From Oscillospiraceae bacterium (GTDB lineage: Bacteria > Bacillota > Clostridia > Oscillospirales > CAG-272), in assembly GCA_015063585.1 (NCBI GenBank), contig SVTW01000015.1, positions 1 to 38,506 of the forward strand: a stretch of DNA of 38,506 nucleotides, in the 5' to 3' direction. Below the pieces are notes generated by a model. It did no database searches and was not told the DNA's origin. It saw only the letters and a list, made by a program, of their open reading frames with translations. Positions 1 to 38,506 of the stretch are shown piece after piece. Every line of letters starts with the position of its first letter. Position 1 is the first letter of the stretch. The position numbers were made by a program, and so were the translations under genes.

Positions 1-1
1 A

Positions 2-65
2 CATCATTCGCGAAGCGAGCATCATTAGGCGAAGCCGTCATCATTTGCCGAAGGCAAACATCATT
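2..65. repeat. tandem array of mini-hairpins separated by CATCATT
   Basis: The heptamer CATCATT occurs four times, at 2-8, 20-26, 39-45 and 59-65. Each of the three spacers is a different perfect small palindrome around a GAA triloop: CGC-GAA-GCG, GGC-GAA-GCC and TTTGCC-GAA-GGCAAA. The stems differ but always pair, so the folded shape is kept while the bases change. The array runs into the window edge, so its full length is unknown. It lies just past the terminator of the tRNA gene. I do not know its function; a small chromosomal repeat family is the most likely reading. Confidence 0.7.
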
Positions 66-66
66 C

Positions 67-106
67 AAAAAACGCACCTTTGTCGGTAGACAAAAGTGCG
101 TTTTTT
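67..106 (-). terminator. rho-independent terminator after tRNA-Val
   Basis: Inverted repeat with arms AAAAAACGCAC and GTGCGTTTTTT, extended inwards by TTTGTC/GACAAA around a short loop. On the minus strand the stem ends in a run of T, as expected for the end of the tRNA transcript. The T run on the other strand makes it potentially bidirectional. Confidence 0.85.
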
Positions 107-108
107 GC

Positions 109-185
109 TGGTGGAGACAGCTGGGTTCGAACCAGCGACCTCATGCATGTCAAGCATGCACTCTAACCAACTGAGCTATGCCTCC
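109..185 (-). tRNA. tRNA-Val (anticodon GAC)
   Basis: On the minus strand the 77 bases fold into a standard cloverleaf: acceptor stem GGAGGCA/TGTCTCC, D arm with AGTTGGTTA, anticodon stem CATGC/GCATG with loop TTGACAT, and T arm GCTGG-TTCGAAC-CCAGC. The anticodon GAC reads valine codons GUC and GUU. The 3' CCA is encoded. The gene has its own promoter upstream and a terminator directly downstream, so it is a single-gene unit. Confidence 0.95.
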
Positions 186-197
186 GCAACGCTATAT

Positions 198-226
198 ATT
201 ATAGCATATCCGAAAGCAAAATGCAA
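198..226 (-). promoter_or_regulatory. sigma-A promoter of tRNA-Val
   Basis: On the minus strand TTGCAT (-35, 221-226) and TATAAT (-10, 198-203) are separated by 17 bp. The -10 box lies 12 bases before the first base of the tRNA. Confidence 0.8.
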
Positions 227-280
227 TACCTTTTTTTAATATTTTTCAAAAAACTTTCTTTTAAACGGTCACTCAAAAAA

Positions 281-1003
281 TCAATCTATTTTTGCTTTTT
301 TGATCCGTTTTTTCATTTTCCGTAGATCGCGGAGCATACGCAAGGTGTCACGTATCACATGAACCTTCGATTCCCCGTGGTTTATTACCCGAACCGGCAT
401 TTCTACAATTTTAAAATTATGCTTTACAGCCCACAGAATGGCTTCAAAGTCAAATGCGAAGCCGTTGACCTCACAGCGCGGGAAAATTGCATCAACTGCC
501 TTTTGGGAAAATGCCTTGCAGCCACATTGCGAATCCGAAAGGCGAAATCCGCCCGCGATACAAAGAACCTTGATGTACACCTTTGACATTAGGCGACGAA
601 GGAACGTGTACCCTTCGTATCCGTCCTTTTGAAGATTTCTCGAACCAATCACAAGCTCTGCTTCAGGATGTTCTTCAAAGGTGGTGTACACCCTTTTGAT
701 TACATCGGTACCGTAGGCAAGGTCTGCATCGGTAAACATACGGATATCTCCCGTTGCCGCCAGCATTGCGGTGCGAACAGCATAGCCTTTTCCTTGATTG
801 GGCATATATGAAATCACACGGACGTTCGGAAGACCGAGTGCACGAACCGTTTCATCGCAACCGTCCGCGCTTCCGTCACTGCAAAAAATAATTTCATAGT
901 CCGAAAAATTCTCTTGCATATAATCGGAAAGCGTTTTTGCGGTGTCGGCAATTACGCGATTTTCATTATACATGGGGATACAAACCGAAATTTTCATAGT
1001 CAT
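281..1003 (-). CDS. family 2 glycosyltransferase, dolichyl-phosphate glucosyltransferase-like
   Basis: A 240-residue GT-A fold glycosyltransferase (GT2). The N-terminal strand and nucleotide-binding region read VCIPMYNENR (7-16), followed by CSDGSADG (41-48) and the metal-binding DxD motif DADL at 92-95. The block DSQCGCKAF (157-165) is typical of the ALG5/DPM1-like subgroup that moves a sugar from a nucleotide donor to a polyprenyl phosphate. No membrane anchor is visible; the C-terminus is very basic (RKMKKRIKKAK) and may bind the membrane surface. The ATG overlaps the stop of rlmA (ATGA), so the two are translationally coupled; an in-frame ATG two codons later is an alternative start. It is the last gene of the htrA operon. 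The exact sugar and acceptor cannot be read from the sequence. Confidence 0.88.
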   Translation of the reverse strand: MTMKISVCIPMYNENRVIADTAKTLSDYMQENFSDYEIIFCSDGSADGCDETVRALGLPNVRVISYMPNQGKGYAVRTAMLAATGDIRMFTDADLAYGTDVIKRVYTTFEEHPEAELVIGSRNLQKDGYEGYTFLRRLMSKVYIKVLCIAGGFRLSDSQCGCKAFSQKAVDAIFPRCEVNGFAFDFEAILWAVKHNFKIVEMPVRVINHGESKVHVIRDTLRMLRDLRKMKKRIKKAKID

Positions 1004-1818
1004 GCTTCCTTCCGATAGATAAATATGTCAAAATCCACTTCTGTGGTCAAGGTATCAATGGATTGCAGTTTTTGCTTATCCTGCGCTGATGTGCGCCAAT
1101 AGTAAGGGGTCATAGAAAAGAGTGCGTCGATTCCTCCCTGTCCTACCACTGTGATCTCATCTCGCAAGCGTTCCCGCGCGATCAAGGGTAGCCGAACAGG
1201 CAGATCGGATCGTCCGGGATTGGTGTAAGGGTTATCGTAGATCACCTTTTTAAGTCCCATCAAATGCTGTTCACCCGCGCCGACAAGAATCAATATTCCA
1301 CCCGGCTTTAAAACACGGGTAAATTCTGCCTCGGCGCAAGGGGCAAACAGATTGACAACCGCATCCGCCGCTTCATCACGGACGGGGAGATCGAACAAGC
1401 TTGCTACAACAAATCCTGCCCGTGACGAGATCTGCTTTGCACGACGCGCTGCATAATCAACACCGTCACGGGAAAGATCAACACCCAACACATCGCGCTC
1501 CATCGCGATCCGATTGGTGTAATATCCTTCTCCGCTTCCGGCATCGACCACGAATTTCGCGGTACTTTCCGCTAAAAGTGACTCCATTCGATTGGAAAGC
1601 ATTTGATAATATCCCGCATCAAGAAAGGTTCGGCGCGCAAGCACTGCGGCTTTTCCGTCCCCTTCTCCCGCATGTGTTCCCGCAAGGTTAAGGTATCCGC
1701 TTTTCGCAAAATCAAAGCAGTGCGAGCGTGCTCCCACGCAACGGCAGCTCTTTCCATCTGCCATTAACCCGGCTTTGCAGATCGGGCAACAAAGCGCTTC
1801 TAATACAGTCTGATTCAA
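1000..1818 (-). CDS. rlmA: 23S rRNA (guanine-N1)-methyltransferase, RlmA family
   Basis: A SAM-dependent enzyme of the RlmA(I)/RlmA(II) family, which methylates N1 of a guanine in hairpin 35 of 23S rRNA; some family members give resistance to tylosin-type macrolides. The N-terminus has the family zinc finger (CPIC, then a Cys-rich stretch ending in HCFDFAKSGY), and the Rossmann SAM motif DAGSGEGYYT follows. I chose the TTG at 1816-1818 as start because a perfect AGGAGG (1828-1833) lies 9 bases upstream. A longer reading from a TTG at 1845 would overlap the kinase gene and has no ribosome binding site. The chosen start gives 272 residues and lies just after the kinase stop. Whether it is the G745 or G748 type cannot be told here. 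Confidence 0.88.
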   Translation of the reverse strand: MNQTVLEALCCPICKAGLMADGKSCRCVGARSHCFDFAKSGYLNLAGTHAGEGDGKAAVLARRTFLDAGYYQMLSNRMESLLAESTAKFVVDAGSGEGYYTNRIAMERDVLGVDLSRDGVDYAARRAKQISSRAGFVVASLFDLPVRDEAADAVVNLFAPCAEAEFTRVLKPGGILILVGAGEQHLMGLKKVIYDNPYTNPGRSDLPVRLPLIARERLRDEITVVGQGGIDALFSMTPYYWRTSAQDKQKLQSIDTLTTEVDFDIFIYRKEA

Positions 1819-1822
1819 AATG

Positions 1823-3397
1823 TCAATCCTCCTGTTTTTCTGCAATTTGGTTTATGGGATCCTGTGGCTCGGTGAGCGGCAATTCAAACCAAAATGTGGA
1901 TCCAACTCCAATCTGACTGTTCACCCCATATGCCGCATGATGGTTTTCCAAAATTGCTTTTACGATCGAAAGTCCCAACCCTGTTCCGATCATCGCCATA
2001 CGGTGAACCTTGTCCACTTTATAGTAGCGGTCCCATATCAACGGCATTTCCTCAGGCGCGATTCCCTCGCCCGTATCACGAACAGAAATGCGAACCGTCC
2101 CCTCCGAAACGGTTTGAATGACCTCTACGCGCTTATCTTCTCCCGTGTAGTTAATTGCGTTATTGATCAGATTATAGATCACTTGCAAAAGCATACCGCG
2201 ATCCGCATAGATCCATGCCTCGGCATCTGCCTGAACGGTAATGTGATAGCCGCGGTGCTTGATCAATCTGTCATAACGGTTCAAAACCTCCCGAATGGCG
2301 GCAGAAAGATTAAACGGGGTCAGATTCAGTCCGGTTGCGCCCGATTGAATTCTTGAAAGATCGAGCAGGTCGTTTACCAATTCCGAGAGGCGGGTGGTTT
2401 CGTCGATAATCACCTGCATATTTTCCGGCGTATTTTCACCGGGTAGATCACGCATAACCTCTCCATATCCCTTGATGAGGGTTAAGGGCGTGCGTAAATC
2501 GTGAGAGATATTGGCGATCAGATCCTTTTGCAATCGGTCAAGACGTGACAGTTCCGTCGATGCGTAGTTCAACGTTGCGGCAAGCTCTCTTGTTTCCAAA
2601 TACCCTTTACCCGAAAACTCAACGTCGTACCGTCCTTTTGCGAGAATTTTCGCAGACTCGTTCATTTGAATCAAAGGTCTTGAAATATGGCGGTAAAGAA
2701 AATACACCATAATGGAGGAAAGGAGCATGATAATTGCCGCGATCCAAACAAATTGCATGGTCAACGTTCGCACAGTTGAGTCGAGCGGTTGAAGGCTTGC
2801 GTCGAGCAGGATCATATACCGCGTGTTTTCGTCCTGTTTTTCAATTTGAAAATAGACCATGCGTACGTTTTGCGGCGGAACGTGAACGGGATTTCCGTTT
2901 TCATCGTTGAAATGGAAGCGATCGAAAAAGAGATTCATATCAAAATTATTGTCAATTTCGTAGCCACCAAATGCAAACTGTGTAAAAAAAGAACCGTTGT
3001 TGCGGAGTGCGCGCAGATAAAATTGTCCAAGACGGTTATTATCAAAGGAAACGATCACGTTTCCGCCTGTTGCGTCAACGTTTACGATCTGCGCAACTCC
3101 ATTTGGATCAATTTTATAGACGACCACACACAGGGAGTGGTCCATCGCAGCTCGATATGCGGTAAGCTTCAGATCGTCCGATTCGAGCTTTTCGGAAAGC
3201 TCGATTGCGGTTTCCCGCATTTCATTCTGTTTTACCTTTTGAAAAAAAGTATCGAGAAGAAAAACCTGAAAAAGCCACGTGATTCCTAAAATAACCAGCA
3301 CAAACACCGCCATATAAATAGCCAACTTCCAACGAATGCTGATGGAAGACGGCTTTTCGCGGATGTCAGAGCGGATTTCATTTTGTTGCCGTTTCAT
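1823..3397 (-). CDS. membrane sensor histidine kinase
   Basis: A 524-residue two-component sensor. Transmembrane segment 1 lies at about 24-46, an extracytoplasmic sensing region at about 47-213, and transmembrane segment 2 at about 214-236. A HAMP linker follows, then a HisKA domain with the phospho-accepting His299 in ISHDLRTPL. The HATPase_c domain shows the N box (NNAINY, 412-417), G1 (DTGEGI, 441-446) and G2 (GTGLGL, 471-476). All catalytic motifs are present. The start codon overlaps the stop of the response regulator by four bases (ATGA), marking a cognate pair. Its place in an operon opened by an HtrA protease suggests it senses envelope or secretion stress; that is inference from context, since the sensing domain has no motif I recognise. 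Confidence 0.93.
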   Translation of the reverse strand: MKRQQNEIRSDIREKPSSISIRWKLAIYMAVFVLVILGITWLFQVFLLDTFFQKVKQNEMRETAIELSEKLESDDLKLTAYRAAMDHSLCVVVYKIDPNGVAQIVNVDATGGNVIVSFDNNRLGQFYLRALRNNGSFFTQFAFGGYEIDNNFDMNLFFDRFHFNDENGNPVHVPPQNVRMVYFQIEKQDENTRYMILLDASLQPLDSTVRTLTMQFVWIAAIIMLLSSIMVYFLYRHISRPLIQMNESAKILAKGRYDVEFSGKGYLETRELAATLNYASTELSRLDRLQKDLIANISHDLRTPLTLIKGYGEVMRDLPGENTPENMQVIIDETTRLSELVNDLLDLSRIQSGATGLNLTPFNLSAAIREVLNRYDRLIKHRGYHITVQADAEAWIYADRGMLLQVIYNLINNAINYTGEDKRVEVIQTVSEGTVRISVRDTGEGIAPEEMPLIWDRYYKVDKVHRMAMIGTGLGLSIVKAILENHHAAYGVNSQIGVGSTFWFELPLTEPQDPINQIAEKQED

Positions 3398-4092
3398 ATT
3401 CCCTCAAAGCGATAGCCAACCCCGCGCAGGGTTACAATATAGGAGCTATAGCGTCCAAGACTTTTACGCAGTAGCTTGATATGGGTATCAAGTGTTCTCG
3501 CGTCCCCAAAGAAATCGTATCCCCAAACCTCACAAAGCAGCTTTTCACGTGAAAGCGCGATATTTCGATTTTTCAGCAGATAGAAAAACAGATCGTATTC
3601 CTTGGGTGACATTTCAACCCGTTCACCGTCTATAAAGACAAGGCGCGCCGTAACATCGGCTTTCAGTCCGCCGCCGTCGAGCTCAATAATCTCATTTGGA
3701 CGCCGCGCTTCGGTGTCAACCTGCCCGCCGCGCTTTAAACGTTTCATGATCGCCTCAATGCGAAGCATCAGCTCCTTCGGGGAAAAGGGCTTGACTACGT
3801 AATCGTCAACGCCGACCTCAAAGCCGTTGATCCGATCGTATTCCTCCCCCCGCGCCGAGAGCATAATGATTGGCGTATCGGTAATTTTTCGAATCTCTCT
3901 GCAAGCCGAAAAACCGTCCAGCTCGGGCATCATAATGTCTATGACGATCAAATCATAGGTGTTATTCCGGCAAAGAAGCACGGCTTCCATTCCGTCCCCC
4001 GCTTCCGTTACGCGGTGACCTTCGAATTCAGCGTATTTTCGAACAAACGTGCGGATGCTTGCCTCGTCATCCACAACCAAAATGTGATACAT
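3394..4092 (-). CDS. OmpR/PhoB-family response regulator
   Basis: A 232-residue two-domain regulator. The receiver domain has the acidic pair Asp8-Asp9 (VVDDE), the phospho-acceptor Asp52 in VIDIMMPELDG, Ser79 in the switch position and Lys101 in KPFSP. The C-terminal winged-helix domain carries the typical end DTHIKLLRKSLG followed by TLRGVGYRFEG. It is preceded by a strong GGAGG site and lies 21 bp after htrA, so it is probably read from the htrA promoter. It should be phosphorylated by the kinase encoded immediately downstream. Confidence 0.94.
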   Translation of the reverse strand: MYHILVVDDEASIRTFVRKYAEFEGHRVTEAGDGMEAVLLCRNNTYDLIVIDIMMPELDGFSACREIRKITDTPIIMLSARGEEYDRINGFEVGVDDYVVKPFSPKELMLRIEAIMKRLKRGGQVDTEARRPNEIIELDGGGLKADVTARLVFIDGERVEMSPKEYDLFFYLLKNRNIALSREKLLCEVWGYDFFGDARTLDTHIKLLRKSLGRYSSYIVTLRGVGYRFEGI

Positions 4093-4113
4093 ATTCGTTA
4101 TCCTCCGTTTGTT

Positions 4114-5448
4114 TTACGATGCATCCTGACTTTTCATATAATCGGGAACATATTCTCCAAGTGTCAGTTCTGTGGTAAAGGATTCACCCTCTCGCTCGTA
4201 AACAATTGTCAGTACGTCTCCAACCTTCATAGTATTGACAATTTTATTCAATTCTGTTTCTGTTGCGACAGAGGTACCGTTGACCGAAACAATACGGTCC
4301 TTATATTGCAAATTGCTGTTAAAAGCAGACGTTACAACGTAAACACCGATCGTTTTAATGTTATAGCGATAATAATTGGAATAAAGATTTTCGGAGTTGA
4401 CCTCCCAAACCTCAAGCCCGTGGTCGGCAATTCCGCGAATATAACCGTATTGGATCAGATCCAATTCCACTTCATATGCAAGATCAATCGGAATCGCAAA
4501 GGCAAGCCCTTCCACACCCTCTGCCGCGTATTTTGCGTTGACGATCCCAATCAGCTGACCGTCCAGATTGAAAAGCCCGCCACCCGAGTTTCCGGAATTC
4601 ACTGCCGCGTTGGTTTGCAAAAGTGTCATTTCGGTTCCGTCCGCCACCTTAATATTCCGCTCGGTTGCGCTGATAATGCCATTGGTTACAGTGCCTCCAA
4701 GGGTTCCAAGCGGATTACCGATCGCAACAACGTGCTCACCTACCAACAATCTTGCACTTTTTCCATGCTCGGCAAAGGTGAATGTTTGCCCTTCTTTCGG
4801 TTCAATTTTGATCACAGCAAGGTCGGTTCGCGCGTCATATCCAACAAGTGCAGCTTCGAAAACAGCGCCCGAATTGAGCGTTACCGAAATGGATTTCGTG
4901 GTTGCATTTTCGTTTGCGATCACGTGGTGGCAGGTCAGAATATATCCGTCGGCTGAAATCAGAACACCGCTGCCCGATCCGCTCGTGGCTTGCGTTCCGT
5001 AAAAGGTTTCCACAGAGAAGGTAACGTCAAGCTCAACCACCGAATCCTGCACCTTTTGCACGACCTGTGAAACCGTGAAAACATCTTCCCCGGCTGAGCC
5101 ATGGGCAGGTGTGCCGTTATCATTTTTGTCTATGATGCTTGCGGGATTATCATGATAAATCGAATCGTCGGACGGAGAATCAGACTCATTGTTTTCCGAT
5201 TCCGCTTCAAAAAGCGACCGCGCATAAAGTACGCCGCCGATCCCCGAGATAAAAGAGAGCGTAACACATAGGATCAGAATTAAAATGAAAATTGCCGCAT
5301 GCGATCCGTTCTTTTTGGGCTTTTTTTCATGGTTTTGGGATTGCTTTGGTATTCCCGATGAAAACACGTATTCATATCCATTTCCCGATGCGGAATTTGT
5401 TCGCGGACCAAAGATGTTTGTATCAAAATGTTCGTTGTTTTTGCTCAT
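4114..5448 (-). CDS. htrA: HtrA/DegP-type membrane-anchored serine protease
   Basis: A 444-residue trypsin-like protease. Order of parts: a cytoplasmic basic and Asn-rich N-terminus, one transmembrane anchor at about 51-73, an acidic Ser-rich linker (about 80-120), the protease domain and a C-terminal PDZ domain (about 340-430). The catalytic triad is visible: His175 in LTCHHV, Asp209 in RTDLAVIKI and Ser288 in NSGNSGGG. The family degrades or refolds misfolded proteins outside the membrane. The ATG is preceded by CGGAGG at a suitable distance. It heads the minus-strand operon with a two-component system; a closely similar functional link (CssRS controlling HtrA) is known in Bacillus. Confidence 0.93.
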   Translation of the reverse strand: MSKNNEHFDTNIFGPRTNSASGNGYEYVFSSGIPKQSQNHEKKPKKNGSHAAIFILILILCVTLSFISGIGGVLYARSLFEAESENNESDSPSDDSIYHDNPASIIDKNDNGTPAHGSAGEDVFTVSQVVQKVQDSVVELDVTFSVETFYGTQATSGSGSGVLISADGYILTCHHVIANENATTKSISVTLNSGAVFEAALVGYDARTDLAVIKIEPKEGQTFTFAEHGKSARLLVGEHVVAIGNPLGTLGGTVTNGIISATERNIKVADGTEMTLLQTNAAVNSGNSGGGLFNLDGQLIGIVNAKYAAEGVEGLAFAIPIDLAYEVELDLIQYGYIRGIADHGLEVWEVNSENLYSNYYRYNIKTIGVYVVTSAFNSNLQYKDRIVSVNGTSVATETELNKIVNTMKVGDVLTIVYEREGESFTTELTLGEYVPDYMKSQDAS

Positions 5449-5501
5449 AATACAAAGACCTCCGTTTTTTTGATTTTTCCAGAATATCGAAAATCGGCTA
5501 T

Positions 5502-5507
5502 ATTATA
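5502..5507 (-). promoter_or_regulatory. possible -10 box of the htrA operon
   Basis: A perfect TATAAT on the minus strand 53 bases before the htrA start. No good -35 box is seen at 16-18 bp, which would fit a promoter that needs an activator such as the response regulator of the same operon. GATTTT/AAAATC (5472-5495) forms a loose inverted repeat in the leader. Confidence 0.4.
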
Positions 5508-5570
5508 GAAAGGAATTGTGAAGATTGGTTGAAGACGGAGCAAAAAAATTTTGAAAAATACAAGTACGTC

Positions 5571-5599
5571 TTGTTTTCGTTGTCTTTTTTTGATATAAT
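5571..5599 (+). promoter_or_regulatory. sigma-A promoter for the queG-like/addB/addA operon
   Basis: TTGTTT (5571-5576) and TATAAT (5594-5599) are separated by 17 bp, about 50 bases before the start codon of the queG-like gene. No other convincing promoter is seen before addB or addA, so all three genes probably depend on it. Confidence 0.65.
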
Positions 5600-5648
5600 A
5601 ATAGTGTATTATACTTATTATACCATAAAAAAACAAAAAGAGGAAGAT

Positions 5649-6494
5649 ATGTTTCATTTTTTATCGGATTTTTTTCAAAAAAATTCTATAAATTGCTTTG
5701 CGCCGATAGCACTTTCCAACTGCAGGATCACAAAACCGTATCTTTTGGAACAAAGCGGCATTCAGAGCGGAACTGTTTTTATGATTGCGGTTCCCTATTT
5801 TACAAAAGCATGTCAGGATCCGTGCCGAAATATCTCGGCATATGCCGTATCCAATGACTATCATATCTTCTTTCGTTCGCTGTTTGACGAGATTCTCCCG
5901 CTATTGCGAGAGTATTTTCCCGACAATCGATTTGTCGGATTTGCCGATCATTCTCCAATTAATGAAATTGATGCTGCGGTGCGCGCGGGGCTTGGGGTGC
6001 TTGGTGACAACCACATGCTTATCACCCCGCTATATTCCTCCTACGTTTTTCTCGGAGAAATTATTACAGACGCCAAGATTCCCACCGAGCTTTATCCTCT
6101 GCGCTCCTGCAACGCGTGCGGTGCGTGTCAACGCGCTTGTCCTGCAAATACCTGCGGTGGCACGTGTCTTTCGGCTTTGACGCAGAAAAAGGGTGTACTG
6201 ACGACCTCTGAAATCGATTTGATTCGGCGTTTTCAAACTGCGTGGGGGTGCGATATTTGTCAACAGGTCTGTCCTCATACCCAAAAAGCATTGGAAAACG
6301 GAACGATCTACACACCGATTCCTTTTTTTCAAGAAAATCAGATCTCGTCTTTAACAACAGACCTCATTAATGAAATGACACAACCCGTATTTGAAGCACG
6401 CGCATATGCTTGGCGCGGGAAAGAACCAATCTTGCGTAATCTCAAAATAATCGAAAATAAAAATGATAAGGAGGACTCCACATGCTCAACCTGA
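5649..6494 (+). CDS. QueG-like epoxyqueuosine reductase, short form
   Basis: Resembles QueG, which reduces epoxyqueuosine to queuosine in tRNA, the last step of the pathway, using cobalamin and two [4Fe-4S] clusters. The region GFADHSPINE (97-106) followed by AGLGVLGDNHML matches the active-site region of QueG, with Asp100 at the place of the proton-donating Asp. Two ferredoxin motifs follow: C154-x2-C157-x2-C160-x3-C164-P and C201-x2-C204-x3-C208-P. The protein is 281 residues from the ATG at 5649, clearly shorter than the about 350-390 of classical QueG, and lacks the C-terminal HEAT-type region. I chose this ATG because GAGGAAG precedes it; an upstream in-frame ATG at 5529 would start before the promoter. 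It overlaps addB by 13 bases. Confidence 0.75.
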   Translation: MFHFLSDFFQKNSINCFAPIALSNCRITKPYLLEQSGIQSGTVFMIAVPYFTKACQDPCRNISAYAVSNDYHIFFRSLFDEILPLLREYFPDNRFVGFADHSPINEIDAAVRAGLGVLGDNHMLITPLYSSYVFLGEIITDAKIPTELYPLRSCNACGACQRACPANTCGGTCLSALTQKKGVLTTSEIDLIRRFQTAWGCDICQQVCPHTQKALENGTIYTPIPFFQENQISSLTTDLINEMTQPVFEARAYAWRGKEPILRNLKIIENKNDKEDSTCST

Positions 6495-9400
6495 TATACG
6501 GAACATCAGGCGCGGGTAAAACCGGTGCCCTGATACAAAGGATCCGTCAGGATATTGAAAACAAACAGAAGTGTTTTCTTTTGGTGCCCGAACAGCAGGC
6601 ATACATCAGCGAGCGAGATCTTCCCGCCGCGCTTCCGCAAAACGCGGGGCTTTATTTTGAGGTGGTCAATTTTTCAAGTCTTGCCGAAGACGTTTTTTGC
6701 GAATACGGTGGAATCACACAAGGAACACTCTCAAATTCGATGCGAAATCTTTTGATGTGGGACACCCTGCGCTCACTTGCCCCACTTTTAAAACGGTATG
6801 GAAAAGGTGCCGCAAGCGACACCTCTATGACGCATTTGATGCTGCAAGCAGTAAATGAGCTTCGAATGAACAACATCGATTCCAAAAAGATCGAGGAGAG
6901 TGTAAATCAAATTGACGCCGATACAGCATTGCGTGAAAAATTAAGCGATATAGCATTGATCGAAGCGGTTTTTCACGATAGAAACGAAAGTGTTTTCGGA
7001 ACTGATCCATCGGATAAGCTTTTGCGAATGGCGACCGTTCTTGATGCGCACACTTATTTTCAAAACACAAACGTTTACATCGATTCTTTTACAAGCTTTA
7101 CCGCGCAAGAATATGCCGTTCTGCTCCGTATTTTAAAACAGGCCGACGCCGTTACGGTTTCTCTTTGTACCGACGCTCAAAGCTCCAAGCTTCCGCATTT
7201 TGAAAGCTTAACGGAAACAATGAAACGACTCAAAAAGCTTGCTTCGTCTTCCAATACCGATGTAACGGTTACCCAACTTTTACCGAAAAGTGCAAGGAAA
7301 TTCGGGATTTTTGATTTTTTGGAAAAAAATATATGGAAATTTGACCTTCGAAAAGAGGCACTCCCGATCTTTACCGAGGAGGAACAGAAACGGGTTCAGA
7401 TCCGCTCCTGCACCAATTTATATGAGGAAGCAGAGGCTGCCGCGCTGCACGTTTTAGAGCTGATCCACAGCGGTATGCATTACGGTGATATTGCGGTGAT
7501 CGTACGCGATACGGAGGTCTATCGCGGTGTTTTAGACGCGGCATTTGAACGTTACGGAATCCCCTATTTTCTCTCGGAGGCAACCGATCTTTCCTCAAAG
7601 CCACTCTCCAGATTGATCTTTTCTGCCCTTCGTGCCGTAAACCGGCATTATCACGTACAGGATATCATCACATTGGTAAAAACAGGGCTTGCAGGGGTCA
7701 GCGTCAAGGATGCCGCTCTGTTTGAGGAATACTGTGAAACATGGCATCTTTCGGGAAGCCGTTTTTCCGACCCATATTGGAGCATGAACCCAGACGGGCT
7801 GACGACCGATCGCTCCGAGCGCGCCGAGGAAATTCTTGCCGCCGCAAATCAAGCCAGAAAACAGATCATGGAGCCGCTTGAACGACTCTCGCTTGATCTC
7901 CACGTTGCGCAAAACACGGGCGAGCAATGCCGCGCAATTTACGACTATCTCACACGGCTGCAGATTTCCGAGCAAATGACAGAGCAGGCTAAAAAAGAAC
8001 TTACGCAAGGGCAACGCCGAGAGGCGGGCGAAACCCTTCGCACCTACCGTATTCTGATGGATGCACTCGTCACCCTTGCAACCTCTCTGCCCGAATCCAG
8101 GCTTTCCACCGAGGAGCTTCTCACGGCTCTTACCCTCCTCTTTTCCGATACGCAAATGTCCTCGGTACCCAATGTTCACGATTGTGTCATCATCGGTTCC
8201 GCGGCAACATTGCGCGTGGAAAACGTAAAGGCGTCCCTTTTACTTGGACTTTGTGAAGGTGAATTTCCGCGTTCTCAGACCGAAACGGGAATCTTTACCG
8301 AATCGGATAAAATCAAGCTCGAATCTGCCGGACTTTCGTTTGCATCTCGCGAAAATCTGCGCGCCTCCGAGGAATTGTTCTACATTTACCGCGCAGTTAC
8401 CAAACCCACTGACAATCTCTACCTTTCCACGGTTGAAATGCAAATTGACGGATCTGCCCGTACGCCCTCCATCGCGTTTAACCGCATTTGCTATCTGCTC
8501 ACAAGAAAGCCAGTCCGCTTTGATACGGCATTGCTTCAAGGTGTTTTGGAAAAAGCGTCCCCGCAGGAATGGAAACCGCAGCTTACTATTCCAAATGAGG
8601 AATCCGCTCGCCTCTTACGGCTCTCACAATCCAAAATTCGCTCCTTTGTCCTCTGCCCGTTTTCTTACTTTACTTCCTATCGGTTGGGACTGCGTGAAAA
8701 AAAGGATGCACGCCCAAGCTATGCGGATGACGGTATTTTTCTGCATCACATTTTTGAGCGTGTTTTGAAAGAATTGCTCCGTGAGGACGGAACACTTGCG
8801 TTCCCTTCTGAAATTGAGGTGGAGACACTTGCGAACAAAATTGTGGACGAATATATTTTACAGGTCTGCCCTTTGCCGCCCGAACACATGGACGCGAGAC
8901 TTTTGCATCTTTTTGTACGGTTGCGCAAGCTCTCCCTGATCATTCTACGCGAAATTTTAGATGAGCTTAGCACCAGCGGTTTTGTGCCCCAAAAATTCGA
9001 ACAAAAATTGGGGGATCCGTACGCAGGTCTTCCCACGGTTACTTTGGAACTGAAAAACGGATCCCGCGTTGTTTTGGACGGCACGGTTGACCGTGTGGAC
9101 ATGATGCGCGAGCAAGGCCGTGTTTTTGTACGCGTTGTTGACTACAAATCAGGTGAACATAAATTCAGCATTGATGAGGTTCGCACCGGATTGGATATTC
9201 AGCTCGTGTTATATCTCTATGCGGTATGCCAAGTTAATTCCGCCGACACGGTCGCGTCCGGCGCGCAATATCTTTATGCTACAACCGATAAGAGCGGGAT
9301 TCATGTAAACCGAAGCGGTTTTTTGCTTGATGAGGAGAGCTTTTTACAATCGGCCGACCGTTCTGAGGGTCGTAAACACTCCAATAAATTGACCTTGCTA

Positions 9401-9568
9401 TCACAACCCGCGCTTGAGGAATTGATGCAAGACATGCAAACGGCGATTCGGACTGTGGCAGAACGAATCCTTGCCGGTGAAGCTGAGAAAACACCGTCTG
9501 CGGCAGCATGCCGATTCTGCCCGGTTCGCGCACACTGTGACGTGGCGTGTTTGGATGAAAGGAGGTAA
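6482..9568 (+). CDS. addB: ATP-dependent helicase/nuclease AddAB, subunit B
   Basis: A 1028-residue partner of AddA in the helicase-nuclease that resects double-strand DNA ends for RecA and degrades foreign linear DNA. The N-terminal Walker A reads GTSGAGKT (7-14). The C-terminal RecB-like nuclease domain shows VVDYKSG with Asp887 and Lys889. The cysteines of the structural [4Fe-4S] cluster are in place: Cys725 in LCPFSY, and Cys1010, Cys1013 and Cys1019 in the C-terminal CRFCPVRAHC. Length and order fit AddB of Firmicutes. AAGGAGG lies just upstream of the ATG. The gene is followed after 5 bp by addA, whose ribosome binding site lies inside the last codons of addB. Confidence 0.96.
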   Translation: MLNLIYGTSGAGKTGALIQRIRQDIENKQKCFLLVPEQQAYISERDLPAALPQNAGLYFEVVNFSSLAEDVFCEYGGITQGTLSNSMRNLLMWDTLRSLAPLLKRYGKGAASDTSMTHLMLQAVNELRMNNIDSKKIEESVNQIDADTALREKLSDIALIEAVFHDRNESVFGTDPSDKLLRMATVLDAHTYFQNTNVYIDSFTSFTAQEYAVLLRILKQADAVTVSLCTDAQSSKLPHFESLTETMKRLKKLASSSNTDVTVTQLLPKSARKFGIFDFLEKNIWKFDLRKEALPIFTEEEQKRVQIRSCTNLYEEAEAAALHVLELIHSGMHYGDIAVIVRDTEVYRGVLDAAFERYGIPYFLSEATDLSSKPLSRLIFSALRAVNRHYHVQDIITLVKTGLAGVSVKDAALFEEYCETWHLSGSRFSDPYWSMNPDGLTTDRSERAEEILAAANQARKQIMEPLERLSLDLHVAQNTGEQCRAIYDYLTRLQISEQMTEQAKKELTQGQRREAGETLRTYRILMDALVTLATSLPESRLSTEELLTALTLLFSDTQMSSVPNVHDCVIIGSAATLRVENVKASLLLGLCEGEFPRSQTETGIFTESDKIKLESAGLSFASRENLRASEELFYIYRAVTKPTDNLYLSTVEMQIDGSARTPSIAFNRICYLLTRKPVRFDTALLQGVLEKASPQEWKPQLTIPNEESARLLRLSQSKIRSFVLCPFSYFTSYRLGLREKKDARPSYADDGIFLHHIFERVLKELLREDGTLAFPSEIEVETLANKIVDEYILQVCPLPPEHMDARLLHLFVRLRKLSLIILREILDELSTSGFVPQKFEQKLGDPYAGLPTVTLELKNGSRVVLDGTVDRVDMMREQGRVFVRVVDYKSGEHKFSIDEVRTGLDIQLVLYLYAVCQVNSADTVASGAQYLYATTDKSGIHVNRSGFLLDEESFLQSADRSEGRKHSNKLTLLSQPALEELMQDMQTAIRTVAERILAGEAEKTPSAAACRFCPVRAHCDVACLDERR

Positions 9569-9573
9569 TTATC

Positions 9574-12500
9574 GTGGCAAGATCTTGGACACCGTCTCAA
9601 GAAGCGGCAATGAATTTGAGCGGGAAAGCTCTGTTGGTCTCCGCGGCGGCGGGATCCGGAAAAACCAGCGTTCTCACCGAGCGTATTATCCGCCGTTTGC
9701 TTGATCCGAACAGTCAAACCGACCTCTCAAGCCTTTTGGTGGTTACCTTTACACGTGCCGCCGCAGCAGAATTAAAGGGACGAATCGCCAATGCGCTCAC
9801 CAATGCGTTAGCGCAGGACCCGGGAAACAAGAAATTGGCAAAGCAGCTACTTCTTTTGGGGAGCGCGCAAATATCCACGATCGACTCCTTTTTCCAAAAG
9901 ATCGTGCGTGGGAATTTTGAGCGTCTCGGTCTTCCCTCAAGCTTTCAAATTGCAGAGGAAAGCGAGATCCGTTCCATTGCGGCAGAGCTGATGGACGAGT
10001 TGATCGAGGAGTTTTATCAAAAGGAAATGCGTACGGATCCAAATGCCTCCCCCCTCACCCGCATCACCGAAAATCGCTTTGCAAACGCATTGGATCACCT
10101 TTTGAGCAATCGAAGCGACGGAAAGCTCACAGATATTATGCTGACCTTTTTCAAACGCTTCGCAGCAGATCCAATCGGCATCAATCGGTTGAAGTGCTAC
10201 GCGGATCAGCTTCGGGACGCCTCTGTCGGCGATTGGATGAAAACACCTTACGGGCAAGCACTGCGAGAGTATCTGACCGCGTTTTTTACCGATTATCAAA
10301 ATGATTTTATACGGATTCAAAAATCACTTGAATTTGATCCCGACATTGCAAAGAAATGCTCGGAGCTACTCAGCAGTGATCTGAATTACTGTCGAGCGGT
10401 CTTGGATGCGCTTGATGCCGACGATTATAAGCATCTGCAAGCCGTTATAAACTCTTTTGAACGCGGTCGGTTTCCTTCGATTCGCAACAAACCGACTCAG
10501 GTTTTGGAATATCAAGCCAAGCGTACGTCTTTTCGTAACCATTTGGAAAAAAAGGTACAAGCGCTCTTTATCTGGCCGCAAGAGCTTCTTTCCGATCAGC
10601 TTTTGCAAACCGCGTCGCTTTGCGATGTGTTATATGTGTTTTACGCGGAATATGAAATACGCCTGATGCATGAAAAGCGGCGGCGCGGTATTTTGGAATA
10701 TGATGATATACGTTCCATTTTGTATCGCATGCTTGCAAATGAGGACGGAACCGCTTCCGACTTTGCAAAGGATCTTTCCGCGCAATATTCAGAGGTATAT
10801 ATTGACGAATATCAGGATGTCGATCTCCTACAGGACCGAATCTTTGCCTTGATCGGTGAGAATCGGCGATTTATGGTAGGCGATATTAAGCAAAGCATTT
10901 ACGGATTTCGAGGAAGTGACCCGTCCATTTTTTCCAATTATCGCCGTATCATGCCGCTTTATGATACCGCTGAGGCACATGATGCGGACGGAATATGCGT
11001 TTTTATGTCCGAAAATTTCCGTTGCGACCGCCCGATCATCAACTTTGCAAATCGCGTTTGCGCGTTCCTTTTCTCGGCTTGTGAAAAAAGCGTTGGGTAT
11101 CGCCCGCAAGACGATCTGAAATGCTCCAAAGGAATAGCGGACGGTGAACGTGAGGAGCACGAAATGCCGCTTGCACAGGTGGTCGTCTTTGATGCCCCAC
11201 CCAAGAAACGCGGACAAGCCGATGAGGACGATGATGAGGATGCTTCTCATGACGAAGCAATTTGGATCGGACAGGAAATTCGCAGACTGCTTTCGGAGGA
11301 GCAACTCAACAACCGTCACGCAATCACGCCCGCCGATATTGCCATTTTGGTGCAAACCAAAAAGCAAGGGCGAATTTTTGCCGAGGTGCTGAAGGACATG
11401 GGGCTTCCCGTCGGTGCGGATATGGGAACCGACTTTTTACATGAGCCGCTGACGATCGACCTTTTAAATTTACTCCGAACAATTGATAACCCGTATCGCG
11501 ATCTTCCGCTCTCAGAGTATCTTTTATCGTCGTTCTGCCGCTTTTCACTGCGTGAATTGCAGGAAATTCGAGATGCGGCACCGCGTGTAAAAGCACTTTA
11601 TGATGCAATGCTTGCAGCGGCTGAGCGGTCAGATGCACTCGGCATCCGGATCCGAACGGTCGTTGAAAAATTAGAGTCCCTTCGAAAGCTGGCGGTAGGT
11701 CTCCCCGCTGACCGCTTTCTGCGTAGGCTTTATCTTGACGAGTCTCTGGCACCATATGCGAACGATCCAAGCTTTCTCTTCCTGTATGAGCAAGCACGGA
11801 ACTATCAAAAATCGTCGTGGTGTGGCTTGTATGGCTTTTTACGCCACGTAGACCGCATGCTGAATGAAAAACCGATTTCCGCAAACGGTTTATGCAAAGC
11901 ACCGGAAAGCATTACAATCATGACGATCCATCACTCCAAAGGACTCGAGTTTCCCGTGGTATTTCTTGCGTCCTGTGGGTCTGCCTTCAATCATGCCGAT
12001 TCACGTGAAAATTTACTGCTGCATGCAAGCCTCGGTTGTGCGTCCAAGCTCTATAATCCGCAAAGCGGAACAGGCGAGACGACTATGCTCAGAGAGCTCC
12101 TGCGTCTTAAAATCGACACCGATCAAACCGAAGAATCCATTCGTACGCTTTACGTTGCCCTCACACGCGCGAGAGAACGGATATACGTAACCGGAACACT
12201 GCGTGGAAATTATGATAAAGCCATAGAAAAAGCAACTGCGGTTTCTCGGAACAACCGCTATTCGATCCTGTTCTGCAATGACTATCTTACCTGGATCTTA
12301 GCGGCGATGCAAGAAAACTCCTCGGCGGAATTTCCTTGCACTTTTCAGCATATTTCCTCAAGTGAGCTCAAGAATGCAGAGAATGAATCCCTGAAGTGCG
12401 TAACAGATACGGGAGGCGATGCCCCGCAAAAAAGCGGTGATTACGCGCTTGCGTCCAAATATGCAGAGCTGATCCGGGAGCATTCGCACTTTGAATATCC

Positions 12501-13239
12501 GCTTGCATTCTTAGAGGGCTTGCCAACAAAAGCGGCGGCTTCAAAGCTTCAGGAGAATCTGCTTGATATTCTTCAAAATGAGGATATCGAAGAAGAAAAA
12601 TCGGTTGAAGCCCAAATTGCACTCATGGAGGCAGCGCACCCCACTTTTGACAATCTGCTTGCCGAAACAACCAAACCGTCTGCCACCGATATCGGTACTG
12701 CAACACATATGTTTTTGCAATTTTGTGATTATTCACACGTTGAGAAAAACGGAATTGACGCGGAAATTGCAAGATTGGTTGAAAAAGGATTTCTTACGAT
12801 CAACGCCGCCGAAATCATTCACCGCGGACAGCTTGCTCTTTTTGCGGAAAGCGACCTTTTTGCAATGCTGAAAAACGCAAAAAAGATCTACCGAGAGCAA
12901 AAGTTCAGCATCAACGTTCCCTTTTCGGAATTGACTGCAAACCGCGACAAAGCAGAATGTTTTGACAATCATAACCTCTTTGTGCAGGGCTCGATTGACT
13001 TGATTTTGGAAATGCAGGATGGAAAACGCTTTTTGATCGACTATAAAACCGACCGTATTTCCGAGGCGGAAAGAAACAACCCCAGCCTGTTCCGATCGCA
13101 TATGAAAGCCGCTCACGGCACACAGCTTTCCTACTATTGCCGTGCGGTTTCACAGCTTTTCGGAACGCTTCCCGATAAGGCATTTATTTATTCTTTGCCG
13201 CTCGGCGGTCTGATTGAGATTTTCGATCATAATTCTTAA
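9574..13239 (+). CDS. addA: ATP-dependent helicase/nuclease AddAB, subunit A
   Basis: A 1221-residue UvrD/PcrA-type helicase with a C-terminal nuclease. Helicase motifs in order: Walker A AAAGSGKT (24-31), Walker B region YIDEYQD, motif III-like VGDIKQSIYGFRG, motif V TIMTIHHSKGLEFP and motif VI YVALTRARERI. The nuclease motif LIDYKTD near the end carries Asp1156 and Lys1158. The start is GTG at 9574, supported by AAAGGAGG at 9558-9564, which overlaps the end of addB. No terminator is visible between its stop and the next promoter only 16 bases on, so read-through into the permease gene is likely. Confidence 0.97.
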   Translation: MARSWTPSQEAAMNLSGKALLVSAAAGSGKTSVLTERIIRRLLDPNSQTDLSSLLVVTFTRAAAAELKGRIANALTNALAQDPGNKKLAKQLLLLGSAQISTIDSFFQKIVRGNFERLGLPSSFQIAEESEIRSIAAELMDELIEEFYQKEMRTDPNASPLTRITENRFANALDHLLSNRSDGKLTDIMLTFFKRFAADPIGINRLKCYADQLRDASVGDWMKTPYGQALREYLTAFFTDYQNDFIRIQKSLEFDPDIAKKCSELLSSDLNYCRAVLDALDADDYKHLQAVINSFERGRFPSIRNKPTQVLEYQAKRTSFRNHLEKKVQALFIWPQELLSDQLLQTASLCDVLYVFYAEYEIRLMHEKRRRGILEYDDIRSILYRMLANEDGTASDFAKDLSAQYSEVYIDEYQDVDLLQDRIFALIGENRRFMVGDIKQSIYGFRGSDPSIFSNYRRIMPLYDTAEAHDADGICVFMSENFRCDRPIINFANRVCAFLFSACEKSVGYRPQDDLKCSKGIADGEREEHEMPLAQVVVFDAPPKKRGQADEDDDEDASHDEAIWIGQEIRRLLSEEQLNNRHAITPADIAILVQTKKQGRIFAEVLKDMGLPVGADMGTDFLHEPLTIDLLNLLRTIDNPYRDLPLSEYLLSSFCRFSLRELQEIRDAAPRVKALYDAMLAAAERSDALGIRIRTVVEKLESLRKLAVGLPADRFLRRLYLDESLAPYANDPSFLFLYEQARNYQKSSWCGLYGFLRHVDRMLNEKPISANGLCKAPESITIMTIHHSKGLEFPVVFLASCGSAFNHADSRENLLLHASLGCASKLYNPQSGTGETTMLRELLRLKIDTDQTEESIRTLYVALTRARERIYVTGTLRGNYDKAIEKATAVSRNNRYSILFCNDYLTWILAAMQENSSAEFPCTFQHISSSELKNAENESLKCVTDTGGDAPQKSGDYALASKYAELIREHSHFEYPLAFLEGLPTKAAASKLQENLLDILQNEDIEEEKSVEAQIALMEAAHPTFDNLLAETTKPSATDIGTATHMFLQFCDYSHVEKNGIDAEIARLVEKGFLTINAAEIIHRGQLALFAESDLFAMLKNAKKIYREQKFSINVPFSELTANRDKAECFDNHNLFVQGSIDLILEMQDGKRFLIDYKTDRISEAERNNPSLFRSHMKAAHGTQLSYYCRAVSQLFGTLPDKAFIYSLPLGGLIEIFDHNS

Positions 13240-13255
13240 AAAGAAGAAAAAACAC

Positions 13256-13284
13256 TTGACAAATTCCTCGGTTTGGAGTATAAT
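13256..13284 (+). promoter_or_regulatory. strong sigma-A promoter of the permease gene
   Basis: Consensus TTGACA (13256-13261) and TATAAT (13279-13284) with a 17-bp spacer. The spacer contains the left arm of a perfect 12-bp inverted repeat (13264-13275), so a transcript starting near 13291 lacks that arm. Confidence 0.9.
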
Positions 13285-13342
13285 ACGATGGTTTGGTTCG
13301 CTTCGCACCATTTCAATTGTATACGTATAACAAACCGAGGAA
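13264..13342. repeat. 12-bp inverted repeat bracketing promoter and ribosome binding site
   Basis: TTCCTCGGTTTG at 13264-13275 is the exact reverse complement of CAAACCGAGGAA at 13331-13342. The right arm covers the start of the ribosome binding site (AGGAAGG); the left arm lies between the -35 and -10 boxes. Between the arms are a small leader hairpin (TGGT...ACCA, 13294-13310) and a palindrome, TATACGTATA (13320-13329). Confidence 0.8.
13317..13331. promoter_or_regulatory. possible operator palindrome in the permease leader
   Basis: TTGTATACGTATAAC has a perfect 10-bp core, TATACGTATA, located between the expected transcription start and the ribosome binding site. Its shape resembles GntR-family operators, but the binding protein is unknown. 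It could equally be a hairpin tip. Confidence 0.35.
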
Positions 13343-13355
13343 GGTGTCATTTTTT

Positions 13356-14531
13356 ATGATTTATCAAAAGCAGTATCCCTCGCGTCACACACATCATTTT
13401 TGGGAATCCCTTTATCATGCGCTGTTGCTGATTGGCGGGTGGATCCGCAAAAACGCGGTTCTTTCCATCGCATTTGTAGCCGCGGTAGCAACGAGCTGTA
13501 TGGTTCCGCCCGATACCGCATACCTATCCTATTTTGATTTCAAAACCTTAACCTGTCTTTTTTGTGTGCTTGCAGTTGTTTGCGCGCTTAAAAACATTCG
13601 CTTTTTTACAATTCTCGCACGCAAAATTGTAGACTGCACCGGAAATCTCCGCATGGCATCTATTGCTTTGGTTTACATCACTTTTATCGGCTCCATGCTG
13701 ATCGCAAACGACATGGCACTCCTCACCTTTCTGCCTCTTGGCTTTTTCGTACTCTCGTCAACGGGAAAAGAAAAATACATGGCATTTGTGTTCATCATGC
13801 AAAATATTGCCGCCAATCTCGGTGGCATGCTCACCCCCTTTGGCAATCCGCAAAATCTTTATCTTTATACCAAATTCGCAATTCCAACGGGAGAATTTAT
13901 GCGGATCATGCTCCTGCCGTTCCTTGCTTCGATCGCGTTGATTACAGTATGCTGTCTTTTTCTTCCCAAAGACACGCTTTCGATTCGCGAGGAATGTCCC
14001 TACAAACTAAAACCCAAGCGCACAATCCTCTATCTGATTCTGTTCGCGCTCTCGATCATCATTGTTTTTCGCGTCATTCCTTATCAGATCGGCTTGATTG
14101 TGATTCCGCTGGTGCTATTCTTCGTCGACCGCCAAGCCCTTCGTGCCGTTGACTACCCATTGTTGCTCACGTTTGTTTGCTTCTTTATTTTCGCGGGTAA
14201 TATGGCAAGAATTCCCGCGGTGAGCCATCTTTTCTCCTCCCTTTTGGAAAAAAACACACTGGTATTTAGTGTCCTTTCCTGTCAAGTGATCAGTAACGTG
14301 CCTTCGGCGATCCTGTTATCTCAATTTACAACCGATTATCAGTCACTTCTGCTTGGCGTCAACATCGGCGGCACGGGTACCTTGATCGCATCTCTTGCAA
14401 GTCTCATCACCTTTCGCCAATATACCGAGCATAACCCCGGAAAAGCAGGAAAATACATTCTCCTGTTCTCCGCGTTCAACTTTGGATTTATGATTCTTTT
14501 GACGGTTTTGGCAAGCTTTTTAATTCGATAA
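13356..14531 (+). CDS. SLC13/ArsB-type anion permease (CitMHS-like)
   Basis: A multi-spanning inner membrane protein of about 391 residues, with roughly ten or more hydrophobic helices. The blocks LIANDMALLTFLP, LGGMLTPFGNPQNLYLY and, in the second half, VISNVPSAILL with GGTGTLIASLASL are the paired repeats typical of the SLC13/CitMHS/ArsB superfamily (ion transporter superfamily), whose members move dicarboxylates, citrate, sulfate or arsenite. The GNPQN motif resembles those that hold sodium and substrate in this fold. I chose ATG 13356 because AGGAAGGTG (13338-13346) lies at the right distance; an in-frame TTG at 13293 would sit at the mRNA 5' end without a ribosome binding site. The substrate cannot be told. 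Confidence 0.82.
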   Translation: MIYQKQYPSRHTHHFWESLYHALLLIGGWIRKNAVLSIAFVAAVATSCMVPPDTAYLSYFDFKTLTCLFCVLAVVCALKNIRFFTILARKIVDCTGNLRMASIALVYITFIGSMLIANDMALLTFLPLGFFVLSSTGKEKYMAFVFIMQNIAANLGGMLTPFGNPQNLYLYTKFAIPTGEFMRIMLLPFLASIALITVCCLFLPKDTLSIREECPYKLKPKRTILYLILFALSIIIVFRVIPYQIGLIVIPLVLFFVDRQALRAVDYPLLLTFVCFFIFAGNMARIPAVSHLFSSLLEKNTLVFSVLSCQVISNVPSAILLSQFTTDYQSLLLGVNIGGTGTLIASLASLITFRQYTEHNPGKAGKYILLFSAFNFGFMILLTVLASFLIR

Positions 14532-14554
14532 TCAGATTTCTTCCTTTTGGCTTC

Positions 14555-14602
14555 AAAAAAAAACGGCGTTCCGTGTGAAATTCGCACGGGACGCCGTTTT
14601 TA
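14555..14602. terminator. bidirectional terminator between the permease gene and fba
   Basis: Stem ACGGCGTTCCGTG/CACGGGACGCCGT (14563-14597, one mismatch) with A run before and T run after, so it works for the plus-strand permease gene and the minus-strand fba gene. Confidence 0.9.
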
Positions 14603-14618
14603 TAAAAATTGTCAGGAA

Positions 14619-15482
14619 TTAAGCCTTTCCAACCGAGCCGAAGAGCTCCATCTTTTCTTTTACCGTTGCCTTAATTGCATCTACACCGGGGGCGAGCAGC
14701 TTTCTGGGGTCAAAGCCCTTACCCTGCAGATCCTTGCCTGCCTCAACGTATGCACGGGTAGCAGCTGCAAACGCGAGCTGGCACTCGGTATTTACGTTGA
14801 TCTTGGATACACCGAGGCTGATTGCCTTCTTGATCATGTCTGCGGGGATACCCGTACCGCCGTGGAGAACGAGGGGCATCTTGCCAACCTTCTCGGAAAT
14901 TGCCTCAAGAGTCTCAAACGAGAGACCGGGCCAATTTTCGGGATATTTGCCGTGAATATTACCGATACCTGCAGCGAGCATGGTAACACCGAGATCGGCA
15001 ACCATCTTACACTCATTGGGATCTGCACACTCACCCATACCGACAACGCCATCTTCCTCGCCGCCGATAGAACCAACCTCTGCCTCAAGAGACATGCCCT
15101 TTTCCGCGCAAACCTTTACAAGCTCCTGCGTCTTTGCAACGTTCTCAGCGATCGGATAGTGCGAACCGTCGAACATGATGGACGAGAAGCCGGCATCAAT
15201 GCACTTATAGCAAGCCTCATAAGTGCCATGGTCAAGATGAAGTGCAACGGGAACCGTAATGCCCAGCTCATTGATCATAGCCTTTACCATGTTTGCAACG
15301 GTGGTGTAGCCACACATATACTTTGCTGCGCCCTCGGAAACACCGAGAATAACGGGAGACTTGAGTTCCTCTGCGGTCTGAAGAACAGCCTTGGTCCACT
15401 CCAGGTTATTGATGTTGAACTGACCTACAGCGTAGTGCCCTTCCTTTGCTTTTGTAAGCATTTCTTTTGCCGAAACTAACAT
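14619..15482 (-). CDS. fba: fructose-1,6-bisphosphate aldolase, class II
   Basis: A 287-residue zinc-dependent aldolase that splits fructose 1,6-bisphosphate into glyceraldehyde 3-phosphate and dihydroxyacetone phosphate. The motif ALHLDHG (80-86) holds the catalytic Asp84 and zinc ligand His85; the other zinc histidines are in GNIHGKY and VLHGGTG, which also binds phosphate. The acidic loop GSIGGEEDGV is typical of class II enzymes. Full length for the family. AAAGGAGG precedes the ATG and the gene has a strong single promoter. It stands alone between two terminators or promoters, so it is monocistronic. Confidence 0.97.
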   Translation of the reverse strand: MLVSAKEMLTKAKEGHYAVGQFNINNLEWTKAVLQTAEELKSPVILGVSEGAAKYMCGYTTVANMVKAMINELGITVPVALHLDHGTYEACYKCIDAGFSSIMFDGSHYPIAENVAKTQELVKVCAEKGMSLEAEVGSIGGEEDGVVGMGECADPNECKMVADLGVTMLAAGIGNIHGKYPENWPGLSFETLEAISEKVGKMPLVLHGGTGIPADMIKKAISLGVSKINVNTECQLAFAAATRAYVEAGKDLQGKGFDPRKLLAPGVDAIKATVKEKMELFGSVGKA

Positions 15483-15521
15483 TGAAAAAACCTCCTTTAT
15501 GGTTTAAACATATTTGAATAT

Positions 15522-15550
15522 ATTATATACCAATTCTCACCAAAAATCAA
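15522..15550 (-). promoter_or_regulatory. sigma-A promoter of fba
   Basis: On the minus strand TTGATT (15545-15550) and TATAAT (15522-15527) with a 17-bp spacer, about 40 bases before the fba start. Confidence 0.82.
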
Positions 15551-15602
15551 GTCTTTTTTTCAGATCATTGCGAATTTTGCAAAAAAAACATGAAATACGG
15601 CT

Positions 15603-15622
15603 TACTGTATATACTAACAGTA
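15603..15622. promoter_or_regulatory. possible operator in front of the MATE transporter gene
   Basis: Inverted repeat TACTGT-N8-ACAGTA that contains a -10-like TATACT (15610-15615), 22 bases before the start codon. A repressor bound here would block the promoter. The regulator is not encoded next to it, as far as I can see. Confidence 0.45.
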
Positions 15623-15644
15623 TTCCACAGATCGAGGTGAGAAC

Positions 15645-17024
15645 TTGAAATTTGATCAAAATGAAAAAAAACACCGTCAAATGACAGAGGAGCCAATTGA
15701 AAAATTGATTTTTCGATTGGCACTCCCCAGCACGGTTGGAATGGCTGTTATCGCACTTTACAGCCTTGCCGATGCTTTTTACGTTGCAAAACTCGGAACC
15801 GAGGCAAGTGCCGCGGTTGGGGTCTGCTTTGCGATTCAAGCACTCCTGCAAGCCGTTGGTTATACGCTTGGAATGGGTGCGGGAAGTTTGCTTTCCCGCG
15901 CGCTTGGAAGGCGTGAGACTGCGCGTGCCGACACCTATTCCCGCATCGCATTTTTTCTTTCTCTGATACTCGGTGTTTTAATCGGAGGAATCGGGCTTTT
16001 GTTTGGCAATCTCCTGTTGCGGTTTCTGGGTGCCGATGCAACGGTTCTTCCCTATGCAATATCTTATGTACGCTATCTCTTTCTTTCAGCCCCTTTTATG
16101 TGTGGGGTCTTTGTTTTAAGCCAGCTTTTGCGGGCTGAAGGCTGTGCTGTTTATTCGATGATAGGACTCACCGTTGGCAGTCTGCTCAATATTGTTTTGG
16201 ACCCGCTTTTAATCGCGCGCTTGGGAATTTCGGGTGCATCTGCCGCAACGCTGATCAGCCAAGCCGTTAGCCTTGCCGTGTTGCTCTCCGCATATCTCTT
16301 GCATCACAGCCGTATCTCTCTTTTTAAAAAAGAAAAAACCGCCTCTTTTCGCGATATGGTTCAGATCTTTTATATTGGAATGCCGTCAGCCCTCCGACAA
16401 GGGTTGATCGTACTCGCCACGGTTCTGCTCAACCGCAAGGCGGGAGAATGGTCTGCCGCCGCTCTTACGGCAATTTCGGTTGTTTCACGTCTGTTTCTGC
16501 TTGCATTCAGTTTTTGCCTCGGAGTAGGACAAGGCATGATGCCGATTGTTGGTTATAACTTTGGAAACGGAACGTTGTCCCGCGTCCGAAAAGCCTATGG
16601 GTTTTCAATTCAAGTGTCAACGATTGGTATGCTGGTACTCGGACTGATTATGTTTTTTATCCCCGCGCCTCTCATTGCATTTTTCAGAAACGATCCCGCT
16701 GTTATTGAGATCGGAGCGGTTGCATTGCGTGCGCAGGGGGCAGTTCTGATATTCCACGGGTTGATCACCTGCACCATTTTGCTGGCGCAGGCACTTGGGC
16801 GCCCCATATCCGCCTCTGTATTAGCTGCCGCTCGGCAAGGCTTTTTCTTTGTTCCGCTTCTATTTCTGCTTCCGCGCATCCTCGGTCCGATCGGTTTATT
16901 GCTTGTTCAACCGGTTGCGGACCTTCTCACATTTCTCATGACAATCCCCTTTTCGATCCATTTGAAAAAGGCATTACAAAAAGATTCCGCGGCCCCCCCT
17001 GTCGTTGAGTTGCCGCGGACCTGA
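15645..17024 (+). CDS. MATE family multidrug/metabolite efflux transporter
   Basis: A 459-residue protein with about twelve transmembrane helices in two similar halves. The N-terminal EEPIEKLIFRLALPSTVGM and the following SLADAFYVAKLGTEASAAVGV are characteristic of MATE (NorM/DinF-type) exporters, which expel cationic drugs or metabolites in exchange for sodium or protons. The second half shows the matching GVGQGMMPIVGYNFG block. The start is TTG at 15645, preceded by GAGGTGA; the next in-frame ATG (15681) has no ribosome binding site. The leader carries an inverted repeat that may be an operator. Substrate unknown. Confidence 0.92.
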   Translation: MKFDQNEKKHRQMTEEPIEKLIFRLALPSTVGMAVIALYSLADAFYVAKLGTEASAAVGVCFAIQALLQAVGYTLGMGAGSLLSRALGRRETARADTYSRIAFFLSLILGVLIGGIGLLFGNLLLRFLGADATVLPYAISYVRYLFLSAPFMCGVFVLSQLLRAEGCAVYSMIGLTVGSLLNIVLDPLLIARLGISGASAATLISQAVSLAVLLSAYLLHHSRISLFKKEKTASFRDMVQIFYIGMPSALRQGLIVLATVLLNRKAGEWSAAALTAISVVSRLFLLAFSFCLGVGQGMMPIVGYNFGNGTLSRVRKAYGFSIQVSTIGMLVLGLIMFFIPAPLIAFFRNDPAVIEIGAVALRAQGAVLIFHGLITCTILLAQALGRPISASVLAAARQGFFFVPLLFLLPRILGPIGLLLVQPVADLLTFLMTIPFSIHLKKALQKDSAAPPVVELPRT

Positions 17025-17045
17025 ACCGATTTTCAAAAATCGGTT
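17024..17045. terminator. hairpin between convergent genes
   Basis: Perfect arms AACCGATTTT and AAAATCGGTT with a very short loop, between the end of the MATE gene and the end of the membrane protein gene. No T run follows on either strand, so it is a weak or atypical terminator. A second inverted repeat, TCCGCGG/CCGCGGA (16986-17019), lies just before it inside the MATE gene end. Confidence 0.45.
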
Positions 17046-17060
17046 ACATCGTTATTCGAA

Positions 17061-17639
17061 TCAAGATTTCTTTTTTGTATTGGTGTCAACAGGAGCTGCT
17101 TTGAAGAGCGCGGACAGCTTGAAATCGTGAATTCCCATCTGATATGCCAATGCACAGGTGAGAATTGCGGGAATAGGCAGGAGAAAATAAACCCACCAAT
17201 AGGAGTTGAGCGGCGCACCGCCAACGTGATTGGCAAGCAGACCTGTATACATGCCCTCAATAAGAAGTGCTGCGGGGGCGGAAACTCCGCCAATGTTGCT
17301 GATGAAGGACTTGGGAAGCAATGCCGCAAGCATAACGAAAATAGCAAGAAGGAAGTTAACACTGTTTGCGCAAAGTGAAATCAAAGCGCCTTTGGCAGGC
17401 ATTGCCTTCTTTTTGCCGCTTTCAACCGATACTTTATCGGCAAATCCGATCTCCCACGTCATTGTATAAAGCAAGAAAAGATAAAACAAAATTGCGGCAA
17501 TACTTGTTACGTTTCGCAACGTTGCGTTTTGTGCTTTACTTGCGGCGAGTACCAAAGCAAACCCAAATACAGCTGTTGCAAATTGATTTAAAAACATTTT
17601 GACCATATCATATGAATGGTCTTGCAGGAATTTTTTCAT
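17061..17639 (-). CDS. small membrane protein of unknown function
   Basis: A 192-residue protein I do not recognise. It has about four hydrophobic helices, at roughly 15-33, 43-65, 88-112 and 150-170, and a basic, polar C-terminal tail (VDTNTKKKS). No signal peptide or catalytic motif is seen. It is supported as a real gene by a good ribosome binding site (AAGGGAGC) before the ATG, a well-formed promoter, and a gene-free, convergent setting. It is transcribed alone, between the MATE gene and the recombinase gene. Function unknown. Confidence 0.75.
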   Translation of the reverse strand: MKKFLQDHSYDMVKMFLNQFATAVFGFALVLAASKAQNATLRNVTSIAAILFYLFLLYTMTWEIGFADKVSVESGKKKAMPAKGALISLCANSVNFLLAIFVMLAALLPKSFISNIGGVSAPAALLIEGMYTGLLANHVGGAPLNSYWWVYFLLPIPAILTCALAYQMGIHDFKLSALFKAAPVDTNTKKKS

Positions 17640-17674
17640 GAATAAGCTCCCTTGCGAAAAACATCTGTGCTAAT

Positions 17675-17703
17675 ATTATACTGAATTCCTATCAAAAAAG
17701 CAA
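17675..17703 (-). promoter_or_regulatory. sigma-A promoter of the small membrane protein gene
   Basis: On the minus strand TTGCTT (17698-17703) and TATAAT (17675-17680) with a 17-bp spacer, about 36 bases before the start codon. Confidence 0.7.
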
Positions 17704-17752
17704 CAGACTAACACAAAAGTTTACAATTTATCAACTAAAAAAACAATATCTA

Positions 17753-17761
17753 TGCTATAAT
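17753..17761 (+). promoter_or_regulatory. extended -10 promoter of the recombinase gene
   Basis: TGC followed by TATAAT (17756-17761) forms an extended -10 element. The expected -35 region is weak, as is usual for such promoters. Confidence 0.6.
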
Positions 17762-17793
17762 ATACTTACAGATCGCGAAAACGGAGGCTACTG

Positions 17794-18798
17794 ATGTCAA
17801 ATATTATTTCGGTTCATGAGTTTTCATCCTTGATTCAGGAATATGCATCCTACAAAAGCTCGATTCAAGGGTGCTCTAAAAAAACGGTTGAGGAATATCT
17901 GTTGGATCTGAGAACCTTTTTTCGATACTTGCTTGCGCGCGAGCGTGGCATTGATATGGATTCCGAGGATTTTCAAAAAATTGACGTCAGCGCGGTAGGG
18001 CTCGAGCGCCTTGGCAAGATCCGTGCCGAGGACCTGTATGATTTTATGTATTACGCAAATAATCAACGCGGTAATCAATGGTCAGCGCGCTCACGGAAGC
18101 TATCAGCCATTCGTTCGCTCTACAAATATCTTGTCAACAAATGCCATTACATCGAGTACAACCCCACCGCGGATATCGATTCTCCAAAGCCGAAAAAAAC
18201 GCTTCCCAAGGTGCTCACGCTTGATGAATCGCTCAAGCTTTTAGAGGCGATTGAGACCGACCGGGAATCCCCCTACCGTATCCGTGATTATGCAATCGTC
18301 ACGCTCTTTCTCAACTGCGGCATCCGTTTGTCCGAGCTTGTGGGAATCAATCTCTCCGACATTGATTCGGGGCTCCTTTCGATGCGCGTTACGGGCAAAG
18401 GCAACAAGGAACGAATTGTTTATCTCAACGACGCATGTCAATCGGCGCTGCGCGAATATCTTGCGATTCGGCGCGGACCCAAATATGCGCAAGTGCAAAA
18501 TAAAGCTCTTTTTCTGAGTCGTTTGGATCAGCGGATCAGCGTTAAAACCGTACAAGCTATGGTTTATAAATATCTTCGCCTCGCGGGGCTGGAATCCAAG
18601 CATTATTCGGTACACAAACTACGCCATACCGCCGCTACGCTGATGTATCAATCGGGGCACGTAGATGTGCGCGTACTCAAAGAGATTCTCGGACATGAGC
18701 AGCTCAATACAACGCAGATCTATACCCATGTCAGCAATCGCGATATGGAACAGGCAATGACGCAAAATCCTTTGGCAAAGAAAAAAAGAAAAACCTGA
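17794..18798 (+). CDS. XerC/XerD-type tyrosine recombinase
   Basis: A 334-residue site-specific recombinase with the SAM-like core-binding domain at about 5-120 and the catalytic domain at about 140-320. All catalytic residues are present: Arg178 (GIRLSEL), Lys202 (TGKGNKER), His274 and Arg277 (HKLRHT), His301 (LGHEQ) and nucleophile Tyr310 (IYTHVS). Length and motifs fit the housekeeping Xer enzymes that resolve chromosome dimers, though a phage-type role cannot be excluded. It is slightly longer than typical XerC/D (about 300), with extra residues at about 50-75. No excisionase, attachment site or phage gene is near. It has its own promoter and terminator. Confidence 0.88.
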   Translation: MSNIISVHEFSSLIQEYASYKSSIQGCSKKTVEEYLLDLRTFFRYLLARERGIDMDSEDFQKIDVSAVGLERLGKIRAEDLYDFMYYANNQRGNQWSARSRKLSAIRSLYKYLVNKCHYIEYNPTADIDSPKPKKTLPKVLTLDESLKLLEAIETDRESPYRIRDYAIVTLFLNCGIRLSELVGINLSDIDSGLLSMRVTGKGNKERIVYLNDACQSALREYLAIRRGPKYAQVQNKALFLSRLDQRISVKTVQAMVYKYLRLAGLESKHYSVHKLRHTAATLMYQSGHVDVRVLKEILGHEQLNTTQIYTHVSNRDMEQAMTQNPLAKKKRKT

Positions 18799-18831
18799 TT
18801 TTGCCGTTTGGGTCACTCGAAATAAAAGAAC

Positions 18832-18864
18832 AAAAAACACTTCCTATATCAAGAAGTGTTTTTT
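18832..18864. terminator. bidirectional terminator between recombinase and LysR genes
   Basis: Arms AAAAAACACTTC and GAAGTGTTTTTT around a nine-base loop. A run on one side and T run on the other serve both the plus-strand recombinase gene and the minus-strand LysR gene. Confidence 0.9.
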
Positions 18865-18870
18865 GTTGTT

Positions 18871-19785
18871 TTATTTTCCGACCTTAGCAACCTCGTCAAT
18901 AAAACGACGGTCAAGATCGGTCAGGCGGTAACCCTTACGGTAAATCAGGACGTCCCGATATACCTTTGCGCTGGCACGGCAAGGCAAGGATACAAGGTGA
19001 TATTTCTCCAAAATTTCCTCCGGTACGGGAGATACCCACATGAAGGAGAATGGGAGCTTTTCAAGAAGCTCAAATTGGCTTCCACGCTCAAAAACGAAGA
19101 TCCGTTTATCGACAAATTCCGAAAGCTCGGCTTTTTTTACGTCGATCATGGGGAGTGACGGAACGTATGGGTCCCCGTGTGTAATTTCGATATAGTCGGC
19201 AAGATCCTCAAGCTGAATGACCTTTTGCTTTGCAAGAGGAGACTGATCGGACGCCAAAAGCATATACGAAAACTCGGTTAAAAGCTCATGCTCCAAATTT
19301 TTCTCCTCAAACATATTCAGGTAATAGCGGTCAAATGAGGTTTGATAACGGACAATACCGAGATTATACTGTTCCTTGAGTATGTTATTGATGGTGCGGC
19401 TGGAATTGGTTTCCTTGTAAAAAATTTCCGCAGGAGAATCCAACGAAATTCCTTGCGCAAAGTTTGCGAATGCCGCTGAAATATAGCTGGATCGCGGTAC
19501 ACACACCGAAAGCTTTTGTTTGTGTACCTTTCCGTTTCGGTAGATTTCCTCCACCTCGTCGACCTGTGAAAGAATTTGCTTTGCGTATTGCAAAAATTCC
19601 TCACCGTCCGGAGTAACGGAAATGCCCTTTGAGGTGCGGGAAAAAATTGTGATTCCCAATGATTCCTCTAATTCCTTGATTGCGCGGCTCAGATTCGGTT
19701 GCCCCATGTAAAGGTTCTCCGCCGCCTTGCTGATTGACTTTGTTTTTTCTACTTCAACCGCATATTTCAGATGGATCAGATTCAT
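18871..19785 (-). CDS. LysR-family transcriptional regulator
   Basis: A 304-residue LysR-type regulator. The N-terminal winged helix-turn-helix (1-60) reads SISKAAENLYMGQPNLSRAIKELEESLG and continues with the family FSRTSKGISVTPDG. The rest is the two-lobed effector-binding domain, in which no ligand motif is recognisable. AGAGGTGA precedes the ATG. It lies 52 bp after the epimerase gene on the same strand, so it is probably the last gene of that unit. LysR regulators often control a divergent neighbour, but here there is none. Target unknown. Confidence 0.92.
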   Translation of the reverse strand: MNLIHLKYAVEVEKTKSISKAAENLYMGQPNLSRAIKELEESLGITIFSRTSKGISVTPDGEEFLQYAKQILSQVDEVEEIYRNGKVHKQKLSVCVPRSSYISAAFANFAQGISLDSPAEIFYKETNSSRTINNILKEQYNLGIVRYQTSFDRYYLNMFEEKNLEHELLTEFSYMLLASDQSPLAKQKVIQLEDLADYIEITHGDPYVPSLPMIDVKKAELSEFVDKRIFVFERGSQFELLEKLPFSFMWVSPVPEEILEKYHLVSLPCRASAKVYRDVLIYRKGYRLTDLDRRFIDEVAKVGK

Positions 19786-19837
19786 ATTTTCACCTCTGTT
19801 TTTTTGAGTTTCCTTGCATTTTCCATAAAAAGTTGGA

Positions 19838-20938
19838 TCAGATCCGCATCAAAACATCTGCGATGCGAATGCTTGCGTTCCCGTCTCCGTAAATGGCGGA
19901 CGGACGTTTCATCATTTCGTAATCAACCGATTTTGGGGAAAGCAGTTTTTTGGTCAGTTCATAAATGCCCTGCTCCGAACAGCCCGCAAGCTTTAAAACA
20001 CCCGAACGCATGCCCTCTGTTCGTTCCGAAGAATAGCGCATCACAACCGTTGGGATTCCAAGCACCGAAGCCTCCTCCTGAATGCCTCCGCTATCGGTCA
20101 GGATCAAATAGGCACGCGAGAGTAAGTGATGAAAACTGACAATTTCGGGCGGTTCGATCATACGGATACGCGGCACCCCCTTTAATATGTCAATTGCCGC
20201 TCGCCGCACCTCCGGATTATGATGGACCGGATAGTAAACGATCAGATCGGGAGTCTCCTCCACGATACGGCGCAACGCACGGAGCATTCCGCACAGCCGC
20301 TCTCCAATGCTTTCCTTTCGGTGCGCGGTGAACAACAGCATACGCTTATCCGACGGTAAATTCCAATCCGAAAAAGGGCGCTTCCCCGTCAACGTCAACC
20401 GCATTGCATCAACAACCGTATTGCCTGTGATATAAATGCGTGATTCGTGCTTTCCCTCTCGCAAAAGATTTCTTTTTGCGGTTACCGTTGGCGCAAAATG
20501 ATAGTCCGTCATCAAAGAAATGGCCTGCCTGTGAAATTCCTCGGGAAAAGGATCATGCATATGATAGGTACGCAGACCTGCCTCCACGTGTCCGATCGGA
20601 ATTTTGCGATGAAAAGCCGCGAGCGCGGCTGAAAAAGCCGAGGTGGTATCGCCCTGGACCAAAACAAACTCGGGAGATTCCGCATCCAGAATTTCATCCA
20701 TGCGGCGCAAAATCCGTCCTGTCAGATCCGATGCGGTTTGACCGGTCCGCATTGCGTCCAGATCAAAATCCGGTTTGACCGAAAAAGCCTCCAACGCGCT
20801 GTCAAGCATTGCGCGGTGCTGTCCCGTCGAGCAAACCAGCACATCAAACACCGTGTTCCGTCGCTTCAATTCCAAAACAAGCGGACAAAGCTTGATCGCT
20901 TCAGGGCGTGTTCCCATTACGACCATGACCTTTTTCAT
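19838..20938 (-). CDS. wecB: UDP-N-acetylglucosamine 2-epimerase (non-hydrolysing)
   Basis: A 366-residue enzyme that interconverts UDP-GlcNAc and UDP-ManNAc, feeding ManNAc into teichoic acid linkage units or surface polysaccharide. Family motifs: GTRPEAIKL at the N-terminus, STGQH (37-41), QGDTTS with Asp97, GHVEAGLRT with Glu119, PEEFHRQ and the C-terminal TDSGGIQEEA nucleotide-binding block. Full length. AAGGAGG precedes the ATG. In Firmicutes the gene is also called mnaA. Neighbouring cell-wall genes such as tagA are not in the window. Confidence 0.95.
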   Translation of the reverse strand: MKKVMVVMGTRPEAIKLCPLVLELKRRNTVFDVLVCSTGQHRAMLDSALEAFSVKPDFDLDAMRTGQTASDLTGRILRRMDEILDAESPEFVLVQGDTTSAFSAALAAFHRKIPIGHVEAGLRTYHMHDPFPEEFHRQAISLMTDYHFAPTVTAKRNLLREGKHESRIYITGNTVVDAMRLTLTGKRPFSDWNLPSDKRMLLFTAHRKESIGERLCGMLRALRRIVEETPDLIVYYPVHHNPEVRRAAIDILKGVPRIRMIEPPEIVSFHHLLSRAYLILTDSGGIQEEASVLGIPTVVMRYSSERTEGMRSGVLKLAGCSEQGIYELTKKLLSPKSVDYEMMKRPSAIYGDGNASIRIADVLMRI

Positions 20939-20955
20939 GTATTCGCCTCCTTACT

Positions 20956-20983
20956 ATCATACAACTGCTAAATTGTACGACAA
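20956..20983 (-). promoter_or_regulatory. possible promoter of wecB
   Basis: On the minus strand TTGTCG (20978-20983) and TATGAT (20956-20961) with a 16-bp spacer, just before the ribosome binding site of wecB. Weak match; wecB could instead be read from the promoter before the phosphofructokinase gene, as no terminator lies between. Confidence 0.3.
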
Positions 20984-21020
20984 AAGAAGCACATTTAGAA
21001 CGTTTAAATGGGAGGCGCGC

Positions 21021-21779
21021 TTACTTTTTTTGTTGCTTACACCAGATCTTCATTACAAGCTTATGCGGCAGGAGTTTAGTAAAGAAAACCTGGGTACGAA
21101 CCGAAAAGCCGCATATTGAAACATCTTTTCCGCGCTTCATATCGCGTAATGCACGCGTGATAACCTCCTCGGGCGTGAAGAATTTATTATAATAAGTAAT
21201 GGTATCGTCGGTAACGGCGTGATCAAAGAACTCTGTCTTGACCCAGCCCGGGCATACCGCCATCATACGGATCCCACGCCCCTTCAGCTCCACGTTAAGC
21301 GCGCGGCTAAAGGAAAGCACAAAAGCTTTGGTGGCTCCGTAAACGCAAATATAAGGAACCGGCTGGAAGGAAGAAAGCGAATCCAACTGATAAACCTCAC
21401 TGCCCCGCGTCAGATACGGCAGAGTTGCATAGGTCATACCAACGTATGCCTTACAGTTCAAATCGATCATGCGATTCATATCCTCAAGGGTCATATCCGA
21501 AAACGTTCCGAATTTTCCAATGCCGCTTGCATTTACCAAAACCGACACCTCTGGCTTTTCTTCCTCCAGAAGACGGCGGTAGGTCTCAATGCTCTCATCC
21601 TTTGTGAGGTCAAGAGAGAGCGGACGGATCGGCGTTGTAACTTCCTCTCGCAAGGCTTCCAAGCGCTCGGTTCGGCGCGCGATGACCCAAATTTCGTCAA
21701 ACTGTTTTTCGCGGCTGAGCTGAAGAACAAATTCGCGCCCCATTCCCGAGGAAGCGCCTGTAATAACTGCGATTTTCAT
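21021..21779 (-). CDS. short-chain dehydrogenase/reductase
   Basis: A 252-residue classical SDR enzyme. The dinucleotide-binding motif is TGASSGMG (7-14), and LVNASGIG (81-88) stands for the usual NNAG. The catalytic triad is Ser134, Tyr147 and Lys151 (YGATK). NAD(P)-dependent oxidation or reduction of an alcohol or carbonyl is expected, but the substrate cannot be inferred. It starts 30 bp after the phosphofructokinase gene and is probably cotranscribed. The C-terminus is very basic (WCKQQKK). Confidence 0.9.
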   Translation of the reverse strand: MKIAVITGASSGMGREFVLQLSREKQFDEIWVIARRTERLEALREEVTTPIRPLSLDLTKDESIETYRRLLEEEKPEVSVLVNASGIGKFGTFSDMTLEDMNRMIDLNCKAYVGMTYATLPYLTRGSEVYQLDSLSSFQPVPYICVYGATKAFVLSFSRALNVELKGRGIRMMAVCPGWVKTEFFDHAVTDDTITYYNKFFTPEEVITRALRDMKRGKDVSICGFSVRTQVFFTKLLPHKLVMKIWCKQQKK

Positions 21780-21809
21780 GTTTCGATCTCCAATCTTTTT
21801 ATTGCTGTT

Positions 21810-23051
21810 TTAAAAAACAAAGTGCATTGGTAACCCGTTTACAAACTTACTTCCCATCTCGCCTTGAATCAGCGGAGCAATATAATCACAGCAAGCGTCT
21901 GTAATATGGTTTCCTTCTGAATTGATATATGGATCCTCCATGTTTTTAACACGGTTGGCGACCCCAGCGGCAGCAACGCAACCGATTTCAATGCGATAAG
22001 GTTGATTGCTACAGCGGATAATGGTCAGCATCGCCGAAGTAATACCTTTGATTGCCGCAAAAACAACCGCGGAACGTCCGATTTGAATGGATTCCGTTAT
22101 GTCCGTTTTGGACAACAGATGTGCCGCGCAGCGTTGCGGAAGATTCAGCTCCACCGAGCGGACCTTACATCCGATCTCGCGTCGTATCAGCATTTCAAGC
22201 ACCTTTCCTGTGCCCGACAAACGCAAGTGGCCGTATTCATCTCTTGGCTCACCGCTCTCGCTTTCGCTGACATAGCAACCATTTGCATAGCGCAAACCTT
22301 CAGAAACCGCTACCACAACGTTTGGATGGTCCTCTAACACCCGTTTGACATCGGATAAAAATTGTGTATTGGAAAAGCTTCTTTCGGGAAGATAGACAAG
22401 ATCGGGTTCAATGCCGTTGATCTTTCTGCCAACCGCTGAGGCGGCAGTCAGCCAACCCGAATCCCTTCCCATAATTTCAATGATCGTAACAGCAGGAATG
22501 CGGTAAACCGCGCAATCACGAATGATTTCCTGCGTAGCAACGGCAACGTATTTCGCTGCCGAACCGTAGCCGGGAGTGTGGTCTGTTTCCATTAAATCGT
22601 TGTCAATTGTCTTGGGGATTCCCAAGATAACAATGTCCTCTCCTTTGGAACGTGCATACTCCGAAAGCTTTGCAACGGTATCCATCGAATCGTTTCCGCC
22701 AATATAGAAAAAATAGCGGATGTCATATTTCCGAAAAATCGAAAATATGCGATCGTAAATCCCATCGCCGGAATGGGGATCGGGTAATCGCTTTCGACAG
22801 GAGCCAAGCGCCGATGCCGGTGTTCGTTCCAGCAGTTCAAGCTTGTCCTCATCGTCGAAGCATTCCGTCAGGTTTATCAATTCCTCCCTCAGGAATCCCT
22901 CCACTCCGTTTCGCATGCCGTAAAGCGTTTGAATCACGCCTCCGTGCACACCTTCTCTCACGCCGCGTATCACTCCCGAAAGAGTGGCATTAATTGCCGC
23001 CGTGGGCCCTCCACTTTGTCCCACGATCGCATTGCCGAGCTTTTGGTTCAT
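21810..23051 (-). CDS. pfp: pyrophosphate-dependent 6-phosphofructokinase
   Basis: A 413-residue member of the PFK-A superfamily, making fructose 1,6-bisphosphate. Two positions mark the PPi-using type: Asp121 in GGNDS, where ATP enzymes have Gly, and Lys147 in PKTIDND, where ATP enzymes have Gly. Other motifs are GQSGGPTAAIN (11-21), the catalytic TIDND, and MGRDSGWLT for sugar phosphate binding. The length fits the long PPi-type clade. With PPi as phosphate donor the step is reversible and saves ATP, which is common in fermenting Clostridia. GAAAGGA lies before the ATG and a clear promoter precedes the gene. Confidence 0.93.
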   Translation of the reverse strand: MNQKLGNAIVGQSGGPTAAINATLSGVIRGVREGVHGGVIQTLYGMRNGVEGFLREELINLTECFDDEDKLELLERTPASALGSCRKRLPDPHSGDGIYDRIFSIFRKYDIRYFFYIGGNDSMDTVAKLSEYARSKGEDIVILGIPKTIDNDLMETDHTPGYGSAAKYVAVATQEIIRDCAVYRIPAVTIIEIMGRDSGWLTAASAVGRKINGIEPDLVYLPERSFSNTQFLSDVKRVLEDHPNVVVAVSEGLRYANGCYVSESESGEPRDEYGHLRLSGTGKVLEMLIRREIGCKVRSVELNLPQRCAAHLLSKTDITESIQIGRSAVVFAAIKGITSAMLTIIRCSNQPYRIEIGCVAAAGVANRVKNMEDPYINSEGNHITDACCDYIAPLIQGEMGSKFVNGLPMHFVF

Positions 23052-23095
23052 TATTCTGTTTTCCTTTCTTTGGTCATTCTTTTTCGACCATTTTT

Positions 23096-23125
23096 ATTAT
23101 ATCATATTTTGCCCTTTTCTGTCAA
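23096..23125 (-). promoter_or_regulatory. sigma-A promoter of the pfp operon
   Basis: On the minus strand TTGACA (23120-23125) and TATAAT (23096-23101) with an 18-bp spacer. A short inverted repeat, TGGTC-N10-GACCA (23071-23090), lies in the leader between promoter and ribosome binding site. Confidence 0.85.
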
Positions 23126-23188
23126 CAAAAAAACCTATTTTTTAATTTTTTAGAAAATTGCGTACAGGCAAAGAATCGGAATCCACCT

Positions 23189-23196
23189 CATATAAT
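23189..23196 (+). promoter_or_regulatory. possible sporulation-type -10 element of sigK
   Basis: CATATAAT lies 25 bases before the sigK start. It resembles the -10 element of sigma-E/sigma-K promoters (CATA-N-rich-T) as well as TATAAT, and no sigma-A -35 box is found at 16-18 bp. A mother-cell sigma factor may therefore read this gene. Confidence 0.4.
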
Positions 23197-23221
23197 AAAG
23201 AAAAAAACGGAGGAAACCGCT

Positions 23222-23911
23222 ATGCTTGTTACCCTTTTTTCTTTGATGACGCGCGTTTTACATCTTGTTCTTGGAATTGAAACACCGCAAAATTTCCCAC
23301 CTCCTCTCCCACCGGAGCAGGAGCACGAATGTTTTCTTAAGGCGGAGGGCGGCGATGAGGAAGCCCGACAAAAGCTGATCCTGCACAACTTAAGGCTTGT
23401 TTCACACATCGTGAGAAAATATTATTCCACGGCAAGGAATCCGGAGGATCTTGTGTCGATCGGAACGATCGGTCTTGTAAAAGCAGTTGACACCTTCAAC
23501 GTCCGAAACGGAGCGCGCTTTGCAACCTATGGCGCAAAGTGTATTCAAAATGAAATCCTGATGTATTTTCGTTCGCAAAAAAAGCTTGTATCCGAAATAT
23601 CGATCAACGAAACGATCGATATTGATCGCGACGGCAATCCACTGACCTATATTGACGTGATTTGCAGTGAGGAAGACATTGCCGAGGAGGTGGATAAAAA
23701 AATGATGACGGGCAGAATGCTGCATTTTATGGACGTAACGCTTACACAAAGAGAACGCTGTATTTTAATGATGCGATACGGCTTATACGGCACGAAAATG
23801 AAAACGCAACGCGAAATTGCTGCCGCCTTGCATATCTCCAGATCCTACGTTTCACGCCTGGAGAAAAGCGCCATTGAAAAATTACGCGTGGCGATGAATC
23901 TTCCACAGTAA
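23222..23911 (+). CDS. sigK: sporulation sigma factor, SigK type
   Basis: A 229-residue sigma-70 family protein. A hydrophobic N-terminal stretch (about 1-18), followed by FPPPLPPEQE, is the membrane-bound pro-sequence seen in sigma-K and sigma-E. Region 2 shows HNLRLVSHIVRKYY, EDLVSIGTIGLVKAVDTF and ATYGAKCIQNEILMYFRS; region 4 ends with KTQREIAAALHISRSYVSRLEKSAI. Region 2 and 4 blocks fit sigma-K best, while IDRDGNPLTYIDV resembles sigma-E; the absence of spoIIGA and sigG neighbours favours sigma-K, the late mother-cell factor. CGGAGG precedes the ATG. The gene is uninterrupted by a skin element. A longer upstream reading (from 22994) would cross the divergent promoter and is not credible. 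Confidence 0.85.
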   Translation: MLVTLFSLMTRVLHLVLGIETPQNFPPPLPPEQEHECFLKAEGGDEEARQKLILHNLRLVSHIVRKYYSTARNPEDLVSIGTIGLVKAVDTFNVRNGARFATYGAKCIQNEILMYFRSQKKLVSEISINETIDIDRDGNPLTYIDVICSEEDIAEEVDKKMMTGRMLHFMDVTLTQRERCILMMRYGLYGTKMKTQREIAAALHISRSYVSRLEKSAIEKLRVAMNLPQ

Positions 23912-23939
23912 CCGAAGATTGTTTTTTTGAGGAAATACC

Positions 23940-23968
23940 TTGCATTTTTCGGCATCTTCTGCTATAAT
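23940..23968 (+). promoter_or_regulatory. sigma-A promoter of the trmB operon
   Basis: TTGCAT (23940-23945) and TATAAT (23963-23968) with a 17-bp spacer, about 35 bases before trmB. Confidence 0.82.
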
Positions 23969-24003
23969 AAGGAATATAAAAGACGAGAGGACTTACCGAA
24001 GCT

Positions 24004-24651
24004 ATGAGAATGAGAAGAAAAAAACACGGAGCGGAACGAATTGCGGCATGCTCTGAAATTTTGATTAAAATTCCCGAGAATCTTCCAACCGATCCAAACG
24101 GATTTTTTTCGGTCAATCGACCGCTCCATTTGGAGATCGGTTGCGGAAAAGGTGATTTTGCAGTTGGAATGGCTGCAAAATATTCTGATACAAACTTTAT
24201 CGCAATGGAGCGTGTTCCCGACGTTGCCTGCTTGGCGCTTGAAAAAGCCATGCGCGCATCGGATAATCGAAACGACAACCTGCGCTTTATAATCGGTGAC
24301 GCAAAAAATTTGACAGAATGGTTCCCCGCACACGCCATTGACTGTATTTATCTTAACTTCAGCGATCCATGGCCCAAAAAAGGATATGCAAAACGTCGAT
24401 TGACCCACAAAGGCTTTTTGGAGCTTTACCGCACGCTGTTGGTTCCCAACGGACTGTTGCGGCTCAAAACCGACAACGAAGGCTTGTTTGATTTTAGCTT
24501 GGAACAGTTTGCCGAGTGCGGATTAACGGTGGAGTGGCAAACGAGGGATCTGCATCATTCTGAAAAAAACGATGAAAATATCATGACGGAATACGAGCGA
24601 AATTTCTCCCAGAAGGGTCAGGTCATCTATTCCGCGTGGGTTCGTTTTTAA
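24004..24651 (+). CDS. trmB: tRNA (guanine-46-N7)-methyltransferase
   Basis: A 215-residue SAM-dependent enzyme that methylates N7 of G46 in the tRNA variable loop. The SAM motif is EIGCGKG (44-50), with Glu69 (AMERV) binding the ribose. The family signature NFSDPWPKKGYAKRRLTH carries the catalytic and tRNA-binding residues. Full length for bacterial TrmB. GAGAGGA lies somewhat far before the ATG; an in-frame ATG at 24010 is an alternative start. First gene of a unit with a nitroreductase-like gene and truB. Confidence 0.96.
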   Translation: MRMRRKKHGAERIAACSEILIKIPENLPTDPNGFFSVNRPLHLEIGCGKGDFAVGMAAKYSDTNFIAMERVPDVACLALEKAMRASDNRNDNLRFIIGDAKNLTEWFPAHAIDCIYLNFSDPWPKKGYAKRRLTHKGFLELYRTLLVPNGLLRLKTDNEGLFDFSLEQFAECGLTVEWQTRDLHHSEKNDENIMTEYERNFSQKGQVIYSAWVRF

Positions 24652-24666
24652 AAAAGGAGGGGCAAT

Positions 24667-25242
24667 ATGCTAAAGGATTTGATACGCGCGTCCAGAAGTT
24701 ATCGAAGCTTTGATCCAACCGTTAAAATTTCAACCGAGCAATTGCTCGATTGGGTGGATCATGCGCGACTCTCCCCTTCCAGCATCAATTTACAGATGCT
24801 GAAATTTCGACTTGTTACCGATGAGGACGAATGTAACGGTATGCTTCAAAATACACGTTGGGCAGGAAAGATCAAGGACATAACACTCCCCCCAAAGGGG
24901 CATGCGCCTGTGGCTTATATTGTAATTTGCAGCGATGCCCACGTGATCGGCACTGCCGAAAAATTTCAGAAAGATGTGGGGATCTGCGCGCAGTCGATCA
25001 TGCTCGCCGTTGCGGAAGCAGGGTTTGGCGGCTGTATGATCGGATCATTTACGCCAACGGAGCTCGCAAGCCTGCTCTCCCTCCCCGACGGAGTGCTGCC
25101 TCAGCTTGTTCTTGCGCTTGGAAAGCCCGATGAGCGAGTGGAAATTACCAACGCATCAGAAGACGGTTCCGTTACATATTTCCGTGAAAACGGCATTCAC
25201 TACGTACAAAAAAGAGATTTGAAGGATCTGATACTCAAATGA
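24667..25242 (+). CDS. nitroreductase-family FMN protein
   Basis: A 191-residue flavoprotein of the nitroreductase superfamily. The N-terminal ASRSYRSFD (8-16) holds the arginines that grip the FMN phosphate, and SPSSINLQ (36-43) is the family cofactor motif. The segment AEAGFGGCMIGSF is the second FMN-contact region. Such enzymes reduce nitro groups, quinones or enones with NAD(P)H; the real substrate is unknown. AAGGAGG precedes the ATG, 15 bp after trmB, and the stop overlaps the truB start (ATGA). Confidence 0.9.
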   Translation: MLKDLIRASRSYRSFDPTVKISTEQLLDWVDHARLSPSSINLQMLKFRLVTDEDECNGMLQNTRWAGKIKDITLPPKGHAPVAYIVICSDAHVIGTAEKFQKDVGICAQSIMLAVAEAGFGGCMIGSFTPTELASLLSLPDGVLPQLVLALGKPDERVEITNASEDGSVTYFRENGIHYVQKRDLKDLILK

Positions 25243-26168
25243 CACACCCAACCATACAAAACAGCCCCTCCGGTGTTCTGATCGTTAATAAGCATGCAGG
25301 TGTTACCTCACATGACATCGTCAATCGAATCAGACGGTTATACGGCACAAGACAGGTCGGTCACACCGGAACGCTTGATCCGATGGCAACCGGTGTTTTG
25401 GTCGTTTTAATTGGCAGAGCCGCAAAGGCTTCCGAATATCTTTCCGCCGATTCCAAATGCTATCGCGCAACACTCAGGCTCGGACTTACAACCGATACAG
25501 AGGACATTACAGGAGCCGTTCTGACCCGTGCGGAGCAGATCCCCGATTCGGATGCGGTAATGTCTGTATTGCCAAAATTTCGCGGTAAAATTCAACAAAT
25601 TCCACCTATGTACAGTGCATTGAAGGTGGGGGGGAAAAAGCTCGTGGATCTTGCGCGCGCCGGTGTTGTATTGGAACGCCAAGCAAGAGAAATTGAAATT
25701 TTTTCACTTGAGGCACAAGCCACAGATCAGCCAACCGATTATCTTCTCAACGTAAAATGCTCCGGCGGAACCTATATCCGTACACTTTGCGCAGACATAG
25801 GTCACGCACTTGGGTGCGGCGGTGTTATGGCATCTCTGACTCGCACGGAAACCGGCGGTTTTTCGTTGGAACAAGCGCATACCCTTGACGCGCTCGAAGC
25901 AATGACGCCTGAAGAACGCGATTCTCTGCTCTTTTCCACCGAATCGCTTTTCGAAACAAACGAACGGGTTCTCCTTCCCGCATTCTACGAAAAACTCTGC
26001 CGCAGCGGTTGCGAGATCTATCTCAAAAAGATCAAAAAGGCATTTCCGATTGGCACGCGGCTTCGTCTCTGTAATGAAGACGGTATCTTCTTTGCATTGG
26101 GAGAGGTACGCGAATATACGGAGGGTCCTGCAATCAAAGCCATTAAAACCTTTGTGCTGGAAGCTTAA
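25239..26168 (+). CDS. truB: tRNA pseudouridine-55 synthase
   Basis: A 309-residue enzyme that makes the universal pseudouridine 55 in the T loop of tRNA. N-terminal motif GVLIVNKHAGVTSHD (12-26), then the catalytic block GHTGTLDPMATG (41-52) with nucleophile Asp47. Later blocks QIPPMYSALKVGGKKL and CSGGTYIRTLC are family hallmarks. A PUA-like C-terminal part follows. The start overlaps the nitroreductase stop, so the genes are translationally coupled. rbfA and ribF, frequent truB neighbours, are not here. Confidence 0.97.
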   Translation: MTHPTIQNSPSGVLIVNKHAGVTSHDIVNRIRRLYGTRQVGHTGTLDPMATGVLVVLIGRAAKASEYLSADSKCYRATLRLGLTTDTEDITGAVLTRAEQIPDSDAVMSVLPKFRGKIQQIPPMYSALKVGGKKLVDLARAGVVLERQAREIEIFSLEAQATDQPTDYLLNVKCSGGTYIRTLCADIGHALGCGGVMASLTRTETGGFSLEQAHTLDALEAMTPEERDSLLFSTESLFETNERVLLPAFYEKLCRSGCEIYLKKIKKAFPIGTRLRLCNEDGIFFALGEVREYTEGPAIKAIKTFVLEA

Positions 26169-26178
26169 ACTACATGAT

Positions 26179-26227
26179 AAAAAAATGAGAACCAAACGGC
26201 ATATTGCCCTTGGTTCTCATTTTTTTT
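26179..26227. terminator. bidirectional terminator between truB and the DUF1836 gene
   Basis: Arms AAAAAATGAGAACCAA and TTGGTTCTCATTTTTT pair perfectly around a short loop and carry an A run and a T run for both directions. Confidence 0.93.
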
Positions 26228-26264
26228 AAGATTTAAAAAGGAAGGAAAACAATTCCATTTTGGA

Positions 26265-26846
26265 TTACATCGGATTTTCCAACTTTTCCAACAAGCCCGT
26301 TGCATGTTGCTTGATCAGCGCGGCATAATACGTAACAACAATTACTTCCAATGCCTTATTAAGACGCTCGCGTGCTCCCGCTACGGGCTCGGCATAGTCG
26401 GCTGTAACGGTTTCAACAGCCGCGTGAACCGAGGAAAGTGAGCAAGATGCGTGCATCATATTTTCCAAAATGCGGCAAATATAGTCATAGAGCATCGAAT
26501 CGGAAATAATATCATCCGACGCATCTCCAACCTTACCATTGATATACTGAATCAAAAATGCGATTTTATCAAGCTGCATACAAGAGCGCAACATATTGAT
26601 AATTAAAATGTGCGCAACCTGATCCACATTGTATTTTTTCAGCTTGCTGTTGACTACCCAGCCGCGCTTGGTCCAGTTTTGAAGTGTAGAACTATCAATG
26701 CCCGAAATATCTCTGATTTGGGTCAGCATAACGCCTTCGCTGATAAAAAACACTTTTTTCAGGAATTCCATTCCTGTAAGGTTGTCCATTTCGGACTTTT
26801 TCAATTTTGTTCCGGGAATATAATCGTCGTGAAATTTCAGTATCAT
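26265..26846 (-). CDS. DUF1836 domain protein, probable DNA-binding regulator
   Basis: A 193-residue protein that matches what I know of the DUF1836 family (YkrK-like), found widely in Firmicutes. The segment LTQIRDISGIDSSTLQNWTKRGWV followed by KKYNVDQVAHILIINML resembles a MerR-like helix-turn-helix with its wing; the rest is helical. No enzyme motif is seen. AAAGGAGAG precedes the ATG. The promoter contains a palindrome overlapping the -35 box, suggesting repression, perhaps by this protein itself. Target genes unknown. Confidence 0.8.
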   Translation of the reverse strand: MILKFHDDYIPGTKLKKSEMDNLTGMEFLKKVFFISEGVMLTQIRDISGIDSSTLQNWTKRGWVVNSKLKKYNVDQVAHILIINMLRSCMQLDKIAFLIQYINGKVGDASDDIISDSMLYDYICRILENMMHASCSLSSVHAAVETVTADYAEPVAGARERLNKALEVIVVTYYAALIKQHATGLLEKLENPM

Positions 26847-26886
26847 AACGAATCTCTCCTTTTTTCTTTCATCTTATTCTGCTACT

Positions 26887-26915
26887 ATTTTATCATACAA
26901 TCATTTGATTGTCAA
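26887..26915 (-). promoter_or_regulatory. sigma-A promoter of the DUF1836 gene with overlapping palindrome
   Basis: On the minus strand TTGACA (26910-26915) and TAAAAT (26887-26892) with a 17-bp spacer. The palindrome CAATCA-TT-TGATTG (26898-26911) fills most of the spacer and touches the -35 box, a position fit for a repressor. Confidence 0.78.
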
Positions 26916-27001
26916 GTGTTTTTTTATGAATGTTATATGTTTTTTTATAAAAATTTTTTCAGTTAATTATAGGATTAAACAGTCAGGGAGTGATATGAGC
27001 G

Positions 27002-27045
27002 AAAAAAGCATCGGTCAAACGAGAAACCGTTCAACCGACGCTTTT
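27002..27045 (-). terminator. terminator of the glgB-to-aldolase operon
   Basis: On the minus strand GCGTCGGT and ACCGATGC pair with one mismatch around a 17-base loop and are followed by six T. It lies directly after the aldolase stop codon. Confidence 0.8.
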
Positions 27046-27048
27046 GTG

Positions 27049-28095
27049 TTATTCGGTTATTTCGCGCAAAATCTGATCCAATTGCGCAATGTCCTCGCGG
27101 CGCGTCGCCCAGCTTGTTGCAAAGCGTATCACAGTATGCGTATCGTCGTACTGTTCCCAAAAGCCAACACCGACCTGCTCGGATAGCGTTTGATAGAGGC
27201 GGTTTTCCAAAATAATGAATATCTGATTGGTAGGTGAATCCAAAAAGAACTGAAATCCGCGTGCTGTAAAAAGAGCTTTCAATTCCTCTGCCATGTCAAT
27301 GGCATGCTTTGAAATTTGAAAATAAAGATCATTTGTAAAAAGCGTGTCAAATTGAATTCCAAGCAAGCGCCCTTTCGCAAGCAATGCGCCATGCTGCTTG
27401 ATCTTGGTGAAAAATTTTTTCGGTGTGCGCCCTTCTGCAAACACAACCGCCTCTCCGCAAAGTGCCCCAACCTTTGTACCGCCGATATAAAATGCGTCAC
27501 AAAGCCTTGCGAGATCGGGTAATGTAACGTCACTTCCCTTTGCCATCAAGCCATAACCGAGACGTGCGCCGTCGATATAAAGATAAAGACCGTTCTTTTT
27601 GCAAATGTCGGAAATACGACGTAATTCCGCGAACGTGTAAAGCGTGCCGTATTCAGTTGGATGAGAAAGATAAATCATCTTTGGTGTCGCCATATGCTGA
27701 TTATTTGCATCCCCATGAAAGGCTTGAAGCAATTGCTCTAATGCGGAAATATCAATTTTTCCATTCTCCTGCGCGATCTCCAGCACCTTGTGCCCCGTAT
27801 ATTCGATTGCCCCCGCTTCATGGCCGTTGATGTGTCCTGTTTTCGCGGAAATAACCGCCTCACAGGAATCCAGCATGGTATCAATGACAAGCTGATTGGT
27901 TTGCGTGCCGCCTGTGAGAAGAAAAACTTCGGAGTTTTCACTTTGGCAAGCAGCCTTGATTTTCTGCTTTGCCGATTCACAGTAGCGGTCCACCCCGTAT
28001 CCCGAGAGCTGCTCGTAATTGGTTTCGGTGAAACGATTGAGAATCGCCTCATGACACCCCTGAATATAATCACTTTCAAAGGATATTTTTTTCAT
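27049..28095 (-). CDS. threonine-aldolase-like PLP enzyme
   Basis: A 348-residue fold-type I PLP enzyme of the low-specificity threonine aldolase/beta-eliminating lyase family, which splits L-threonine into glycine and acetaldehyde. The PLP-binding lysine is Lys208 in YIGGTKVGAL. YIDGARLG (173-180) holds the Asp that pairs with the pyridine nitrogen, GGTQTN (62-67) grips the phosphate, and HINGHEAGA supplies the stacking His region. I chose ATG 28095 because AGGGGGATC precedes it and it overlaps the ATPase stop (ATGA); the longer reading to 28131 runs into the ATPase gene. Last gene of the six-gene operon. Confidence 0.88.
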   Translation of the reverse strand: MKKISFESDYIQGCHEAILNRFTETNYEQLSGYGVDRYCESAKQKIKAACQSENSEVFLLTGGTQTNQLVIDTMLDSCEAVISAKTGHINGHEAGAIEYTGHKVLEIAQENGKIDISALEQLLQAFHGDANNQHMATPKMIYLSHPTEYGTLYTFAELRRISDICKKNGLYLYIDGARLGYGLMAKGSDVTLPDLARLCDAFYIGGTKVGALCGEAVVFAEGRTPKKFFTKIKQHGALLAKGRLLGIQFDTLFTNDLYFQISKHAIDMAEELKALFTARGFQFFLDSPTNQIFIILENRLYQTLSEQVGVGFWEQYDDTHTVIRFATSWATRREDIAQLDQILREITE

Positions 28096-28859
28096 ATCAG
28101 ATCCCCCTTTTGCGTTGCTTGAATCCCCCATATTTCGCCGACGTAACGCTCGACACCGAATAAGGATTCTATTTTTTTCTTTTTTAAAATAGATTCAACC
28201 GAGTCCTGTCCGACAGATCGTCCGTCCTTCATCAAAATGATCTCATTCGCATATCGGACCGCATCGGCAATATCGTGTGTAACAACCAACACCGTTTTTC
28301 CGCGATCTTGATTGAAATGATGTAGAATTTCCATAATTTTGTAACGGTTATATTCATCAAGATGCGCGTCAGGCTCGTCTAACATCAATAGCGGGGCATC
28401 CTGCGCCGCCGCCATCGCAATGTACGCGCGCCGCAACTCACCGCCTGACAAACGATCAAGATTTGCATTTCTTAATTTTTGCAGATCAAAAAGCACTATC
28501 GCGTCTTCAATCAATTGCAGATCCTGCTCACGCAAGCGTTCACCAAGCGTTCGATGCGGCATGCGTCCAAACGTGATCAGGTCGGTTACCGAAATTCCCG
28601 CTCTTGCAGGAATTTGCGGAACAATTGCTACCTCAGAGGCGCGCTCCTTAGCGGAATAGTCCCGAAGTGGGCGTCCTTTCAAAAGGATTTCGCCTTGATA
28701 TGGAAGCATTCCCGAAACCGCGGATAAAAAAGTACTTTTTCCGCATCCGTTCGGTCCTAATAATACAGTAAAGGACCCCTGTCGGACAGTAGCCGAAAAG
28801 CCCTTGAGAATCGCCCGACCGCCGCGACATAACATTAAATTTTTTGCTTCAAGTATCAT
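28092..28859 (-). CDS. ABC transporter ATPase, iron-siderophore/cobalamin/heme type
   Basis: A 255-residue ATPase of the FecE/FhuC/BtuD group. Walker A GPNGCGKS (35-42), signature LSGGE (137-141), Walker B LLMLDEP (157-163) and switch His195 are all present. The ATG at 28859 overlaps the permease stop by four bases. A much longer open frame upstream (to 29309) is only the shadow of the permease gene. It drives import through the FecCD-type permease encoded upstream. The ligand cannot be read from the ATPase. Confidence 0.93.
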   Translation of the reverse strand: MILEAKNLMLCRGGRAILKGFSATVRQGSFTVLLGPNGCGKSTFLSAVSGMLPYQGEILLKGRPLRDYSAKERASEVAIVPQIPARAGISVTDLITFGRMPHRTLGERLREQDLQLIEDAIVLFDLQKLRNANLDRLSGGELRRAYIAMAAAQDAPLLMLDEPDAHLDEYNRYKIMEILHHFNQDRGKTVLVVTHDIADAVRYANEIILMKDGRSVGQDSVESILKKKKIESLFGVERYVGEIWGIQATQKGDLI

Positions 28860-29875
28860 ATCGAATCCCCCTGAAAGCGTTTTTGTAACAAAACAGAGAG
28901 AAAAAACGGCGCGCCGATACAAGCCATCATAATCCCAACGGGAATTTCGGTAGGCGCAAGGAGGAGCCTGCCAAGCAGATCCGCAAGTAAGACTAAAATC
29001 GCGCCGAGCAATGCCGAAACCCCAAGCAAGTACGCGGTATGGTTTCCGGTCAATTTTCTTGCAAAATTGGGAACGACCAATCCGACAAACCCTAAAAGTC
29101 CCGCAAAGCTTACTACAGCCGCCGCGCATGCCGATGCGCAAAGCACGGCAAGCAATCGGATACGGCGCACGCGAACCCCAAGAGACGCGGCTGTAAGATT
29201 CCCCAAAGCCAACGCGTTGATGGGTTTTGAAAACAAGAGCGCAAACAGCAGTCCAAATCCGATCATAACAGCCGGAAACGCAAGCACTCGCAAAGAGCTG
29301 ACCGCGCAAGATCCAACCGAAAATCCGTGATAGGATGCCATTACGTCATCATTCATCAACGTAAAAAAAGAAATAAATGCGCTGAAAAGCGCTCCAAGTG
29401 CAATTCCTGCGAGAACAAAGGAGCCTTTTGCGTCCCCCATCGCGCGGCTGATTGCAAGAATGAGACAGGTAACCAAAAATGCGCCAAAAAAAGAGACGAG
29501 CGGCATCCACTCTCCCCACATCGGAAAAAGCGTTAGGAGGAGGACGCTGAAAAAGCCGGCACCCTGATTGACCCCGATCAGACTCGGACCCGCAAGCGGA
29601 TTATCGGTTACGGTTTGAAGCAAAACGCCGGACACCGATAAGCCAATGCCACATAAAATGCATGCCACAACACGCGGCAAACGCACGGCATATAGGATCA
29701 GCGTTGCGGTTTTATCATTGGAAAAACCGAAAAGTGCCGAGAAAAACGTTTGAAATGACATTTTAACGTTTCCTAAATACAAGGATAACAGGGCCGCTAC
29801 AAAAAGCCCCGCAAGAAGCATAAAAAAACATTTTGGAGATTGAAAAAAAGGCTTTCGAACGGCATTATTCCTCAT
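28856..29875 (-). CDS. FecCD/BtuC-family ABC transporter permease
   Basis: A 339-residue, very hydrophobic protein with about nine to ten helices. Family marks include RLPRVVACILCGIGLSVSG near residue 65, the run DNPLAGPSLIGVNQGAG and, towards the end, GLVVPNFARKLTGNHTAYLL, the cytoplasmic loop that touches the ATPase. The family imports iron-siderophores, heme or corrinoids. The start overlaps the end of the binding-protein gene by 11 bases. Confidence 0.94.
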   Translation of the reverse strand: MRNNAVRKPFFQSPKCFFMLLAGLFVAALLSLYLGNVKMSFQTFFSALFGFSNDKTATLILYAVRLPRVVACILCGIGLSVSGVLLQTVTDNPLAGPSLIGVNQGAGFFSVLLLTLFPMWGEWMPLVSFFGAFLVTCLILAISRAMGDAKGSFVLAGIALGALFSAFISFFTLMNDDVMASYHGFSVGSCAVSSLRVLAFPAVMIGFGLLFALLFSKPINALALGNLTAASLGVRVRRIRLLAVLCASACAAAVVSFAGLLGFVGLVVPNFARKLTGNHTAYLLGVSALLGAILVLLADLLGRLLLAPTEIPVGIMMACIGAPFFLSVLLQKRFQGDSI

Positions 29876-30803
29876 TGCAATACAAGAGCTCCTTTAAGTA
29901 CTCATACGCCTCTGCCCATCGGTGATTGGGCTTATACTGAAACAAATTCTTGGGAAGATAGTGGCATCGCCCCTCCCGAACGGCAGAGAGCGATTGCCAT
30001 GCGGGCTCGGAGAAAATCGATTCCATATTGGCAACGGCGGCATCCTCATCTCCCATGGTTGAAATGAAAATACAATCGGGATCCTCGCGTAAAATCTCCT
30101 CCAAACTCAAGCCGTCAATCAAGATCGGCGCATTGTCTGCAATGTTTTTGGTATTCAGATCGGCAAGCATGTCGCACGCAAAATGATCGCCTGCAACCTT
30201 TGCTTTTGCGACCTTACTTCCTACGCGAATAAAGAGAATTTTGGGATTGGCGTCCTTGGGAACAGCGGAGAGTGTATCATGAATCTGTTGTTGCACCTTG
30301 GTTCCGTACTGAGAATAAGCCATGCTGTTTTCGGTGATCCTTGTACAGATATCCAGCATGTGAAGATAATCGTCAAAAGAATCCACTTGAAAAAATGCGA
30401 TCGGAATATCCGCCTGCTCAAAAAGCTCCGCACACGCCACTTGTGCCTCAATATCCGCCGATGCAATAATGAAATCAGGGCGGCTGGCAAGAAGCACTTC
30501 ACGGTTAATGCTCTTCCCTGCCCCCGCATCAACCAAAATTACATTTTGCGGTGCAAAACCACGCGTAACGCTTTCTCCAACTGTTACGGCGACCTCACCG
30601 CCTGCCAACCGCCAAATTTCGGCATACGAGGAAAACAGGACGGCAACACGGCAAGGCTTCTCGTATAACGTTACCTCCCGTTCAAGATCGTCGGCAAACC
30701 GAAAATAAAAACGGTCATTCAAAGCGTGGGAGTTCTGATTGCACGCAACAAGATTCCATAAAACGGTTAGCAAGCAAACAAAGACAACAAGCCGCCGTTT
30801 CAT
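29865..30803 (-). CDS. substrate-binding lipoprotein of the FecCD-type ABC importer
   Basis: A 312-residue extracellular lipoprotein. The signal peptide is MKRR plus a hydrophobic core ending in the lipobox LVAC, with lipidated Cys21. The mature part is a type III (TroA/FecB/BtuF-like) binding protein: it has the conserved opening RVAVLFSSYAEIWRLAGG, the hinge-region text SLEEILREDPDCIFIS, and a closing AEAYEYLKELLY. Ligand not identifiable; iron complexes, heme or corrinoids are the usual choices. Its ATG overlaps the stop of the siroheme-reductase gene by four bases. Confidence 0.9.
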   Translation of the reverse strand: MKRRLVVFVCLLTVLWNLVACNQNSHALNDRFYFRFADDLEREVTLYEKPCRVAVLFSSYAEIWRLAGGEVAVTVGESVTRGFAPQNVILVDAGAGKSINREVLLASRPDFIIASADIEAQVACAELFEQADIPIAFFQVDSFDDYLHMLDICTRITENSMAYSQYGTKVQQQIHDTLSAVPKDANPKILFIRVGSKVAKAKVAGDHFACDMLADLNTKNIADNAPILIDGLSLEEILREDPDCIFISTMGDEDAAVANMESIFSEPAWQSLSAVREGRCHYLPKNLFQYKPNHRWAEAYEYLKELLYCNEE

Positions 30804-31717
30804 ACGCCTAAAATGGATTCTTTGCGTGCCAAAATTTCATCGGAAAGAAGCTCTTTTTGAACCGATTCAAAGCCAATGCGCTCAATCGTATCGGCAAAGC
30901 GCTCGCCTGCTTCTCCGCGTTCCTTGAAAAAGAGAATGGATTTTTCAATAAAACGCAAAACCTCCTCGCGGTTGAAAAAGATCGGTTCAATCGCGCGACC
31001 TCGCGCACATTTTTTGCCCCATCTGCCGCCGATGTAAATACGGTATCCGTCTGTATAGTTCTCAAACACCCCAAACGGGCATTTGGAGAGACATCTGCCG
31101 CAGTGATTACAGGTTTCATCCACCGTTATTTTTTCGTCCGTAAGCGTTGCCGCGTGAATCGGGCAAGCCGCCTCAACCAAGCACTTTTTGCAGGATTTAC
31201 ATTGATCCGCATCAACGCGGATCACACGCTGACCTACAATTCCAAGATCATTGAGGTCGGGCTTGGCACAGTTATTCGGACAGCCTCCAACGCCAATTTT
31301 GAATTTATGCGGTAATTTAACATCATGATATCCCTTATAAAACCGCTCGTGAATTTCCGCCGAAAGCGCAAAGGTATCAATCAAGCCAAAAACACAGGTT
31401 GTACCCTTGCAGGAAACCACAGGTCGCACCTTAGGTCCCGTACCGCCGGTTTCCAAGCCCCCCTCTGCCAAAAAAGCGCGCAGGGGCTCAATGTTGGCAT
31501 AAGGAATGCCCTGAATCTCAATGGTCATACGCGTTGTCATTGCAACCTCGCCCTTGCCGAAGCGCTTTGCCGCCTCGGCAATTCGGATCGCTTCGTCGGA
31601 CGTGATCTTACCGTTTCTTGTAATTACACGGGCATTAAAGCAATCCTCGGTCGTTTTATCACGCAGAAAACCAAGTCCTTTTACTTTTTGAATATCTTCG
31701 GGTTTTAACATGTTCAT
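30800..31717 (-). CDS. siroheme/[4Fe-4S] reductase-like protein, AsrC/Dsr-LP type
   Basis: A 305-residue protein with a nitrite/sulfite-reductase ferredoxin-like half domain at about 45-90, then a siroheme-[4Fe-4S] site: Cys103 and Cys108 (SCKGTTC), Cys146 and Cys150 (GGCPNNC). A double [4Fe-4S] ferredoxin insert follows: C173-x2-C176-x2-C179-x5-C185-P and C203-x2-C206-x2-C209-x3-C213-P. This layout matches the anaerobic sulfite reductase subunit AsrC and the dissimilatory-sulfite-reductase-like proteins. asrA and asrB partners are absent. The ATG overlaps the glgB stop; ATG two codons later is an alternative. Its real substrate (sulfite, nitrite or something else) is unknown. Confidence 0.87.
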   Translation of the reverse strand: MNMLKPEDIQKVKGLGFLRDKTTEDCFNARVITRNGKITSDEAIRIAEAAKRFGKGEVAMTTRMTIEIQGIPYANIEPLRAFLAEGGLETGGTGPKVRPVVSCKGTTCVFGLIDTFALSAEIHERFYKGYHDVKLPHKFKIGVGGCPNNCAKPDLNDLGIVGQRVIRVDADQCKSCKKCLVEAACPIHAATLTDEKITVDETCNHCGRCLSKCPFGVFENYTDGYRIYIGGRWGKKCARGRAIEPIFFNREEVLRFIEKSILFFKERGEAGERFADTIERIGFESVQKELLSDEILARKESILGV

Positions 31718-33717
31718 TTTTGTCCTTTATTCTTAATTTTTTTCAAGCAAATACCACATCTTGCGGGCAAATAAATTTGAAACTTCGAAACACCGTCCAC
31801 ATCTTTTTTGGCGCGATATACATAGGATTCCGAAACGCGGCCCGCGCCTCCAAACACCTCCGAATCGCTGGAGAGCGCCACAGAATACTGCCCCGACGAC
31901 AAAACGGGAAGATAATATCCCTCATAGGAATTTTTGGGGCTGAAATTAATGGCAAACACCAATCCGTCACGCGCATAGACGATCACCTGCTTCTCTGCGT
32001 CAAGGAAAAGGCAACGCGGCGGGTTACGGAAAAAGCGTTGCGATTGAAGCAGAGCGATCATTTCGCGATCAAATGCCTGCAAATATCCGTATTTCAAATT
32101 CGGATCATCGGCAAGATGCCATTGACGGCGGCAATAAAAATAACTCCATCCGTTCCCTTCCCGCGGAAAATCGATCCATTCGGGATGTCCAAACTCATTT
32201 CCCATAAAGTTCAGATACCCCTCGCCGCCCAACGTCATTGTAATCATGCGAATCAACTTGTGAAGTGCGATACCGCGCTCAATGATCGGATCGTTGCTTG
32301 ATTTACACATATCGGTGTACATTTTGCTGTCACACAAACGGAAGATCAGGGTTTTATCGCCAACAAGCGCTTGGTCATGGGATTCCACGTATCCGATATA
32401 TTTTTCCATCGGCCGGCGGCTTGTCAACTCTCCCCATATCTGCCACATGTTCCAGGTCTCGTCGGGCTGTTCTTTGAGAATCTTGATCCACATATCGGGA
32501 TTTCCCATCGAAAGACGATAATCAAACCCGATTCCGCCCTCCCGAATCGGCAAGCACATGCCGGGCATTGCCGACATATCCTCTGCAATCGTGACAGCCT
32601 GCGGGTTCACCTCGCGGATCATTGCGTTGGCAAGTTGCAGATAGGTGATGGCTTCTGTATCGGTGTTCAGGGAAAAATACTTGGAATAATCGGTAAAAGC
32701 CTCACCCAATCCATGATTGTGGTAAATCATAGAGGTCACACCGTCGAAGCGGAAGCCGTCAAAATGAAACTCGGTCATCCAATATTTTAAATTGGAAAGC
32801 AGAAAATGAATGACCTCATTTTTGTGATAATTAAAAAGCTTTGTGCCCCATGCGGGATGGTCACCTCTCGCGCCCTCGTGGAAGAATTGGTAAGTGGTTC
32901 CGTCAAATTCATTGAGCCCCTCTGCGGTATTTTTTACCGCGTGAGAATGAACCACGTCAAGCAGAACCGAAATTCCCATTCCGTGTGCCGTGTCGATCAA
33001 TTCCTTGAGTTCATTGGGCGTGCCGTATCGGGAACAAGCGGCAAAGAAGGAGGAAACCTGATAACCGAAGGAACCGTAATAAGGATGCTCCATGATCGCC
33101 ATGATTTGAATGGTGTTATAGCCGAGCGACTGAATTCGAGGCAGTATTTTTTCACGGAATTCGGTGTAGGATCCAATGCCTTCTCGCTCCTGTGCCATGC
33201 CGATATGACATTCATAGATATATACAGGTTCCTTTTTTGCGGCAAAATCCGAATGCTTCCAAATATAATTCGGTTCATCCCAAACAATGCCACACCAGCT
33301 TCCGTTGCTTTTATCCTGCTCTACACGTCGGATATAAAGCGGAATCCGTTCCAGATAACGGTCCCCTTTTTGAACAATGGTCTTTACGTGACAACCGTTC
33401 CAAAGCGCGTTGTGCCCCTGTATCCGAATCTCAAAAATACCGTTTCCGATCGCTTCAAGCTTCCAATCGAGCCATCTCCAATCGACCATATCTCCTGTAA
33501 GATATACCGCATCGGCGGCAGGTGCCCATTCGCGGTATACCCAACCGTCCGCGGTTCGGTGAAAACCAAAATATTCATGTCCGTTTGCAAAATCACACAA
33601 CCGTCCCCGCGTGCCAACAAGCTCACGTTTTTTTTGCTTGTAATTTTCCATTCGTTGCAAAATGTCCTGCTCATATGGCAAGAGAGCGGGGTCGTAATCA
33701 AAAATTTTGTATTTCAT
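31714..33717 (-). CDS. glgB: 1,4-alpha-glucan branching enzyme, eukaryote-like (GH13_8)
   Basis: A 667-residue GH13 enzyme that makes the alpha-1,6 branches of glycogen. N-terminal CBM48-like domain (FHRTADGWVYREWAPAADAVYLTGD, about 52-76), then the barrel with VLLDVVHSH (251-259), nucleophile Asp325 in FRFDGV, acid/base Glu379 in IAED, and the transition-state block YVESHDQALVGDKT. The sequence FRFDGVTSMIYHNHG is that of eukaryotic and GH13_8 branching enzymes, not of the usual E. coli type. ATAGGAGG precedes the ATG. No other glycogen gene (glgA, glgC, glgP) is in the window. First gene of a six-gene overlapping operon. Confidence 0.93.
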   Translation of the reverse strand: MKYKIFDYDPALLPYEQDILQRMENYKQKKRELVGTRGRLCDFANGHEYFGFHRTADGWVYREWAPAADAVYLTGDMVDWRWLDWKLEAIGNGIFEIRIQGHNALWNGCHVKTIVQKGDRYLERIPLYIRRVEQDKSNGSWCGIVWDEPNYIWKHSDFAAKKEPVYIYECHIGMAQEREGIGSYTEFREKILPRIQSLGYNTIQIMAIMEHPYYGSFGYQVSSFFAACSRYGTPNELKELIDTAHGMGISVLLDVVHSHAVKNTAEGLNEFDGTTYQFFHEGARGDHPAWGTKLFNYHKNEVIHFLLSNLKYWMTEFHFDGFRFDGVTSMIYHNHGLGEAFTDYSKYFSLNTDTEAITYLQLANAMIREVNPQAVTIAEDMSAMPGMCLPIREGGIGFDYRLSMGNPDMWIKILKEQPDETWNMWQIWGELTSRRPMEKYIGYVESHDQALVGDKTLIFRLCDSKMYTDMCKSSNDPIIERGIALHKLIRMITMTLGGEGYLNFMGNEFGHPEWIDFPREGNGWSYFYCRRQWHLADDPNLKYGYLQAFDREMIALLQSQRFFRNPPRCLFLDAEKQVIVYARDGLVFAINFSPKNSYEGYYLPVLSSGQYSVALSSDSEVFGGAGRVSESYVYRAKKDVDGVSKFQIYLPARCGICLKKIKNKGQK

Positions 33718-33786
33718 GTGACCTCCTATAAAAATTCATGTGCCGCGTATGCGACCGAGGTATCAAACGGAATTGATTCTACTTAT

Positions 33787-33815
33787 ATTATATCATCATA
33801 TTGTAAATATTTCAA
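33787..33815 (-). promoter_or_regulatory. sigma-A promoter of the glgB operon
   Basis: On the minus strand TTGAAA (33810-33815) and TATAAT (33787-33792) with a 17-bp spacer, 70 bases before glgB. Back to back with the peptidase promoter; the two -35 boxes are 17 bp apart. Confidence 0.78.
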
Positions 33816-33832
33816 TATTTTTTATTTTTTTG

Positions 33833-33861
33833 TTGCAATTTCATGAGAAAAATAGTACAAT
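33833..33861 (+). promoter_or_regulatory. sigma-A promoter of the M28 peptidase gene
   Basis: TTGCAA (33833-33838) and TACAAT (33856-33861) with a 17-bp spacer, 35 bases before the start codon. Confidence 0.75.
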
Positions 33862-33896
33862 AAAGAAAAGCCTAATCTGGTTATTGGAGGATCGAC

Positions 33897-35126
33897 ATGA
33901 AAACCGAACAAATTATGAAATATTTTAAGGATACCGCCTATGTTCGCATGGGTGGAAGCGATGCGGAACGGCAATGTGCCGATTATTTGCTGAACGCTTG
34001 CCGTGATCTCGGGCTTTCGGCTCAAATAGAAGAATTTGAAGTGGAAATGGCAAATATTCAACAAGCCGAGCTTTGGGTAGACGGCGAATCAATCCCCTGC
34101 AAGGGCTATTTGTGCGCAGGAAGCAGTGAAATTGAGGCACCGTTTTATTATCTGCGCAATACCGACGCGTATTCCCTCTCACTCTGTAAGGGCAAGATCG
34201 TGATGATCGACGGATATCTTGGATATTGGATCTACCGCGATCTTTTGGAGAACGGCGCAGTAGGCTTTATCACCTACGACGGAAACGCCAACTATGCAGA
34301 TTGTGATATTGACCAACGCGAGCTTCGTTCCTACGTGAGCAAGGGAGATAAGATTCCCGGCGTGAATATCAATGCAAAAACGGCAATAAAACTGATCGAG
34401 CAGGACGCACAAAACGCGAAGATTCTGCTTCGTCAGGAGGAGTACACCGGAAAATCACAAAATGTAATTGCGGATCTTGCCGGAGAAATAGAGGATCGGA
34501 TCGTGTTGACCGCGCACTATGACTCGACCTCTCTTTCCACCGGTGCATATGACAATATGTCGGGCTGTGTTGGACTACTCGGAATCGCTGAATATTTTCT
34601 CACCTGCAAGCCTCGCTATTCCCTCCGATTCATTTTCTGCGGAAGTGAGGAGCGTGGACTTCTCGGCTCAAAAGCCTACGTTGCAACGCATGAAGAAGAT
34701 TTGAAAAAAACAGTATTAAATATCAACCTTGATATGATCGGCTGTACAATGGGCAAGTTTATTGCCTGCTGCACCTCCGAAGATAAGCTGATGCATTACA
34801 TCTCCTATCTCTCCGCAGAAGCAGGCTTTGGGATTTCGGCGTATCAGGACGTTTACTCCAGCGATTCCACCCCCTTTGCGGATAAAGGGATTCCCGCGGT
34901 TTCCTTTGCGCGAATCGCGCCTCAAAATACCGCAACGATTCACAATAGCTACGATACGCTTGCGGTTATGAGCCCTGAGCAAATGCTCCGCGATATTGAT
35001 TTTATCGTTTCCTTTACCGATCGAATGGCTTGCGGCGCGCGTTGTCCCGTTGGAAAAGAGATTCCCGACAATATCAAAGAAAAACTCGACCATTATTTGT
35101 TACGCAAACGGCCGTCCAAAAAATAA
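33897..35126 (+). CDS. M28-family zinc aminopeptidase
   Basis: A 409-residue co-catalytic metallopeptidase. All five metal ligands and the catalytic base region are visible: His207 (TAHYDS), Asp219 (GAYDN), Glu251-Glu252 (GSEERG), Asp279 (NLDMIG) and His349 (TIHNSYD). A PA-type insert lies at about 95-170 (KGKIVMIDG, NGAVGFITYDGN). There is no signal peptide or anchor, so it probably acts in the cytoplasm on peptides. GGAGGATC precedes the ATG. Monocistronic, divergent from glgB. Natural substrate unknown. Confidence 0.9.
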   Translation: MKTEQIMKYFKDTAYVRMGGSDAERQCADYLLNACRDLGLSAQIEEFEVEMANIQQAELWVDGESIPCKGYLCAGSSEIEAPFYYLRNTDAYSLSLCKGKIVMIDGYLGYWIYRDLLENGAVGFITYDGNANYADCDIDQRELRSYVSKGDKIPGVNINAKTAIKLIEQDAQNAKILLRQEEYTGKSQNVIADLAGEIEDRIVLTAHYDSTSLSTGAYDNMSGCVGLLGIAEYFLTCKPRYSLRFIFCGSEERGLLGSKAYVATHEEDLKKTVLNINLDMIGCTMGKFIACCTSEDKLMHYISYLSAEAGFGISAYQDVYSSDSTPFADKGIPAVSFARIAPQNTATIHNSYDTLAVMSPEQMLRDIDFIVSFTDRMACGARCPVGKEIPDNIKEKLDHYLLRKRPSKK

Positions 35127-35136
35127 TATTATATCA

Positions 35137-35163
35137 AGAGGCTGCGTCATTGGCGCAGCCTCT
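35137..35163 (+). other. perfect hairpin after the peptidase gene
   Basis: AGAGGCTGCG and CGCAGCCTCT pair perfectly around a seven-base loop, 10 bases after the stop codon. No T run follows, so it may protect the 3' end or back up the terminator just downstream. Confidence 0.6.
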
Positions 35164-35167
35164 GCTC

Positions 35168-35192
35168 AAAAAAGCCGACGGTAGGCTTTTTT
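35168..35192 (+). terminator. terminator of the M28 peptidase gene
   Basis: AAAAAAGCC and GGCTTTTTT around a seven-base loop. The T run ends the plus-strand transcript. Confidence 0.8.
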
Positions 35193-35203
35193 GTAGCGCG
35201 GAA

Positions 35204-35255
35204 TTTGCGGTTTTCGACTGCAAAGCAGTCGAAAATTGCGGTGTTTAGCCGCAAA
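35204..35255. repeat. nested AAA-triloop palindrome
   Basis: TTTTCGACTGC-AAA-GCAGTCGAAAA (35211-35235) is a perfect 11-bp stem with a three-base loop. It is flanked by TTTGCGG (35204-35210) and CCGCAAA (35249-35255), which pair with each other, while TTGCGG (35236-35241) competes for the same right arm. It resembles in style the GAA-triloop hairpins at the left edge. Function unknown. Confidence 0.65.
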
Positions 35256-35266
35256 GCAAAAACGTC

Positions 35267-35308
35267 GGGGGTGAGTACCAAATGCATTTTTGCATTTGAC
35301 TCACCCCC
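35267..35308. terminator. long interrupted hairpin downstream of the V-ATPase operon
   Basis: Outer arms GGGGGTGAGT/ACTCACCCCC and inner arms AAATGCA/TGCATTT with small bulges. A T-rich stretch follows on the plus strand; on the minus strand a run of five T follows after four bases. Probably ends the V-ATPase transcript. Confidence 0.6.
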
Positions 35309-35329
35309 TTTGTTTTTTATAACGGAGAG

Positions 35330-36004
35330 TTATTCTTCTTCCCCGTCCTCATCGTCCTGCTTTTGCGAGAGCTGTGCCTTGAGCATCATATCCTTGACCT
35401 TCATCAAACGCGTAGTATTTCCGCGTTCATTTTCGTCAAGCTTCATCTTGATCGATTTAATGGTTGCAAGATACTGCGGCATCAGAATATATTCCAGCGC
35501 GTTGACGCGGCGGCGTGTACGCTCAATTTCCTCGGCAAGAAGCTGCGCTGTTTTTTCAAGCTCTGCCATGCGAAGCAGATCTTCCATGATGGTACTCAAC
35601 TCACGCAAAGAGGAATCCAACTCGCCCGACGTAAATGCCATACCGTAGTTATAGCTGTCGCTCGATCCCTTCTCCATACGCATGCGGAATACGGGAACCG
35701 TAACGCTCATGATATTTTTATAGTCAACACCGAGGTCGCACTCTTTTTTGGGACAGATCAGTGCTTCCTCCAGCATTTTGGGACTACTCACCGCGCTCGC
35801 AACGGTAAAGGAACGGTAAAAGCCGGCAAGTGATTCCTCAACCCGTTCCCGAAGAAGCTTATCTTCACGAACCACGTCAAGGAACTGCTTCATCAGCTCG
35901 TCGCGCTTGTCCTTGAGCAGCTTATGACCCTTGCGCGCGGTTTGATAGCGTGTTTGAATACGCTTCATTTCCATACGCGTAGGATTCACTCTGAGTTCTG
36001 CCAT
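35330..36004 (-). CDS. ntpD: V-type ATP synthase/ATPase subunit D
   Basis: A 224-residue central-stalk subunit that turns inside the A3B3 head and passes torque to the membrane rotor. It has the family start MAELRVNPTRMEMKRI and long amphipathic helices at both ends (coiled coil), with the C-terminal RRRVNALEYILMPQYLATIK block typical of NtpD/AtpD. I chose ATG 36004; the GTG at 36016 is part of the ribosome binding site AAAGGTGAG. The gene follows the B subunit after 71 bp. The tail is very acidic (QDDEDGEEE). Confidence 0.94.
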   Translation of the reverse strand: MAELRVNPTRMEMKRIQTRYQTARKGHKLLKDKRDELMKQFLDVVREDKLLRERVEESLAGFYRSFTVASAVSSPKMLEEALICPKKECDLGVDYKNIMSVTVPVFRMRMEKGSSDSYNYGMAFTSGELDSSLRELSTIMEDLLRMAELEKTAQLLAEEIERTRRRVNALEYILMPQYLATIKSIKMKLDENERGNTTRLMKVKDMMLKAQLSQKQDDEDGEEE

Positions 36005-36075
36005 TTTGTTGCTCACCTTTCTTGAGAATTTGCTTTGTTATAATTTGATTGCAAAGCAGTTCTTCACCGAAGCTG

Positions 36076-37449
36076 TTAATCCTTCGGCCAATATTTTTCA
36101 ATCATATCGGGATTGATTCGTTTCAATTCGCTCTTTGGCAGAATCGACAAGAGTTTCCAACCAAGATCAAGCGTTTCCTCGATCGAACGGTTTTCATAGA
36201 ATCCCTGATTGATATACCTTGCCTCAAATTCATCGGCAAACTTGGCGTAAAGACGGTCGATCGGAGAAAGCGCCGCTTCACCGAGAACCACCATCAATTC
36301 CTTTGCCTCTTTTCCGCGCGCGTATGCCGAGAAAAGCTGGTTCATGGTGCTCGCATGGTCTTCACGCGTTTTTCCGACACCAATTCCCTTGTCCTTCAAA
36401 CGTGAAAGTGACGGAAGAACGTCAACAGGCGGCAGATAGCCCTTGCGGTACATTTCACGCGAGAGAATGATCTGTCCCTCGGTGATATATCCCGTCAGGT
36501 CGGGGATCGGGTGCGTTTTATCATCCTCGGGCATGGTCAGGATCGGGATCATAGTGATCGAGCCTTCCGACCCCATTTTTCTGCCCGCGCGCTCGTACAT
36601 AGTTGCAAGGTCAGTATAAAGATATCCGGGATATCCGCGACGGCCGGGCACCTCTTTTCTTGCCGCCGAAACCTCACGAAGCGCTTCTGCGTAGTTTGTA
36701 ATATCGGTGATGATAACAAGCACGTGCATGTCACATTCAAATGCAAGATACTCGGCAGCGGTCAACGCCATACGCGGTGTGGAGATACGCTCAATTGCCG
36801 CGTCGGACGCAAGATTGATAAAGAGAACGGTTCGGTCGATCGCGCCTGTTTTCTTAAAATCGGAAATAAAGAAGTCGGCTTCTTCAAACGTAATTCCAAC
36901 CGCGGCAAATACAACCGCGAATTTATCGTCTTTATTTTTAACCTTTGCCTGGCGTGCGATCTGTGCCGCGAGATTTGCGTGAGGCAGACCGGAACCCGAA
37001 AAGATCGGCAACTTTTGTCCACGTACAAGCGTATTCAATCCGTCAATGGTAGAAACACCGGTTTGAATAAATTCGGACGGATAGTAGCGCGCTGCGGGGT
37101 TGATCGGCGTTCCGTTGATATCAAGCGATTTTTCGGGAATAATCCGTGCGCCTCCGTCGATCGGTTCACCCATACCGTTAAATACACGTCCAAGCATATT
37201 GGACGAAACGGGAAGCTGAACACCGTGTCCCGTGAAGCGGACCTTACTGTCAGCCAGGTTAATGCCGGCAGCCGATTCAAAAAGCTGAACCAGAACGTTT
37301 CTGCCGTTGACTTCCAAAACACGGCAACGGCGAACTTCTCCGTTCGGCAGCTCGATCTCGCCAAGCTCATCGTATTTAACGCCCTCTACCTGCTTTACCA
37401 GCATCAGAGGTCCCGCAACTTCTTCAATTGTTCTGTATTCTCTAATCAT
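36076..37449 (-). CDS. ntpB: V-type ATP synthase/ATPase subunit B
   Basis: A 457-residue non-catalytic head subunit. The P-loop place carries SGSGLPHAN (151-159) without the GKT of a working Walker A, as is normal for B subunits. Other marks are [35 protein letters not shown] and [24 protein letters not shown]. It alternates with A subunits in the hexameric head. It starts 4 bp after the A subunit stop. Confidence 0.97.
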
Positions 37450-37453
37450 CTTC

Positions 37454-38506
37454 TTACTCCTCGTTTGCGCGTGTCAGCTCGATCAAACGATCGATCTGCG
37501 TTTTAATCTCGGAGCGGATCAATGCAAATTCAGCGTCATATCCGTCATTCGGAACGGTTTTCGCACGTCCGATTCTCTCGTGGACCGGCAAAGAACAAAT
37601 GTCTTCAATATCCGCACCTGCCCGAATTGCGCCTCTTGCCTCGTCCTCATAGGTAAAGATCAGCTCCAACATTCCGTGTTGCTTTGCAAGCGGGGTGTAG
37701 CTGTCTACGTCCCAGAACGCGTTCTGCTGCAAGAAGTCCTCCCGGATCGACTGCGCAACGTCAAGCGTCAAACGGTCATCGGGAGAAAGGGCATCCATAC
37801 CAACCAGCTTTACGATCTCCTGCAAATCGGCTTCGATCTGGAGTGTTTTAAGGCAACGGCCCGTATAATCCATCCAATCCTTCGCAACGTTCTCGGAGAA
37901 CCAACCGCTCAAGCGATCACGGTAGAGCGAATAAGAATTGAGCCAGTTGATAGCGGGAAAATGACGGCGATAAGCCAAAGACGCATCAAGTCCCCAGAAC
38001 ACTTTTACAATTCGAAGAGTTGCCTGCGTAACAGGCTCGGAAATATCTCCGCCCTGCGGGGATACCGCACCGATTGCGGAAAGCGCGCCCTGACGTCCGT
38101 CCGCACCCAAGCAGATTACCTTACCCGCACGCTCGTAGAACTGTGCCAAACGAGAGGTCAGATATGCGGGATACCCTTCTTCACCCGGCATTTCCTCAAG
38201 ACGTCCCGACATTTCACGCAGAGCCTCTGCCCAACGCGACGTGGAATCGGCAATAACCGCTACGGAGTACCCCATATCACGGAAATACTCCGCAATGGTA
38301 ATACCCGTATAGATCGACGCCTCACGTGCCGCAACGGGCATATCCGAGGTGTTTGCGATCAAAACCGTTCTCTCCATAAGGGATTTTCCGGTTTTGGGGT
38401 CAACGAGCTCGGGAAATTCACGCAAAACGTCGGTCATTTCGTTTCCGCGCTCGCCGCATCCGATATAAACCACGAGGTCAACGTCACTCCACTTTGCGAG
38501 CTGATG
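37454..38506 (-). CDS. ntpA: V-type ATP synthase/ATPase catalytic subunit A (5' end outside the window)
   Basis: The C-terminal 350 residues of the catalytic head subunit; the frame runs open to the window end, so the N-terminus and Walker A lie beyond it. Visible parts: [17 protein letters not shown] with the family catalytic Glu, [33 protein letters not shown] region and [28 protein letters not shown]. The normal full length is about 590 residues. The gene order A-B-D is that of bacterial V-ATPase operons, where the complex pumps or uses sodium or protons. Confidence 0.96.

Follow-up and report, generated by a model that had tools for sequence, protein, structure and literature searches.

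The window, i.e., the whole 38,506-nucleotide stretch of DNA that was analysed, carries six minus-strand genes that overlap, in reading order, by 4, 4, 11, 4, and 4 bases; recomputing the coordinates gave the same layout as that described in an earlier note on this DNA. The genes and the candidate signals at their two ends are as follows:

33815-33787, minus strand: promoter-like site (TTGAAA-17-TATAAT with TG) 5' of the first gene (11/12 consensus match only)
31714-33717, minus strand: 1,4-alpha-glucan branching enzyme, first gene of the operon (Pfam, NCBIfam, and PDB matches)
30800-31717, minus strand: stand-alone siroheme/[4Fe-4S] reductase of the group III Dsr-LP / Fsr-C type (sequence comparison)
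29865-30803, minus strand: binding lipoprotein (Peripla_BP_2) of the proposed siroheme importer (Pfam and AlphaFold2 model)
28856-29875, minus strand: FecCD-type permease of the importer (Pfam, NCBIfam, and neighbourhood comparison)
28092-28859, minus strand: ATPase of the importer, ATG start (Pfam, NCBIfam, and neighbourhood comparison)
27049-28095, minus strand: PLP-dependent threonine-aldolase-like enzyme, last gene of the operon (Pfam and PDB match)
27029-27012, minus strand: weak terminator-like hairpin with T-run 3' of the last gene (consensus match only)

The Pfam domains of all six products were consistent with the gene names. The longest frame of the ATPase gene begins upstream of the ATG start used for 28092-28859, and the ATG of the aldolase gene lies inside its longest frame (frame start 28131), with the match to PDB entry 1svv beginning at the ATG residue. 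The genes would presumably share a transcript. A single promoter and a single terminator, as the earlier note had it, are plausible in so far as candidate sites lie at both ends, although such sites are not enriched in the region relative to shuffled sequence (14 vs. 13.3 for promoter-like and 12 vs. 11.0 for terminator-like sites). No known riboswitch was found in the window at gathering score.

Products of the operon genes

The comparison set consisted of 90 reductase-bearing genomes, the window's included, many of them draft metagenome assemblies (G000 is 86.5% complete). Eighty relatives came from a contig scan as the best 80 of at least 584 confirmed ones, and these are therefore the closest relatives rather than a random sample. 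One importer-bearing locus (L066) belongs to an isolate, Gemmiger strain An87.

The first gene had been named glgB, which could not be upheld: with the best NCBIfam model, the bacterial GlgB equivalog, it scored 301.4 bits against a cut-off of 577, and the best PDB entry named GlgB matched at only E 3e-60 as compared to 3e-200 for 4bzy and 4e-198 for 5clt, which together with rice enzymes were the nearest structures and which we take to be the human and a cyanobacterial branching enzyme, respectively. Judged by these matches the enzyme is of the type found in eukaryotes, a type that also occurs in some cyanobacteria. No homologs of the branching enzyme or of the aldolase were found at E 1e-8 in 89 related stretches (3.4-20 kb), and for this reason a single functional system of all six genes was rejected; the two are probably local passengers of the operon, in line with the earlier suggestion that they were attached by chance or by shared regulation.

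The reductase (305 amino acids) was nearest to the C-terminal half of the F420-dependent sulfite reductase (Fsr). Although it shares superfamily and size with AsrC of AsrABC, to which it had previously been likened, it scored 89.5 bits with TIGR02912 (cut-off 324.1), which ruled out this identity, and a plasmid search returned distant relatives only, mostly annotated as AsrC, with 24-28% identity among the 20 of 51 records listed. On sequence criteria it is a siroheme protein of the group III Dsr-like, Fsr-C type (PMC3448663, PMC10229431), with which it shares the siroheme-[4Fe-4S] motif, two further [4Fe-4S] motifs, and five Arg/Lys residues; unlike Fsr, it lacks the F420H2-oxidase N-terminal half, and its first motif reads CX4C rather than CX5C. 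According to an excerpt of PMC8351635, either spacing is accepted in the motif CX4-5C...CX3C.

In the window reductase the motif reads C103-X4-C108 and C146-X3-C150, with C103 kept in 89 of the 90 aligned reductases and the other three cysteines in all of them. The predicted sulfite-site residues R30, R63, R98, K138, and K140 align with R355, R388, R423, K460, and K462 of Fsr (roles given in the part of PMC10229431 at hand) and were conserved in 88 to 90 of 90 reductases. Eight further cysteines (173, 176, 179, 185, 203, 206, 209, and 213), present in 90/90, are predicted to hold two more [4Fe-4S] clusters, the peripheral and one additional motif, and the Pfam search returned Fer4-type domains. 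The substrate would probably be sulfite or a similar oxyanion. The siroheme domain of at least 63 of 90 relatives is fused behind a further N-terminal part (fused meaning that it begins more than 400 residues into the frame, with rows ending at contig ends taken as not fused), which was FAD disulfide-reductase-like in both proteins scanned (n = 2); by title and abstract, the literature search gave no paper on a disulfide reductase-rhodanese-siroheme enzyme.

The binding protein, FecCD permease, and ATPase together make up a type II (FecBCD/BtuCD-like) ABC importer, with the same Peripla_BP_2 lipoprotein, FecCD permease, and matching ATPase as importers of heme, B12, and ferric siderophores (IsdE, HtsA, BtuF). 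The AlphaFold2 model of the lipoprotein (pLDDT 91) has the fold of FecB/IsdE/BtuF-type binding proteins and matched siderophore and heme binding proteins about equally; since binders of heme, siderophores, molybdate, and B12 could not be told apart by structure, the fold is silent on the ligand. Its conserved basic residues include R193, K202, K285, and K291. None of the importer proteins reached the curated cut-off for any of the named systems listed. For the binding protein, NCBIfam ranked IsdE highest (TIGR03659; 52 bits vs. a cut-off of 298.65), and IsdE was also its third structural match; the BtuF, BtuC, and BtuD models scored 27.4, 178.8, and 118.1 bits where 234, 334, and 281, respectively, are required. 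It is the genomic pattern described below that points to siroheme instead of the ligands of these known systems.

Linkage of reductase and importer in related genomes

The importer was called using an E 1e-30 match to a model built from 19 linked binding proteins, and these 19 rows therefore match by construction; 14 matches lie outside the model, namely G012, G040, G058, G067, G070, G082, and eight later finds called from the binding protein alone. Two of the matches, G082 and G117, are partial, and a third, G070, is weaker. With this definition the importer binding protein was present in 33 of the 90 reductase genomes, and importer genes adjoin the reductase gene in 20 of 90 (window included), an adjacency that exceeds chance. 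The binding protein gene lies directly downstream in 16 of these loci, the arrangement is divergent in three, and in one the whole importer lies upstream on the same strand. The 4-base overlap between reductase and binding protein genes recurs in 8 of the 16 co-directional cases (the window and one TTG start counted).

The earlier proposal that reductase and importer may belong to one system is thereby supported. The core module consists of the reductase, the binding lipoprotein, the FecCD permease, and the ATPase. Across a cluster listing of 20 loci, shadow frames and a DUF134-type gene in front of some reductases aside, no further neighbour was seen to accompany the linked importers at more than about three loci. 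At one locus (L099) the binding protein gene has neither permease nor ATPase beside it. A second transporter tied to the reductase in Mediterraneibacter-type genomes was considered and rejected because its ATPases sit among rpsF-ssb-rpsR neighbours (judged by eye) and are part of only some loci.

Among 25 genomes of the window's genus, the binding protein was found in 7/7 with the reductase and in 0/18 without it; in one of the seven (G012) the complete importer lies on another contig. This distribution bears on the reading that the importer serves vitamin B12 or cobinamide uptake, in which case genomes without CobA and HemB would be unable to make B12 and would need to take it up. All 25 genomes lack HemB and CobA over the cut-off, yet only the seven with the reductase have the importer. 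B12 importers of Clostridia usually carry a cobalamin riboswitch. At gathering score, neither the window nor any of 32 importer stretches showed one; each stretch represents one of the other importer-positive genomes, and eight of the stretches cover no more than about 1.5 kb to either side. Together with the Btu scores, and with a neighbouring gene that encodes a siroheme-type enzyme, this makes B12 uptake quite improbable.

Importer and siroheme synthesis

HemB and the binding protein were searched in all 90 genomes and the siroheme synthesis markers CobA, SirC, and CbiK in 60 of them, a subset in which the analyst had placed the 14 linked loci and 36 of the 66 others; the synthesis genes covered were these four. 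Importer and siroheme synthesis were nearly mutually exclusive. HemB was found in none of the 33 importer-positive genomes, as compared to 38 of the 57 importer-negative ones (Fisher 3e-11, uncorrected for kinship). The corresponding fractions in the 60 genomes were 1/25 vs. 32/35 for CobA, 2/25 vs. 33/35 for SirC, and 3/25 vs. 31/35 for CbiK. When the 14 linked-importer loci were set aside, the importer was present in 0/36 HemB-positive and 12/30 HemB-negative genomes among the other 66 of the 80 scan relatives. The window's own genome had neither SirC nor CbiK in addition to the absence of HemB and CobA across its genus, and the bacterium seems unable to make siroheme.

The exclusion has exceptions on both sides. 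One importer-positive genome (G052) has CobA, SirC, and CbiK, yet no HemB; G040 has CbiK, G051 a CbiK fragment, and G049 pieces of SirC. Two genomes (G038 and G057) have the reductase with neither importer nor synthesis genes, G062 has HemB, SirC, and CbiK with CobA not over the cut-off, and G084 and G085 are without CbiK. HemB is missing from 19 of the 57 importer-negative genomes, eight of which have CobA, SirC, and CbiK (two more are G038 and G057, and nine were scored for HemB only), and HemB alone is therefore not a clean marker.

The importer state changes at least 18 times on the tree. Using the careful tree, 10 independent, well-supported pairs gave averages of 7.2 with HemB opposite to the importer and 0 with both in the same direction (median p 0.016); with the quick tree the values were 5.1 and 0 in eight pairs (median p 0.0625). 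For CobA and SirC the tree-controlled comparison showed the same trend but was not significant (opposite in 3.8 and 4.3 of 6 pairs, respectively, the same direction in 0; median p 0.125).

A synthesis operon lies beside the reductase gene in just 1 of 89 stretches (L088), where hemA-sirC-hemC-cobA/hemD-hemB-hemL follows about 140 bases behind it on the same strand, in the place that the importer takes elsewhere. The excerpt of PMC6378601 at hand describes siroheme synthesis and sulfite reductase genes of R. bromii in one cluster, although the sulfite reductase family there may differ.

Uptake of heme or ferric siderophores for iron, or of heme that replaces siroheme, with shared iron regulation as the tie to the reductase, would agree with IsdE being the best NCBIfam and third structural match of the binding protein, although that match is far below its cut-off. 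Iron supply predicts no exclusion with CobA, SirC, and HemB, however, and reductases with the importer keep the siroheme and active-site residues of those in siroheme makers, the siroheme and sulfite-site residues being equally conserved in importer-positive and importer-negative genomes. We consider this reading unlikely. Import of the reductase's substrate, e.g., an oxyanion of sulfur or an organosulfur compound, would be expected to be of equal use to siroheme makers, yet of the 60 genomes tested 33 have CobA and just 1 of these has the importer; such a role is hardly probable.

A proposed siroheme salvage module

As genomes with the importer nearly always lack siroheme synthesis, the importer probably takes in the cofactor from other microbes. 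We propose, with a probability of roughly 0.7, that the importer provides the reductase with siroheme or a late precursor and that the four genes form a cofactor-salvage module. The lipoprotein would capture siroheme (or sirohydrochlorin or precorrin-2) that other microbes shed, passage into the cell would be through the FecCD-type permease driven by its ATPase, and the reductase from the same operon would take it as its own prosthetic group and reduce sulfite or a similar oxyanion with electrons arriving via its ferredoxin-type clusters. Both the identity of the ligand and the inward direction of transport are what the gene content would suggest.

The earlier note had instead suggested, as one example, that the reductase acts on an imported ligand, iron or a tetrapyrrole, and frees it reductively. 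Its tetrapyrrole suggestion pointed the right way, and reductive release would account for the linkage of importer and reductase. On the other hand, no such importer was found in 57 of the 90 genomes with the reductase, the sulfite site is kept with or without it, and reductive release gives no account of the exclusion with siroheme synthesis. We regard reductive release as very improbable and prefer supply of the reductase's own cofactor because this predicts the exclusion pattern.

Siroheme is generally regarded as a cofactor made by each cell for its own use, and no prokaryotic siroheme uptake or importer was found in the literature searched. If true, the proposal would account for this type of reductase working in genomes without the siroheme pathway. 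On a broader scale, siroheme may be a shared nutrient of gut microbes, many Clostridia having quit its synthesis in favour of a dedicated ABC importer that is often encoded in the reductase operon, a generalization that we hold to be slightly better than an even bet. If true, it would introduce the first transporter for siroheme, along with the first organisms in nature that are auxotrophic for siroheme yet have a functioning enzyme that uses it. Clostridia importing siroheme would depend for their sulfite reduction and sulfide formation on siroheme-releasing neighbours, like users of B12 or heme. A similar situation is described, in the portion of PMC6461909 at hand, for the salvage of cobamide precursors by bacteria, most of them Firmicutes, in which the early pathway is absent and a precursor has to be acquired from outside; the present proposal differs in that the compound serves a siroheme enzyme and lies after the CobA step, and in that a candidate transporter is named. 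The four-gene module is directly testable, and provides a rule for reading genomes, i.e., that the reductase is mostly accompanied either by synthesis genes or by the importer.

The form of the ligand may differ between lineages. Siroheme itself is favoured in the window's genome, given that the searches for SirC and CbiK came up empty there, while an iron-free precursor is possible in the lineage of locus L098 because a SirC gene directly follows the importer, its start lying 21-24 bases behind the ATPase gene.

Operon structure and reductase

Six minus-strand genes of the window were confirmed to form an overlapping run with junction overlaps of 4, 4, 11, 4 and 4 bases, as claimed in an earlier note, and their products were assigned by family search:

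31714-33717 (-), alpha-glucan branching enzyme
30800-31717 (-), NIR_SIR/ferredoxin protein with predicted siroheme and [4Fe-4S] sites (the reductase)
29865-30803 (-), Peripla_BP_2 lipoprotein (binding protein of the importer)
28856-29875 (-), FecCD permease of the importer
28092-28859 (-), ABC ATPase of the importer
27049-28095 (-), PLP lyase/aldolase, threonine aldolase-like

The window spans the entire contig C34 of a 2.24 Mb draft genome with 86.5% completeness. A DUF1836 protein is encoded about 200 bases past the operon end (26265-26846, -).

The label glgB in the earlier note was correct as to an alpha-glucan branching enzyme, but the protein is distant from GlgB-named enzymes (best E 3e-60) and closest to 4bzy (E 3e-200), 5clt and rice enzymes. 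4bzy is the human and 5clt a cyanobacterial branching enzyme. The gene is of eukaryote type inside a bacterial genome, its likeness to GlgB-named proteins being far weaker. The best solved relative of the threonine aldolase-like protein was 1svv (E 5e-77), presumably a Leishmania protein, far above the low-specificity aldolases listed.

Nine relatives of the reductase were taken from the genus and order of the window, and a scan of 84,980 species genomes added its best 80 loci, giving 90 reductase-bearing genomes with that of the window. The branching enzyme and the aldolase had no homologues in the 89 fetched stretches, so their genes look like local passengers.

The name AsrC-like did not hold for the reductase, which scored 89.5 bits with the AsrC model (cut-off 324.1); its closest match was the C-terminal half of F420-dependent sulfite reductase (Fsr; E 1e-36). 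The sulfite-holding residues R355, R423, K460 and K462 of Fsr (excerpts of PMC10229431) aligned with R30, R98, K138 and K140, and R388, described in the same excerpts as a trait of assimilatory enzymes, with R63. For the siroheme cluster the motif reads CX4C...CX3C, which excerpts of PMC8351635 give as one of two accepted forms, and eight further cysteines are present for two predicted [4Fe-4S] clusters; by this motif and the extra cysteines the protein fits the group III Dsr-like proteins as outlined in excerpts of PMC3448663. The siroheme, cluster and sulfite-site positions were nearly invariant (88 to 90 of 90 relatives), with the importer present or absent.

At least 63 of the 90 relatives carry the siroheme domain at the C-terminal end of a longer protein, about 860 residues in length (e.g., L064:6360-8942 and L086:953-3541). 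Pfam searches of two such proteins placed an FAD pyridine-nucleotide-disulfide oxidoreductase in front, with a rhodanese match just below the cut-off in one of them. Judged from its sequence, the fusion could be one chain that reduces sulfite or persulfide with NAD(P)H, and no report of such a disulfide-reductase/siroheme fusion was found among the titles and abstracts of the open-access literature searched. A DUF134 (sigma-70 region 4-like) gene, which may be a candidate regulator of the reductase system, directly precedes the reductase in L086 (L086:551-949) and shares one frame with it in L055 (L055:7617-7900). The reductase gene of G038 (L017:821-1663), a genome from another family of the order, lies on a 3.7 kb contig and contains an in-frame TGA.

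Linkage of reductase and importer

The association of reductase and importer suggested by the earlier note recurred in related genomes, importer genes adjoining the reductase in 20 of the 90, window included. The binding protein lay directly downstream in 16 of these loci (with a 4-base overlap in eight) and divergently in three, and in one the whole importer was upstream on the same strand; permease and ATPase genes were also alongside in 19 of the 20, the exception being L099.

Of the 25 genomes of the window's genus seven carried the reductase, and precisely these seven, but none of the 18 others, carried the binding protein; in one of the seven (G012) the importer is on a different contig from the reductase. 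HemB was found in none of the 25, and CobA in none above the cut-off, with some weak matches below it, so the reductase bearers of the genus possess a siroheme-type enzyme without visible siroheme synthesis. Of three reductase-bearing genomes from other families of the order, G036 and G037 had HemB and CobA and no importer; in G038, as in the reductase-bearing G057, neither importer nor synthesis genes were found.

Importer and siroheme synthesis across 90 genomes

It is proposed that the importer would replace siroheme synthesis in cells retaining a siroheme enzyme; the hypothesis was fixed before the genomes of the best 80 scan loci were tested. HemB was found in 0 of 33 importer-positive versus 38 of 57 importer-negative genomes (Fisher 3e-11, kinship uncorrected). 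In the 60 genomes tested for extra markers, importer-positive versus importer-negative counts were 1/25 versus 32/35 for CobA, 2/25 versus 33/35 for SirC (TIGR01470) and 3/25 versus 31/35 for CbiK. With the 14 linked loci left out, the importer occurred in none of 36 HemB-positive versus 12 of 30 HemB-negative genomes among the other 66 of the best 80.

As a tree control, independent well-supported pairs were drawn from a tree built on the reductase rather than on species, on which importer state changed at least 18 times. The careful tree offered 10 pairs; on average HemB changed opposite to the importer in 7.2 of them and in parallel with it in 0 (median p 0.016). With the 8 pairs of the quick tree, the median p for HemB was 0.0625. 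For CobA and SirC (careful tree, 6 pairs) 3.8 and 4.3 pairs were opposite versus 0 the same way, which was not significant.

Because many genomes are drafts, single absences mean little, and the group contrast is not dependent on any of them singly. Markers in importer-bearing genomes were CobA, SirC and CbiK in G052 (HemB absent), CbiK in G040, a CbiK fragment in G051 and SirC in G049. HemB, CobA, SirC and CbiK were all missing from the importer-bearing genome G053, that of Gemmiger sp. An87, and its record carries no metagenome-assembly mark. CobA was not over the cut-off in G062, which had the other three, and CbiK was not found in G084 and G085; binding-protein matches were weaker or partial in G070, G082 and G117. 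Eight importer-free genomes, seven labelled Mediterraneibacter, had CobA, SirC and CbiK and lacked HemB: G060 (locus L029), G063 (L033), G066 (L037), G068 (L039), G072 (L043), G075 (L047), G076 (L048) and G077 (L049). These may take up a post-HemB precursor or use an unknown porphobilinogen synthase. Nine more genomes without HemB and importer lie outside the 60-genome set.

In one of the 89 stretches (L088) synthesis genes sit where other genomes carry the importer: about 140 bases past the reductase, and on its strand, begins a run of hemA, sirC, hemC, cobA/hemD, hemB and hemL (NCBIfam gave the names hemA, sirC, cobA and hemB; those of hemC and hemL come from likeness and position alone). 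In L098 a SirC gene starts 21-24 bases past the importer ATPase at the contig end, and another contig of that genome opens with the later part of a SirC-type gene. Siroheme synthesis and sulfite reductase are joined in one gene cluster in R. bromii, according to excerpts of PMC6378601.

Putative cargo

Given these gene distributions, the cargo is most likely siroheme or a late precursor beyond the CobA step (sirohydrochlorin, precorrin-2). For the window's genome siroheme itself would be favoured, because neither SirC nor CbiK, the latter being the one chelatase family sought, was found there. The structure model of the binding protein (pLDDT 91) folds like FecB, IsdE and BtuF-type binding proteins and resembles siderophore binders and heme binders about equally, so that the predicted fold allows the proposed ligand without discriminating. 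Three findings speak against B12 as the cargo: the genus pattern of importer and reductase, low BtuF/C/D scores and the absence of cobalamin riboswitches from the window and 32 importer stretches.

Open-access searches, with most subscription papers and preprints outside their coverage, returned only a fungal report on uptake, transport or import of siroheme or on auxotrophy for it, and none on sirohydrochlorin uptake or sirohaem transport; a wider open-access search gave no siroheme-uptake report among the matches listed, by title and abstract, nor do the excerpts of the Porphyromonas paper PMC4700951 report one. Precursor salvage for cobamides is already known in Firmicutes (excerpts of PMC6461909). 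The module belongs to a known kind, the type II ABC importers; its cargo and role are proposed to be new.
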